A DNA stretch of 64,000 nt from Rhynchopus sp. YZ270_cl-10. Lineage: Eukaryota; Euglenozoa; Diplonemea; Diplonemida; Diplonemidae. The stretch's first letter is position 1; each line of letters opens with the position of its first letter. Below, piece after piece: positions 1 to 64,000 of this stretch. The stretch is from positions 806,001 through 870,000 of the forward strand of contig OZ037875.1 of assembly GCA_964035575.1 (NCBI GenBank), in the 5' to 3' direction. The notes under the pieces are model-generated. The model saw nothing but the letters and a program-made list of their open reading frames with translations, had not been told where the DNA came from and searched no databases. Both the position numbers and the translations under genes were made by a program.

Positions 1-13
1 CCTTGGTCCGGGG

Positions 14-2857
14 ATGGTCCTGTATATGCACAAGATCGACGCTGCAGACTCGCTGGGCGCTTCGTCGCCGATTCCATCACATTTTACGAGCACTGCGACG
101 AGCGTTGCACCATCCCCTCCTGTGGGCCGCCTGACACCTCCACCACCACATGCAGAGGAGAGGGTGAGGGATGTGTCCCCTTTGGCACCGCTGCCACCTG
201 ATTTGAATCAAGAGGTGCGGAGGGAAGAACGGTCGTCGTTTTCAAGCTTTATGACGTCAGGGCAGAGACAGGAGGAGGTTAACACAAAGTCGGGGACTCC
301 TCTGTTAGCGTTTTCCATGCCGCAGAGGCACGTTGCACCGACACCACCGCAGAGCGTTGCTTCTTCTTCTGTACCACCACCACTGTCACGGCAGACTGAG
401 CCGCAACGTGCCCAGAGTCCATCCTGGCAGCAACATGCCCCTAGTGTCACACCGCAGACGCAGGCAAGAGCAGAACCCCTAGTCTATACACACCAAGGGC
501 GTAACGCAACCCCGCAGGGGCGGAATGCAACTCCACGTAGTGTGTCTCCGGTGCGCCCGTTGGCGAGGATGGATATCCATGGAACCCCTATAGAGGATAA
601 AGGGAGGAGTGGGGGTGGTAGGGCGGACCCCCTGTGGGACTCAGCAAACCTCAGCCAAGAGCAGAACCGGCTGCAGGAAAAGCTTCTTGGGGAGTTTGAG
701 GCGATGTCGAAGGAGGAGAGGGTGCGGGTAGGTGGGCATAGCACGCCGACGCATCAGGGGTCGCCTGCGGTGGGGGTACCCCCGAAGCACAGTAGTACCG
801 CGCCATCGCCGACTGCGGCGCTTGAGTCGCGCATCAAAACCCTCCGCGCAGAGAACGCCAAACTGCGCCTCAACGCCTCCACCACCAGCGTGGTGTCGGA
901 CACACCGACCACCTCCCCAGCTCCGTTGCGGTACAATGCGGCATCACCTTCGGTCTCTGCGGCACGCTCGCGCGCAATGACACCACCACCTCCTCCACAG
1001 GCAGTCGTTCCAGCCAAAGAAGCAGAAGACGTCAAAGCCTTGGTAATCACCTGCTCCGATCTTGCCCGCACCCGGCATGAATTGGAGATAGAATTAGACG
1101 AAATGAAGCAGGCCTGGACCGGAGAACGCCGCCTCCGCATGACCGACTGGGAAGACGAGCACCGCGCCTGGTCTGAAAGACAGCAGGATCTCATCCGCTC
1201 CTGGGAAGCCGACAAACACATTCTCTTGGAGCCAGGCAGCGTCGAACCGGTTCTCCTTCTTGACATCCACGAGAAATGGGAGCGTCTCAAACAAAACCCT
1301 ACAGACACCCCACGGCACAACACATCCCTTGTTGAAGGAAAGTGGGCAATGGAGAAGACACGGCTGATTGAAGAGATCACGCAGTTGACGAGACAAAGGG
1401 AAGAGGACAACGTACGCAAGGTGAATGAAAAGCGTGCCTTCTTAGAAGCCTTGCGGCGGAAGAAGCGGGAGAAGGATGCAGAGGTTGCGAGGTTGAAGCA
1501 GAGCCTTTCGCAGAGCAGGCATGATACGGAAGAGAATAAGCAGAGGGTCGTTGCAGCGAGCCATAACATTGCGACATTGAGGCAGAAGCTTATAGCAGCG
1601 CACCCTAGCACTACACCCGACGAATCGAAGCAGATTGTGAATTCGATCACAGAAAAAGCGATGCTCACACTGCGGGTAACAAGCCTCCGTTCGCAGCATT
1701 CGCATCTCGCGGAATCACTAACCCGTGAGACTGCCCGGCGGAAACACCTTCACAATACCCTAGAAGACATCAAAGGGGGGATCCGAGCTATCGTCCGCAT
1801 GCGCCCCGTTCTCCCCCACGACCTCCAGCATGAGTCGGAGATAACAGACCTCCACCCACGCAGCTCTGTTGCCGTCACCTCTGGGAACAGCATCGTTGTC
1901 TCTTCACCTACCACTGGAAGCAAAGAATACGCCTTCTACAGAGTCTTCGACCCCGAGGTAGGACAGGAAGGGGTCTTCTCCGAGGTACGCCCATTGGTGC
2001 AGTCGACCATCGATGGCTTCAATGCATGTGTCATGGCCTATGGGCAGACAGGGTCAGGGAAGACGTATACCATAATGGGTGATCCAAAGCGGCGTGCGTC
2101 GCGTGGTGTGCTTCCCCGTGCAGTGGAGGAGCTCTTCGCGTTTGTAAAGAAGTTGAACTGTGAGTTCCGTATTAAGTGTTCAATGATTGAGTTGTATTTG
2201 GATACTTTGAATGATTTGTTGACGCCAGATCAAAAGAAGTGTGAGTTGAGGCAGTTGCCCACAGGTCTGCAGATTACCTGTACTGATAAGGAGGTGAGTG
2301 GGCTGGAGGAGACGTTGCAGCTGTTGAAGGATGGGACGGCGCAGCGTCAGGTGCATTCTACGTTGATCAACCCAAAGAGCTCGCGGTCGCATGCGGTGTT
2401 CACGCTTGCTTTGACGATGCGGATGAATGGCAGCGAGACCACCTCGAAGCTCTCTTTCGTTGATTTAGCAGGTTCCGAGCGGGTGAAGGTGAGTCACAGT
2501 AAGGGCGAGCGTTTGAAGGAAGCTCAAATGATCAACAAAAGTTTGAGTGCACTTGGAGATGTTGTGTCATGTCTGTCGCAGAAGGGATCCAGTCGCAACT
2601 TTGTTCCATACCGCAACAGCAAGCTGACAATGATCCTGCAGGAGGCCCTGGGGGGCAACTCCAAAACGGTGCTCTTCGCCTGTGTCTGCCCAGCAGAGAG
2701 CGGCGTGTCGAATATCAGCGAAACCATCAGCACCCTTGTCTTCGCCTCGCGTGTCAAGCACGTCTACAACCCGTACCTCAGAAACATTACCAGAGTGCAG
2801 AACCTCGCCATAGTGGATGCAAACGAAAGACTAGAGGAGGACGTAGAGGTGCCCTGA
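14..2857 (+). CDS. Kinesin-14 family C-terminal motor protein
   Basis: A 947-residue kinesin with its motor at the C-terminus, as in the minus-end-directed kinesin-14 (Ncd/KIFC) group that works in spindles and on microtubule cargo. Residues 1-330 are low-complexity, Pro/Ser/Thr-rich and probably disordered. Residues about 340-590 are charged and helical, fitting a dimerising coiled coil. The neck ends in a typical kinesin-14 stretch (LHNTLEDIKG) at about 580-590, leading directly into the motor (about 590-925). Visible motor motifs are the P-loop GQTGSGKT (about 677-684), switch I NPKSSRSH (about 786) and switch II DLAGSE (about 816). All are intact, so an active ATPase is likely. The first ATG is 13 bases from the window edge and no in-frame stop precedes it, so the true N-terminus may lie outside. 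Family assignment is firm; the cargo is unknown. Confidence 0.95.
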   Translation: MVLYMHKIDAADSLGASSPIPSHFTSTATSVAPSPPVGRLTPPPPHAEERVRDVSPLAPLPPDLNQEVRREERSSFSSFMTSGQRQEEVNTKSGTPLLAFSMPQRHVAPTPPQSVASSSVPPPLSRQTEPQRAQSPSWQQHAPSVTPQTQARAEPLVYTHQGRNATPQGRNATPRSVSPVRPLARMDIHGTPIEDKGRSGGGRADPLWDSANLSQEQNRLQEKLLGEFEAMSKEERVRVGGHSTPTHQGSPAVGVPPKHSSTAPSPTAALESRIKTLRAENAKLRLNASTTSVVSDTPTTSPAPLRYNAASPSVSAARSRAMTPPPPPQAVVPAKEAEDVKALVITCSDLARTRHELEIELDEMKQAWTGERRLRMTDWEDEHRAWSERQQDLIRSWEADKHILLEPGSVEPVLLLDIHEKWERLKQNPTDTPRHNTSLVEGKWAMEKTRLIEEITQLTRQREEDNVRKVNEKRAFLEALRRKKREKDAEVARLKQSLSQSRHDTEENKQRVVAASHNIATLRQKLIAAHPSTTPDESKQIVNSITEKAMLTLRVTSLRSQHSHLAESLTRETARRKHLHNTLEDIKGGIRAIVRMRPVLPHDLQHESEITDLHPRSSVAVTSGNSIVVSSPTTGSKEYAFYRVFDPEVGQEGVFSEVRPLVQSTIDGFNACVMAYGQTGSGKTYTIMGDPKRRASRGVLPRAVEELFAFVKKLNCEFRIKCSMIELYLDTLNDLLTPDQKKCELRQLPTGLQITCTDKEVSGLEETLQLLKDGTAQRQVHSTLINPKSSRSHAVFTLALTMRMNGSETTSKLSFVDLAGSERVKVSHSKGERLKEAQMINKSLSALGDVVSCLSQKGSSRNFVPYRNSKLTMILQEALGGNSKTVLFACVCPAESGVSNISETISTLVFASRVKHVYNPYLRNITRVQNLAIVDANERLEEDVEVP

Positions 2858-3817
2858 AGAGATAAAGAAAAAGTGCATCCAGTAAAGGCGATGAGTGCAG
2901 AGCCTATGTGATACTCGAATAGAAGGGTTGGATCGGTTTTGGCAAAAAAAAAAAATTTAGAAAATGCAAAACCCCGACCCATTTACCAAAAGAGCTTTTG
3001 CTCTGTTTTAGATTTTTTTTTTTTTTAGTGCCTGCGTCCGCCGAAATGTACGATGAGGCGTTAGCACTTTCAACCCGATTTTACTGAGTTTTTTTTCTTT
3101 TTCTTTTTCTTTTTTGTGTCTGTTTTTAGTAGGAACAGACATCCATTTTTGTTGCTTTCTTTATTCTTTTCACGACTTTCCCCCCAAAAAATGTTGTCAC
3201 TATTTAAAAAGCACTTTTCTGCCGCACTCTTTAGTGAAGAGGTGTACTGTCTGTACGCATCTATCGGATTTCCTTTGGAAGTTGACAACCCCTCAGGGAA
3301 ATACTGCTTCTTTATTTCCCTGGAGAAAATGGTTATTTTGGGAGGGCCAGTTTAGATATTATAGCAGATGAATTGATCCGTACCTCCACCTACGTCCCAC
3401 ATCCCCCATCCCCTCCCCGCCCCCAGTTAGAACGTTGTCGGTTCGGGAAAAAATCATTCGCTCCCCCTCCCCCTTTTTTTTGTAACAGCTAGTCCAAGCG
3501 AGTCTTCAGCTTGTCCAACCAAATAACATTATTTTGGGCCTCAAAGAAGTTTCCTCTTCACGGCCAGGGAGTCAGGTGTGGGTGATCTATGAACGGGGAG
3601 AGATTTTTTCACTAGCTCTCAGTAAGCTCTCACAGGCTCTCACAGACTCTCACAAGCTCTCACAAGGTCTGTTACGTGTCCCACGGAGACGATCATAGAT
3701 CACCCAGTCAGGTGGGAGGTAATAAAAATATCATTCACAGAATATTTATTACACACTTTACGCACAAAACAAAATCACCAGCAAACATACTCCTTTCTCC
3801 TTCCTCTCCTTCCTCTC
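2858..3817. other. Intergenic stretch with R5 fragment and MITE
   Basis: About 960 bases without a credible gene. It holds poly-A and poly-T runs, an R5 copy at about 3027-3080, a 128-bp MITE at 3579-3706, and a pyrimidine-rich leader (about 3787-3815) just before the next ATG. Confidence 0.7.
3579..3706. mobile_element. hAT-like MITE with 8-bp target duplication
   Basis: The ends form a perfect 14-bp inverted repeat (TGGGTGATCTATGA and its complement). The element is flanked by identical 8-bp direct repeats GTCAGGTG at 3571-3578 and 3707-3714. Inside lies a short tandem array of CTCTCACA-type units. An 8-bp duplication is the habit of the hAT superfamily. The element has no coding capacity, so it is non-autonomous. 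Intact ends suggest a fairly recent insertion. Confidence 0.8.
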
Positions 3818-5074
3818 ATGGAGGTCACCTTGGAGTGCACCTCTACTGGGGAACAGCATGTCGTCGAGGTGGGGGTTGGTGATAGTGTGGGTGATGTGAA
3901 AAAATTGGCACTTACGGTGTTCAAGACCACTGCCCCCACCACTGCGACGCTCCTCCACTCTGTACAGGGCACGCAGCAGGAGCTCGCAGACACGACACAG
4001 CTCGCCGACTGCCACATCACCTCGGGGGAGACGCTGTGCGTCACCTTCTCTACTGCAGCCTGTACTTGGCAGCTGGGTGAATACGAGACAACGTACTCCT
4101 GCAAGACATCTGCAGTATGCGACGGATACTTTGTTGGGGGCGACGCTGAGGGCTTTGCGCTCATCAACCTGCACACCGGAGCAACACAACTGTTCGAAGC
4201 GCCTGGCCATATGGAAGGAGAGAGGTCCGTTGCCTTGACGCCTACAGCAGTGGTGTTTTCTGAGGGCCCCCGCGTGTACTTTATTAACAGGAAGACGGGA
4301 GAGCAGAAGGCTATCACGCTCACTACGGTGGTCATGAGGGTAGCAGGCATGCCCCACACGGAAGACGTTATTGTTGGCTGCGACCGCGCGCTGGCCCGGT
4401 ACTCACCAGAAGGCACTATCGTGGGCACCTACTGGGGTGGCGAGGGGCTGCAAAGCTTTTCCGTCTCGGAGTCGCACCGCCTCTGCCTCACTGCGCACAA
4501 CAAAACCATCCTCGATGCCCTGCCCATACGTGGCCCACTCGTTTCCCCAGTGGGCATCCAGAAACCCGCCTCGCAGTTCTCACCCGACGGACGTCTGTTT
4601 CTCTGCCATTCTCAGAACCCGGCGCCCGACCTGGTTGTTGCAGACAGTGTCGAGGCAAGCATAGTGTGTCGTGTCAAGGCAGCAGAGGACATCGAGTCTG
4701 CCTGCTTCGGAGCGTGCTCCAAAGTCGTCTTCACCTGCGGTGGTGCAACCGTTGCCAGCTGGGATGCTGCCACAGGCTGGCGTCTCGGGTGTATTGAACG
4801 TAAGATTTTTGGACGCTTTATCGCTGCCTGTCCTGACGGCGCAAAGCTTCTGGTCGCACACCGCAGGGAGATTCTTATCTTGAACATGGACGACGAATTC
4901 ACTTATGACCCACCCGAGTTCATTTCGCCTGGTTCTTCCATCATCCATCTCGGTGAGTTCAGGGAGGGAGACGACCCCGATGAGCAGAAGGCAGCCTCAA
5001 CCGATTCAAAAAGCAAAAAACAGAAAACACGGGCGACAACAAGCAAGAGCACCTGCAAGTGTTCTGTGGCATAA
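3818..5074 (+). CDS. Ubiquitin-like / beta-propeller protein with CaaX tail
   Basis: A 418-residue protein. Residues 1-80 look ubiquitin-like: a beta strand, a turn, then a GDSVGDVKKLA-type helix, and strands ending in TSGETLCVTF. The same region aligns by eye with the N-terminus of the leucine-rich repeat protein at 10819. Residues about 95-360 contain repeated strand-rich units of WD40/quinoprotein-like type (FSPDGRLFL, CPDGAKLLVA), fitting a beta-propeller. The tail is rich in Lys/Ser/Thr and ends CKCSVA, a CaaX box with an extra upstream Cys, as in H-Ras. I infer a lipid-anchored scaffold at a membrane with a built-in ubiquitin-like head; no enzyme motif is visible. Only 211 bp separate it from the next gene. 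Specific function unknown. Confidence 0.85.
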   Translation: MEVTLECTSTGEQHVVEVGVGDSVGDVKKLALTVFKTTAPTTATLLHSVQGTQQELADTTQLADCHITSGETLCVTFSTAACTWQLGEYETTYSCKTSAVCDGYFVGGDAEGFALINLHTGATQLFEAPGHMEGERSVALTPTAVVFSEGPRVYFINRKTGEQKAITLTTVVMRVAGMPHTEDVIVGCDRALARYSPEGTIVGTYWGGEGLQSFSVSESHRLCLTAHNKTILDALPIRGPLVSPVGIQKPASQFSPDGRLFLCHSQNPAPDLVVADSVEASIVCRVKAAEDIESACFGACSKVVFTCGGATVASWDAATGWRLGCIERKIFGRFIAACPDGAKLLVAHRREILILNMDDEFTYDPPEFISPGSSIIHLGEFREGDDPDEQKAASTDSKSKKQKTRATTSKSTCKCSVA

Positions 5075-5213
5075 GGGGGTGTGGTGGGTAGGGTTAGTGA
5101 ATTTGGGCACAGCGTGCCAAGTTTGCTCCATGTCTTGTCTGTCCAGACTTCATTCCAGAAGCTGTGCGAGATTGCAAAGGTTGACCATTTCCATCACCTC
5201 TTTTTTATTTTTT

Positions 5214-5249
5214 GAACATGCCCACCCAACTCATCCCCCCTCCACCCAG
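5214..5249 (+). promoter_or_regulatory. Pyrimidine tract and AG acceptor before channel gene
   Basis: A C/T-rich tract ends in CCACCCAG 36 bases before the channel start codon. The same junction (CAG followed by GCAATACAC) occurs at 12331 upstream of the cyclase gene. It could be a trans-splice acceptor or the 3' end of a 5'-UTR intron; sequence alone cannot tell. Confidence 0.45.
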
Positions 5250-5285
5250 GCAATACACGTACGTTACATATGTGACACATTAGCG

Positions 5286-7988
5286 ATGCCCCCCAGCAAG
5301 TCTAAAGAGGTGAATCCACGTGAGCAGACGCAACGTGCGGACACTTTGCTCCGGTTCCTCGAGCATAATGTGGACAAGTACCAGACGCGGACACGCATCT
5401 TTTTTTATGGGTTCTTTATTGTGTGTTTGTGGTTGGCGGGGTGGTTTGAGGGCAACCCGACGGGGTCTGGTACGGAGGACTTTTATCAGTTCATTGCAGC
5501 GAAGGCACGCCTGAATGAGGAGGACTTCCACAAGACTGTGAGCGATCACGACAAACTTTGGAAATGGATGAGTGACACCATCCCACCTCTGATGGTCGAA
5601 AGCAAGGACCCAAACCAGCTCCGCTCCCTTGTCCTCATCCGGCAGTACCGCGCGACGTTCAACAAGGAAAACTGCAACAAGTGTGACGAATGCAAAAAGC
5701 TCAACATGGTACCGGAACATATTGTAAACCGCTTCCGCACAACCTGCACGACGCTGTACGATGACGACAGCCTTGAGACAGCTGACTTCACTGCGTACAA
5801 CACGCAGCCATTTAAGCTCAACGCACCACCATGGACGACCAATGCGTACCGCGATGCTAAGGAGGATCACAAGGCCGGTCGGAGCAGGCAGGCACGCTCG
5901 CTTGTGATGCATGGCGAGATTGCTACATATTCCGCAATAGACAAAAGCTACTCGGTGTACTACTTGTTTGATAGCACAAAGAAAGATGTCGAGGATAACC
6001 TGGCGGACCTCCAGCGCGCGTCGTGGATCGATGTGAACACACGCGCCCTGATTGTCGAGGTCATGACATACAACCCCTCGCAAGACCGCTACCTTCTCAC
6101 CTCCTTTCTCACAGAGATCGCGACCTCGGGTGCGTTTGTCAATACCATTTTTGGGGAGCGCTTCAGCATCTTCACGCTTGACAATGCGAGGGGGATCGGC
6201 ATTCTTGTGTCACATATTCTGAGCTTCGTTCTGATTCTCATTGACGCCGGGCTGTCTGTGTTCTATGTGATCAAAAACCGTGCGTTAACGCAGGGTCAGC
6301 ATTGGACACGACGTTGTCTGGCTCCATTTACGTTTTTCCGGTTGCTTCAGATGGTTGCGTTTGGATTGTATATGAATGCAGCGTATTATCGGATGCGGCT
6401 GTGGATGGCGGGGAGCGAGGCAGGGTCTGTTGTGAGCAAGGATTTGATTGACGAGTTTGAGGTGAACCGGGCTAGGGAGGCTGCAGAGCAGCTAGCGTTG
6501 TGGGAGTGGCTCGCACAGTATGCGGCGGATTTTGGGAAGGCGCGCGATTTTTTGGCGCTGACATCGCTGTTTTCTTGGCTGCGCATCTTTGAGTTTATGC
6601 AGCACTTCTCTCGCCTCTCCGTTCTCACCCAAACCATTTCCTCATCACTGCGTGACTGCGTTGCGATATCCATCATCTTTTGCATCATCATTTTCGGCTT
6701 CTCTATCTCCTTTACAATGCTCTGGGGTGGTCTATCGCAGTACCGTACTATTCCACAGGCTGCAACCACTCTGATGATCATTGCGCAAACCGGAGGCACC
6801 GTACAGTACAAACAACAGGAGGAGCAGCATCCGTTGTCCGCCCCCGCCTTTGTCATCACATACCTTGCGTTGACAACGTTCATCATCGTGAACATGGTGA
6901 TTTCAGTTATTACCATAGGATTTAAAATGGTTCAAGATGCCATGCCAAGGGGAGAGTCCTGGTCAGTTTCCGCTTTTGTACATGATATAAAAAAGTTTTG
7001 TAGTCAACGTCGCGACGAATGCTGTCCATACGACGATTCTGAGGACGAAACCGACGTCGAAGGAGGAGGACCTACCACAAAGGAAAAGGGTACACTTGAT
7101 ATGCGAACACTATACCGTATTCACGAAGTGCTATCTCATAAGGTGCAGCGTGAAGGGGCATCGGGGAGCATGTCGCTCACTAACAAGGAGGTGGCAGCGC
7201 TTATCCTTAATGCAGGTATTCATATTAAACCGCATCTCATTGGAAAGATATTCTCGAAATCTGCTGGAGAAATCCGCGCAACCTCCACAGCAATCAAAGT
7301 GTCGAGCGAAGGGTCGGCAGATATCAGTGATACCATGGCGTTGATTGAGGTTTTCGTAAAAAAGCTCAGCCACATCGATGACAATACAAAGCGTGTTGCG
7401 AATTTGCAGGCAACCTTAGACACCTCTCGCGCCCTAGTCAAAACGGTGGCAACAATCCAAGAGGGATTTCTCTCTCGCCTTGCAACACAACAGCAGGCGA
7501 CTACCGAAATGATTGACCTATTTGAGCGTGCAGATGCGTTAGTAGACGAAACGAATGCATTGTGTGATTTGTGTAGGGCGTTGACGACGGGGTGTATTGA
7601 GGCTGGAGGGATTTTGAAGAATTCTGCTCAACAGAGCCATCAGGCGGAGGCCATCGCGAAGGAGGCGCAAGATAAAATGGCGCGATTGATTCGTCTGATC
7701 CGTAGTACCCTAGAAGGTGCAGTGCCAACAACGATGCTGCGTGAGGACGCTCCACTCCTAGTTAAAAAGGCGCAAGGTAAGTCCTTCATAAGCTCAGTAG
7801 AACACTACGACTTTACCAACCAAGACGCAGAGCGAACCTATGAAGAGCCAGCCCGCGTTGCTCCTCCAATAGACGCTCAAAGACTCAGCGAATTCATCAA
7901 ACTTGCAGACACTGGAGGTACCGCCAAGGCAGACCGAAAGCGTTCTGAAAAAAAGAAGAAAAAAAAGAAGAAGGGAGAGAGAGTCTAA
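5286..7988 (+). CDS. Polycystin-like (TRPP/PKD2) cation channel
   Basis: A 900-residue channel starting at MPPSKSKE; the frame is open farther upstream, but this ATG follows the acceptor-like tract and sits just before TM1. TM1 is at about 36-52, followed by a long extracellular loop. At about 245-285 comes the polycystin signature WIDVNTRALIVEVMTYNPS. Then follow S2 (about 305-330), S3 (about 345-370), and S4-S5 (about 420-480, with FSRLSVLTQTISSSLRD as the S4-S5 linker). A short pore region precedes S6 at about 521-546. The cytoplasmic C-terminus contains an acidic patch, helical segments (about 690-830) and a Lys-rich end. Polycystins are non-selective or calcium-permeable channels, often ciliary. 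The pore filter deviates from vertebrate PKD2, so selectivity cannot be read. Confidence 0.9.
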   Translation: MPPSKSKEVNPREQTQRADTLLRFLEHNVDKYQTRTRIFFYGFFIVCLWLAGWFEGNPTGSGTEDFYQFIAAKARLNEEDFHKTVSDHDKLWKWMSDTIPPLMVESKDPNQLRSLVLIRQYRATFNKENCNKCDECKKLNMVPEHIVNRFRTTCTTLYDDDSLETADFTAYNTQPFKLNAPPWTTNAYRDAKEDHKAGRSRQARSLVMHGEIATYSAIDKSYSVYYLFDSTKKDVEDNLADLQRASWIDVNTRALIVEVMTYNPSQDRYLLTSFLTEIATSGAFVNTIFGERFSIFTLDNARGIGILVSHILSFVLILIDAGLSVFYVIKNRALTQGQHWTRRCLAPFTFFRLLQMVAFGLYMNAAYYRMRLWMAGSEAGSVVSKDLIDEFEVNRAREAAEQLALWEWLAQYAADFGKARDFLALTSLFSWLRIFEFMQHFSRLSVLTQTISSSLRDCVAISIIFCIIIFGFSISFTMLWGGLSQYRTIPQAATTLMIIAQTGGTVQYKQQEEQHPLSAPAFVITYLALTTFIIVNMVISVITIGFKMVQDAMPRGESWSVSAFVHDIKKFCSQRRDECCPYDDSEDETDVEGGGPTTKEKGTLDMRTLYRIHEVLSHKVQREGASGSMSLTNKEVAALILNAGIHIKPHLIGKIFSKSAGEIRATSTAIKVSSEGSADISDTMALIEVFVKKLSHIDDNTKRVANLQATLDTSRALVKTVATIQEGFLSRLATQQQATTEMIDLFERADALVDETNALCDLCRALTTGCIEAGGILKNSAQQSHQAEAIAKEAQDKMARLIRLIRSTLEGAVPTTMLREDAPLLVKKAQGKSFISSVEHYDFTNQDAERTYEEPARVAPPIDAQRLSEFIKLADTGGTAKADRKRSEKKKKKKKKGERV

Positions 7989-8020
7989 GAAATGTTGGTG
8001 GGGGGGCATTTTTTTTTTTT

Positions 8021-8083
8021 GTACAGCCAATACCAAAGGTACACTGTTCACGAGAGGGCTTTGTATTTCAAATCAACTTTTTT
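8021..8083 (+). repeat. R2 element (3' part)
   Basis: Contains the R2 core from the GGTACACTGTTCACGAGAGG segment to the TATTTCAAATCAAC tail, 40 bp downstream of the channel stop codon. Only the 3' third of the longest R2 copies (54.4 and 54.9 kb) is present. Confidence 0.75.
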
Positions 8084-8522
8084 GGTGAGCGATGTGCTCT
8101 ATGGGGGAAGAAAGGGGGTGGTTTTTTTCTTCTCGATTTGTGGTTTGAAATTACTGGGTTATTCTTGCTGAATATTACCCATTGTAGTGGATGTAGGTTT
8201 GAAAGGAGATGGAGGGTGGCTGCAATTCCCTCTGAACAAAATTCCCCTTTTGATGTGATGCTTTATGCATGAAGAAGATTTGCCCAATTGCTTGAGAATC
8301 TTTGGTGCGTAGGGCTGGTGCTTCAGAAGGGGGAAGATGAGGCTAACAATAGACGGGCGTGTTAATGCGGGGGTTTTAAAAAATAAATACCACGTACCTT
8401 TCTTGGTAAGGTTGGTCAATTGGAAGAGAACTCCCTCCTCGCTTTGTGGGTATTTTTTTGTGATTTCATCCGGGTGGTATCGTCTGTAGGTGCCTGCATC
8501 AAGAACGATTCCCTTTTTTTTA

Positions 8523-8560
8523 GGTACACTGTCACAAGAGGGCTTTGTATTTCAAGTCAT
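8523..8560 (+). repeat. R2 core fragment
   Basis: A short copy of the R2 core (GGTACACTGTCACAAGAGGG, then GTATTTCAAGTCA), preceded by an R5-like scrap (GGTGCCTGCATCAAG) at about 8490. Confidence 0.65.
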
Positions 8561-8857
8561 TTTTTTCCCCCTTCCTGCGACTATGTCAGGAAGCTTGTCA
8601 TCAACCTTTTTGTTATTTTTTTTGTGAGGGGGTTGGTACATTATGTAGACTTGCGGGGTGCAGGCAGCACATCTTTCCGTGTGTGGCAGGGCCCTTTGCT
8701 TGTTTGAGATGTGAGCGCATGGTTATGTGTATTCGTCTTTCAAGCTTTCTTTCATTCTTGTTGGGGAATAGCAACACTAGATAATCTCTGAACATAGACG
8801 TGGCAGTACTTCTCTTTATACCTTTCTTCGGGGGTGGGCAAGGTGGAAGACCATTTG

Positions 8858-9019
8858 CTGAGGGCTGAGGGCTGAGGGCTGAGGGCTGAGGGCTGAGGGC
8901 TGAGGGCTGAGGGCTGAGGGCTGAGGGCTGAGGGCTGAGGGCTGAGGGCTGAGGGCTGAGGGCTGAGGGCTGAGGGCTGAGGGCTGAGGGCTGAGGGCTG
9001 AGGGCTGAGGGCTGAGGGC
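8858..9019. repeat. 7-bp minisatellite (GGGCTGA)n
   Basis: About 23 near-perfect head-to-tail copies of a 7-bp unit. As 7 is not a multiple of 3, every frame reads the same heptapeptide pattern, which produces long but meaningless open frames. Confidence 0.97.
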
Positions 9020-10083
9020 GGGATGGGGAGGGGAGGGGAGGGGTGGGGTGATGGATGCAGATCCACACAAGCTCTTGGGCATAGGGTCACTACTTGTCTG
9101 GGCGTGCGCAACGGGTTTGTTACAACAAACGCACAGCGCCGTGCGGTGGCTGTGTTGGGTTGCGAGCTTCGCCCCAACCGCCACTGCACCGCCTTCACAA
9201 CCATCTCCGTGTGAATACCAATGACGTGCCCTGCTTTTGACAGACCTGGCACAGAGGCGTTTACACGTGTTTTTCTTTATCCGACGTCCCTTTGTTTGGA
9301 GTAGGCACGGTGCCAATGTTTGCCTTGCCCTATTTTGGCCAAATGCAACAGGTGTCCTGGAATGCTGTGGTCTCTACAGGTGGTGCGGTCTCATTGGCAG
9401 CATTGTGTGCGGGGTGGGTGGGGCAAGGAGGGGGTATGGAATAACAAAACCCCAAGGGATGTTACACGTACGCACGCTTACTGCGCTCTGTTGGGAAGAA
9501 TACTCTGGCACACAGTGCCACCTTAGCAGTATTGAGGGGAAGAGAAGGGGGTGGGTGAGGGTGGCTGCATTCAGCGAGGCTGATTGCTTCCACGCCTATG
9601 TCGTCCACAAAGAAGGTGGGTGTGTTTTGGTGATTACGTTTTGCGTTCTTGGATGTAGCTTGGATGTGGCCACGTATTTCCGTGATCTCATTTCACTGCG
9701 CAAGACGGCGTTACACGAGAGAAGCTGGGAACGCGAAGCGAGAGAACTGACAGCAGGTGCGGACGCATATGAGGGGGAAGGGGGGTGGTGAGGGTGGTGA
9801 GGGTGGGGAGGGGAGAGGGTCATGCGGAACTGCAAACCACAAAATTGTCGTGTGTTGGGTCTGCAATGCTTTTGTACAGCTACTTATGCGGTGGGAATCG
9901 ACAGATGTGAGTTTGTTGCTGGAATTCCGTGGAGTATGCTGTGCAGCTGATGAGGTGTTCAGAACGGTATTGTGCGAATGTGAGGGAGGGTGGGCGGGGG
10001 TCGTTTTCGACGTAATTTTGCACATTTTTTGCGAGTCTGTGAAGCACCGCCCCTATGTGGCAAACTGATTCGGAAATGTTACG

Positions 10084-10713
10084 GTGAGGAGAGAGTTTTG
10101 CAGGAATTTTCATGTACGTGGTCTTGGTGGAGGCAGCTGGGAACAGCGGCATCACTACGTGCGGATGGTCCTTGAGAAGCTCGCCCCAGAGAGCAAAACT
10201 GTCGCCTTTGATGCTGTGCACGAGGCATGCAAAGGGAACCACGATGAATGCCTCATACTGCTTCTTCCGTATGTTGAGACAACGCAGATGGGCTTTGGGA
10301 TGCTGCTGAGTGCGTCCATGCGCACCACGTTGTGTGCACGGAGGTCCTCTTGCAGCATTAGAAGTCAGTCTGCAAGAACGGGGCATGTGTCCCGCTGCAG
10401 CCCAAGGGCAAAGGTAAGACACGGCCTCTCTGTCCAGCCATGTGGGCAGACCCTGCAGTGTGTAAGGTGCTCATTGATGCAAGGGCAGACGTGGACAAAG
10501 GATCACAAGGGGCGTTCGCCGCTGCTCTGGGCTAGCCGTTCAGGAGTTCTCGAAATTGTGAAGCTGTTGGTTGAAGCTGGTGCGGGAGTGGGCGTCACAA
10601 ACAACAGAGACAACATATCTCTTATCCTTGCGTCGGATTGTGGACACACCGAGACTGTGCGCTATCTTGCAGACTTGCCAATTTCACTGTGGAAAGTTTG
10701 TTCCCAGTACTGA
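10084..10713 (+). pseudogene. Ankyrin-repeat gene remnant
   Basis: Ankyrin-type helices can be read in at least two frames. One frame gives AVHEACKGNHDECLILLL (about 10207-10270) and, later, GRSPLLWASRSGVLEIVKLL followed by ASDCGHTETVRYLADL (about 10510-10680). A neighbouring frame gives DPAVCKVLIDARADVDK (about 10448-10498). The switch of frame between adjacent repeats, plus an in-frame stop upstream of the second block, argues for a decayed gene, although unrecognised introns could mimic this. It lies immediately upstream of the ubiquitin-like/LRR gene and may once have been a related scaffold protein. Confidence 0.6.
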
Positions 10714-10818
10714 AATTTTTTTTGTGCCTCCGATGCGGGGCACAGCACACTATGTGCTGTGCGCCCGACTGGCCCTTGGTTTGTTCCCACCACCCAAAGC
10801 AACCACCACAGAGAGACA

Positions 10819-11877
10819 ATGGAAATATGCGTTGTGGGCTTAGATGGTGGGAAGCATATGATCGAGGTGGGTGCGGATGATACAGCTGCGGACATACGGC
10901 AGAAGGTGGGGTCTGCCACAGCGTTGTGTGAAGACGGCTTTGACATGAGCTTTGGAGGGAAGGTGCTGGCCGAAGGTGACTGCATGACGCAACTGAGTGC
11001 TGGGGACACAATCGTGCTGACGAGGGAGATGACCCCAAAGAACCATGCCATTGCAGCGCTTCGTGCGTTGGGAGAGACAGACCTGACGGAGCAGCGGTGG
11101 AAAGGTCTGTCTGATCCCAATCTGGTTCATTTGTTTCTGCAGGCGGAGGTTGTTACCGAGGTCGGCTCTGGATGTCTGTCGCATTGCTCGGTTGAAGAGC
11201 TTGATCTCAGCGCGGTGCCAGTGGTGACCAAAGTGGGCGACACCTTCCTCTCTGGCAGCGGAGTGGCAAAGCTTGATATGTCTGGGTGGGGCAATGTCAG
11301 GCAGATCAACCGCAGCTTCCTCAGCTGCTGCAGGTCGTTGGAAACACTTGATTTGTCTGGGTGGACTAACGTCATGAAAATTGAAAAGGAGTTCCTCGCA
11401 CACTGCAGCGCGTTGACAGCGATTGATTTGTCTGGGTGGGACAACGTCACTCAGGTAGGCCACCGCTTCTTTTACTACTGCGTGCGGTTGACAGAGCTCG
11501 ATCTGTCTGGATGGACCCATGTCACGGAGGTTGGAACGTTCTGCTTCTCCTACTGCTATGCGTTAACTACCCTTGATCTATCTGGGTGGAGCAGGGTCGC
11601 GCAGATTGAGCCCTTTTTCCTCAACAGCTGCACCTCATTGAGAACCCTAAATTTGGCTGGGTGGAGCAGCGTCAAGCGGATCAAGAGCTTCTTCCTCAAC
11701 AACTGCACCGCATTGAAAACCGTAAATTTGTCCGGGTGGAGCAGCGTCACGCACATTGGACAGGGATTTCTCGAAGATTGTGTGATACCAAGAAGTGACA
11801 TTGACGTTACCGGATCGAGCAGTTATTTGGTAAAGTGCGTAAAGGATCACGTGTCGTGCGATTGTGTGTGTATGTGA
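10819..11877 (+). CDS. Ubiquitin-like / leucine-rich repeat protein with CaaX-like tail
   Basis: A 352-residue protein; the chosen start, MEICVVGL, matches the start of the homologous domain in the gene at 3818. Residues 1-75 form a ubiquitin-like domain (DDTAADIRQKV helix, then FGGKVLAEGD and GDTIVLT). Residues about 130-335 carry eight 25-residue leucine-rich repeats of pattern LDLSGWxNVxxIxxxFLxxC. This BspA-like pattern is common in protist surface and scaffold proteins. The C-terminus ends SCDCVCM: a possible CaaX box (CVCM) with an extra Cys two residues before it, like the CKCSVA end of its relative. I infer a membrane-anchored adaptor. The a2 position being Cys makes prenylation less certain here. 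No catalytic motif is visible. Confidence 0.85.
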   Translation: MEICVVGLDGGKHMIEVGADDTAADIRQKVGSATALCEDGFDMSFGGKVLAEGDCMTQLSAGDTIVLTREMTPKNHAIAALRALGETDLTEQRWKGLSDPNLVHLFLQAEVVTEVGSGCLSHCSVEELDLSAVPVVTKVGDTFLSGSGVAKLDMSGWGNVRQINRSFLSCCRSLETLDLSGWTNVMKIEKEFLAHCSALTAIDLSGWDNVTQVGHRFFYYCVRLTELDLSGWTHVTEVGTFCFSYCYALTTLDLSGWSRVAQIEPFFLNSCTSLRTLNLAGWSSVKRIKSFFLNNCTALKTVNLSGWSSVTHIGQGFLEDCVIPRSDIDVTGSSSYLVKCVKDHVSCDCVCM

Positions 11878-12038
11878 AGGAAAAGGGCAATTTGCTGGTA
11901 TCTGAGTTTGTTTCTGTCTTGTGGGTTAGCAGGACAGGCCCTCCAGCTTTCCCCAAGGCAGCGTCCATTACATCCTGCGGCAGCTGCTCATTTTTCGCTA
12001 TTGGTGATGATGGAGTGAGTTTCTATGTGGATTAGTTT

Positions 12039-12081
12039 CGTGGCTGCTATCTAGTGATAGTTGTCTACAATCAAACAAAAT
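12039..12081 (+). repeat. R4 hairpin repeat
   Basis: Shares GGCTGCTATCTAGTGATAG and the ATCAAACAAAA tail with copies at 49.1 and 58.3 kb. CTATC-TAGT-GATAG forms a tight stem-loop. Confidence 0.75.
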
Positions 12082-12153
12082 GTTTTGACCAGATTCGAAA
12101 ATGGTTTGGTGTTATTTTGTTATGAGGCCTTTTTATAGAAGGGAAAAAAATAC

Positions 12154-12210
12154 ATAGTAGAGCTCATCCTCGGGTGTCTGTTCTAATACAATCAAGTTTT
12201 CTAAACAAAC
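12154..12210 (+). repeat. R3 repeat copy
   Basis: Contains AGAGCTCATCCTCGGGTG followed by CTAATACAATCAAGTTTTC, the two conserved blocks of R3. Confidence 0.75.
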
Positions 12211-12481
12211 AACGTATAATCTACTTTCTTTGAAGCATTCCGACAATCCAACCTTTATCCCAACTTCTTCAACTTTTTTTCAACCCCCCCCTCACCCTCA
12301 CCCCCTCCCCTCCTCCACACACACCACCTCCAGGCAATACACAATACACACGCCGTTCAGTCCAAAAAAACACACCTTTTTTTTGTGTTCAAATAAACCT
12401 CCTTCTCTCTGCACCTTTCATTTCCCCTTACTCTTTTGGGGACCATGTCTGTGTAGTTCTGATTTTTTTTTCTTTTTTTCT

Positions 12482-12516
12482 GTTCACTCCTCCTCCTCCC
12501 CCTCCCCCCTATTTAG
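12482..12516 (+). promoter_or_regulatory. Pyrimidine tract and AG acceptor before cyclase
   Basis: An almost pure C/T tract ending in TTTAG lies 15 bases before the cyclase ATG. A strong 3' splice site in this position suggests trans-splicing or a 5'-UTR intron. Confidence 0.5.
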
Positions 12517-12531
12517 CGTTGCGATCTTTCA

Positions 12532-15500
12532 ATGAGCGATCTTTCCGGGAATTTGTCGGACCCTTCGAACCCGCCGTCGTATCCTCCGCTTCCTCCGTCG
12601 ATTACTACGGATGTGTTTCCTGATGGGGTGGATGGTATTGGGTGTATCAGACAAACACATAGTAGCGGGGAGGATGGAGGTTCGGACAATAGCGGGAAGG
12701 AAAGGAGTGAGAAGGGGGCGGTTCCTCCGAGTACGAAGCTAGGGAAGTTGGCGCGGGCAACGAATTTGTCTGGGGATTTCAGTCAGACATCGGTTTCAAT
12801 AGGAAGCTCACGGTCTAGCGAAGCTGATGAAGCTGCGCATCCACCGACCCGAAGTTCTTCAAATCTAAGCGCACATAGTTTTCATCGACCCGCAACGCCA
12901 AAGAGAAGAAAGCGTTCGTTCAATCAAATGCAAATGCGGAAGAGGCAGAGGTGGCTGGCCAGTATCGAAGCGATTCCTCCGCAAGAACTTCTCTCATTTG
13001 CCTCAAAGATGTTAATACAAAATATCTTTGCGATGCCGGAGGTTGATGTTATCCAGCGGGATGTTGAGGCGGCGGTGTTGTATGTCGATATTGCGGGGTT
13101 CTCTGGGTTAATGGAGCGCTTTGTTGCAGGGTCTGACCGAAATGAACATCACGGCGCAGAACGGATGGGGCAAGCAGTCAACACACTTCTTGCACGCATC
13201 CTAGCAATCATTGAGCGATTCGATGGAGATGTCCTGCAGTTCTCTGGCGATGCGGTTCTCATCGCATGGGTCTACGGCAACGGAGAAACCCGAACCGCAG
13301 AGGCAACCACAGCACTCCAACGCAAATACTCCATCCTCGCTGCACAGTGCGCAGACATCATTCTCTCTGAAGAACACCAAGACCCTCCGGGGCCTTCCGG
13401 AAGCTTTGAACAGGACTTCCGCATTCCCCTCAAACTTCATGTAGGGTTGAGTCTCAATACATTCACTTTACTCACCGTCGGAGGGTTTAAGGAACGATGG
13501 AAATGCGTTTGTGTTGGTCGTGCGATTGAAGAGTCCGGCAATGCGAGTGTCATTGCGAGGGCAGGGCAGTTGGTTGCGACTAAAAAGATTATTGAGCAGT
13601 CGGGGCGTGCGGTGAATGGGACGGTGTTGGCGACGGCGGATGACTATGTGTTGATCAACAAAATTCCGAAGAAGCGGGAGGAACCAGAGGTGGTGCCTAC
13701 AGAGCTTCCGTCACCGAGCTCTGCGCAGATCCATATGTTGGTGTCGTTTATCCCTTCGGTGGTTGCCACATTGCTTGTGGAGCCGAACAACCTCCGCTCG
13801 CAGTCGCCCCCCAACACCGTTCCATCAACCTCCTCCTCCTCCAAAAAGAACTCCACCGAGCTCTCCGCCTCACCAAAGAACCGCGGCGCAACGACCCTAG
13901 GTGAGATGCGTCTCATATCCTGCATCTTCCTAAAGATCGATATTGAACATACACGAGAACACTTTAGCCAAAAGATTCAAGAGTCATACCTCGTTATCCA
14001 ACGCAATCTGCGGAAGTACGGAGGAAACTGCAACAAACTCATGTACGACGACAAAGGCTTAACGTGCCTCTGCATCTTTGGCCTCCCTGGCACCTCTCAC
14101 GAAGACGATGCAACGCGGTCTGTCGCGTTTTCCAAACGTGTCGCAACTGCGTTAGAGCTCATCAACGTGGATGTCTCTATTGGCATCACCCGCTCCAAAG
14201 CGTACTGCGGTGTCTGCGGGTCGGACCAACGCAAGGAGTACACTGTGCTTGGGGATGGGGTCAACCTGGCTGCGAGGCTCATGGTGATAGCCTTTGCTGA
14301 GGAGGGGTTGGGGTCGGACCTCAAGGTCTTCGTTGACGAGTCGACGAAGGAGGGTTCCGATGCGTCGCATGAGTTCTCGAGTAGGATGGTGCCGGTGAAG
14401 GGGAAGGACTTCCCTGTGCGTGCCTTTAAGTTGCTTGCTTCGGAACACCCGTGGGGCATGGGGAGCCGTGCTGCGCCTAGCTTGAGAGGGTCGTCGTTGA
14501 GTTCGTCGTGCATTTCTAGGGCAAGTGTAGACCTGCCTGTGTCGCCGAGGTCGCAGAACCGGCATTCGATTGCATCAGGGTTGACGCCAATGACGCCACT
14601 GAGCAGGTCCCTGAGGAATATGGCGCGGATGAGCAGCGCCTCGGGGTCGGAGCTCAGCGCTGCCACGCACGACACGCTGTCCTCTCGTGGCTCGCTCTTC
14701 CCCTGTACAACGGTGCACGGTGCGGTGCTGGTTCTCGAACGCATCGAAGAGATGAAGTGCATCGGGTACCTCGTAGAACGCCTCAGCGAAGCGGGCGAGC
14801 CGCAGCCACGGTCGGTACGGAAACGAAAGACACGAAGGCAGACCATTGTGAAGAAGGACGACGGGTCTGCGAACACATCGAAGAAGGACGATGGGTCGAA
14901 GGAAGCGAAGGAGGAGAAAACCTCGCTTGGGGAGGGGCAGGACCACGAGCACGACCACGACCACGTCTCCCTCAGCAATGAAGAAGACTTCTGCGGGCCA
15001 GCGGACCGCCCGAAGAGTCAGAACCTCACTGCACGCGAGAAAAAGATTCTGCGGAAAACCCCTCGCTCCGGCCCGCTATCCATGGGCAAGCAGGAGGACG
15101 CGGTATCCGACGTTGTGTCTGGCGCAGGGTCGGTAGTTGAGTCTGAACGCGACGAAGGCGAAGAACCAAAACAGCGCGCCCGCCTGCGCATCCTTGAAAC
15201 ACAACACCAATCAAAACCTCGCATCGTTGTCATTGAGTCTGAAGCTGGTATGGGGAAAAGCGTTCTCCTCCACAAGGCATGCGGGATGGCACGTGACAGG
15301 CAGGTCCCTTTCCATCTCATCTCAACGATATCGTCGCACCGCAACCGCCCCTATGGTGCCCTCTCCGCCTTCCTTGATGAACTCCGAGCAGACGACGCCA
15401 CGCTTCTCGACCCCAAGCAACAGCTCCTTCTCCGATCCACCCTCACAAAGTCGACTGCGAATGAAGACGGCGACCCCTGCTCCTTCGCTGCCCAGCTCCC

Positions 15501-18500
15501 CGCACTGAACAGTCTCTTCAAAGACATGCTGCTGAACTACATGAAAGGCGCGCCCCTCCTCCTCGTCATCGACGACGCGCAGTGGCTGGACGACCTCTCC
15601 TGGAGCCTCCTACTATATCTAATCGAAGAGATCCCAACCTCTCTGAGTCTCCTCATTGCACGCAGAATCCGAGGCTACGACGAGGCAGCGTTCCAGAGCA
15701 TGAACACACCAGAAACTGAGAAGCTAATCCCTCCACATGAGGTGGTGCCTATCACCCCGCCACCTCCCCCAGAAATTTCTATTACATGCACATCAGAGCC
15801 GAATGGAACACCAAAGCCGTCCCCACAGCTTGCAAACCAAGAGTTTGAGCAGCTAATGTCGAAGTCAACGTACTCAGGGAGGTCGAGTCTTGATGAGATG
15901 GAAATGGAGCAATCCTCCGAGGACGTCTCTCTACGTAGACAGGCTGTCGAACTCAGCCGCCTCATCACATACCGCACACAGTTCCTCCAGCTATATGCTA
16001 CCAACAGCCAGGGTTTGACCTTCACGCTCTCCCCGCTGTCGATGGCGTCCTCATCCACATTCTACAAAATGGTCCTAGGTGTCAAGAAGGTTGCCAACGA
16101 AGTGGTAGGATACGGCTACAGCCGCTCAGGGGGTAACCCTGGTATCGCGGAACGTCTCTTCGTGACACTCAACGATGAGCATGCGTTGGTGACGCTTGGG
16201 GAGGGAGTAGCAGAGTTCACCCCGACAGTGTGCGTCGACGATTTCAAACATCTTGTACCCAGCGAAACGGAGGCAATGATCATCAGTGTGACAGACAGGC
16301 TGCCGACAGCGTGTCAGTACTATCTGAAGGTGATGGCGGCGATCTGTGCTGTAGGGAGCGAGGTGCGGGCTGGGTTGGTTGCGCTGGTCTCAGATGTTCC
16401 GAAGGCAAAGATGGTGCAGATCTGCGAGCAATTTGTTACGGCGAATATTCTTCAGCCAGATGTCTCAAGCTGCGCCTCGGGCTGCGTCTTCCCGGTAGCA
16501 ACGAATGACGACCTTGAAATAACCATGCCCATCACAGATAAATACTGCTTCCGCTCCGCGCTTCTCCGCGACGTGGTTTACTACAAAATTCTGAAAAATA
16601 AGCGGGTAGATTTTCATCGCAAGATTGCTCATGAGATGGCTGTTGAGCTTGGATCGGACGATGCGGTTAACGACGCTATCATCGACCACCTAGCGCTTGC
16701 ACACGACCCAAGAGCTGCGCCTCATTTGATACAACGCGTTCGCGCTTTATTGCATGGTGGGTCATTGAAGGAGGCAGCAGAGTGTTTGACCAAGGTGCAT
16801 GAGTGTACTAAGGACAGTGAGGATGGTGCTGCGTACATCCCACAGACGACGCAGTTGGTTGCAACACATCAGGACATTGGAAACTTCCACCTGGCGAAGC
16901 GGTATCTTAACGATCTCTGCATCCGCCTCGAAATCCCAGATCTTGCCGTCAAACAGAGTCTCGGTCTCGGTATCTTCATGCAACGTCTTACTATGTGCCT
17001 TCCGGTTCTTTGCCTTTGCAGCAGTTCTCCGGACTCTCTCGAAACCGCGATTGAATCAGCGTTGGCATATAAATTGAAGGTGGACATTCTTCTATTCGAA
17101 GGAAACCTTCATAATGTGCAGCTTACGTGCTATACGGGGATACAGCGGGTGAGGGAGATCCGCGCGTTGGTTGGCAATTTGAAAGATAAAAAGGAGGTCT
17201 ATCGTGCAGACGATGCAGGGTCCGAAGGAGACGCCATGGCAGAGTTTGCAGAGCGCAGAGGCAGCCTCGCGGTGTTAAAGCCTGAAGAGGGGTGGGCACG
17301 GAATTCACACCACACCTCGGAGAAGCCGACGTTGAAGCAGCGTGCACTGTCCACTGCAGCTGAGGTCCTACCAGCTTTGTACCATACTCTGGGCTACGTG
17401 GCCTTATGCCATGGGGATCGCAGTGGTGGTGAGAAGTGGGCTCGCAAATCGAATGGTAAAGAGAAGAGTGGTGGGTATAAAATAGAAGCAGCAGCGTCGG
17501 CAGGGATGTTGTTCTTTGAGAGCCAGCGCTATGCGCCCGTAGGTGCGACGGTGAACAACCTAAAGCAGGTGCACACCTCGCTCTGCAGAACCGAGCAGAA
17601 CTCCATGATCCAGCTCTCGCTCTCCATCCGCATCTGTTTCGAGCTGTTGCGCGGCAACTATCTTGACGCAACGATCCTCCACAAGGAGCTTGCTGCAAAC
17701 ACAAGCAACGGGCAGAACCTGCGGTTCTCTCTCTACGCAGTTGCCCTGCAGGGAATCATCTGTGCAGGGACAAATGCGACAGAGAATTTACATGGTATGG
17801 TTTTTGGAAAAAAAAAAGTAAAATACCTTCCCCGATACTGTACGATGGCGAGTGAGAAGGTGTCTAAGCGATGAAATTTTCTTTCAAGGTGACTAAGCAC
17901 GAGAGGCTTAGGATCATCTTATAAACTTTTCTTTCCTTTTTGATGTGTACAGTGATCCCTTAACACGTTTTGCAAACAATGACGAGAATCGAGCTTTTTG
18001 CTTTCTGGTATTGGTCCCTTTGCAGCTGTTCCCATCTGTCGTGCACAAACTTCGCCGAATAGTCGATGCAAACCATTAATTCGCCATCGTGCATTATCCT
18101 CAAGGATGTGCAGGCGAGTGAGGCGACCTCATGCTTCAACTACGACGCCACCTCGTAACCAAAGGTTTAAACAAAATTTTGACAGCGACACCGTCTTTTT
18201 TCTCCGCACGAACGAATGACAACTTTCCTTCAACTGGCCTGGCCGAAGGTGCTGAAGTAAATATCCTCGAGGAAGCGACGTCGTTCTGGCAGAAGAAGAG
18301 TGCACAGACAACATCAGGGCAGTCATCGCAGTCTCCGAAGCAGCAGCCGAACAAAGCATTCGGTGTTCTCTTTCTTCTTCTTTTTATGATTTCGACGAAA
18401 ACAACGCCAAACAAAGCGTACTCACTCTCTACATCTACTCTACATCTCATCTAGTGTCCAGATCCGACACCATCAACTTCGTCCTGACCAAGGATGTCTG

Positions 18501-19991
18501 ACAGCAACCTAACCACCAGCTGGTCCACCTGTAGGTGGGAGGAGGAGACCTGACATCCAGCTCTCGCTTGTGTTTGCGGAGGACGGCACTCACAGTGGTA
18601 GGTGCATGAGGTGTCCATCCGGGTTCTCCACAAAATGTTTCACACTTCACATTCCTCAAACGCTCCACTACCCCCCCACCACAGTTGCACGAGAGCGCAT
18701 GGAGAATTTGCTGCTGTACGCAAAGGAGAAGGCAAAGGACGACTGCTGTGCGCCTCTCGAGGACACCACGCTTCTGCTTCTCATCGGGTGCAGTCTCAGC
18801 CTTGTATGTCACCGCATCCTTTATAAAAAAATAGTAAATTACCTTGGGCTCTTGCTAATTACCTAGTAGCCAGGAGGTACTTTTTTTAAGGGTCAGATCA
18901 AGGAGCATTGATGCCTTAGGAAAATGCCGTCGGCATGATTCGAGGCGGTCTAATCTAGCACAGAAGCTTTGCACAAACCCACAACAATCTATTCCCATCA
19001 CCAATTACATTGATCTGAAACCCCCTTTCTTTCCACAGCTCCTCAGCCGTGACCATGCACGCGCCCAGCGTGCGACCCTCATTGTGGACCTGTACGACCT
19101 GACTGAGATGCTGGTCTCCACGGAGCTGTTGACACCGTTCCACCTGCTGTGCTTCCCGCTTCTGATGGAGGTGCTCACGACCACAGGGAGCATCTCGAAG
19201 GCTGTCGTGCTGCAGAACCGATACCTCTGGGCCAGCGCGCGGTTCCCTGCCCTGGAAGCCCGTTGCGAGTATTGGTCTGGGAGCCTCAGCATTGCGCAGG
19301 GCGACTACTTCTCTGCCATCAGAACATGGCGTGCAGGCATCGAAAAGGCTGTGCGCACAGGGTGTGGGTACGAAGAGGCGCTGTGCAAAATGCGGATTGT
19401 TGTATGTACTTTGCCTTTAATAAACATCCCTAACGTCGATGCACCATGCATTGCGATAGTCGTTTGAAGACTGTAAAAGATATTAGAAACGGGGCAAAAG
19501 TTTTTTTGTATTTGACGTGGGTAGCGTACCAACTAAACAAAAGACGAGGAGGTGTTCATTATTTTTCCTGACACGTAGTGTTATTAGAAACTCGAATAAT
19601 TATGCCAACGTTGTATCGCCTGATACCAACTATTTTCTGCCTTTAAAAATCACTTTGCACCAAATTCAGATCTCACACACTGTTTTTGGCTGTGTTCAAC
19701 GAAAATAATCTTCCCTTTTCTAGTCGAGTAATCAAGATCAGTTGGCGACTGTGAGAGTCGGGTTTTCTTCTTCTTCATTTTCTTTGCCATCCCCATCCAC
19801 ATCCACATCCCCATCCACATCCACACCCACAGGGCGTCCCTCGCACCGACCCTGTCATCGTGCAGGAATACGTCACCTCTGCACGCCACTACTTTCTTCT
19901 GTGCGGTGCTGAGTTCGACACTGAGGTGCTTGCAACACAGTCCCGGAACCGAGGGGTCCCTGTCTGCATTGACGATGATATGGACGATTAG
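12532..19991 (+). CDS. ADCY10-like soluble adenylyl cyclase (multi-exon)
   Basis: A long class III nucleotide cyclase related to mammalian soluble adenylyl cyclase, which makes cAMP. Exon 1 is 12532-17794. C1 domain: metal motif VDIAGFSG (about residue 185) and GDVLQFSGDAV (about 235). C2 domain: from about 460, with NKLMYDDKG and EYTVLGDGVNLAARLM (about 570), keeping the Asn/Arg pair. An NTPase module follows, with Walker A SEAGMGKS (about 903) and Walker B LLLVIDDAQWLDD (about 1010), then a helical TPR-like region. Downstream exons with good phase are 18536-18598, 18685-18803, 19039-19401 and 19833-19991 (stop TAG). Coding-looking pieces also lie at 17953-18154 and 18249-18362, but their frames do not join cleanly. 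In C1 the adenine-contacting Lys of human ADCY10 is Gln here. Confidence 0.9.
17886..17931 (+). repeat. R1 hairpin repeat inside cyclase intron 1
   Basis: AAGGTGACTAAGC, loop ACGAGAG, then GCTTAG and ATCATCTTATAAAC. The element lies in intron 17795-17952, next to its 3' pyrimidine tract and splice acceptor. Confidence 0.85.
19566..19763 (+). repeat. R6, about 200-bp repeat in cyclase intron
   Basis: Highly similar along its length to 41366-41574: both run from CACGTAGTGTTRTTAGAAAC through AAAATAATCTTCCC to GATCAGTTGGCGACT. This copy fills half of intron 19402-19832; the other copy also sits in an intron. Confidence 0.9.
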
Positions 19992-20534
19992 AACAGGGGG
20001 TGTATGGGAGTGTGTCAGCCCATTGCGTGGTACCCTCTTGTACAATAGGAAATACAAACGACAGAAAGGAACGCAACACACGAAAACACCGTCCCAGAAG
20101 AGGTGATGTGCTTGAACACGTTCAAACAGTCTTTTTTTTATTTCCATTATATTGTGCAGCTGGTGCAACTGCCACAGATATGCCTTTGGAGGGCTTTGCT
20201 GCAAGCAAGGTTCCTGTTGGATGGTCGGGGGATCAATTGGGCTAACGTCTAGTGCTGTTTTATTGTATGGCTACCAAAGGCAATTCATCTTTCGATAGCT
20301 TTTTTTTTTTTTTTTAAAGGACGTCCATGTAAATCCCTAGAGGGTGAGAGGCCCCACTGTCGGCCAAGAGAGATATTGTGTTCTTCCCTCCGCTTTTGAT
20401 GGCTGGCATCGTACGTGGGTCAGTCGGAGGTGCCTGCATCAACTACCTTTTTTTTTCTTTTTTGCCGCAAGGCAAAGTCGCTCTCCCAAAGCGATGGCAT
20501 TGGATGGCTCGTGCGCGTTGACGAATTGTGATTG

Positions 20535-20735
20535 CCCTTAGGATCGCCTGCTATGCTCCCACGGTAACTATCGTGCAAAGTCATAGCGGGCCATTCAGGC
20601 TTGGGGGTTTAAAGAGGTTGCGTGAGCTTGCCGAGCGGTTGTGAACCGCCTCCGTTCTCTTACGGTGCGGACTGCTCGAACGTCCCACCCTTTGCATGAG
20701 CTCGACCGAGCTGCGTTTTAGTACGTTTCAACTGC
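20535..20735 (+). repeat. R8 structured repeat, longest copy
   Basis: Shares TTGCCGAG and GTCCCACCCTTTGCAT blocks with 59.5 kb and TGCATGAGCTCGACCGAG with 24.3 kb. A stem GCGGT/ACCGC at 20635-20649 is replaced by GTGGT/ACCAC in the 59.5-kb copy. Confidence 0.75.
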
Positions 20736-21175
20736 TCTTTCCCCCCCCGTGCCCTCGCTTGGAAAGGTGTCTGGATGCGTTGAAACACGCTCATTCTGTG
20801 TCTTACATCAAAATTATCATTTTTTTTTTCCTTCTCAGTGGGTCTTTCTTTTTGGTATTTTTCGAATAAGTACGTCATCTTTCTAGTTTATTTTGTTTTG
20901 ATATTTCTTTTTGTGCTATTATTTTGCACGACGCATTGTGTCTTTTTTGGGGGAATTTTATAAAAATACGACATCTTTTAGTTGTCAAGTACTAAAAAGA
21001 TTGAAGGCGCTTTAAAACAAAACGGGGGAAAAAAAAAACTAAGCCATGATTTTTTTTGTTGTAATTGTCTGTTTGATTCGGTTTGATTCACAAACACCAA
21101 CACCAATTGCAGTTCACACCCCCTTTTTTTCCCCCTCACCTTTTAGCTTTGCTCACACAAACAACCCAATCTTTT

Positions 21176-21222
21176 TTTGGATGTGTGTGCACGAGAGGCA
21201 CACTCATCTTTCATATTTTCGT
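21176..21222 (+). repeat. R1b ACGAGAG-loop hairpin
   Basis: GTGTGC, loop ACGAGAG, GCACAC: a perfect 6-bp stem, followed by TCATCTTTCATATTTTC. An R5 copy follows about 65 bp downstream. Confidence 0.8.
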
Positions 21223-21285
21223 TTTTTTTTAAAGATATGTACACATGCGACATATCCACCTTTCAAATTATCTTGATTTGTGTGC

Positions 21286-21390
21286 ATGCCAATGAAGTGC
21301 TCTCTGGGATTCGATAACCAAAAACGCGGAGAACCAGTGTCTCTGTCCGCGATGTGTCTGATGAGATGTTGTGCGCTTCCAACGTCTTCC
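21286..21390 (+). repeat. R5 repeat copy
   Basis: Carries GAAGTGCTCTCTGGGATTCG, GCGGAGAACCAGTGTC, and the GTGCGCTTCCAACGTC end of R5. Confidence 0.7.
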
Positions 21391-21815
21391 CCCCCCCTCC
21401 TCACCTTCAGATAGAAAGAAACGATATGAAAGAACCCCCTTCAGTCCTCACGCTCGACAGCAGCATTTGTAGAATGATACAATATCACTCACTAGTATTC
21501 TTTTTCTTTTTCTTTATGTTACTGAGTAAAAAAAGGCAGTCAGATCACAAGACCTCTGGCTAGCCCACACAGAATAACACGAGCCGCCATGGCTAGAAAC
21601 AAAATAATAATAAAAAAAGAACGGAAATCGACCGAATCATGCTAAGATATTGAGCACAGATTGTAGTAAACAGAGGATCTACGCCTTTCTTCAGGTCCCC
21701 CTTCAACAGGAAGGGCCGATGTTCGTAACCATGGACATTCGGAGCATTTAAACAAAAGAAGCTAAAGTTTTGAAATAATAAAATGTCTTTACCATCCAGG
21801 AACCCCTCATATTTC

Positions 21816-21860
21816 AAGGTGACTAAGCACGAAAGGCTTAGGTTCATCTTATAACCTTTT
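21816..21860 (+). repeat. R1 hairpin repeat
   Basis: Stem CTAAGC/GCTTAG with loop ACGAAAG (one change from the common loop), then TTCATCTTATAACC. Confidence 0.85.
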
Positions 21861-23032
21861 GTTTTTGTCACCCCCCCATATGGGGTCGAGGGAGTACATC
21901 ACAAACATTCTCAGGGAACCCAAAGAGGCCAAAATATTCGGGGTGAATCTTTTGTGGTTTTGTGGTTTTTTTTGTGGTTTTTTTTTGTTTGTGAATGTTT
22001 GTGGTTTACTACTCCCCCCCTCGTCCTCCTCCTCGCCACCCACAAAAGTTAGTCAATCAGTTTCTATTTTATTTTACTTCTCAACAATTTTTTTTCTTTT
22101 ATATATCTGGGTGTGTGTCAGGGGCTTTCATAGGTTTCAGGGAGGTTCGTTGAATCGTGGGAAAATCCTGGTTGTGAGCCTCAGCTCAAATTGGGGACCT
22201 CCCGGCAGAATGCGGAATGACGATGAGTGAGTGAAGCTGAAAGGTGCAAAACACCTCTGTGGATGCACCCAGAATTCCTCAGTCATCCGACTGTAGAGTT
22301 CGGCATTTTCATTATTTTTTTTTTTTTTTGGTCTGACCAAAATTCTGTTAAGGTGAAAACCTGGTCAGGCTGACCAGAATTCATCCCCCCTATATAAGAC
22401 CCTGGTGTGTGTGTGATACACATTTGAAAGAAAATGTGGGTTGTTCTTAAGAGCAGAGCATTGCCCATAAAGGGTGTGTGTGTTTTATTTTTAGTTTTGT
22501 TTATCCTGAAGCAACAAATGCGTGAATAGTTCTTTGGTTTTTTTTGTGGGGTGGGTTGTGGGGGATCTCTGTGCAGTGTTTTTTATTTTTTACAATATTT
22601 GTGTGTTAAGAGATGGTGGTTTTGTGTCTCTCTCAAGGGAGCTACTTCTTCGTATTGATAGAACGTCCTTCGTACTTTCTCTTCGACCTAACTAAGTATT
22701 TTTAGGTTTTCTTTGTTTGGTAGCTAAAGGAGGCTAGGGCTCATTTTACAAACTCTTTTTTTTTTCTCTTTCAAAGGGTGACTCACCTTGCGTTAGTTGG
22801 GATCATACAAACGGTTCAATTTTATTTCTCACACCTTTTCCCAATATTCCCCTTTATTTTCCATGTAAATGGAAACTGGGTGAATTTTTATATTTGTTGT
22901 CTGTTCAACGTATCTCCCGCCGTGAATGAAGTACCCCACTCCATAGGGGCGTCACCGTCATGATTCGGGTCCTGCTGTGTAGTGGCTGAAGAACCCCCTT
23001 TTTTTTTGATGTTGCAAACTTCTCTGTGGTAA

Positions 23033-23140
23033 AAGATGTGTGTGCACGAGAAGCATTCATCTTGCAGGTTTTCTTTTTTAGTTCGCGTGGAGTGTCAGTG
23101 CCTGCGTCCCAGAGGCGTTTGCACTATCAACTTCACTTTT
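23033..23140 (+). repeat. R1b hairpin followed by R5
   Basis: ATGTGTGC, loop ACGAGAA, GCATTCAT gives an 8-bp stem with one mismatch. It is followed by GTGCCTGCGTCC, GAGGCGTTTGCACTATC and AACTTC. This shows the usual R1b-plus-R5 composite. Confidence 0.75.
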
Positions 23141-23480
23141 TAGTTTGTGTAGTTAACTTCAAATTTTCTGCACCAACCACCAACGTCACTTTTTTCCTCA
23201 CAGTGCTTGTATTCGCCGCTGTACGGTGAGGTGTTTGCACTGCCCCTTCTCTTTTCTGCCAGCCCCGATGCGAACTGGATGTTTCAACGATTTATATTTG
23301 CTCTTTTTCCACCTGATTTTAGCCCGGTAGCAACTTCTGCCCAACACCGCCAAACTCGGGTCAATCAGGTGATTTTTTTTCTTCTTTTTTTTTGGAAAAA
23401 AAAGATGTCTGTTTAGGAAGCTCATCTGTCTAATAATGTTTTGCATATCAGGTTCTTTTGACAAAAAACAAAATGTATAT

Positions 23481-23525
23481 CTAGTGGAGCTCATCCTCGG
23501 GTGTCGACACTAATACAAAGTTTTT
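23481..23525 (+). repeat. R3 repeat copy
   Basis: GGAGCTCATCCTCGGGTG, then CACTAATACAAAG. TAGTG and CACTA at its two ends can pair. Confidence 0.75.
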
Positions 23526-23590
23526 TTTTTAACAAGAAAGGTTCTTGCGGCTACCCTCTCAAGTGCTTTCAATTATTCGAACTGAAATTT

Positions 23591-23734
23591 GGTGTGGCTG
23601 AAGGGGGGTACTATTTTTGAGCTATTTTTCTGCTATTTTCTGCTATTCTGAGCATCTGGATTTTTGTGGTGCGGCTGAAGGGAGGTGCTATTTTTGTGCT
23701 ATTTTCTGCTATTTTGGGGGTCGTCAGCCACACC
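23591..23734. mobile_element. MITE, GGTGTGGCTGA family, copy 1
   Basis: Ends are an exact 11-bp inverted repeat (GGTGTGGCTGA / TCAGCCACACC). The interior carries CTATTTTCTGCTATTTT motifs. The copy at 33828-33981 has the same ends and interior. No coding capacity. Confidence 0.85.
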
Positions 23735-24218
23735 ATGAAAGGATAAGAATGTACCTTTTGGTGTGTATTTTTTATTCTTCATTTTCATTTCCAAAAAAAT
23801 GCAAGGGTACATTTGTCGCACCCTCTTTGCTTTCTTTTCATTTCGGTTAAGAAAAGAAAGTATATGAAATTATCATTTCCCATACCCACGAATCATTTTA
23901 GGAAAGTCAGTTTTGTTATTTCAACGCTTTTTTCATCTATCTACAGCCTTCTCCCCAAATACCGAGTAGGTAAATATATTGTACTGTCCTAACAGAAATG
24001 CCGTGTCAAAAATTGGGGCGGATTTCCTTGACATTAACGCATATTTACGTACATGGTATGTTGTGAGACCTCCTTGCGCCTGAGAAAGGATTCTTATTTT
24101 GCTTTTTTTTATGCGTGCAATTTTCCCGCTTTTATCTTTTGAGGGTGGGGTATGTGTGTCCTCACCCTGCCTTCGGTTCTTCGTCTCCGTAGGAAAATAT
24201 AGTTTATCTTTTATATTG

Positions 24219-24269
24219 AAGGTGACTGAGCCCGCGTGGCTTAGGTTCATCTTACCAACGACCTTCTCT
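24219..24269 (+). repeat. R1 variant with altered loop
   Basis: GGTGACTGAGC, loop CCGCGTG, GCTTAGGTTCATCTTACC. The stem survives through a G-T pair although the loop differs. Confidence 0.7.
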
Positions 24270-24302
24270 TTCATCGTCTCGGATCACTCACGTTCTCCCC
24301 CC

Positions 24303-24417
24303 CCACCCTTTGCATGAGCTCGACCGAGATGCGTTTTAGCACGTTTTAGCAACTACCCCTTTCGGTCATTAAGGTGACTAAGCACAGAGAGGCTTAGGGT
24401 CATCTTATAAACTTTTC
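24303..24417 (+). repeat. R8 fragment followed by R1 copy
   Basis: 24303-24355 repeats CACCCTTTGCATGAGCTCG from R8 at 20.7 kb. 24371-24417 is an R1 hairpin with an 8-nt loop (ACAGAGAG) between CTAAGC and GCTTAG. Confidence 0.75.
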
Positions 24418-24610
24418 TTTCATTATCTATGTATTCTTTTTATGTGATTTTTATTTTTATTTTTGCAACCCTTCGCGCCGCAACTCTTCATCCTTCAATA
24501 CTTTCCCCTCCTTTTAAAATACAAAAAGCTCCCTCTTTTTTTCAATTTCTCTTCAAAATCATTCCTACCCTACAGAGTGAAGAGAGTACACAAATGCGGG
24601 CATAATTTTG

Positions 24611-25285
24611 ATGCCACAGGTACGCCATGTTGGCACGCCACCTTCTGTCCGTGGCAAGCCTACCGAACGGTACTGCGCACAATGTGGAGGGTTGATTGAG
24701 GGGAAGTACATTTGGTTTAGCCTTGACGGGAGTGATGAGGTCCCTCTCCACCTCGAGGCCTGCAAGGACGCTTACGTCACCGAGGCCTCCCCTGTATGCG
24801 ATTGGTGTGGAAAGAAGATGTGCAACGGCTTCAGCCGCGTCTCTTCGGACACCCTCATTGCTGTGGTGCACGATGCGTGTATAGTACCACTTACCTCTTC
24901 TGCTGCGTGTCTAGGGTGCGCAGTATGCAAACGTCTTGTAACAAAAGCGACCGGAGGGGTTATGATTGTCGGATCCGACCAGCCTGTTCACCCTGCGTGT
25001 CAAGATGAGTTCAAGCTGATGGTGTCCGATAAGTGTACTCACTGTGCGCGGCCGATTCTAGACTCATTAGTGCAGATCTCCGACCCGCATTCCTACGGCC
25101 TAGCGAAGCTCCACCCAAACTGCCTGCAACCCTTCAAGCAGGAGCAGTGCCCCCGATGCAGTGTCTGCGCAGAGACAATTCTATCTAGCAGGTATTCCGT
25201 CCTCCGCGAAAAGGCCTACCACGATGAATGCCTCATTAAAATGAGGAAACGTGCAGCCGCACCTGGAACAATGAAGCGGAGATAA
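24611..25285 (+). CDS. Tandem LIM-like zinc-finger protein
   Basis: A 224-residue protein made of five similar modules of the form CxxC, about 16-24 residues, HxxC or HxxxC. Examples are CAQC..HLEAC, CDWC..HDAC, CAVC..HPAC, CTHC..HPNC and CSVC..HDEC. These are zinc-binding half-LIM or LIM-like units, usually protein-protein interaction surfaces in the cytoskeleton or nucleus. The C-terminus is basic (MRKRAAAPGTMKRR). The chosen ATG begins MPQVRHVG; a TACAG acceptor lies 36 bases upstream. No catalytic domain is seen. The exact zinc topology cannot be settled by eye, and the partner is unknown. Confidence 0.8.
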   Translation: MPQVRHVGTPPSVRGKPTERYCAQCGGLIEGKYIWFSLDGSDEVPLHLEACKDAYVTEASPVCDWCGKKMCNGFSRVSSDTLIAVVHDACIVPLTSSAACLGCAVCKRLVTKATGGVMIVGSDQPVHPACQDEFKLMVSDKCTHCARPILDSLVQISDPHSYGLAKLHPNCLQPFKQEQCPRCSVCAETILSSRYSVLREKAYHDECLIKMRKRAAAPGTMKRR

Positions 25286-26316
25286 ATCTCATCCCGGGGG
25301 AATGAAATGAATTAGATCCATGTAGACAAATAGAAAAAGGATTGATTTTTTTTTAAAAATCTTGCTCTTCCCTCTGACCTCTCCATTATGTGAATACGCT
25401 CTGCACAACCTATCTCAGGGAAAGCCCCTCCCCTAAGAACCCCCCTGTCCTCTACGATTTTTCAAAAAGGACGAAAAAGGACGAAAAAGGACAAAAAAGG
25501 ACGAAAAAGGACGAAAAGGGACATTGGTAATAATGTACAGTGACTAAGTTACTCCTCACGTTCCTGGTACAAAGAATCGTCTCACAACCCACTGATAGTT
25601 GACACCTGCGTTTTTAAGTTTACAAAAAGTAATAAAACACTCCACTGCTTTTTCTGCCTGATCCATGAGCGTCTTTGGATTGAAAGCCTCAAGGCACTTT
25701 CCAAAACCCCACGAGGGACCTTGCCTTATTTATCAGGGTGTAGCAGGTAGGGGACAAGATGGTGGCAAGAACACAGCGGCCGGTTTCCAGGTTGTACTTC
25801 TCTCGTTCATCTCCGGACTTCTTGCATTTTTTGTGCCCAGCAACTTCCCCTTCAGGTGCAGGTCAGGTATTGAACACCTGTTTCAAAGCCCAGAACATTG
25901 GAAGAATGTGGACAATCCTCGCGGAGTCTTGTTCCATGTACCTGATGTCTTCTGTCGTAGAGCACTTCTGCACAAACGGGAACCTCTCCCAAAAACTGAG
26001 ATCCCCGCACTTCTGGAGAGCGGGAAGCTGGTTGTGGATAGGTGGCATGTTTTCAAAACATTTCGCCTAATACAAGGGATTCGACTTTTTCCCAAGAAAA
26101 TATTATTTGGGGGGATTTTTTTTTTTCGGGTGAACCGGTGATTTTCCTGGTGATTTTCCTGTACACCTTACACCACCGTCCTTTTTTGTCCTTTTTCGTC
26201 CTTTTTCCCGGATCGAAAAAGGACGAAAAAGACGAAAAAGACGTAGAGGACGAAAAAGGACAAGGGGTATTCTTACCCTCCCCTCCCTCCCCTTTCCCAT
26301 TTCAAAAAAAAAAAAA
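25286..26316. other. Intergenic stretch between LIM-like and p24 genes
   Basis: About 1 kb, mostly filled by the inverted-array element at 25430-26277. An open frame of about 158 codons at 25665-26141 lies inside it. That frame resembles nothing I recognise and could be a remnant of a transposon protein or chance. Confidence 0.5.
25430..26277. mobile_element. Inverted-array element, possible DNA transposon remnant
   Basis: The left end has CCTGTCCTCTACGA and then a tandem array of AAAAAGGACG units (25463-25523). The right end carries the same material in reverse orientation (26178-26265, including GACGTAGAGGACG). The two ends therefore form imperfect terminal inverted repeats around about 650 bp. 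No target duplication was identified. Confidence 0.55.
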
Positions 26317-27590
26317 ATGGACCGAATTTTGGTTGTTGTGTTGTTGTGTTTGGTGTCGGAGGTGTCGGGGATATTTTGGTTTCATGTAACGTCTGAGAAG
26401 GAGACGTGCTTTACTGAAGAGGTTGGATTGGAGGCGGCAACGCTTCATGTACGGTACAATGTGAAGCAGGCAGAGGGGACGCAGGCGCATGGGAACACAG
26501 AGTTGCTTGGGTCTATGTCGGAGGCAAATTCGGTGCGTGCGTTTACGATTTCGGTGCGTGCGTCGCACAACCAGAAGCAGATCCTCTCGCGCAGGGTGGG
26601 GGATCTTAAAGGCAGTGTCCTCGCAAAGATCGACGACCAGACGCCCCAAGCAGACGTCTGCTTCATCGCCGACCCACTCCAGCACGGTGCCCTCTCTGCG
26701 CCCATCAAAATCCGCACCGAAATCGACCACCGCCACAAAGCCTTCCAAAGAGACGAAGCCCCCAAGCGCAAGACCGTCAAAGGCAGCGGTCCCGGTGGCA
26801 TGGCAATCGAAACCTTCCAAGACGAGCGCGGGCAGGTGTCGGAGGTCCTCAAAACACAGGAGGAGCTTGCGCATATGCATCGGTCTTTGGAGGTGTGTTT
26901 AAAATTGTTGTTTTAGAGAATTGGAGGGAAAAAAAGCGAAAAGTTTCCTGCGCAACACAAACCTGCCTTTTTGGTAGCATTTTTTTTGGAATAGTAGTGT
27001 CAAGTCAGAGAAGTAGATTTTTTGGTCTTTTGAGGTACACGGTACAGCTTTGTATTTCAAATCACATTATTTCAAAGTAAACAATGAGAAGCTTAGGTGT
27101 CATCTAAGAAATTTTTCTAATTTTATTTATCAGATGTAAACCACGAAATGGATGTAGGACTGCATGGTTGGGGGTGTCCACCCCCGGTACAGTCGGTCAT
27201 TGTACCAAGGTACACTGTTCACGAGAGGGCTTTTGTATTTTAACTCTACTTTATTTGCTTTTCTGTTGTGGTTGTGATGCATATCTAGGTCTGCCAATGT
27301 TACACACAGCAGGACCCCTGACTATATGGGTTCGTCCCAGCCTGGAGTCATCACGCTTGTTAACCCACCTACACCACCTATCACCACAGGACCTGCGTAT
27401 CATCATGGGCAACCTCGAGGAACAGGCCACCACCTTCACCAAGTCGCAGAGCCGCTTCCTCACCACCTCCGAGTCCACGAACGAGCGCGTCTGGGTTGCG
27501 TCCTTCATCACCATCGCCATTGTCGTCAGCACCTCCTTCTACCAGTACCGCCACCTCAAGGGCTATCTGTTGAAGAAGAAGCTTGTCTAG
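26317..27590 (+). CDS. p24 family (emp24/GOLD) cargo receptor, two exons
   Basis: Exons 26317-26892 and 27390-27590, intron GTGTGT..CACAG, phase 0, 258 residues. p24 proteins are type I membrane cargo receptors cycling between ER and Golgi in COPI/COPII vesicles. Visible parts: signal peptide (1-22), a GOLD domain (about 23-170) with the two expected cysteines (KETCF and DVCFI), a coiled-coil segment (about 185-215), one transmembrane span (VWVASFITIAIVVSTSF), and a short tail ending KKKLV. The last four residues, KKLV, fit the KKxx COPI retrieval signal. The 497-bp intron contains R2 and a degenerate R1. Domain order and length match the family well. Confidence 0.93.
27033..27067 (+). repeat. 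R2 fragment in p24 intron
   Basis: GAGGTACACGGTACAGC, then TTTGTATTTCAAATCA: a degenerate R2 core within the intron. Confidence 0.5.
27132..27250 (+). repeat. R2 element in p24 intron
   Basis: Runs from GTAAACCACGAAATGG through a GGGGG/CCCCC hairpin and GTACC/GGTAC to CACGAGAGGGCTTTTGTATT. A degenerate R1 scrap (GAGAAGCTTAGGTGTCATCT) lies just before it at about 27086-27105. Confidence 0.85.
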
Positions 27591-28929
27591 AACTGCGATC
27601 GATACGATGGGGAATGACACTTTTTTTTTGGGGATTTTTTTTTGCGAAGATTTTAGGACACTTGGCAAAAAAAAGGGGGTTTGGGGCAGGAATAGGGGTT
27701 TCGTGTCGTATTAATTACATAAGAATATCTCATTTTGTGTGATTCAAAAAATGGTGTATTTTTTTTCTCTCTTTTCTTTTGCATTGTTCAAAGTGAACGG
27801 GAGCGAGGGGAGATCACCTCGCTTGAAGTAATACTATGATCAGAGGTGGTGGCATGGAATGATACAAGGTAGCTGGAAGAGAAAAAAAATGATTGGTTCT
27901 GCCACACTCTTTAGGGATGTCATCATGTGCCGACAAAATACACTAAATTCTCTGTAGTCTCCCGCCAATCGCCAATGTAAATAGATTTTTTCTCTCTGAA
28001 CAAAGCAAAAAACAAAAAGCATGTGGAGCCTGCGCCTAACATCTTCACACATTTTTTTTTTGTTCTCTTCAAAAAAAGAAGAAAAAAACACAATCACGCT
28101 TGGAGCACTCTTTGAGAGGTATCGGATGGGGGGGATTGGGTGGGGACAAATGTAAATTCTATTTTGTTTCAAAATGAAAACGAAAAAAAAAAGTAGACCC
28201 TTTTCCTACCTCCGACATTCCATATCCTGATATGCTTACAACTATGTGATCATATTCTTGATGCACGGAACTTGATGCAGGTGGTTTTCGCTCAAGTTCG
28301 TTGGGAATTTTTCGGTTGTGAGTTCCACCACACCTCAGTCTTTGTCGTGATATGAAGTGCAGCGTACTTACTCTTAGCTGACATCGCGGACACGCCGACG
28401 TTCTCTCTCCTAGCCGCTGCTCTGCCGTCACCAGGGAGTTGTTGACGTGTTGACGTCTTCCCCTTCACGCCCTTCCTCTCTCATCAAAAAGGGCAGACGG
28501 AGGGATGATCGGCCTGTCTACGAACGCATCGTTCATACGGCGCTCGAGCTTGTGCGTCGCATCGTTCACCTTCGTCAAGTGTTCATTTTCTTGGCGCATG
28601 CGGGCGACGAGTCCTTTGCTGACACTGCCCGTGATCTCTTGGAGGGTGTCTTTCATTCGTTCTCGGGATTTGTTCGGGAGGCATTCATATGTATGCCACA
28701 GACCAAAAAGGCGTCCTTGATGGATCCTCACGTTACCCTCGCTGCATATGGATAATGTTATGTTTAGTTTTTCCACCACTAACCTCCTCCCCCTCTCCCC
28801 CTCTCCCTCCCACTCTACAAAAAAAAAAATCCAGCCGGTTGGGGGGGTATTTTGTTCCCACAACCTTTTGTGTTTCACACCCCCTCCCACACCCCCCCCT
28901 CTTTTACATTTCATTTCAAAGAACTTACC
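27591..28929. other. Intergenic stretch before PTEN
   Basis: About 1.3 kb. It holds poly-A/T runs, a possible minus-strand coding block (28465-28770), and the pyrimidine-rich PTEN leader at about 28770-28920. Nothing else is recognised. Confidence 0.5.
28465..28770 (-). CDS. Possible minus-strand coiled-coil exon
   Basis: Read on the minus strand, this stretch encodes a coherent heptad pattern (KDTLQEITGSVSKGLVARM, then NEHLTKVNDATHKLERRM), faintly SNARE-like, ending in a stop after DERGRA. A GTAAGT donor-like site lies nearby on the same strand (about 28370). The plus strand is also open here, so this could be a shadow. If real, it would be the only minus-strand coding block in the window. 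Confidence 0.25.
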   Translation of the reverse strand, partial: KLNITLSICSEGNVRIHQGRLFGLWHTYECLPNKSRERMKDTLQEITGSVSKGLVARMRQENEHLTKVNDATHKLERRMNDAFVDRPIIPPSALFDERGRA

Positions 28930-31900
28930 ATGGCAGCAACGATTGTGTTTGCAGCGGAAGAGGACTTGGATGAGATGGACGATACGATGCTTGGATCGTA
29001 TTCTAATTCACCGCATGGAACCACTACGGCCGGTGTGTTGGGTACAAATGGACCTGTAGATGCCACCATGCCCCAAGGGAACGCGAATTCAACCCCATCA
29101 ACGAACCCACCAAAGGTGAAAGCCCCCGGGGGACATCTCGGGGATAAGCTCCGCGCCCTCGTCTCCCAACGCAAAGAGCGTTATAAGGAACAAAATTTTG
29201 ATCTGGATTTCACGTATATCACACCACGTATCATTGCCATGGGCTTTCCTTCTAGCGGTACCGAAGCATACTACAGAAACCCCATGGACCAAGTAGAGAA
29301 TCTCCTAGAACACAACCATGCAGGGCACTATAAGGTGTACAATTTGTGTAGCGAGCGGCAGTATGATCGGCCAGAGAGGTTCCGCGAGTCGCACGCTACC
29401 TTTGCATTTGACGACCACCACCCGCCGATGCCGTTTTCCCTGATGACTGCGTTTGTTGCAGATGCAAACGACTTTCTTGATGCAAACCCAAAAAACGTTA
29501 TTGTCGTTCACTGCAAAGCAGGCAAGGGGCGGACCGGGACCATGATAGCTGCGCTCTTTCTTTCCCAAAAGGACTCTGGGTTTACCACAGCTGCCGCAGC
29601 ACTTCAAGAATTCGCTCGGGTACGCACCTCCGACGGCAAAGGGGTGACTATACCATCACAAAAACGTTACGTAGCGTATTACCAACACCTCAGAGCGATC
29701 GAACCCCGCCAGGTCATCCGCAGATCGTGCAAGGTGGTGAAGGTGGAACTCTTGGGTATGGGTTCTTCTAGTCAGTCTCCGTTCTTTAAGGCAAAGGTCT
29801 GCAACGTTGTCGCGCAAGGTCCTCGCACCGTATTTGATTCACGGAAATACTGGAAGCCAAAGCCCTGCACCACCGGCGGAGTGGTCTGGGACATTTCTCA
29901 GGTAAAAGGGTTGTCTCTCCATGGTGACGTAATGATTGATATAAAAGCTCCGACTGCGGTGTCGGAAGTGTCGTTGTTCAGGCTGTGCTTTAACGTCGAT
30001 ATGGAATGTCTTCGGCATGCGGATGATTCTATAGCAAAAGGGTGTCCCACGCATACGTCTCACATTTTGTTTGAAAAGGCGAATCTTGACATTGCAAACA
30101 AAGATAAACATCATAAAAAATACCCTTCGCAGCTTGCGGTTAAGGTGTCTTTGGAGTTTGATCTGGTTGATGTGCCTGCAATCCAAGGGGAGATAGAGGA
30201 AGTCACCTACGAAGACGCGCAACGCACCCGCAGCGAAGCCGACGGCATCACCTTCACAGATTTGGATGGAAACTTTGTGAGTCTCATCCGAAAGGGGCGA
30301 GAGCAGGCGTCGCTTACTCTGGTGCAAAATGGGGTGAACCGGCACACCATATCGCGTCTATGTGTTGCAGGGCAAAAGAGTGATGTTCTGGTGTTTCCTG
30401 AAATTGGGGTGCAGTTTAAGCTTGCAGAGGCGGAAGCGGAGGGGCGAGAGAGGGGGGAGCTTTTGCGGCAGTTGATGGCGCTTTGTGCGAGCGTCGGTGT
30501 ATCGCATGATATCGACCGGGCTGGAGCATCTGCCTCAGCAGTCCTCAAGCTTGACATCTTCGGAGGCAACTGTGTGCGCATGCGGGTAGGTGGCCCTACC
30601 CCTCCCCCACCGCTCCCCTTCACCTTCGATGCGCGCGACCGATTTTACTTTCTTCGGGACACTCCGCAGTCTCCAAGAAAATCCCCTGCACGTACCCGCC
30701 ATCTCGACGTCGAAATGAATGAAATACCAACAGATCAGATGCTCCCCCTTTCCCGACGGGGCTCGCTTTTGAACAATACCGACAGTATTTCCCCCGTCGA
30801 AATCCTTCACCGTCCTAGACAGGAGCTTTATACCAAAGACTGGAAGGTGTGCGCCTTTTTGACTCCCACTACGAGAGTCCAGGTTAGTCTTGGTGCGTCC
30901 TGTTGTGGTGCGATTCCGCCGGATGCAACCCTTCGTGCAGTGCTGCTTACTAATGAGGAGACTATGGAGGAGGCCTCTGTTGCGGGCGCGTTCACAGAGG
31001 CACCGATTTCTTTGATTGCACCGGATCTTGATGCGCCGTGTTTATGGAGTGCAGCACCACCGCTTATTGTCCCAAAATGCGGGGTGCTGACCGTCAACGT
31101 TTCTGACAAAGCTTTTATCTCCCGTTGGGTCGCACTCTCCTGCAATTCTCTTTCAATTCATGCGAGTGGAAGCCCTACTAGCGCGGTTGAAACAACGATA
31201 GTGGGGATAACTGGGGTTGAAGTGAAGGGGAGGTGTCTGCATTTGGCACATCCTGATGAAGAGATTCGCGCAACGTGCGAATCGGAAGGGGAAAGTGCAG
31301 AGTGGGCGGCGCAGCTTCAGGGGCATAGTGGGTGGTATTCCGTTGCAATCCCGGGGGGTGAAGGTGCGGTGCGGTTCTGGCAGATTCTTTCGAATGAGCG
31401 CACCCCCCGCATCCTTGCCTCCGCCGTCGGAGGTCTTCAGCAAAGTCTTCCTCTCTCCTGCTGCGGAAACTGCACCCTCACGGTCACCCAAATCGCCCCG
31501 CTTCCCAGCCTCCCCTCAATCATCGACGCTGGAGTTAAGGTCACCTCCTTCCTAGTTGGAGGCAGTATGAGGGATGTGGAGGACATAGCAAAAGGGTTTC
31601 TTCCCTTCTTCAAGCCGCCCCCTCTAGGAAGTGGGTCCAGACCAGGTTCGCCAAGGTCTCCTAGGTCACCGAGGTCTTCTCCAAGAGAAATTCAAGGGCT
31701 GTCGGATGAGGTGGTAACGATAGGGGCTGCGCATACGGAAAGCTTTTTTGAGTCCCCATCGTTTCCGTTTGCGTTTCTTGGGGAGGGGGTGCAGTATATT
31801 CTGGTGTTCGCTCCGGATGCGGAGTTAACTCCGGTGCTTGTTGAAAAGCTTCGTGCGTATAGTGACGCAGCGCTGCCTGTCAGTGTGATGGTAGGGTTTG

Positions 31901-32052
31901 GGTGTAAGGCATTGGTCGGAACGCCAAATACGACAATATCCCGTCGTGCAAACGCAAATGTGTTTAACGCATTCGCCTCAAACATCTTAGATTGGATTTC
32001 AACGTCGGGGAAGTGCAGTCCGCGGGTTGATGGGATTCAGTGTGCGTCATAG
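28930..32052 (+). CDS. PTEN: PTEN phosphatidylinositol 3-phosphatase, extended
   Basis: A 1040-residue PTEN, which removes the 3-phosphate of PIP3 and counters PI3-kinase signalling at the plasma membrane. The start MAATIVFA follows a pyrimidine leader. Residues 1-80 are low-complexity. The N-terminal phosphatase segment reads LDFTYITPRIIAMGFPSSG at about 97. The catalytic loop HCKAGKGRTG lies at 194-203, with nucleophile Cys195 and Arg201 present and the two lysines typical of PIP3 specificity. GVTIPSQKRYV follows at about 237. A C2-like membrane-binding domain covers about 265-415. The remaining 620 residues match nothing I recognise and contain a Ser/Pro/Arg-rich patch (about 900-920). Human PTEN is 403 residues, so the extension is large. 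Confidence 0.95.
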   Translation: MAATIVFAAEEDLDEMDDTMLGSYSNSPHGTTTAGVLGTNGPVDATMPQGNANSTPSTNPPKVKAPGGHLGDKLRALVSQRKERYKEQNFDLDFTYITPRIIAMGFPSSGTEAYYRNPMDQVENLLEHNHAGHYKVYNLCSERQYDRPERFRESHATFAFDDHHPPMPFSLMTAFVADANDFLDANPKNVIVVHCKAGKGRTGTMIAALFLSQKDSGFTTAAAALQEFARVRTSDGKGVTIPSQKRYVAYYQHLRAIEPRQVIRRSCKVVKVELLGMGSSSQSPFFKAKVCNVVAQGPRTVFDSRKYWKPKPCTTGGVVWDISQVKGLSLHGDVMIDIKAPTAVSEVSLFRLCFNVDMECLRHADDSIAKGCPTHTSHILFEKANLDIANKDKHHKKYPSQLAVKVSLEFDLVDVPAIQGEIEEVTYEDAQRTRSEADGITFTDLDGNFVSLIRKGREQASLTLVQNGVNRHTISRLCVAGQKSDVLVFPEIGVQFKLAEAEAEGRERGELLRQLMALCASVGVSHDIDRAGASASAVLKLDIFGGNCVRMRVGGPTPPPPLPFTFDARDRFYFLRDTPQSPRKSPARTRHLDVEMNEIPTDQMLPLSRRGSLLNNTDSISPVEILHRPRQELYTKDWKVCAFLTPTTRVQVSLGASCCGAIPPDATLRAVLLTNEETMEEASVAGAFTEAPISLIAPDLDAPCLWSAAPPLIVPKCGVLTVNVSDKAFISRWVALSCNSLSIHASGSPTSAVETTIVGITGVEVKGRCLHLAHPDEEIRATCESEGESAEWAAQLQGHSGWYSVAIPGGEGAVRFWQILSNERTPRILASAVGGLQQSLPLSCCGNCTLTVTQIAPLPSLPSIIDAGVKVTSFLVGGSMRDVEDIAKGFLPFFKPPPLGSGSRPGSPRSPRSPRSSPREIQGLSDEVVTIGAAHTESFFESPSFPFAFLGEGVQYILVFAPDAELTPVLVEKLRAYSDAALPVSVMVGFGCKALVGTPNTTISRRANANVFNAFASNILDWISTSGKCSPRVDGIQCAS

Positions 32053-32172
32053 AGAAGGGGTTTAGAATTTTTAACAGTGTGTTGGTGCTATAGGAAATGA
32101 GTCAACGACCTGTCAGCGACCTGTCAATATCGGGGGGGGGTGGGTCATTTTTTAATAGTACTTAGCCATTTT

Positions 32173-32368
32173 CAGGTACACAGGTACACAGGTACACAGG
32201 TACACAGGTACACAGGTACACAGGTACACAGGTACACAGGTACACAGGTACACAGGTACACAGGTACACAGGTACACAGGTACACAGGTACACAGGTACA
32301 CAGGTACACAGGTACACAGGTACACAGGTACACAGGTACACAGGTACACAGGTACACAGGTACACAGG
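32173..32368. repeat. 8-bp minisatellite (CAGGTACA)n
   Basis: About 24 uninterrupted copies of an 8-bp unit. The near-perfect regularity suggests recent expansion. Confidence 0.97.
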
Positions 32369-32390
32369 CTTGAACGACTCTTTGCCGCTT

Positions 32391-32428
32391 CACAGCTGGT
32401 CTGTGAATGTGTTCACAGACCAGCTGTG
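32391..32428. repeat. Perfect 17-bp hairpin
   Basis: CACAGCTGGTCTGTGAA (32391-32407), loop TGTG, and its exact reverse complement (32412-32428). Confidence 0.9.
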
Positions 32429-32764
32429 GTAGTAGAAATCACCTCCAGCTTTGAGGGGCTCAGGGCTGTGTGACGCTGCTGATTTCGACACGTTGCCGAA
32501 GCAGCGATCGCGCTTGGTGTGGTTTTGTGTATCCCAAAAGGAGTCATCACTCAAAGCATTTTGACTAAACGTCTGAACGTTCTGAACCTGGAATCGATAG
32601 CAGACAGGAACAAGAGGATGGGCAGGCAGCGCCTGCCCGACCTGTGTGAAGTGAATCAGTGATTGCCTGACAGATGTCTGGGTAACCGTGTATTCTGTGT
32701 GGGTATCCATGTCCGGAGTATATCTCATTGTCCCCTTACATTGTGATGTACGCGTAACTTTTTT

Positions 32765-33060
32765 TTACATGTTAGCCACATGTCATTTGACATGTAGAGT
32801 GACATGTGCCACAGGTGAAATGACCTGCTAAGAACATGTCATTTTTAGGTGGCACATGTCATTTACTTCACCGTCGTGTAGGGTCCGCGCGGGGTACCCC
32901 GGGGTTTGGGGAGCACACGGCGGTGAAGTAAGTTACATTACATGGAATGTTACATGTGAAAAACCGTTACACGTAAATGACATCTAACTTCACATGTAAT
33001 GTAACAGTTACATGTAATAGTTACATGTGATCATGTTACATGTGTCGATATGTAAAAAAC
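32765..33060. repeat. ACATGT-rich palindromic tract
   Basis: Dozens of ACATGT/GTTACATG motifs in both orientations surround a 17-bp inverted repeat TTACTTCACCGTCGTGT (32863-32879) and its complement (32915-32931, one mismatch). The core between them is GC-rich (GGGGTACCCC). The pattern fits a foldback element. Confidence 0.7.
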
Positions 33061-33827
33061 CCACCCACCATAATTTTCACAACGATTTTTGAGGATTTTT
33101 TAGGTCTTACCAGAAATCACCGCCGAAAGCTGCCCAGAACCACCCCCAAAACCATTGTACCACTACCTGATTTCGCCACCTGTACCACATGTAACAAAAG
33201 TTACATGTAATACCACATGTACCACCCGTTACTTCGTGTACCCTGAGGGTCCGTATGGGCCACTGTGTGTCTGTGTGTGTGCCCCACCAAAAAATCGCTA
33301 AGGGCCGTTAAAAAATGACCCCCCCCTATGGCAACGACCTGTCAGCGACCTGTCAATATCGGCCCCCCCTGGAGCACCATGTGTGTGTGTTTTTTTTGAT
33401 AAAACAGATTTTAGAGTTGGGGTTATCGCTTGAACGAAATATAGCCCCACTCAGTGCGTGTTTTGATATATAGGGGGCAATTCTTGCAGAATATAGCCAA
33501 GGTGTGTGTGTGTGAGTTTTTTGTTTTGTTTGGGTGAAGCAAAGTGAGGCGGTTTATCTTACCTTTTTTTTTCTTCGTGTTTGAAGTGTTTGGGTTATAT
33601 TTGAGGGATATGGCTCACGGTGTATTTTTTTTTGTGAGGGGGATGAGGAGAGAAAATAGATGTAGAGGGGGAGAGAGAGAAGGAGAGAGGTGGGATCTGT
33701 TCAGTTGATGTGTGTGTGTTTGATAACTAGTAGGGGTAATTCTTGCTCAGAATATGGCCCCAATGTGTGTGTGTGTGTATGAGAGGTTGTTGCATTATAG
33801 TGTGTGCAAAAATGAGATACGTTGTTT

Positions 33828-33981
33828 GGTGTGGCTGAAAAGGGGGGTACTATTTTTGAGCTATTTTCTGCTACTTTCTGCTATTCTGGGCATCTGGATT
33901 TTTTTTGGTGCGGCTGAAGGGAGGTGATATTCTGTGCTACTTTCTGCTATTTTCTGCTATTTTGGGGTCGTCAGCCACACC
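33828..33981. mobile_element. MITE, GGTGTGGCTGA family, copy 2
   Basis: Same 11-bp inverted ends and interior as 23591-23734, about 10 bp longer. Differences between the copies are small. Confidence 0.85.
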
Positions 33982-34308
33982 ATTGTTTCATCTTAATTTT
34001 TTTGAAGGGTTTGGGAAATTGAAACCATATTCCTACTTTTCCTTTTTGTGTTTTCCCCCAAACAATAAAACCATAAAGACAATAAGGACAAAAGGGGGGG
34101 GGGGGGTTGTAGTGAAACGCACACACCTCGACCCTGTCGGTTTTCAAACGAACCCCTAATCTATCTTGCAACGTTACCCTATTTTTTTAAAAACTTACAA
34201 AAAAAAAGCTCTTGTGTGTTCCCCTGCTCTATTGTCTCGACAATCGTGCACCCAAGAGTTGGGTGAAGCGAACGGGAGTACCTGTAAGCTCACAACTCTT
34301 CAGCAGAA

Positions 34309-34375
34309 GGTGGGCCGCCTGCCGACGAGCGGTTGTGCACCGCCCCGGTTCACACTACGGTACGGGCAAGCTTCT
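34309..34375 (+). repeat. R8 repeat copy
   Basis: GACGAGCGGTTGTGCACCGC and ACGGTACGGGCAAGC match the core of R8; the GCGGT/ACCGC stem is kept. Confidence 0.6.
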
Positions 34376-34855
34376 ATTTTTTTTTCTCTCTTCAAAGCCC
34401 TCTGAGTGTACAAGGTACTGACACGAGAAGAGGCGTTGAAGTATCTCAAGTCAACTTGTTTTTTTATTAAATATACACAAAGGCCTACTGCCGGCCTTCT
34501 CACGATGAATTTGTTTGAAACCCCAGTGGGTAATTCCTGAGCGGTATATGGGCTATTCGTGCAAATGTGCGTCCCCTCCCTCTCCCTGCTTCGTTGTCGT
34601 TTGAAACGCTTATCCCCCCCCCCCGCTCTCACGTTAAAATGGTTGTGACCTCTTACACTCATCCCTTTAGAGGGAACTAAGTTTCTTTTTTTTCTTTTCT
34701 TTTATACGCACACTACTTTGTTAGCGGGAAAGTGTTATGCCATTCAATCCAACCGTGCTCCGCAACACCACCGCCCTATTGGTGGAACGTCATACAACAC
34801 ATCGGGCTACAAGAAGGGAACGGCTAGTGACACTTTTTCATTTCGTTTTTTTTTT

Positions 34856-37090
34856 GAGAAAAGTTCGATTTCGGCCTCGAAAATTACCGTGACACCGATT
34901 TGTCACGGAATTTTGTCACGGAATTTTTTTGAAAGATTCGATTTCGTGACAAAAAAAAATCGATTTCGTGACAAACCAATTTTTTCATTGACACACAAAA
35001 TTCGATTTCGTGACAAACCGATTTTTTCATTGACAAAAAAAAATTCGATTTCGTGACAAATCCAAAAATTCAGTGACAAAAAAATGTCAATGAAAAAATG
35101 GATTTTGTCAAGGAAACCGAACTTTTTGTCACGGAAAAAGTCGTGACAGAAATGGATTTTGTCAAGGAAACCAAACTTTTTGTCACGGAAAAAGTCGTGA
35201 CAGGGCACTGGGTACTGGGTACACTGGATACAAGGATAAAAGTCGTGAAAGAGCAACCACAGCTCCACATGACAAACACAAAAGTGTCCAGTCACGTGGG
35301 GCATTCATGCACTGAGGAGATAATGATCCAACAATTTACAAGAAAGATTACTTAACCTACTGCTGGAAATTGCCAGGTCGTAGTAACACACAAAGTGTGC
35401 CTCCGTTCGGGAAGACCGGATATTCTAGAGACCAAAAAGGCCTCAAGAATATCTTCCGGTAGTCAAGGTATAACCGAATGAACGGCCCAAGACCCCCGTG
35501 GAGAAGTTAAATGTGTAATGCTATCAGGTAGAAACTGCGAACACTGTCTTACCCTCCTCAATGCATGGTGGAAGATGTCTTTGACAACAAATATCCTGTA
35601 CCCAGGTACCAGGTTCCCAGACCCACGTAGTACCACGTCGCAGTACTACGCAAAATTTACCACCAGACCCTGTCTTCGTGCACCTTAAGTACAACGCCGC
35701 AGACAGGCCAAACATGCGTTGGACTCAGAGGAATGCCTGCTGTGCAGTGTATCAAACATGAGAACCAACTCCCAGCAACAAGGGGCGCCTTTTGGCGGGC
35801 GTTGTTGAGGGTGTTTGGGGTGCAAAGTTTTCCACAATTTTGATGCGCGGGTACAGAAGTGTTATCTTGTTCTTTCATCTCTAGGAATGTAAATGTCAAT
35901 CGCGTTTAACTACCACTAGGGCTTGTTCAGTGAACCCACGAGGGGTCGAAGGGGGTTGGTTATCCCATATCTATCAAAGGTTGTGTCGACCAGGCGAATC
36001 CACTATGTTACGCTGTATGATGATAAATCCGAAGAAATAACAGTGCATAGCAACTGCAGGAAGTTTGTTAAAAAGAGTGCCTCACGCTACACAAACCACC
36101 ACCCGCGATTGACTTAGATGTTATAACAAAGAGAATTCAGAACAAAACAACACCCTGCCCCATACACACTAAATTGTCATGCTTCAAGAGCATGCCTGGG
36201 CCAAAATTACTATGACGAAAAGGCAACAAGACCACCCACAAGGAGTGTGAATTGTGCACTGGTTTTCTGGGGGAACAAACAATATTTTCTTGTGTCTAGT
36301 CCTCCGGAAGCAGAGGACAGACTTTCCGGAAGGTTTCCAAAGTCGAATTTCTTGCACTAGCTATGCTCCCTGGTTAATGGCTATAGCAGTGACTGACAAA
36401 GTGTTCCCACCCCCCTTTCCACCACCATAATAACCGAACTCTGCTTATCAAACCACAATCTGAATCTGCTTCCGTCGCATGCGCTGGTGGATTCGATCTG
36501 TTTTGGTGTGTGTAATGGAATGTATGGGTGAGGGTTGGGGTATTAGGTATAGAAACGTGCGCACCCATTAATTTTTTACCGAATGAAAATGAAATCTGCA
36601 ATGAGTGTCTGCTGCATATCATTTAGTGGGGCTGGCCTCTGGCCAGAGGCGTGCAAGCCTGACCGTGTTCGCGATATACTAAGTCTTGCATAATCATAAA
36701 GTTATCATACCTTGTGTCTTCAGTCTCTGCCCTTCGGTTTCTAGACAGCTCAAGAATGGCCTCTTTTGTGTTTGTCAAGTGGCTGTCTGGTCACTTTTCA
36801 GTGACTGGCGGGTTGGCTGTCACGACTTTTTCCTTGACAAATTCCATTTTTTTCAATGACATTTTTTTGTCAATGAAAAAATGGATTTGTCACGAAATCG
36901 AATTTTTTTTTGTCAATGAAAAAAGTCATTTGTCACTAAATTGAATTTTGTGTGTCAATGAAAAAATCGGCTTGTCACGAAATCGATTTTTTTTTGTCAC
37001 GAAATCGAATCTTTCAAAAAAATTCCGTGACAAAGTACCGTGACAAATCGGTGTCACGGGTATTTTCGAGGCCGAAATCGAACTTTTCTC
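34856..37090. mobile_element. 2.2-kb element with long terminal inverted repeats
   Basis: The outer ends read GAGAAAAGTTCGATTTCGGC on the left and its complement on the right. At least 270 bp of each end are inverted repeats of one another, built from GATTTCGTGACAAA and TTTTTTCATTGACA sub-repeats. The interior (about 35.24-36.80 kb) has a small open frame (35923-36117) of unknown type and no recognisable transposase. Poly-T on both sides hides any target duplication. Probably a non-autonomous, foldback-like DNA transposon. Confidence 0.85.
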
Positions 37091-37109
37091 TTTTTTTTTT
37101 GTTTTGTTT

Positions 37110-37150
37110 TAAAGATGTGTACGTACGAGAGGTGCATTCATCTTTACAAG
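37110..37150 (+). repeat. R1b hairpin
   Basis: GATGTGTACGT, loop ACGAGAG, GTGCATTCATC: an imperfect stem holding several G-T pairs, lying just outside the right end of the 2.2-kb element. Confidence 0.6.
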
Positions 37151-37398
37151 CGTTTGCTTTCTTTGGTTTGTTTTAGTGTAACGCCCCTGGGGGGTTTGCT
37201 ATCCATAGAGTCGTTGGTGGCATGTTTTTGAGTTTATTGTGCACGATCAGCATGAGAGGGGGGGAGAAGAATTCACGGTATATGGGCTGATGGGTGTTTG
37301 TTTAGAAGATGTCCACTGAGGAGATAGCCATCTTTCCAAAGTTTTCTAATTGCAAAAAAAAAAAGGCCCCTTAGATGGATTCGTATTTACGCATTATT

Positions 37399-37514
37399 TT
37401 TATTCCTACGACGCCTGCTTTAAAGGAGAAATAGTATTCACCGGTACGGTTGCCAAATCATCCCTCAGGAGGATTGTGCAATCAACGAAACAACTTTACC
37501 CTACCGATCCTATC
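37399..37514 (+). repeat. R7 repeat copy
   Basis: TATTCCTACGACGCCTGC, TTTAAAGGAGAAATAG, GGTACGGTTGCC and GAGGATTGTGCAATCA are shared with 62.4 and 63.0 kb. Confidence 0.8.
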
Positions 37515-37694
37515 TTTTTCTCGTAGAGTATTTTCACTAATCACTTGGGTGGGGCTTCCTTCCCCCAAGTAGAAAGAAAAAGCCCCCCACCCCTTTTTTC
37601 TCAATTCTATCCATTCAATTTTGCGTTGCCTCAGGCTTACGGCGCCTCGGTGTTGCTTAAGGTTGCCTGCATATGGCATGTGGCTAGATGGATG

Positions 37695-37940
37695 CGACGT
37701 GGTCCGGGAACAATTTCACTTGTCATGATGACAAGTGAAGTGACAAGTGAAATTTATAACAAATGGTCACGTATCATGACAAATGATTTACTTAAGGAAT
37801 GTCTGTAAGCTCATGATTTCCCCCACCTACTCCCCCTAAGGAATTACTTGTCATGACAAGTAATTCATTTAGTAAGTCATTTCACTTGTCATTTTTATGA
37901 CAAAGTGTTTTCATTTGTCAGGTGACTCTGGACCACGTCG
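37695..37940. mobile_element. 246-bp palindromic element with 11-bp inverted ends
   Basis: Ends CGACGTGGTCC and GGACCACGTCG are exact complements. Inside are several ACTTGTCATGACAAGT-type palindromes, including a 22-bp perfect one (ATTACTTGTCATGACAAGTA plus 2 bases, about 37844-37865). Confidence 0.7.
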
Positions 37941-38006
37941 TGTACAACGCTCAGATGCACCTTCCTTGCATTCCTTTTCTCTCTGTTGCGGTATTATCCT
38001 TTTTGT

Positions 38007-38150
38007 AGATATGTGCATGAGAAGCACATCCATATTTCAAGTTTGTTTGTTTTTTTTTTTTATAATTTTTTGGGGTTCGATCTGCGGAGAAACAGTGCCT
38101 GTGTCCGCCGATGTGCGGGTGGGACGTTTTGTTTTGCACTTTCAACTTCT
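38007..38150 (+). repeat. R1b hairpin plus R5 composite
   Basis: ATGTGC, loop ATGAGAA, GCACAT (perfect 6-bp stem), then CATATTTCAAG. R5 follows (38072-38150) with GGGGTTCG, GCGGAGAAACAGTGCC, GTGTCCGCCGATG and GCACTTTCAACTTC. Confidence 0.75.
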
Positions 38151-38286
38151 CTCTTTTTTTGAAAAGGAACAAATGCACGATCCATCTCTTGCGGGGGAAA
38201 TTTTTTTCGTCTGTTTTTACTTCCTTTTTTTTAGTGGGGGTGACGAAGCTATGGCTTTGGGTGCTTACAACCTTTTTGTTTCTTTA

Positions 38287-38328
38287 GGTACACTGTCATG
38301 AGAGGGCTTTGTATTTCAAGTCAACTTT
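38287..38328 (+). repeat. R2 core fragment
   Basis: GGTACACTGTCATGAGAGGG, then TTTGTATTTCAAGTCAAC. Confidence 0.75.
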
Positions 38329-38396
38329 CTTTATTGTGCGTGAACGGTAGTCCTTGCGAGAAAGCGAAATGGGGGAGGGTTTATTATTTATTTACG

Positions 38397-38434
38397 GACG
38401 ACTGACACACGAGAGGTCTCAACTCATCTTACCC
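38397..38434 (+). repeat. R1-like hairpin
   Basis: GACTGACAC, loop ACGAGAG, GTCTCAACTCATCTTACC: the invariant loop with a third stem sequence. Confidence 0.6.
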
Positions 38435-38580
38435 ACTATTTTTAGCCGCAATTCATTAAGAGAGCATGGGAAAGGAAGGTGGGAAAACCCATAATAGACA
38501 GGGGTGAACCCTGAAGGATTTTTTTTTTGTCCTAAATTTCAAAAAGCAAATATTGCAAACACACAATTCCCCCCTCTTCT

Positions 38581-38717
38581 AATGGCGGCAGTATTGTGAT
38601 GGGAGCCCATTGGACGCAAAATACATCAAAATACATCACAGTACACGTGTATTGTGATGTATTTTTGATGTATTTTGCGCATTCCAATGGGCTCCCATCA
38701 CAATACTGCCACCATTA
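38581..38717. repeat. 137-bp near-perfect palindrome
   Basis: Two arms of about 65 bp, starting AATGGCGGCAGTATTGTGAT on the left and mirrored on the right, meet at TACACGTGTA. Only a few mismatches and small gaps separate them. This is a foldback or MITE-type structure able to form a long cruciform. Confidence 0.85.
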
Positions 38718-39179
38718 TCCCCCTTCCTCCCAGCAGTCCCATTTCGTTACGTCGACGCACCACTTCCCTCCTCCCTCCACCCATAACCCTAACACTCTGC
38801 GAAGAAGAGAGAGAAAAAAGAAAAAAAGAGAGCACCCGCTTTTATGCCTATCTCATTCTACCCTTTCCTCCCCACTCTGCAGACTGCTCTGCACTGTTAC
38901 AGACAATACGGGGAATTACACCCTCGGTAATTTACTGAAGGCGCTAAATTACTACACCAGGGGGGCCGCCACCTAACAAAATTCTGTTGATGATCAACAG
39001 AACTTTTTGAAAACAGGGAAAAAAAAAACTATTTCCCCCCCCCTCTAACACCTACAGGGAAGACCCCCACCAACGTATTAAAATTATCACCAGTTTTTTG
39101 ACGTTCTCCGCTTTTACTCTGTTTTGTTGACCAGGGGGTTGGTTCTGCTTCTCTCCCGGGGGCTGGGTGTGTCGGGAGC

Positions 39180-42030
39180 ATGGACTTCATCTCAGTGAAG
39201 GAGCTGATGATGTCGTATTCGGAGGGTGGGGAGCACGCAGGGTCGGCGTCGCATTTTGCAGGCTCGTCTGCGGCTGTGGGGGGTGAGGAGAGTCGGCCGA
39301 CGTTGTTTCAGACGCAGGCACGTGGACCTGCCCCGCCGTCCAGCCCGCCACCACCACCACCACTTCCCTCCCCACCGCAGCCGCCAAGACAGCTTGACAC
39401 ATCGTCCGCCCTCGCAGCTGTCTCCGCTGTCGTGGGCGAAAAAGGGTCTGTGTGCTTCAAAGATCCTACAGACCTTTCACCCATAAGCTTCCATGGACTC
39501 TCCATGGGCGCCTACTACACAGTCGCAGGGGAAGCACGACCGGTGTTCCAAGAAGCCTCCTTCGGGAAGGATGACATTGGGGTTTACATTGAGGTGTGTT
39601 GCAAGAGGTGTTTTGTGATAAAGAAACAACAATACTTTTTTCAAGCTACGATTTGTATTTCAAGTCAAACATTTTTTTTTCACAAAAAATTTACTCGATT
39701 TGGGTGATATACACAAAAATAGAGTCTTTGTGCTCTAATACAACCAAATTTTCACAAAAAAAACAAAACAGTTTGAAGACATCGGCACTGCAGTTTCTAT
39801 ACCAGACCGTGATGCACCATCGGTGATCCGCAACCTGAAGTCTCTCTTCGAGTCGTGCAGCGTCAAGCACAACCTCAGGAAGCAGAGCACCTTCTCCCAC
39901 GCCCTCGAGATAGGCGGCCCCATTGAGATCGGAGGCCCGCTCACACCCGAGGAACCTAAGATCGCAAGCCCCGCAAAACCGGTGCCAGCGCTTACACCTG
40001 CAAAGGAGAGCAGCACACCCACAGCCACCCATGAGGTTACACCCGAGCCTGAGCCCGCAACATCCCCTACCAAGCCAGCGTCCCCAACCCCCGAAGCCAA
40101 GCCCAGCGAGGAGACCGCGGGCGAAGACGAGGATGACGGGCCCAAAGTTTCAAAGGCATTGCAGAACGCAAGGAATCTGGAAGTATGTTGGTTATCCCCC
40201 CCTTTTTTTCGAAGAATAAATACCAAAGAGAAGCAGAGGCAGCGGAGGTTTAGGTGCTTGCGCTTCACGCTGTTGAAGTGTTAATGGCTTAGTAGCGATC
40301 GGCTATTCTGTGGATTTTTTAGTTTATAAGGTGACTAAGCACGAGAGGCTTAGGATCATCTTATAAACTTTTCTTTTTTATGGGAGCGACGGCTGCGTCC
40401 AAAGGGGGTTTTGTACACTTTCTGCTTTTATTTTTGGGACCTGCAGGGGCAGGGTTTCTGTTCTGGGATGAATCCCAAAAGTGGGTCAAAAAAAAGCGGA
40501 AGAGTTGGTCCCAGCAGGTGTTTGGCGTTGTGGAGTTTTAGTATAAACAAATATCGATGTCTAGATTGGTAAAAAGAAAACGATATAGCGGAGTTCATCC
40601 TCGGGTGGCTACACTAATACAACCAAGTTTTCAAAAAGCGATAAAATACAACACAATATGCAACAGGAAATGTACAGCCACACCTTCACCTCCGCATCTA
40701 CACGGAGCGCGGTCACCGCAGCCACACGAGGGCCCGAACAGGTGTGTTTCCCTCCCTCACCCCCTCCATCTTTTTTGTTTGTGGAAACCCATGACGAATG
40801 TGATCAAGGTAAGCATGAGGCTTAGGGTCATCTTAAAAAATGTTTATTTTGTTTCCAAACAACTCTCCGGAAAAAAATTATCCTCGTTTTTATTGCTTCA
40901 ACATTTTCTCTGTCACTCCAATATCCCCTCAAACTCTCCACTCTTTGAAACCCTCAAGTGTTTTGTCAAAAAAGCACACCATGGTGGCTGAAAAACACTC
41001 CTGTCTACACAAAATGAGTACTAAATTCCACTTTACACATATTTTGTACATACTTGGGCCCTCCTTCTCGATCCGCTCGGGGAGCCTTTCCATCAGGAAG
41101 GTGCAAGCCTCCCCCACCTCCCCTGGCTTGAACAACCCAGCCCGTGGGTTGTCTTGAACCAGGGCGGCTTGCACCGCCTTCTGCACGGGCGTGCACTGCG
41201 GCAGCGCCCCCATTTGCTTGTTGCGGCATATTGCTATATGCCGCGCCATATCTTTTATGGGCGCCCCCCCCCTCTTGGTGCTCTTTTTACAGAGGGGGCA
41301 GAGGGGGGCGCCCACGATGAGCTACTTTCGGCACCGCCACACCAATTCCCCAATTTTCTTTTGTTCCTTACACGTAGTGTTGTTAGAAACTCGAATAAAA
41401 AAGCCAACATTTAGTCGCCTGATACCGACTATTTCCTCCCTTTAAAAATTACTTGCGTCAAAATTCAGATCTCATACACTGTTTTTTGGCTGCGTTCAAC
41501 GAAAATAATCTTCCCCCTTTTTCTAGTCGAGTAGTCAAGATCAGTTGGCGACTGGAGAGATAAGAGTCGAGTTTCCAAAACCCCTTTACCCTAACCCTCC
41601 TAACCCTCCCTTACCCCCCCTACAGCAAAGCTCGTCGTCTCTCCGTGGTGGGAAGGGGAAAGGGGCAAAGGGCGCTGCACGAGGAGGACGTGGCAGGGGG
41701 CAGGGGCGTGAGGGCAGCAGCATACGTGGGGAGGAGGGTGCACGGGTGCACACAGGACAGGACAGGAAGGAACGTCACGAGAGACGGCAGGACGAGAGGC
41801 CGGTACAGCAGAGGAGGGAAAAGGGTGCTAGGGATGAAACACAGCGCAATGATCGCAACAACAACACCAACAACAACAACACCCAACGCGAACGGAGAAG
41901 CTCCCGAGAGGCCAAAGCCCTGCAAGAAAAGCAAGAAGCCCAGCGCAACGAAGAGTACCCTCCACTCAACGGCAAACCAGCGACAAAGGCTGCAGTGAAG
42001 GAAGCCACGAAGATCCGGGCCAAACAATAA
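39180..42030 (+). CDS. Disordered RGG/Arg-rich protein, four exons
   Basis: Exons 39180-39593, 39772-40182, 40667-40741 and 41626-42030, all joining in phase 0 with GTGTGT or GTATGT donors, give 434 residues. The N-terminal 70 residues are Ser/Gly/Pro-rich with a polyproline run. Residues about 75-175 look folded (GSVCFKDPTDLSPISFHGLS; VIRNLKSLFESCSV). A Pro/Thr/Glu-rich linker follows. The last exon is an RGG-type tract (RGGRGRGQGR), then an Arg/Glu/Asn-rich helix and EEYPPLNGKPATKAA. RGG tracts usually bind RNA or arginine methyltransferases, so an RNA-associated role is a reasonable inference, but I do not recognise the family. Introns hold R1, R2/R3 tails, R6 and a minus-strand frame. Confidence 0.75.
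40328..40372 (+). repeat. R1 hairpin in intron
   Basis: AAGGTGACTAAGC, ACGAGAG, GCTTAGGATCATC: nearly identical to the copy at 17886. It lies in intron 40183-40666. Confidence 0.88.
40584..40637 (+). repeat. R3 copy in intron
   Basis: GGAGTTCATCCTCGGGTGGC, then TACACTAATACAACCAAG; lies 30 bases before the splice acceptor at 40666. Confidence 0.85.
40806..40840 (+). repeat. R1 shortened copy in intron
   Basis: AAGGTAAGCATGAGGCTTAG, then GGTCATCTTA. The preceding ACGAATGTGATC is also shared with the R1 copy at 44.6 kb, so the repeat unit extends upstream of the hairpin. Confidence 0.75.
40929..41315 (-). other. Minus-strand open frame nested in intron
   Basis: A 128-codon frame lies wholly inside intron 40742-41625 on the opposite strand. 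It begins MGAPLCPLCKK and contains one CxxC..HxxxC zinc-finger-like unit, then an amphipathic stretch (EVGEACTFLMERLPERIE). It may be a fragment of a zinc-finger gene or of a mobile element; I cannot assign it. Confidence 0.35.
41366..41574 (+). repeat. R6, second copy
   Basis: About 200 bp matching 19566-19763 throughout. It lies in the last intron of the RGG-protein gene, about 50 bp before the acceptor, the same relative place as in the cyclase gene. Confidence 0.9.
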
Positions 42031-42321
42031 GAAAAAGACTTTCTCAGAAATTTGAAAATGGGGGATTTAATCAAAAAAAGGGGCTAAAAATTAAAATTAA
42101 GATTGGGTAAAATGAAAATTCTAGATGATAGGGGGGTGGTGGTGGTGGAAACGGGGTGAGAGGGCGTTGCCAAAGCTAAAGTTAACAAAAGTTTTTTTTA
42201 AAGACAAAAAATATGTATTGCATTAGTTGAGAAGCTTGACAGAAACTCTAGTGGTTTTAATTAAATTTACAGAACACACCTTTGGGTGGGTGGCTATTGC
42301 TGATACAAGAAAACAAAAAAA

Positions 42322-42428
42322 AACACGAAATGGATTGTACTGCATGGTTGGGGTGTCCACCCCTTACGATTATGTACCAAAAGGTACACTGTTCACGAGA
42401 GGGCTTTTGTATTTCAAGTCAAACTTTT
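42322..42428 (+). repeat. R2 element
   Basis: CACGAAATGGATTGTACTGC, a GGGG/CCCC hairpin, TGTACCAAAAGGTACA, and CACGAGAGGGCTTTTGTATT. Confidence 0.85.
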
Positions 42429-42439
42429 ATTGAGGATTT

Positions 42440-42525
42440 GGTAATGTGTGCACGAGGCGCATGGTTCGCATTTCAACATTTTTATTGTTATCGAGGATTC
42501 AGTTATACACGAGAAGCTGTGTTCA
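42440..42525 (+). repeat. Two R1b hairpins in tandem
   Basis: ATGTGTGC, loop ACGAGGC, GCATGG; then GTTATAC, loop ACGAGAA, GCTGTGTTCATAC. Stems are imperfect. Confidence 0.55.
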
Positions 42526-42890
42526 TACTTTCAAAAAAGGGTGTTTTTTTTTAATTTCTAAAAAATCCTGTTCCAAACGCTAAGGAATCACAAGTGGAGG
42601 CAGAGAGGAGCAACTCTTCCCCTGTTGAACAACAGAAGGAGGGGGATATGTGAGTGAAGTAAATTATGGATAGAAGACTGTCCGTATTGTGTGTGTCGGA
42701 TGTAAAACATTTTTATCGTTTTTATTTTATTTTATTGCAGTACAAACACCAACGCCTTTTCCCCCCTTTTTATTTTTTTTTTGAAAAAAAATACCTCTGC
42801 TACGGATAAAAAAAAACTGGATTTGAATCAGTGTCTTAAACACGTGAACAAACAAAGGGAACGAGATTTTTTTTTTTTTCTTTTGTTTTT

Positions 42891-43370
42891 GGTGCTTCCC
42901 GGGGGGTGTGCATTTCACAAATTTTCACAAAATGTGACAAGTTTTCACAAATTTTCACAACACGAAAACCGCTACAAAATTGTGAAGGCTGGTGAAAAGT
43001 GGTGAAAAATTGTGAAAAAATGTGAAAAGTTGTGAATAGTTGTGAAAAGTTGTGAATTGATTTTTTTTTTTTTGTGTGCTTTTTTTTTGGGCGGGGTGGT
43101 GACCCACCCATTGAGGGGTACGCTGGGATTCACAAGATAGAACGTGATGTGGTGTACCTGTGTACTGTGTGATGTGCGGAAATGACGAGAACTTGTCCAT
43201 TTCGGCAAATTGACCCCACCACTGGCCGTACGGATTCCGGAAATGCAAATGCCGGCGTTTAAGAGCTTCACCAACGAGAGAAAAAAGGGTAGTGAAAAGT
43301 TGTGAATAGTTGTGAAAAGTTGTGAATTGAATTGAAAATTTGTGAAATGCATACCCCCCCGGGAAGCACC
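42891..43370. mobile_element. 480-bp TIR element, GGTGCTTCCCGGG family
   Basis: Ends of about 36 bp are inverted repeats (GGTGCTTCCCGGGGGG, then TGCATTTCACAAATTTTC). Inside are runs of GTTGTGAAAA in both orientations and a CCACCACTGGCC segment related to 63.5 kb. No coding region. Confidence 0.75.
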
Positions 43371-43612
43371 AGTTTTTGCAAACTTGGAAAAACCACCGTC
43401 TTGTCACAACGTATATCTACGCGACACCCACCCTCTCCCGCCCTGCTTGTTTCCATTTCGCGCCTTCTATTCAGTAGAATAGTTAGTATATGAAACAGCA
43501 TTTTGCGGTCTACGTTGAGATGCGTGCAGCCTCCCTCCTCCCCCCTGCCAACACTGCCACCATAAGGATATCCAGAACCTCTCACAAAGAACACAAAAAA
43601 AAAAAAGCAAAG

Positions 43613-44854
43613 ATGAGCGACGTTGAGACCAAGCCGCTGCTTCAGGTATGAAGGGGAAGATCAAAAAGGGTAATCACGTTTTTTTTTTCCCGCTTCTTTT
43701 TCCATAGCATTCCACCCCGCGGATAGGCGCGGATAGGTCCGGATAGGACCGTACAGGCCAAACCCCACCTATTTTCCCCATACATCTGGGTACTGGGTAC
43801 CTGGGAAAACGCGTACACTTTTTCGCGATAACACGTATACTCTTTGTGTACGTGTTATCGCAAATGGAAACAAAAAGTATACGTGTTATCGCAATTTACC
43901 CAAAAAAAAATAGCATTTCTGAGAACAGCAGTTCTACAACTCGGGACAGTACTTTCACCCCCCCCCCCCCCCCCCCTCTGTTCTCCTCTTGTACCACCAT
44001 CACGATCCACAGGAGGAGGACCAGGCTGAGGGCCAGGCACAGGAGAACCCACAGAAGAAGGCAAAGAAGCTGCGCAAGACAAAGGCCAGCACGAAGAAGG
44101 ACGACGACGACGACGACTGGGAGGACGTGGAGGAGGACGAGGAGGACGAAGAGGACAGTGAGGACAGCGCGGAGGAGAGTGAGGAGGAAAGTGAGGAGGA
44201 GAGCGAAGAGAGCGACGATGACGAGGAGCCTGTACGCAAGCGTCTCGCCGCGAAGACAGGTGAGGACGACGAAGGCGAGGCTGCGGAAGGTTACGTCAGC
44301 CCACCTGAATCCTACGACGACGATGCCATGGACCACCTTGCGGAGGTCTGCATGTACGCAAACATGAACACAAGGTACACCCATTTATGCTTCCTATTCC
44401 TTAGAAACCAATAAGAAAGTTCAGATTATACGCATTTATCTCTGCCACCCGATTTTCACGTACCCGCGCTACACCATGTACATGCTTGAACACCACATCG
44501 TACCAAAATTACGAACTCCGGCTGGGGAAAATACATCATCCCTGACAACAATCTTGTGGAAACCAGCGCAGCTGATGCGATAACGAATGTGATCAAGGTG
44601 ACTAAGCACGGAGAGGCTTAGGATCGTCTTACAAAACTTTTCTTTATTTCCTTTTGAATCTGCATTAAAATATAAAAAGCAAACAGACAAACAACCCACA
44701 ACACAACAGACTTGACGAAGACGAATCCGACGCAGAGGAACGTATGGCACTGGAAGAACAAGCAATCCTCGATCGCGTCGGCCGCGACGTCGAAGACAAG
44801 CAGCAAGAAGCCCTGGAGGAGGAAGCCCTCGCTGAGATGATGGGCACCGAGTAG
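43613..44854 (+). CDS. Small acidic disordered protein, three exons
   Basis: Exons 43613-43645, 44013-44374 and 44710-44854 join in frame (second junction within an Arg codon) to give 179 residues, MSDVETKPLLQ to EMMGTE. After a short Lys-rich patch (KKAKKLRKTKASTKK) comes a very acidic tract of Asp/Glu/Ser (about residues 43-85). A segment YVSPPESYDDDAMDHLAEV and a Glu-rich helix (RMALEEQAILDRV) follow. Acidic tracts of this kind are typical of histone chaperones or nucleolar factors, but nothing more specific can be said. A second open block within intron 2 (about 44505-44597) lacks an acceptor and was left out. Confidence 0.7.
43825..43892. repeat. Three-arm palindrome in intron
   Basis: GCGATAACACGTATAC (43825-43840) is followed by its reverse complement twice: 43846-43861 (one mismatch) and 43877-43892 (exact). 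The pair can form alternative hairpins within the first intron. Confidence 0.8.
44595..44642 (+). repeat. R1 hairpin in intron
   Basis: CTAAGC, 8-nt loop ACGGAGAG, GCTTAG, then GATCGTCTTACAAAAC; lies in intron 44375-44709. Confidence 0.85.
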
Positions 44855-45999
44855 GACGCCATCTGGGATGTGCTTTTTGCACATTCTCTTGAATAATCCG
44901 ATTGTATCGAGGTGTATTGCCAACTACCATTAAAGTGAAGTATGGGCGGTTCATCTTATAAACTTTTCTCCTTTTCCACTCTGTCCATCTGTTTCTTGCT
45001 GAACGAACAGTCAAAAATATTCAAAAAAAAGTTTCTCCGAGACTCATTTTGTATTCAAAAGTGTTGGTGTTTTAGCCAACCTACAGACCCCCTAGCGTAT
45101 CCTATTTTGAGGGAAGATGGGCAAGCAGGAAGCGGAGGTGGAGGGTGGGGGGGTAAACAAACAGGAACGAAGGTTTCTTTACAGACACACACACACCCCA
45201 GCTCCCGACTCTTGCTTTTTTCTTGCCCATTTTTTTCTATTCTTATCCACAACGCTAATTGAGAAAAAAACGCATCTTCTTTCAGGATCAAAAAATACCG
45301 ACTTTTTTCCCTTTGAAACTTGGTTCATATTCTTTTGTTTCTAAGATTTCTTCTTCTTTTTTTATTTTTCAAAAAATTCAAAAATTCAAACAAAAAAAGA
45401 ACAACATGGCATGATGATGGAAAAGGGATGGGAAGGGGAGGGAATTCTTCACCCTATGGGTTCACGTTCATGAGGTCCCTTTTTCTTCCATCTTTGATTT
45501 ATTTACTACCAACGTTGTGTGCAGTCACAACCCTGTGGTTAGTACCATTTTGGGTATTCAGTGGCCACGCACTCCCAAAAAGGATATTCGTGTACTGTTT
45601 AGTCCACGGTTCCTCTTTTTTTTGTTTTATTTTATTTTGCCGTTGCCTGACCTACCAAGAAGTTTTTAGTCTGTTTACCCCCCCTTTTTTTTATTTCTTT
45701 TTGCGACTCCCCCGTCTATATTCAAAAAACAAAAAAAAACTGTGTGTGCTTCAATGCTTTCAATTGCCGCAACCACTTCAAAAGAGAACAAAACCCCCCC
45801 ACCCCCAACCCTTTTTTCTCCTCCCCCTCCCTTCCCCCCTCAACCTATTTGCCTTTCTTTTTTTCCAGCGTTTTTGGTGACATCGTGCCTGAAATTCTAG
45901 AATTTAATTTCTATTTTATCAAAATAATCCCCCTCAACCTCTCCCCCCGCCTCAGTATCACAAAAAAACAATACCGTCCTTTTTGGGGACGCATATAAA
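44855..45999. other. Intergenic stretch before nucleoporin
   Basis: About 1.15 kb. An R1 tail (TTCATCTTATAAACTTTTC, about 44949-44968) is the only repeat. The rest is T-rich with a long pyrimidine leader ahead of 46000. No gene seen. Confidence 0.65.
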
Positions 46000-48900
46000 A
46001 TGGCGGGTGTTATGGGGACTGTGATGAATGCTATTGGGTATTTGAGTGGGAAGGGGGAGGAGAGCACACGCAACCACGACACCTCAGCTGCCGCACCTAC
46101 ATTCGACCCCTTCCGCCCCGCAGCCGTCCCTGACACGGCACACTCCCCACCAGCACAGTTTGGCCGTCTCTCCTACGGCTCGGCCGCAGCGTTTGCACCC
46201 ATGCAGCCAACAGGGTACTCCTCTGGTCGTGCGCCGATGCACTCTGCAGGGGCAACGTCGTGGCAGGACACCTCGAAGGTCGCAGAACAGCAGCTCGAAA
46301 TCGAATGCCTGCGGCGGCAGCTGGAAGAGCAGACCCGTTCGTTGACGTCGACAGCAAAACAGTTGAAAGCGTCGAAAGGGATTATCAACGATAAGGATAA
46401 GAAGCTTGTTGCATTGCGAGAGGAGAATGCACGGCTGAAGCGTCGTAGGGAGGACGACGTGACGGTGATGCCGTCCACAAAAAGACGTAGGGGGGAGAAG
46501 GCTGCGATCCCGGTTGGGAACAGTTGCTACGACAACTCCGACTATGTGATGGGCATGCTCCGCAAGATGACGGCGCCGGCTGCCTTCATCTCGCCACCCA
46601 AGGCATCTCTCGCTGCGCCCGTGGGCAGTGCTGCGCTCTCAGCAGACTGGATCAGCCGTGCCTCAGCAGCCAAGGAGACCCCAGCAATACCCGCGGCCTC
46701 AACCACAGAGCAGTCCGTTGTGTCGCTCCCCATAACAGAGTATGTGATTTTTAAAAAAGGGCAAAAGAAAAAAAGAAGAACAAATGCGTTAGATTCCAGC
46801 TGTCTCTACGCTCTTTGGGGATTGAGTGAGGTTTGCAGAAATTTGGCATAAGTTTGGGTATTTTTTCTCTGGGCAGAGTCGGCCTGACAACCATGGATGC
46901 AATTTGGCTGACACCGTATTCGTACAAATTATGGACCGTAATAATATTCGACCTTTTCAACATATATATATTTTTCTGGCCTTTTTATGGTCGAACATTT
47001 TTACGAATACGGCAGTGGATATTGTATTTGCACCACCTCCTCCTCCTCCTCCTCCTCACAGAACACGTTCAGGAGAGCCTGACAAGGCAAAGGACACACC
47101 TTCTGAGACCACCTTCTCCTTCGACAAGCCTGTTGAGGCCAAGCCCATCACCTTCGGAGACATTGAGATCAAGAAGCCGTCTATTAAGTTCAGCCTTGGG
47201 GACAACAAGGCTGATGAGACACCGGCGCCTTCTTCGTTTGGCGGATTTGGGTTGTCTGCAGACAAGACGGAGACCACTGCTGCGACTCCTGCGTCTGGCT
47301 TCGGTACGGACAAATCCGACGCCCCTGCGCCTTCCTTTGGCGGCTTTGGAAGCTTTGGTGGAGACAAAACCGACAAAACCGACGCCCCGACACCTTCCTT
47401 CGGTGGCTTCGGTGCTGACAAAACCGAAAAAACCGACGACAAACCTACACCCTCATTTGGCGGCTTCGGCAGCGTCACGGATAAACCAAAGACGGACACT
47501 CCTTCCTTCGGTGGATTTGGGGGAGATAAGGAAGACTCCACTCCTGCCTTTGGGTTTGGTGACAAAACGGAGACATCTACACCTTCGTTCGGTGGGTTCG
47601 GAGCTGACAAAAAGGACGACACCCCAGGGTTCGGAGGCTTGTCGTTCGGAGCAACCGAGGATAAGAAAGACGACAAAAAGGAGGTTCCACTGCCCAGCTT
47701 CGGCACTGCGTTTGGTGCAACCAAAACCGATCCCGCAAGCACCGGATTCGGCGCGGCTGCTTCCTTCGATGCGCCGTCCAAGCCGCTCACCTTCGGAAGC
47801 ACTCCAGCAGACACCACCACCACCACCACCACCACCACTACCACTACCCCCGCCTTTTGCTCTTTCGCAGACAAAGCACCTGAAACATCTGTTTTTGGAA
47901 ATCCATCATCAGGCGACGACGTTGCCATCGATTTTGAAGACGGTTTTGCAGATAACGCCCACGACGATGATGATGAGAAGGAGGAGGACGCCAAGCCCGC
48001 CACCACCACCACCACCACATCCTTTGGCGGCTTTGGCTCCTTTGGAGCCAGCTCCTCTGAGACCACGACGGGTGGTGGGTTTGGGATGTTTGGTGCTTCT
48101 ACAACAGCAGCTTCGACCACCCCTCCAGCATTCTCAGGGCTCGGTGGAGGGTTCACCGCACCACCGAAGAAGGAAAAGAAGGACGACGAAGAGAAGAAGG
48201 AGTCTACAGGGTTCTCCTTCTCCACCGCAGCTCCCCCGGCCACCCCTGCTGGTGCGTTTGGCAGTGCGGCTACGCCAGCGGCAACAACAACAACAACAAC
48301 AACAACAACAACCGATAGTGGATTTGGAAACTCTGGGGGTTTTTTTAATACGTCAGGAGGAGACGATGTTGTGCCTGATGACGATGGGTTTGCGGATAAT
48401 GCCTATGACGAGGATGAAGAGGAGGAGAAGGAGAAGGCGGATGGAGGTGCAGCGGCTGCCCCAGCGACTTCGACGTGGGGTGCGACATTCGGTGCGACAG
48501 CTACGACGTCGGCATCGACAGGAGGGGGGTTTGACTTTTCAAGCTTTGGGAAAACAGATGCGGCAGGATCAGCGTCGTCTGGAGCAGCATCGAGCTCGAG
48601 CGGGGGGTTCTCCTTTGGCAGCGCCGCAGGTGCAGCAACGACATCTTCGACCGGGTTCGCTGGAGGCTTCAACTTTGGTTCCACAATAACGTCAACTACT
48701 CCTGCGTTCGCGTATGTTTTTGAGGGTTTTTTTTTTAATTTTGTAAATTAAAAGTGCCCACGATTGGTACTTGAGTGGCTGAAACCTCGCGAAAACACCA
48801 TCATTGTCATTTTTTTGCCCTCCCGTGGTTCATAGGTTAATTGTTATGTTTTTTTTTTTTTCTCTTCAAATCACAGGTTTGGTGCGGCAGACAGCGCAGC

Positions 48901-49439
48901 AACACCAGCAGCAGCGCCAGCAGCAGAAGGGTATGTGCACGGTAGAAGGGGGGCGGGGAATTTTACTAGGTCAGGACAATGTAGGGATTGACAGATTGAG
49001 AGCTTTTTCTCAATGCAATTGTGTGGTGCATATGAGGGGTTTTATTTTTACTGTGGGAATGACGTCAATCTCGTACTCCTTCTATTTGCTCTCTTTTAAG
49101 GATCCTGTGAAGAATAACCGTGGCTGCTATCTAGTGATAGTAGTCTATCGTCAAACAAAAGTTTTATTTTGCTTCTATCAACTTAGAGGGGAAGATAGAG
49201 TTGCGGGGACGTTCTTTCTATACTCCAATGGAGAAAAATTTTTTTACTCGCCCCCTTCCCTTGCAAAAATAGCAACTCTCATTGAAAACTGGCAACACCT
49301 TTTGTTGTCTATAACATTAAAAAGTTTTGCTTCTATACAACTTCACTTTGTTTTTTTTCCACACGTTTTCTTCATTTTGACATTCCTCACAAACAGATCC
49401 GATCCGTTTTCGTTTAAAAGGAAATTTACAGCCAAATAA
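46000..49439 (+). CDS. FG-repeat nucleoporin with N-terminal amphipathic helix
   Basis: Exons 46000-46739, 47062-48711, 48877-48930 and 49397-49439 join in frame to give 828 residues. FG nucleoporins form the selective barrier of the nuclear pore. The first residues, MAGVMGTVMNAIGYLSG, look like a membrane-binding amphipathic helix, as at the N-terminus of Nup153 or yeast Nup1/Nup60. A coiled coil follows (about 95-145), then basic clusters (LKRRRED, TKRRRGEK) that could serve as nuclear localisation signals. From about residue 280 onward there are dozens of FGGFG/SFG units separated by Asp/Lys/Thr-rich spacers, with two acidic DGFADNA(Y/H)D motifs. The C-terminus is basic (FSFKRKFTAK). A basket-type nucleoporin is the best reading. 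Intron 3 holds R4. Confidence 0.88.
49088..49162 (+). repeat. R4 repeat, uninterrupted copy
   Basis: CTCTTTTAAGGATCCT, then GGCTGCTATCTAGTGATAG and TAGTCTATCGTCAAAC. It lies in intron 48931-49396 and shows the state of the 57.8-58.3 kb copy before the MITE split it. Confidence 0.85.
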
Positions 49440-49803
49440 GGTAACGTCTCCTGCATATAATGGTACGGAGTGGGGGGTGAGTGGGGGCGGGGAGGGAGGG
49501 AGGTGGGGGACTAGGGGGGGTAATCAATTGGGTGTCCCAATCACGATGGTGGGTTTAGTATAGTTGCCATGTGGACAGTCTTCACTGTCTAGTGTCACCT
49601 TTTTTGGGGGAAATGTTGAGGACAGCAAAAAAGTAAACTTTCTGGCTTCGGCCGGCCATTGACCACAGATCTGCATCCAACTGAGTGATTGTCGACAAGA
49701 TTTTTAAAAAAAAAAGGCTTTGGCCAACATTGAGTACAGACCCTAGGTTCCCCAAGCGGGTTCTTAGGCGATTGTTGGCATAACAAAAAGAGAAAAAGTA
49801 GTT

Positions 49804-49855
49804 ATCGTGGAGCACACTCTAAAGTGGCTACACTAATACAACCAGGTTTTCAAAA
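49804..49855 (+). repeat. R3 repeat copy
   Basis: GTGGAGCACACTCTAAAGTG, then GCTACACTAATACAACCAGG. A scrap, TCCTCGGGTG, recurs at about 49869. Confidence 0.8.
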
Positions 49856-50031
49856 AAACAATCACAGCGTCCTCGGGTGCCAATATTTAAAAAAAAAAAA
49901 TAGGAGTGATATTGTCACGATCTGGCAACACACGAGAGAGAGGGCAACACTGCCATTTTTTTTTTTAAATTCATCTTCAAAAAAAGACAATAAATAAAAC
50001 GAGATGGGGGGAAATTTTTTTTTTTGTGATC

Positions 50032-50080
50032 AAAGGCAACCAAGCATGAGAGGCTTAGGTTCTTCTGAGTAACAATTTTT
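50032..50080 (+). repeat. R1 degenerate copy
   Basis: CCAAGC, loop ATGAGAG, GCTTAGGTTCTTCTGAG; one stem pair has been lost. Confidence 0.7.
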
Positions 50081-50988
50081 CTTTTTTTTTTGGGGGGGGG
50101 GTCTGTTTCAGAACTTTAGATTTTTATTTTTACTTGTTTTGGTCGGGGCTGATGTCAAAATTCAAAATCATCTGGGTGTGGGGGGGACAGACAGTATGAG
50201 GCCTTAGTGGGTGGACAGCGTGTTGGTCACATACCATTCGATACGTTTGTAAATTTTATGGTTTATTTTTAATATGGGGTAAGAAGACAGTAAAGAATAT
50301 TGGAGCACAGGGAGAAGACAAAAAAAAGGTATTTTCCAAGATGTGTATGGGTCTATTTCAATGCTGTTATAATTTTGAAAAACAACAAAAAAAAGGAGAG
50401 AAGAAGCACATGAAAATGAAAAATCAGATAGCCGGATTTAGACGCGTGGGTGCGTTTTTTTACTGAGTCATATAATTGAGGTAAAAATGAAAACATGCAC
50501 CCACAAAGTGAAAATCTAGCCCCGATCTGTCATCTCAAACCGTAATTTTATTTTAGTCTGACTGACTTCGAAATAGTTTCCATGATAAATCAGTCAGATG
50601 AAAATAGAGAGAAAGACGGCTTGCGATCCGAGGCTATTCCGTGAGTGACTTTAGGGACAACAGAGCTTGCACAGGGTGGCAACTACACTATTCCAAAAAA
50701 ATTTTTCAAGTAAAGTATGAAAACCATTGCAAACACATGAGAGCGCGGACCTCTTTGCCGCGTGGTCTAAAAACTGGTTGTCAGGGGTCAAAAAAAAAGA
50801 TGGGGGGGAAAAAAAATTGAGAGAAAATGCAACTTCATGCAAGACATTCCTTCCCGTTTCCCATTTCATTTGCAAGAAAAAGAAGAAAAAAAAAAAATGG
50901 TACAAAAAAAGAGAGAAAACAGGAAATGCGTGTCTCTGTATGCATTTGCCTGATCGTTTGTGTTATCAACACAACATTTTTTTTTTTA

Positions 50989-52132
50989 TATATCATACAT
51001 TCCATGGTTCTCCGTATACTTTTTCATATTTTGCACTCAGAAATGTGAGATGCATATTTTTGATCGTCCGACCCCGCAATTGAACGTTTCGAAACGGCCG
51101 GATCCAAAGAAATAAAAATCCAGAAAAAAATTTTTTTCTTCAAAAAAAAATATCAAGGCGAGCGTATTTCTGTTTTGGCTCTCGGTGAGGTGGGTGTGTG
51201 ACATGTAATTTTTCCCCCCTGAAAACCAGCGGCAGTGAATTTCCGAGCTCCCCGCTTTTCACCATAAAAAAAATCGACCACTTTCGTGGAGTAGAAGTCA
51301 ATTTAAAGTGGCTCCACGGGTCTTTATACAGTAACGTATAGGGATTTCGGTGCATAAAAGGGGGGTCGGCTCCACCAAAAGTTGCGTACCGTGGAGTGTG
51401 TTTCCGGAATAAAAAAATGGTCGGAATTGAAAGATTTGTAAAAAATAAATCCAAAGAAAAAAAAATCGAAAACTTTCTTCAAAAAAAATCCAATTTAGAG
51501 ACGCCACTGTATGGCTACCCAAATAGGAGGTTTTCTTAAGGAAGTCCTTAAGGATACTGCATAGAAACGTGAAAAAAAGGGTTGGCTCCACCAAAAGTTG
51601 CATATCGTGGAGTGTGTTTCCGGGATAAAAAATGTGTCCGAATTGAAGGATTTGTAAAAAATAAATCCAAGGAAACAAAAACCGAAAACTTTATCCAAAA
51701 AGAAATCAATTTACAAACGCCACTGTGTTGCGACCCAAAGAGGAGTTTTTCCTTAAGGAAGTCCTTAAGAAACCTGCATAGAAATGTTCCCAAAGGGGGT
51801 ACCACAGCCAAAAATCACCTAACCAGCCACAGAGGCATAAAAAAAATCGTGCGACCCCGGAATTGAACGTTTTCGTAACCGATCTTTCCAAAGAAATAAA
51901 AATCGGGAAAGAAATCGGGGGAAAAATTTTATAAAAACCATGTGTCCACAGACAGTTCCATTTACGACTCAAGTCGTGAATTGTTGACCCCCAAAAATGG
52001 GCGGCAGTGAATTTCCGGATTGATCTGAAAAAATTCCGGGGTCGCACGATTTTTTTGGCGGATTTTTTATCACTTTAAAGTGGCTCCAAAAACAGGCTTT
52101 TCTATACGGAGAACCATGGAATGTATGATATA
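50989..52132. mobile_element. 1.14-kb TIR element with internal tandem duplication
   Basis: Perfect 30-bp terminal inverted repeats (TATATCATACATTCCATGGT onward, and the mirror at 52103-52132). The interior carries a second inverted layer (CGACCCCGCAATTGAACG against its relatives) and two head-to-tail copies of an about 212-bp unit (about 51369-51583 and 51584-51795) containing CCACCAAAAGTTGC and CCTTAAGGAAGTCCTTAAG. No transposase frame; non-autonomous. The perfect ends suggest youth. Confidence 0.85.
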
Positions 52133-52180
52133 GGTTGTCTAGACTACGAGGCTTAGGTTCATCCAATAAACCTTTCTTTA
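52133..52180 (+). repeat. R1 copy abutting the TIR element
   Basis: TAGACTACGAGGCTTAGG, then TTCATCCAATAAACC. The element end falls at or inside the R1 unit, so the element probably inserted there. Confidence 0.6.
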
Positions 52181-52643
52181 TTTTTTTTTTTTGCTTCTAT
52201 TTTGGAAAAACTGTGTCGCCGCTTTATCCCAGATTATCCTTGGGAAAAAACAAAAAAAACAGGCCAAAAAAAAGCAAACACAGCGACTCAGAAGAAAAAG
52301 CAAAACAAACAAAACAAAAAAAACAAACCAAAGACTAAAGAACACGCCATTTTTTTGAAGGTTATTGGGGGGGGTAATTTTTATTTCAAAAAAATATTAA
52401 AAAATCTGAATCACAACCCCCTTTTTGGTGGAAGGGGGAGCTTTTTCTGTCTCTTTCACTCTATATTTTATAAAAAAAACGCGCTTTTTTTTTTCTTCAA
52501 TTTTTCTCTCTCACCACCTCTCTCTCCTTCCCCTCTCCCCTCTCAACCCTCTTCAAAAACGTCAAAAAATAGTACACATATTTTTTTTTTTTTTAAATCC
52601 CATTTTTTTTCCCCGGGTGACATAACATCCCCTCCCCCAAAAA

Positions 52644-53825
52644 ATGATAATGCCAATTCTGTTTGTTTCGATAGTTAGTGGATTGGGCGAGGCACCTGCA
52701 TGCAAAGAGATGGAGCAGGACGGACACCTCCGCTTCCCTACCTCCGGAGAGACCTACGAAAACGACGCAAAAGAATGCTGGCGATTCACATGCCCTCAGA
52801 ATGGAAATATCGTTGCCTTCACGATTATCCGCATGGATTTGACTGCCCCCGATTTTCTTGATGTCTTTGAATCCAATTCTTCGACCCCTATCCTCCGTAT
52901 CCGCACCGAAACCGACTCTTTCTCCGCCACCCCTGATGTTACTCTTCAATTCGAATCGGATAGCTCCCTCACCTCCACCGGGTTTGAACTTGACTATCGT
53001 TGTACCGCCGCAACGCCTACCCCCGCCACCTCGGCACCAGAGGATGGATACCGCTACCCTTCGGGCTGCGTGAACTACACTGAGATGCCAGCTTCCCCAG
53101 GGGTGTCTGGGAGTATAACATACAATAACAACGAAGGAGAACAGTGTTGGGCATTGTTCTGCGAGAGAAAGGTGAATATTAGTGTACAACTCGATGGGAG
53201 TCAGGACAGCGAAGCGCTACGACTGTCCTGGAAGAATTCTAAGATGATGTGGGATACCACCCCCATCGTTGAAACGGTGTCTACCTATGCTGCCCCTGTG
53301 GTGTTGAGAACGATCCGGGCAGACCCGTCGTTGCATGCTGACTATTCAATTAAATACGCATGCGTCGATATTGATGATGGCATGGTGGTGATCAACGACA
53401 CATTCCCCGTAGCTGCGATTGTTGTCCCCTGCGCGTTGGCGGTGTTGATTGTGGTTGTCGCTGCGGTGTGGTATTGTACCAAAGGAAAAATTTTTTCGTG
53501 CTGCGCAGCAAAAGAGAAAAAGTATGATGTCGGGGAGCTAGGTGATGATGACGTATCGTTGCCGGAGTTGGAGCCGATTCCAGAAGGTGATGGAAACCCT
53601 GAGCATATGGTCTGTCCACTTACCCGCAAGCTTATTAATGATCCTGTTTCATGTGTGTGCTCCCCACCCCATTCCTTCGAATGTGAAGACCTTCACACCT
53701 TCGTTGCAAAGTTTCACTGCTGCCCGGTAGGGAGAAAACCCCTCTTAGAGTCGAATATCAGCAAAAATTCGCAACTAAAACGCGAAATTTTTGATTATGT
53801 TTGCGCAGCTGATTCGCCACCTTAA
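52644..53825 (+). CDS. Transmembrane U-box protein with CUB-like ectodomain (1)
   Basis: A 393-residue type I membrane protein. Signal peptide at 1-17 (MIMPILFVSIVSGLGEA). Two extracellular modules follow (about 19-125 and 138-250). Each has a first Cys, a CW-x3-C core (ECWRFTC; QCWALFC) and an end of form Y-x-C (LDYRC; IKYAC), which is CUB-like. A transmembrane span lies at about 256-278 (VAAIVVPCALAVLIVVVAAVW). The cytoplasmic part has a Cys-rich juxtamembrane stretch and an acidic linker, then a U-box (about 319-388: PEHMVCPLTRKLINDPVSC.., CCPVGRKPLL). U-boxes are RING-like E3 ubiquitin-ligase domains that recruit E2 enzymes. I infer a receptor-like ligase. The next gene on this strand is a longer paralogue. 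Confidence 0.88.
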   Translation: MIMPILFVSIVSGLGEAPACKEMEQDGHLRFPTSGETYENDAKECWRFTCPQNGNIVAFTIIRMDLTAPDFLDVFESNSSTPILRIRTETDSFSATPDVTLQFESDSSLTSTGFELDYRCTAATPTPATSAPEDGYRYPSGCVNYTEMPASPGVSGSITYNNNEGEQCWALFCERKVNISVQLDGSQDSEALRLSWKNSKMMWDTTPIVETVSTYAAPVVLRTIRADPSLHADYSIKYACVDIDDGMVVINDTFPVAAIVVPCALAVLIVVVAAVWYCTKGKIFSCCAAKEKKYDVGELGDDDVSLPELEPIPEGDGNPEHMVCPLTRKLINDPVSCVCSPPHSFECEDLHTFVAKFHCCPVGRKPLLESNISKNSQLKREIFDYVCAADSPP

Positions 53826-54391
53826 AACAAAAGAGAACCGAAAAGAAAAGGGGAGAAGAGGGGCTTGTGGTGTGTATTCTGGATTTTTCCCCCCAGAATA
53901 TCACAATTTTCTGATAGATTTTGAGGTAAAAAAAATTCTCATAATTGCACACAGCTCTTGTTAAGGGGGTAAGGGGTTTGGGTGGTGGTGACTGTATTGT
54001 GATAGTTTCTCATCATAATATATAATGCGCTTCATAATACTGTGCTGTTTGCGCATGGCATATAAAAAATACAAAAAAAATGCGTATAACCCAATTTTGC
54101 GCATGATGCGAATGGTGCGCATTCTAGCTATGCATACAGCTGGTATTGTGAAATGTGTTGATGTATTATGATGAGAAATTATCACAGTACAGCTATCAGT
54201 CGGTATGGGGCATACCCCACAACGTATTTGTGGGTGTTGATTAATGGGTAAAGGTTTGATGCGTAAGAAAAAGAAGAGAAAAACGTCTTTTTTTTTTCCT
54301 TTGCGAATGTGAGAATTTTTTTTTTTTTTGTTAGTTTTTTTTGACCAAGCAAGAGTTTATCTTATTTTTTTGTTTCATTACCCTGTGTTCG

Positions 54392-54575
54392 CAATGATCC
54401 TCCGTTCATCTGGCTGATGAGTGGAAGCGGGAGTAGACACATATCAGATGGTAAACCACGAAATGGATTGTAGGACTGCATGGTTTGGGGGTTCACTCCC
54501 CCCCCCGGTACAGCCGGTCATTGTACCAAAAGGTACACTGTTCATGAGAGAGCTTTTGTATATCAAGTCAACTCT
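54392..54575 (+). repeat. R2, long copy A
   Basis: Starts AATGATCCTCCGTTCATCTG and runs through GATGAGTGGAAGCGGGAG, GTAAACCACGAAATGG, a GGGGG/CCCCC hairpin and TTGTACCAAAAGGTACAC to GAGAGAGCTTTTGTATATC. It defines the full length of R2, about 180 bp. Confidence 0.9.
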
Positions 54576-54699
54576 ATGTTTTGTTTTGTTCCCCTTCTCC
54601 ACACGCCACCCCCTAGCCTTTGAGTACACCAGCCAAAGAGAGGCTAGAAGGAGGAGGGAGGGAGGCAAGAAGAGAGAGATGTCGGCATTTTTTTCTTCT

Positions 54700-54915
54700 T
54701 CTGTGTGCACGAGAAGTACGTTTTGTCAATTACTCTTTTATTTGCACTGTGTCTTATGCTAAAAAACAGAGTTGCGCATACCCCCTTTTTTATCTACCTA
54801 CAAACCCCCGAGGGAACCTGTAATCATATTGAAGTGCTCTCCGGGGGTTCGATAACTGGAGAAGTATCTGCCGTCCGATGTACTATGGGCTATGAGGTGG
54901 TTGCACTTTTCAACC
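54700..54915 (+). repeat. R1b plus R5 composite
   Basis: TGTGTGCACGAGAAGTACG, then GAAGTGCTCTCCGGGGGTTC, GCCGTCCGATG and GTTGCACTTTTCAACC. Confidence 0.65.
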
Positions 54916-54920
54916 TTTTT

Positions 54921-55090
54921 GTAATGATCCCCGTTCATCTGGCTGATGAGTGGAAGCGGGAGTAGACACATATCAGATGGTAAACCACGAAAAAATTGTA
55001 GGACTGCATGGTTTGGGTGTCCACCCCACAGTACAGCCGGTCATACCAAGGTACACTGTTCATGAGAGGGCTTTTGTATTTCAACTCTAC
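54921..55090 (+). repeat. R2, long copy B
   Basis: Nearly identical to copy A over its whole length; the two copies are about 530 bp apart in the same orientation. Ends about 45 bp before the acceptor of the second U-box gene. Confidence 0.9.
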
Positions 55091-55091
55091 T

Positions 55092-55140
55092 TTCTTCCCT
55101 TTTTTTCCTACTAAACAACCCCATTTTTTTCCAATCGCAG
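55092..55140 (+). promoter_or_regulatory. Pyrimidine tract and AG acceptor before U-box gene 2
   Basis: T/C-rich stretch ending CCAATCGCAG, 13 bases ahead of the ATG. No matching upstream coding exon is visible. Confidence 0.5.
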
Positions 55141-55153
55141 ATTTCCCAACAAA

Positions 55154-57010
55154 ATGTACCGCAGTGTGTTGTTGTGTGCTGCATTGTGGGGTTTGGTTGA
55201 TGGTGATGTGGTTGACCCTATGTCAATTCCTTTTCCTGATGTGTGCGAAGGGAAACGTGTTGATGTGACAAGCCTGACAGACCTCCGACGCGACCGTGCT
55301 GTCTGGGGGACCGAACAGATTTGCTGGCGTCTGAACTGCGACGGCACTGCTGTGGTGGACCCACGCAACTTCCCCACCTTCTACCGCTACAGCGATCTGC
55401 GGGTCTTCACCCAAGACGACAATGGAACCACAACCGAGTTGGTCCGAGGACCTAACCGTGCCGTCATCCGCTCCACCTCACGCATGACCATAATGTTTGC
55501 ACCAAAGCTCACCGAAGCAATCATCGCCTTTCGTCTCCTATACACCTGCGAGGGGGCTAGAGTGATAGACCCTCTCCCCGTCTACGTTCCCCCTCCGCCA
55601 CATCAAAACTGCGCCGCAATCAGCCCTGGAGAGGAGTACGCTACCCCAGGGCTTGCGGAATGGCAGTGCTTTTCTGTGCAATGTGGTGGGTTGGATGCGG
55701 TGTTAAGGCTGTACGATGTGTCATTGAATGATGGTGAAACCATTGATGTATATGAGCACGGCAGACGCAAGGCAGAAGTAGAGCACTCCCAATACGAACG
55801 GATGTTAAACCGTCTCAAGCACTACACCTATGTTCTGAAGGGGGACCGCTCGTCGCTCTCCTTCAATACACTGCATCTGGCAAGGGGGAGGGGGTTCCGT
55901 TTTCAATATCAATGCGAGGTGGAGAAGAATGTGAATGCAACCGTAGCATCCTTGGATGACTCGAAGTACTACCCGACAAGCTGTTTTTTTGCAAAAAGGC
56001 TGCGGCCCCCCGAGGCCCCAGGGGGGTTGAATTTCTCAGCGGATCTCTCCTTTTTGCATCACAACTGCTGGAGGATTGACTGCGCTGCAGGGGAGTACGT
56101 TGTTCTCCATTTTCACAATTTTACACAAAACGTTAAACAATCCGAAACCGATTTTTACTATAGTCTGCGGGCTTTCAACCACTATGCTGGACACACCCGG
56201 TTTTGGAATACAACTCAAATTCAATCAGAACAGCCAGAGTTTGTTCGCTACTATACTACACCCTTTGTGTTGAAGTCCGCAAGGCAAGGTTTCACCCTGG
56301 AGTATTCTTGCCAAGAACGTGGACCCGACCCTGAAGGGAGTGCGTCTCTGGGGGCGCTGCCGTTGGGGTTTTCCATTGCGTTGCCGTTGTTGGGTGTGGT
56401 GTGCTGTTTTGCGGTGTTGTGCTGCTGTTGCTGGAAAGGGCAACGCCAGGCTACACAACGCCCCCACCGCAACGCACCCGACTACCACCCCACCCCTGCC
56501 ATCGAACTCTCCAGCCTCGAAGTAGGATTCGGCCCGGTCACCTTCCCCGAACCCTCCCACATGATGTGCCCAATCTCCCTACAACTCATGAAAGACCCAG
56601 TCTGGTGTGGATGCGAACAGTCAACTGGAGAGGGGCACGTCTTTGAACGTGCCTGCTTAGAAGCGCATATATCAAGAACAGCGTCATGTCCATTGTCACG
56701 TGCTCCGATTGATAAGATGTGTCTACGTGAACATGAGGTGCTTCGTAAAGAGATTGCAGAATACGTTGCGGAACAACGTGCCATTTTGGAGAGAAAACAT
56801 AGCCTAGAAATGAGCACGTCAAATGAAACGGAAGAAGGGCCCCTCGAAACCAGCTCCGGTGCAGACAGTATGGCTAAGCTGAATGGCAAAGCAAAGTTCC
56901 ACGACAACTGCGACGACGCCTTCCCGGAAGAGACAACCACAGCAGAAGGGGACGACAGTGCTGGAGACATGGAAGGCTGCAGCCACGACTCGGCGGAGGA
57001 AATTGTCTAA
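55154..57010 (+). CDS. Transmembrane U-box protein with CUB-like ectodomain (2)
   Basis: A 618-residue type I membrane protein. Signal peptide at 1-18 (MYRSVLLCAALWGLVDGD). Three CUB-like modules follow (about 28-137, 150-257 and 272-393), with cores CWRLNC, CFSVQC and CWRIDC and ends LLYTC, FQYQC and LEYSC. A hydrophobic span lies at about 400-424, ending in a Cys cluster that could be palmitoylated. The cytoplasmic U-box (about 466-530) reads PSHMMCPISLQLMKDPVWC, then SCPLSRAPI and LRKEIAEYV, close to the canonical motif. The tail is acidic and Ser/Thr-rich. Same plan as the 393-residue neighbour with one extra module, so the pair probably arose by tandem duplication. Ligand and E2 are unknown. 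Confidence 0.9.
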   Translation: MYRSVLLCAALWGLVDGDVVDPMSIPFPDVCEGKRVDVTSLTDLRRDRAVWGTEQICWRLNCDGTAVVDPRNFPTFYRYSDLRVFTQDDNGTTTELVRGPNRAVIRSTSRMTIMFAPKLTEAIIAFRLLYTCEGARVIDPLPVYVPPPPHQNCAAISPGEEYATPGLAEWQCFSVQCGGLDAVLRLYDVSLNDGETIDVYEHGRRKAEVEHSQYERMLNRLKHYTYVLKGDRSSLSFNTLHLARGRGFRFQYQCEVEKNVNATVASLDDSKYYPTSCFFAKRLRPPEAPGGLNFSADLSFLHHNCWRIDCAAGEYVVLHFHNFTQNVKQSETDFYYSLRAFNHYAGHTRFWNTTQIQSEQPEFVRYYTTPFVLKSARQGFTLEYSCQERGPDPEGSASLGALPLGFSIALPLLGVVCCFAVLCCCCWKGQRQATQRPHRNAPDYHPTPAIELSSLEVGFGPVTFPEPSHMMCPISLQLMKDPVWCGCEQSTGEGHVFERACLEAHISRTASCPLSRAPIDKMCLREHEVLRKEIAEYVAEQRAILERKHSLEMSTSNETEEGPLETSSGADSMAKLNGKAKFHDNCDDAFPEETTTAEGDDSAGDMEGCSHDSAEEIV

Positions 57011-57683
57011 AGGGCTTTTCAGACCTCCTTTTGCAAAAGGGCTTTGAATTTCACCTCATATTTTCCCTTGAGCTCGATTTTTTTTTACCAAACACGAAGC
57101 TTGGCTCATATCACAAAACTTTTCTTTGCCACAGCCTTTTGCGGGGTTTGTACTTTGAACGGCTTTATTTTGTCTTTTCTTTTCTACAGTGGTGATAAGC
57201 CCTCTTTTTTATGTTTGTTCTAGGGGTGGGTACTCACGACTGTGTCTGTACACAGCACACCCTGGAACACCATTCTGCACTTTCGGGTTGTTTGTTTTGA
57301 TCAAGATGACGAAGCACTGCAAAGGCCTGGCTCACATTCCAAAATTTCCCCTTTTTTTGTAACTTCACATTTATTCCGGTGTCACTTTCACCTTCATCCC
57401 CACCTTTCAAGGTGCCCCCTATTTTTTACTGACAAATTCCAACAAAAAAAAAGCGACGAAAAAACAATTTTACTATTGGTTTTTTCTTTACGAAGTTCGT
57501 CGAACACAAAAGAAAAGGTCTTCTCTTGCGGTATGTGGTCTAGGCAGTGAGGAGAGGGTTTAGTTACCTTGTCTTCTTTTCCAGGCTACATAACATACAG
57601 TGACCCGTTCTTATTCCTTCCTCTTCCTTTTTTTTATTAGGTCCTTTTAAGCTTTTCAGCACTTTTAAGTTTCCTTCTTCTTC

Positions 57684-57725
57684 AAGAGGTGGGCTAAGCA
57701 GTCGAAGCTTAGGTTCATCTTACCC
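57684..57725 (+). repeat. R1 copy with altered loop
   Basis: Stem CTAAGC/GCTTAG intact, but loop AGTCGAA. The stem is kept while the loop changes. Confidence 0.75.
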
Positions 57726-57820
57726 GCTCTTTGAGATCCATTCATTTGTTCAAATATTTCTTTGCCTTCGTTGCACGGGTATTTTTTTCTCTTTTTTTCC
57801 CCTTTTTGTTACCACGACTC

Positions 57821-58300
57821 TCTTTTAAGGATCCTATAAGGGCACGGTAATTTTTATTTTTGGTAAGCGTCTGCGTGCGTACTTTTTTTTTGAGATTCCA
57901 GGGAAAAAAATTATGTAGAAAAAAAAATTATAAAGGGGGGCCCTCAATAACTCAACTATGTATTTTAGGTAAAAAATGTACATTTTTCAGCGCAAATTGA
58001 CCCCATCACAGCACACACAGATTCCCGAGAGCCGAAATCAAAAAAAATTTCACCCGATTTTTTGTGGGCAAAAATTGGTGGGAAAATATTTTTGGTACCT
58101 GTATTTCCCCCACTGTAATTTTCCTCTATAATTTTTTTCACCACTCATAATTTTTTTTACTGCATAATTTTTTTTTGCGTGCGTGCGTACTTTTTTTTGA
58201 GAAGTGGTCTGACGCTTACCAAGAAAAAAAATTACCGTGCCCTAAAGAAAAATTGTGACTGCTATCTAGTGATAGTAGTCTATAATCAAACAAAATTTGT
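57821..58300 (+). repeat. R4 copy interrupted by a MITE
   Basis: Left part TCTTTTAAGGATCCTATA, right part TGACTGCTATCTAGTGATAG with TAGTCTATAATCAAAC. In the 49.1-kb copy these parts are only about 14 bp apart; here 57839-58243 lies between them. Confidence 0.8.
57839..58243. mobile_element. 405-bp MITE inside R4
   Basis: Terminal inverted repeats of 33 bp with about three mismatches (AGGGCACGGTAATTTTT and mirror; GGTAAGCGTC inside). The interior has GCGTGCGTAC motifs near both ends and a segment shared with 63.65-63.78 kb. No coding capacity. Confidence 0.85.
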
Positions 58301-58880
58301 GTTGCCGCACTAGAAAGGCAGATTCTTTGAACAGAATAGAGATTCAAAATAGATCCCGAAATTCCCGAGGCTTTCACTCCACATTGCCACGATTTTAACG
58401 ACTTTAATTGCCCTGTAGGATTCAGGTGGTTTTTGGGATCGGCTCAATACGACACGCAATATCATCTTGGGAAATGGTTCACTCTAAGAAACTCACCCAC
58501 AACTGCTCTCAGCACAGTATTGTGTGCAAAAATGTGACAAAGTAATATTGTCATATTTGTTGTTGCAGTCGGTAGAACAAAGGTCAGGGGGTGGGGAGGA
58601 GGAACGACGCTTTCCAGCGAAGTTACGCCTCGGTGAAGGTTACAAGGAAAAAAAAAAAAAACATATGTGTACTGTCCTAAAAGTGGCTGTACCGTGCGCC
58701 TGCGGGCCCCTTGATCCTCACAATATCTCCTGACATTTCGTGACTCTTTTTATTTGTCTCGTTATCATTGCAACTTTTGAAAGATTTTATTATCGATGGC
58801 TGTTTTCTTGTTGCCTTTTTTGGTCCTTTCAGGTTGTGTCGTATTCTCGATGCACCTTGCCCTACTACTTATTTTTGTTC

Positions 58881-58928
58881 AAGGTGACTAAGCACGTCAG
58901 GCTTAGAGTCATCTTACCAACCTTTTTT
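58881..58928 (+). repeat. R1 hairpin repeat
   Basis: CTAAGC, loop ACGTCAG, GCTTAG, then AGTCATCTTACC. Confidence 0.8.
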
Positions 58929-59180
58929 TCTTCTCCCTCCGTTTGAAAGATGGTACCCGCCTTTTGGGCGATCCTTTCGTTCCTCAACTTTTCTGTAATT
59001 TTATTCTTTGATTATTTCCCAGGTCTTACTATCCCAGGGTGGTTAAAAAATGAGCCAAATGAAACCATACAACATACTCATACAAGGTGGGTCGGATCAC
59101 CCCCCAACACAGCAAAAGCTGTTTCCACAGATATTTTGCTATGTTGCGCAATCCTTTTGCAAAAAGAGAAAAAAAAAAAT

Positions 59181-59233
59181 TATAGTGGAGCACACTCTAG
59201 GGTGGCTACACTAATACAACCAAGTTTTCAAAA
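59181..59233 (+). repeat. R3 repeat copy
   Basis: TAGTGGAGCACACTCTAGGG, then TGGCTACACTAATACAACC. TAGTGgAGC and GCTaCACTA can pair over eight positions with one mismatch. Confidence 0.85.
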
Positions 59234-59460
59234 CAAACATACCACAAACACTGGTTGCTTTGTCTCATATGACAACAGCATCAACTGTCTCTTTCATTGT
59301 ATTGGGTGACTAAAGAACAGAGGCTTTTCAAAAATAAAATCCCCCCTCCCTTTCCCACCGGAACTCCCCTCCTCACTCCCTTCGACTCATGGAAAAAAAA
59401 TGAAATATTTCTCTCTTTTCTCCTTTCCAAATAGCATTTTTTTTTTTTACTTTTTTTTGG

Positions 59461-59612
59461 AAGGTGCGCGTTTGTCAAACGAGCCATGATTGCCCTCTCG
59501 CAATGCTCCTGTGTAGTGGGCCGTTTAGAGGTTGTGTGGGCTTGCCGAGTGGTGTTGTGAACCACCTCTGTTCTCTGCGGTACGGACCACTCACGTCCCA
59601 CCCTTTGCATTT
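59461..59612 (+). repeat. R8 structured repeat, second full copy
   Basis: GATTGCCCTCTCGCAATGCT, GAGGTTGTGTGGGCTTGCC, stem GTGGT/ACCAC and GTCCCACCCTTTGCAT. Compare 20535-20735, where the stem is GCGGT/ACCGC. Confidence 0.8.
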
Positions 59613-59735
59613 CAGTACCCCTTGGGGTAAAATCACTAACACCAGTCACCACCTTTCCCATTGGACACCTCCCTTTCCCCTTTGCAGGCCTGCATTCCCT
59701 CCCGCAACCTCTCCGAGGTGGTGGGTGTGGCAGAA

Positions 59736-61196
59736 ATGATGCGGGTAGTAAGCTTGCTTGGGTTGTGCGGTGTTGCGGTGTCTCAGACCTGCCAGATTGC
59801 GACCGGAGGGGTGTGGGATCATAGCTCACTGCAGTGCAGTGCAGAGAACGCGGGGTTGGAAGGGATCTGCGCTAAAGCATGCTGCCCAGACCCGAACAAC
59901 ATTCTGCTCAACTGCGAAGGCAAGAACAACGGGTTTTGCATGCAGGACCTCTGCCCGCACTGCGGCGGCTGCGAATGGCGCTGCCAGAACGCTGTTGATG
60001 CGAATCTCTTTGGCAGCTGCAGTGGGGGACGTCTCCTTGCAGGGAACAACCTTTGCGCGGACGGAATCTGCACAGAAGCGATGTGCTGCATCGACCAAAC
60101 CCCGGTACCTCCAACGGACGCCCCCCCTACCGATCCTCCAGCAACCCCTGCTCCGCCTACAGCAGAGCCCACTGCAGAACCGACTGTTGCACCGGCCACT
60201 CCATCGCCTGACACAGAGGCGCCACCGACAGACGCTCCCCCAACTAATTCACCAGAAACGAACGCACCAGAGACGGCAGCGCCACCTACCCCTTCACCCA
60301 CTGCAGCACCACCGACAGCAGCTCCGCCTACAGAAGCCCCCCCGACACTTCCCCCACCTACCCCGGCCCCGCCTACAGCTGAGCCAACGGAGGAGCCCAC
60401 AGCAGCACCCCCAACTCAGCCCCCTCCAACGAACGCTCCGTCTCGTCCAGGGCAAGGGGTGTGTGGTGATGGGTATAATCCGGCAATAATGAAGTTTCAT
60501 GCCTCGGTGCGGTATTATTCCTGCAATGATACCTTAACGGAGGGGGTTTGTACAGTGCCGGTCGAAGATGCGGCGAGGCGGTGTTATGAACTGTCTAGCT
60601 GCTGTTTCATTGTGCATCAAGATGGGGCAGCGACTGCGCAGCTTGGTGGCTGTGGAAAGCCGGGGTGGTATGAAAACAACACCGATATCACTTATGGGAC
60701 CTGCGAGAAGACGCCTGGGTTGGATCGGGAGTGTCGTGAAGGATATACCCGGGAGACAGCCTCGTTTGGAGAGGCCACGCCGTGCGATGCATCCACTGCG
60801 GAGTATCAATGCCAGATGCCGCTCGACGCTGCGTATGGGAACTGCTCTGCGAACGGACGGTGCTGTGGATTGGCTTGGGTGCCGGGTGTGCCGCGGTCTC
60901 AGGCGTGGTTGCTCTTCTGCGATAGCAGTAGCAGCAGCTCAACCCCCAACGTGACAGCAGCACCCCCCACCGAACAGTACCTCTGCAGCAAAGACAGCGA
61001 CGACGCCTTCTGGTGGTGGAGCTGGCGCACCTGGTGGCTGTACGTTGCATTCGCAGTGCTCCTCCTCGCGGCATATGGTCTTTACCGCTATCAAATGAAA
61101 CGCACCGCTACACGCAAGCTAGGCGTCACTACCGCAGAAGACCTTGCCTTCATGATGACCGAACCTACCGACAAAACGTACGAACGGTATTCATAG
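59736..61196 (+). CDS. Type I membrane protein with mucin-like Pro/Thr stalk
   Basis: A 486-residue secretory protein starting MMRVVSLLG, 49 bases after a TTTGCAG acceptor. Signal peptide at 1-17, cleaved near VSQ/TC. A first Cys-rich domain (about 18-118) has CAKACCPDP and CPHCGGCEWRC. A stalk of about 115 residues follows (about 123-238), made of PPT/APPTEAP/PTDAPPT repeats and likely O-glycosylated. A second Cys-rich domain (about 245-405) contains two related halves (YYSCNDTLTEGVC; EYQCQMPLDAAYGNC). One transmembrane span is at about 431-452, followed by a short cytoplasmic tail ending TYERYS. No enzymatic motif is seen. A surface adhesion or coat protein is a fair guess. It follows the two U-box receptors on the same strand. 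Confidence 0.85.
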   Translation: MMRVVSLLGLCGVAVSQTCQIATGGVWDHSSLQCSAENAGLEGICAKACCPDPNNILLNCEGKNNGFCMQDLCPHCGGCEWRCQNAVDANLFGSCSGGRLLAGNNLCADGICTEAMCCIDQTPVPPTDAPPTDPPATPAPPTAEPTAEPTVAPATPSPDTEAPPTDAPPTNSPETNAPETAAPPTPSPTAAPPTAAPPTEAPPTLPPPTPAPPTAEPTEEPTAAPPTQPPPTNAPSRPGQGVCGDGYNPAIMKFHASVRYYSCNDTLTEGVCTVPVEDAARRCYELSSCCFIVHQDGAATAQLGGCGKPGWYENNTDITYGTCEKTPGLDRECREGYTRETASFGEATPCDASTAEYQCQMPLDAAYGNCSANGRCCGLAWVPGVPRSQAWLLFCDSSSSSSTPNVTAAPPTEQYLCSKDSDDAFWWWSWRTWWLYVAFAVLLLAAYGLYRYQMKRTATRKLGVTTAEDLAFMMTEPTDKTYERYS

Positions 61197-61395
61197 AGGG
61201 GAAAACAAACAAAATGTGTTGTAATTGGGGCGATGGGTTGTGTAGCATATGCTGCTTTGAAGGTACGTCGACAGAGGTGTTTATACGGATTTGGAGGTGG
61301 TTGAGTGTGAGAGGAGTAGAGAGAGGGAGAGAGAGTGCAACGTTGTGTTTTTTTGAGAGATAAAAAGGTGATTGCTTGCAGAATTGTAGGGTTGG

Positions 61396-61520
61396 CGAAA
61401 GCGAGGCTTAGGTGCAAATCTGAGAGGCTTTTCTTTCTGTGGTGACCGTGTGGATGCCAAGTGCTCTGGGATTCGATAACCCGCGGGGGGAACTGCAGTG
61501 TCCGCAGATGAACGGTGAGG
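61396..61520 (+). repeat. R1 remnant followed by R5
   Basis: GCGAAAGCGAGGCTTAGG at 61396-61413, then R5 from GCCAAGTGCTCTGGGATTCG to CAGTGTCCGCAGATGAACGG. Confidence 0.65.
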
Positions 61521-61748
61521 CCATTGTGGAGAGTAGAAGGCTTCATCTTTGTATAAAATGATGAAAGCACTTCAAAGTTATGTTGTGTCGATGTGTGGGG
61601 GGGAGGGAGGGGAGGGGAGGGGAGAATACCGGCGATGGTGGATGTTGATCCACAGCAAAAAACCCCCGTAAACCCTGGTTCACGGGTTTTGCACAAGCTC
61701 ATCTTGTCTCCGCCTGCATTGCGTGGCAGTGCAATGTGTATAAATAAA

Positions 61749-61780
61749 AGGTGGAGCACATTTTACTACAACCATGTTTT
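61749..61780 (+). repeat. R3 fragment
   Basis: GGTGGAGCACATTTTACTAC, then AACCATG: both R3 blocks with the middle deleted. Confidence 0.55.
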
Positions 61781-61966
61781 TTTAACATTCCTGGTGGTTT
61801 TTTAGTTTGTCCATTTTTTTTTTTTTGACTATATTCCCGTAACTCCCCGTTTTCCGGGGAGAAAACGTAGACTGTTGGAGAGGAACGAATCTGAGTAAGA
61901 ATTTTATTTTATTTTTTTTTTGCCCATGGGAATTTTAGTATCCCTAAGAATCAAGTAAAGTAGTAT

Positions 61967-62028
61967 TGGGTTCCAGTGTCCTGCGTCCACCGAGTTGTGG
62001 TGAGGCGTTTTGCACCTTCAACTTCTCT
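61967..62028 (+). repeat. R5 copy
   Basis: GGGTTCCAGTGTCCTGCGTC, GGTGAGGCGTTTTGCACC, TTCAACTTC. A further R5 scrap lies at about 62351-62395. Confidence 0.7.
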
Positions 62029-62419
62029 TTTTTAACAATACCCCGTTTTTTTGAACAAAGTTCAAGGACACATTGTAAAATATAAAAAAGGGGGTTTCGT
62101 TTTCTCCTCCTTTCTCGTTCTTTTCTTCCCCCTTCATTGATATATTTTTTGTGTGTATCGTTTTTCTGTAAAATAAAGCACCTCAGCCTGTTGGTACAAC
62201 ACTCCTGGAGGGGTTCGACAATCCTCATCGGGCGGTTCAGTGCCTGATTCATCCTAGAGCCTTGAACAGGTTGGGGATGGAGTGGTAAATGTGCCCACCG
62301 CCAGCCTTAACATTTGGGTTATAGCCTGGCCCTCAGGTTCACCTAATCCTTGCAGTGCCTGCTTCATCCCAGCCGTTTTGCAGTGTCAACTTCATTTCAT
62401 AAGGTGAACTAGGTTGCTG

Positions 62420-62518
62420 TTACGAAGCTTGCTGCAAAGGGGAGAGGTAGTATTTACCCGGTACGGTCGCTAATTCATCCCTCAAGAGGATTGCGCAATC
62501 TTTACGAAACAACTTACC
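62420..62518 (+). repeat. R7 copy
   Basis: TACGAAGCTTGCTGCAAAGG, GGTACGGTCGCTAATTCATC, GAGGATTGCGCAATC. Confidence 0.75.
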
Positions 62519-62671
62519 ATTTTGAGGCTTACGTTTCATCTCATAACCTTTTTCTGTTGTTTTAGTGTTATTCCCCTTTTTGGGGATTGTTTCTTAGATT
62601 TTCCAATTCCGTTTCTCTAATTTTCTATTCTTCGAATGGAAATAAAATGAAATTGATTATTTTTTCCCCAC

Positions 62672-62744
62672 CCCGGTCAGCCGGCCATATACAGTGTACC
62701 AAAGGTACACTGTTCACGAGAGAGCTTTTGTATTTCAAGTCAAC
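62672..62744 (+). repeat. R2 copy
   Basis: GGTCAGCCGGCC, GTGTACCAAAGGTACACTG and CACGAGAGAGCTTTTGTATT. Confidence 0.8.
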
Positions 62745-62958
62745 CCCCTTTTTTTTTCTCGCCGACCCTGCCATATCTAGTACCTTACGATTGCCACTCC
62801 TTTCCCTTTATTCATCCTTCTGCTCCCCTTGGCAGGCTGATGACATGCCAAGTTTTTTCTTCTTCGTTTGCAATTAGGTTATTTGATTTTTTTTTGGGGG
62901 GTGAAGGCGTCCTTTTTATTCAGATGTGTGTACAAGGTTCGTTTAGGGGGTTTTTTTT

Positions 62959-63085
62959 CTTATTCCTACGAAGCTTGCTTTAAAGGAGAAATAGGTATTA
63001 CCGATACGGTCGCCAATCATCCCTCAAACAGGAGGATTGTGCAAATCAGCGAAAACAACTTTACTTACCTACCGATCCTACTATT
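62959..63085 (+). repeat. R7 copy
   Basis: TTATTCCTACGAAGCTTGC, TTTAAAGGAGAAATAG, GGTCGCCAATCATCCCTC, GGAGGATTGTGCAAATCA. The second best-preserved copy after 37.4 kb. Confidence 0.8.
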
Positions 63086-63263
63086 TCATCTTTAAATCAT
63101 GTGTTCACCCCCTTTCCAAGCGGGAATGATTGTGCAAACTGGGGGGTTTTTTCCGCTAGGATATTCCTCAATGCAGCACGCTGGGAGTTTGACAACCCCA
63201 CGAAAATTGTCAAGTCCTCTGCTGTCCCAGAAGAAAGGGGTGTTTTGTACTATCAACCTTCAT

Positions 63264-63309
63264 ACTGTGGGTGTTACAACGTTATCGATAACGTTATAAC
63301 ACCCACAGT
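63264..63309. repeat. 46-bp near-perfect palindrome
   Basis: ACTGTGGGTGTTACAACG onward is mirrored around ATCGAT with a single mismatch over 23 bp arms. It lies at the 3' end of an R5-like stretch (63170-63260). Confidence 0.85.
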
Positions 63310-63381
63310 AATGCAACGCTTCACCTTTTTTGGAGACAGCAACATTTCAAACCCAATGTTGTCCCAGCATGATAATGATCG

Positions 63382-63935
63382 TTACTGGGGGGGAGCTATT
63401 AAAGTATACGTATACTTTATTCGGCGGGAATTACTGCTTAAATGGCCAAAAAACGAAAAGGGGGGGGGGGGGGGGGGGGAAATCACTGTTATTTTGGGGT
63501 TTCTAGTGGCCGAAACCTCGCGAAAACACCACCATTGTCATTTTTGGGCCAATCCCAGCCAGTGGTGGGGTCAATGTGGAAAAATGAACAATTTTTTGGT
63601 GACTTAAATTTTCACAAATCTGAACCCCATCAGGCACCAATCGTGTAAAAACTGATACACGCGTTTTAGGTCAAAAATACTCATTTCTCAGCGCAAAGTG
63701 ACCCCATCGCAGCACGCACAGAATCCGGACCACCGAAATCAAAAAAAAAAAATCCGATTTTTTGTGCAAAAAATGCTGAAAAAAATTTTTAGTAAGAAAA
63801 ATGTACACAAAAACCGTATACTTTATTTCACAGATTGCCACGCTCAAAATGGGTTTCCGCGCCGTATACTTTATTACCCCCGTATACTTTATTAGCACCG
63901 TATACTTTATTAGCCCCCCCCCCCCCCCCCAGTAA
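63382..63935. mobile_element. 554-bp TIR element with GTATACTTTATT motifs
   Basis: The left end TTACTGGGGGGGAGC, ATTAAAGTATAC is mirrored by the right end GTATACTTTATTAGC, a poly-C run and CAGTAA. Three further GTATACTTTATTA copies lie near the right end. The interior shares segments with 48.78 and 58.0 kb. Poly-G and poly-C tracts make its exact length uncertain. Confidence 0.7.
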
Positions 63936-63940
63936 TGGTG

Positions 63941-63980
63941 TTTATGTGCACGAGATGCATATTTCATACAAAGTTTTATT
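63941..63980 (+). repeat. R1b hairpin
   Basis: ATGTGC, loop ACGAGAT, GCATAT, then TTCATACAAAG: a 6-bp stem with one G-T pair. Confidence 0.65.
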
Positions 63981-64000
63981 TTTCCCCCTCTTTTTGGTGC

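Follow-up and report, generated by a model that had tools for sequence, protein, structure and literature searches.

Two genes on the + strand of the 64-kb window (the whole stretch of DNA that was analysed) encode proteins with predicted CUB-like modules, a single membrane span and a U-box; coordinates are given as positions in the window and all of the features described are on the + strand. Gene A (52644..53825; 393 aa) is a single open frame, unbroken from ATG to stop and with an in-frame stop 6 codons upstream; its product comprises a putative signal peptide followed by two CUB-like modules, a single span and, at the C-terminus, a U-box. The putative signal peptide (52644..52691, residues 1-16) was assigned by reading the sequence rather than with a signal-peptide program, and is weak in that its n-region has no positive charge. 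CUB-like module 1 (52701..53003, residues 20-120) has cysteines at 20, 45, 50 and 120 and its predicted model matches the CUB folds of Kremen and Neto2; module 2 (53067..53363, residues 142-240) has cysteines at 142, 168, 173 and 240. The transmembrane span (53409..53465, residues 256-274; mean hydropathy 3.04) lies within a modelled helix (residues 251-279), and the U-box (53598..53804, residues 319-387) matches PF04564 at 28.6 bits and the folds of CHIP, E4B and Ufd2. The two CUB folds and the U-box fold appear together in a single predicted model. Neto2, neuropilin and Kremen CUB domains are among the top fold matches to the outer modules of this model, and among the 50 VIA rows displayed, 15 fall on the U-box part, 14 of them to ubiquitin U-box chains and the remaining one to the RING of TRIM21.

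Gene B (55154..57010; 618 aa) is likewise a single open frame, unbroken from ATG to stop with an in-frame stop 13 codons upstream; its product has a putative signal peptide, then three CUB-like modules, a span, a U-box and an acidic tail. Its putative signal peptide (55154..55204, residues 1-17) is good-looking, although it too was assigned by reading the sequence without a signal-peptide program. Module 1 (55244..55552, residues 31-133; cysteines 31/57/62/132) falls in a region of low model confidence, and module 2 (55610..55915, residues 153-254; cysteines 153/172/177/254) is modelled as a beta-sandwich with CUB matches mixed with other jelly-rolls, and the CUB fold match for B is weaker than for A; module 3 (55982..56311, residues 277-386) has cysteines at 277, 305, 310 and 386. 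The span (56375..56431, residues 408-426; mean hydropathy 2.72) ends in a run of cysteines and overlaps a modelled helix (residues 403-424), and the U-box (56552..56779, residues 467-542) scores 41.7 bits with PF04564 and has a best phmmer E-value of 1e-05 against solved U-box chains. Both proteins are thus above the PF04564 cut-off of 21.4 bits. The Pfam lists for A and B contain no PA domain, and zf-RING_UBOX is sub-threshold in B (21.8 versus 25.2) and absent from the list for A. Rfam and tRNA scans of the window gave no matches.

The outer modules are less readily classified. The original prediction also looked to Pfam CUB (PF00431), but neither protein passes its cut-off of 21.4 bits: A reaches 18.3 bits in module 1, and B has no listed CUB match. 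Homologous modules elsewhere in the genome do score above it (e.g. C49:670827, C76:128046 and C16:769462), and a profile made from the genome's own CUB-like arrays picks out two stretches of A (protein score 52.2 bits) and three of B (47.9 bits). This profile also recovers the Pfam-CUB-positive L054 (32.3 bits) and L055 (34.7 bits), whereas the best of 340 shuffled and 17 reversed control sequences score 7.8 and 1.7 bits respectively. Taken singly, module 1 of A scores 34.5 bits, but the other modules of the two proteins score just 13.5 to 15.4 bits, some over partial length (module 1 of B has 15.4 bits over residues 54-98, and module 2 has 13.5 bits). A CUB beta-sandwich is present in the models of both A modules. 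The expected motif of a cysteine followed by CW-x3-C holds in part: all five modules have four cysteines, but module 2 of B has CF-x3-C. The C1-C2 spacing is 19-28, C3 is five residues after C2 and C4 is at the module end; this placing of C3 and C4 differs from the usual C3-C4 pair of CUB domains. Elsewhere in the genome, CUB-like modules also make up long tandem arrays and form part of a tyrosinase. The proposed order of CUB-like modules, one span and a U-box is upheld by the Pfam U-box matches, hydropathy, the folds in the A model and the genome CUB profile.

The two genes are not alone in this arrangement. There are 32 U-box frames in the 152-Mb genome and a hydrophobic span precedes the U-box in 15 of them, comprising A, B and 13 frames on other contigs; PF04564 is above cut-off in A, B and all 12 of the further paralogs scanned (L017, a near-copy of L016, was left out). 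Net positive charge directly inside the span is found in 11/15, and in A and B the hydropathy and inside-positive charge fit the predicted layout of a type I membrane receptor. The outer parts differ, with just 6 aa preceding the span in L022 and 8 aa in L026, and a tandem neighbour gene, which lacks the U-box stretch, combines a CUB resembling that of a tyrosinase gene with a U-box gene's span and tail. These genes may constitute a family of receptor-ligases in this genome, with about a dozen membrane U-box genes beyond A and B.

We considered whether CUB modules are a rule for the whole set and rejected this, because good scores with the array profile are confined to A, B and L009a (a third stretch in L009a, at -0.9 bits, is at noise, as is L017 at 1.2 bits with this first profile). 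A second profile, which also includes the modules of A, B and L009a, was used to score 11 others against 100 shuffles each. L012 (7.8 bits) and L020 (7.3 bits) are marginal, with 0/100 shuffles as high, and L009b, L008, L021 and L016 are weak (4.3, 3.2, 2.2 and 3.1 bits; 1, 1, 4 and 3 of 100 shuffles as high, respectively); there is no signal with this profile in L019, L022, L023, L024 or L026, for which 11 to 63 of 100 shuffles score as high.

In the U-box tree the partner of B is L009a (83/78) and that of A is L022 (92/85), on branches that are not starred, and A has an end branch of 2.21. Because the two genes have no blastn match at E 1e-5 and separate tree neighbours, we reject a recent tandem duplication. 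The view of them as members of a family with varying module number is supported, but the set extends to 15 membrane U-box frames rather than a small pair. The tree does not establish a single clade for the membrane U-boxes: it requires 2 membrane-label changes, versus a shuffled mean of 10.8, and just 4% of 200 bootstrap trees have a single change, although one clade is not rejected (p-AU 0.336). A RING-like group (L010, L011, L013 and L014) falls within the membrane U-boxes.

The membrane U-boxes share a signature. A C...H...CP pattern is present in 15/15 and C-x-C in 13/15, whereas the full form is in none of the 17 other U-box frames of the genome. Cys337, His343 and Cys360 (A numbering), found in all 15, could together with Cys339 (13/15) be zinc ligands, judging from their conservation; the eighth RING ligand position is Ser in 14 and Gly in A. 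Every member has I or L in loop 1 and CP in loop 2, and the presumed linchpin position, for which the mapping is our own, is basic in 13/15 (R in 12, K in one), with L012 and L022 lacking a basic residue there; the linchpin is described in PMC12919000. A and B both have CPL or CPI in loop 1, CP in loop 2 and R at the presumed linchpin.

We propose, with a probability of roughly 0.6, that both proteins act as E3 ubiquitin ligases with a single membrane pass, the outer modules selecting the partner; their activity, ligands and topology are inferred. The signal peptide would place the CUB-like modules outside the cell or in the endosomal lumen and leave the U-box in the cytosol. The modules would have as their partner either a soluble ligand or a second membrane protein, and binding or clustering would gather the U-boxes, each gripping E2-ubiquitin through the I or L of loop 1, the proline of loop 2 and a basic residue following that proline. 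Ubiquitin would pass to the tail of the bound or a neighbouring membrane protein, or to the ligase itself, and the ubiquitinated target would be directed to endocytosis and degradation; the target could be switched by swapping the outer part. Such an arrangement would be a candidate for coupling extracellular binding directly to ubiquitin transfer. A broader and distinctly tentative extension is that these are lineage-specific receptor U-box ligases, with a constant span and one-zinc hybrid U-box tail and shuffled outer modules (CUB, Cys-rich and others), which would stand in for receptor kinases in this euglenozoan, and for which chimeras lacking the U-box, such as L055, would be natural decoys.

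Several other explanations have to be weighed. The proteins could be constitutive ligases of endosome or Golgi sorting or of quality control, like the PA-TM-RING and plant RMR proteins, with outer modules that bind luminal cargo and no extracellular signal; there are known RING ligases that span the membrane and have a domain in the lumen or outside the cell (PMC4021871, in the text available), and we regard this as a real though minority possibility. The near absence of an outer part in L022 and L026 is more in keeping with an enzyme anchored in the membrane than with a receptor. However, A, B and L009a retain CUB-like modules, two or three per protein, of the kind found in the tandem arrays and tyrosinase of this genome, and the CUB proteins of animals act mostly outside the cell. 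It is far harder to attribute the architecture to gene reading, with the outer part and U-box on different transcripts and united just in a genomic frame. There are apparent introns in the genome, where the paraflagellar-rod genes, whose presence points to Euglenozoa, align as two segments separated by a gap, but A and B are uninterrupted frames of 393 and 618 codons and the span-then-U-box order recurs in the 13 frames on other contigs, so that we consider such an artefact very improbable.

Two further alternatives concern the U-box domain itself, and both seem unlikely to us. The conserved Cys and His positions recall a one-zinc SP-RING-like domain, perhaps a SUMO rather than a ubiquitin ligase; SP-RING keeps one, distal, zinc site according to the accessible text of PMC10873205, and zf-Nse (PF11789, SP-RING/MIZ) exceeds its cut-off of 27 in L019 (28.3), L021 (28.1) and L022 (30.6). 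Against this, zf-Nse is sub-threshold in 11/14 members scanned, including A (13.8) and B (21.3), PF04564 outscores it in 14/14, the eighth ligand position is Ser or Gly, and the U-box rows of the A model are ubiquitin U-box chains with the one TRIM21 exception among the 50 rows shown. The U-box could instead belong to a scaffold protein and serve, without catalysis, for binding (of ubiquitin or an E2, for example), and a ubiquitin-binding U-box-like domain of IFT172 is reported in the available portion of PMC13290226. The divergence of A, with its long end branch, and the missing basic residue in L012 and L022 are compatible with such a role, but the loop-1 hydrophobic residue and loop-2 CP are invariant, and B has both loops and the basic residue.

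Relatives outside this genome were sought in three protein searches, scoring in the first two the 7997 and 7995 candidates that share most words and, in the third, 159. The matches were A, B and four proteins corresponding to this genome's L008 and L009a (beginning at later starts), L009b and L023; one further match, JGI protein P0007 (E 1.8e-4), is a U-box protein without a hydrophobic stretch by eye. Among the candidates scored, with eukaryote proteomes lying outside the search, there is no transmembrane U-box relative from another genome, which does not amount to absence of the architecture elsewhere. Transmembrane RING ligases are already known, and in the accessible parts of the open-access literature we found no family of transmembrane, membrane-bound or receptor-like U-box proteins.

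RING/U-box hybrids with one zinc site are represented by SP-RING and the hemiRING of UBR4, the latter keeping the proximal site (PMC10873205, in the text available), whereas zinc in the membrane U-boxes described here is suspected from the conserved Cys and His. The Cys/His pattern makes it possible to test whether these domains are intermediate between U-box, SP-RING and RING; C-x-C...H is absent from the three solved U-boxes aligned and common in the membrane U-boxes. U-boxes are usually on cytosolic proteins, and although CHIP, E4B/Ufd2 and the plant PUBs share the fold and a sequence match with A and B, to our knowledge these cytosolic ligases have no membrane span or outer part. Conversely, membrane proteins with CUB modules, such as Neto2, neuropilin and Kremen, have modules like those of A followed by a membrane span, but the match covers the outer modules only and these proteins are not known to have a U-box inside. 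MEGF8 has CUB domains, but in MEGF8-MGRN1 the outer part and RING ligase are two proteins, whereas A and B combine the outer part with a U-box in one polypeptide. If the proposed activity is correct, a single protein would connect outside binding with ubiquitin transfer, and would do so in a lineage distant from animals and plants. ZNRF3 and RNF43 are single-pass proteins with a different outer domain from A and B and a RING in place of the U-box, and the PA-TM-RING proteins place the E2-recruiting domain on the cytosolic side. The available part of PMC3905715 describes ZNRF3/RNF43 as transmembrane E3 ligases acting on Wnt receptors and inhibited by an outside ligand, and A and B are likewise predicted to be transmembrane E3-type proteins. 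The PA-TM-RING proteins (GRAIL/RNF128, RNF13, RNF167, ZNRF4 and plant RMR) resemble A and B in having a signal peptide, an outer or luminal domain, a span and an E2-recruiting domain (PMC4021871, as far as its text is available). They differ in having a PA domain outside and RING-H2 inside, where the membrane U-box proteins have CUB-like modules or other outer parts and a U-box. If our reading is correct, transmembrane ligases like ZNRF3 and GRAIL would seem to have more than one origin, each starting from a different E2-binding fold.

Gene A (window 52644-53825) and gene B (window 55154-57010) are both on the forward strand, and each is a single open frame, of 393 and 618 codons respectively; a stop in the same frame lies a few codons before each ATG. 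An AG ending 13 bases before the gene B ATG, together with a pyrimidine-rich stretch, is what would be expected of a splice acceptor. The original prediction of a membrane span and a U-box in one protein is borne out for both neighbors: a single hydrophobic span lies N-terminal to the U-box in an uninterrupted frame, and residues 319-387 of A and 467-542 of B match the Pfam U-box model PF04564 (28.6 and 41.7 bits; cut-off 21.4). Protein B also matches solved U-boxes in sequence (best E 1e-05), and protein A does so weakly (best E 0.018). The A-B spacer contains direct repeats (window 54402-54573 and 54931-55091), in which a perfect match of 62 bases is followed by matches of 33 and 44 bases with 91% identity.

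The frames of at least 200 aa listed for window 1-64000 comprise 20 entries (one frame entered twice), 14 on the forward strand and six on the reverse; all six reverse frames overlap forward ones, and the window looks like a one-way gene cluster. One product (10819-11877) is a leucine-rich-repeat protein whose ubiquitin-like N-terminus falls narrowly below the Pfam cut-off (25.0 versus 25.4). The next long frame 3' of gene B (59736-61196) has no Pfam match at E 0.001, and by eye is another membrane protein, in which a Cys-rich outer part is combined with linkers rich in threonine and proline and with a short tail on the inner side.

The 152-Mb assembly contains paraflagellar-rod genes (30 PF05149 matches of up to 301.9 bits, with none in 14 control genomes), the rod being a structure common to Euglenozoa (PMC7052976), to which the genes therefore point as the source group. 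The rod genes match in pieces, which suggests that the genome has introns; such introns would fit a diplonemid or a euglenid better than a kinetoplastid. PF04564 matches 32 places, and in 15 of these frames a span precedes the U-box: A, B, L008, L009a, L009b, L012, L016, L017, L019, L020, L021, L022, L023, L024 and L026. A and B were thus correctly predicted to belong to a family, which is not confined to the pair. Because the frames were read without introns, further members may be missed, and L022 and L026 may have longer outer parts than the short ones read here. L016 and L017, each with four hydrophobic segments ahead of the U-box, lie on two contigs in 4.6 kb segments that are 99.6% identical and oppositely oriented; they may be one gene counted twice, making the set 14. 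The other 17 include L018, whose hydrophobic segment is C-terminal to the U-box, and L004, a frame cut by the end of the retrieved locus. In L015 (C18:324431-324550) the U-box is near the C-terminal end of a frame with kinesin-like motifs (by eye).

The membrane U-boxes share a distinctive signature. Cys337, His343, Cys360 and Pro361 (protein A numbering) are kept in all 15, and C-x-C in 13; the full C-x-C...H...CP pattern occurs in none of the 17 others, with L004 having C-x-C and the His without CP. The shorter C...H...CP is found in four of the 17 by script, plus L014 by eye, all RING-like. The SP-RING/MIZ-type model zf-Nse (PF11789) scores above cut-off in three of the 14 membrane U-box proteins scanned (L019, L021 and L022). 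SP-RING and the UBR4 hemiRING have been described as RING/U-box one-zinc hybrids (PMC10873205), and the Cys/His pattern and zf-Nse matches raise the possibility of a one-zinc site intermediate between U-box and SP-RING. Five span-less frames (two in L010, and L011, L013 and L014) have a RING-like domain with Asp as eighth zinc ligand (CPID/CPMD), four of them with repeated zinc-finger-like motifs by eye.

Sequence comparison indicates that outer parts are exchanged. CUB-like modules can be recognized clearly in three of the membrane U-box proteins (A, B and L009a) and marginally in two (L012 and L020); in the remaining ten they are weak or not detected. L009a and L009b are neighbors on one contig (C48); their DNA is 85% identical across 173 positions in the part around the U-box, with no match outside it at E 1e-5. 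Elsewhere (L038, L049 and L050) CUB-like modules form long arrays with a span and short tail; proteins of this kind thus end in more than one way in this genome, the U-box being one of several. DNA comparison identifies a chimeric gene, L055 (L055:575-1393; C62:1101974-1102792), which shares a contig with L012 and lies downstream of it. The L055 signal peptide and CUB have 88.8% identity over 445 positions with L054, and its span and inner tail 85% over 242 bases with L012; nearly the entire U-box-encoding stretch is absent, after which the L012 match resumes (88% over 113 bases). L055 may serve as a decoy, or it may be a gene in decay. L054 itself (L054:694-2001) encodes a putative signal peptide, a CUB domain (PF00431, 39.5 bits) and a tyrosinase domain (PF00264, 125 bits).

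Searches of open-access papers found no description of a membrane or receptor-like U-box protein, and the paper on the Diplonema papillatum genome (PMC10161547) uses none of the terms U-box, ubiquitin and receptor in its main text. Transmembrane E3 ligases are known; A and B may be a variant new to the open-access literature, and other protists may have the architecture. The A/B-type proteins consist of outer modules, a span and a U-box, and we infer their topology, ligand, substrate and ubiquitin chemistry: most likely they are membrane E3 ligases, in which the outer modules would select a partner and the U-box pass ubiquitin onto it or onto the ligase itself. The nearest working parallels are ZNRF3/RNF43 (PMC3905715) and the PA-TM-RING proteins (PMC4021871). 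Since there is no PA domain among the Pfam matches of A and B, and the RING-type model is below its cut-off, both fall outside these families. MEGF8-MGRN1 offers a further parallel, but as a two-protein complex (PMC8391454).
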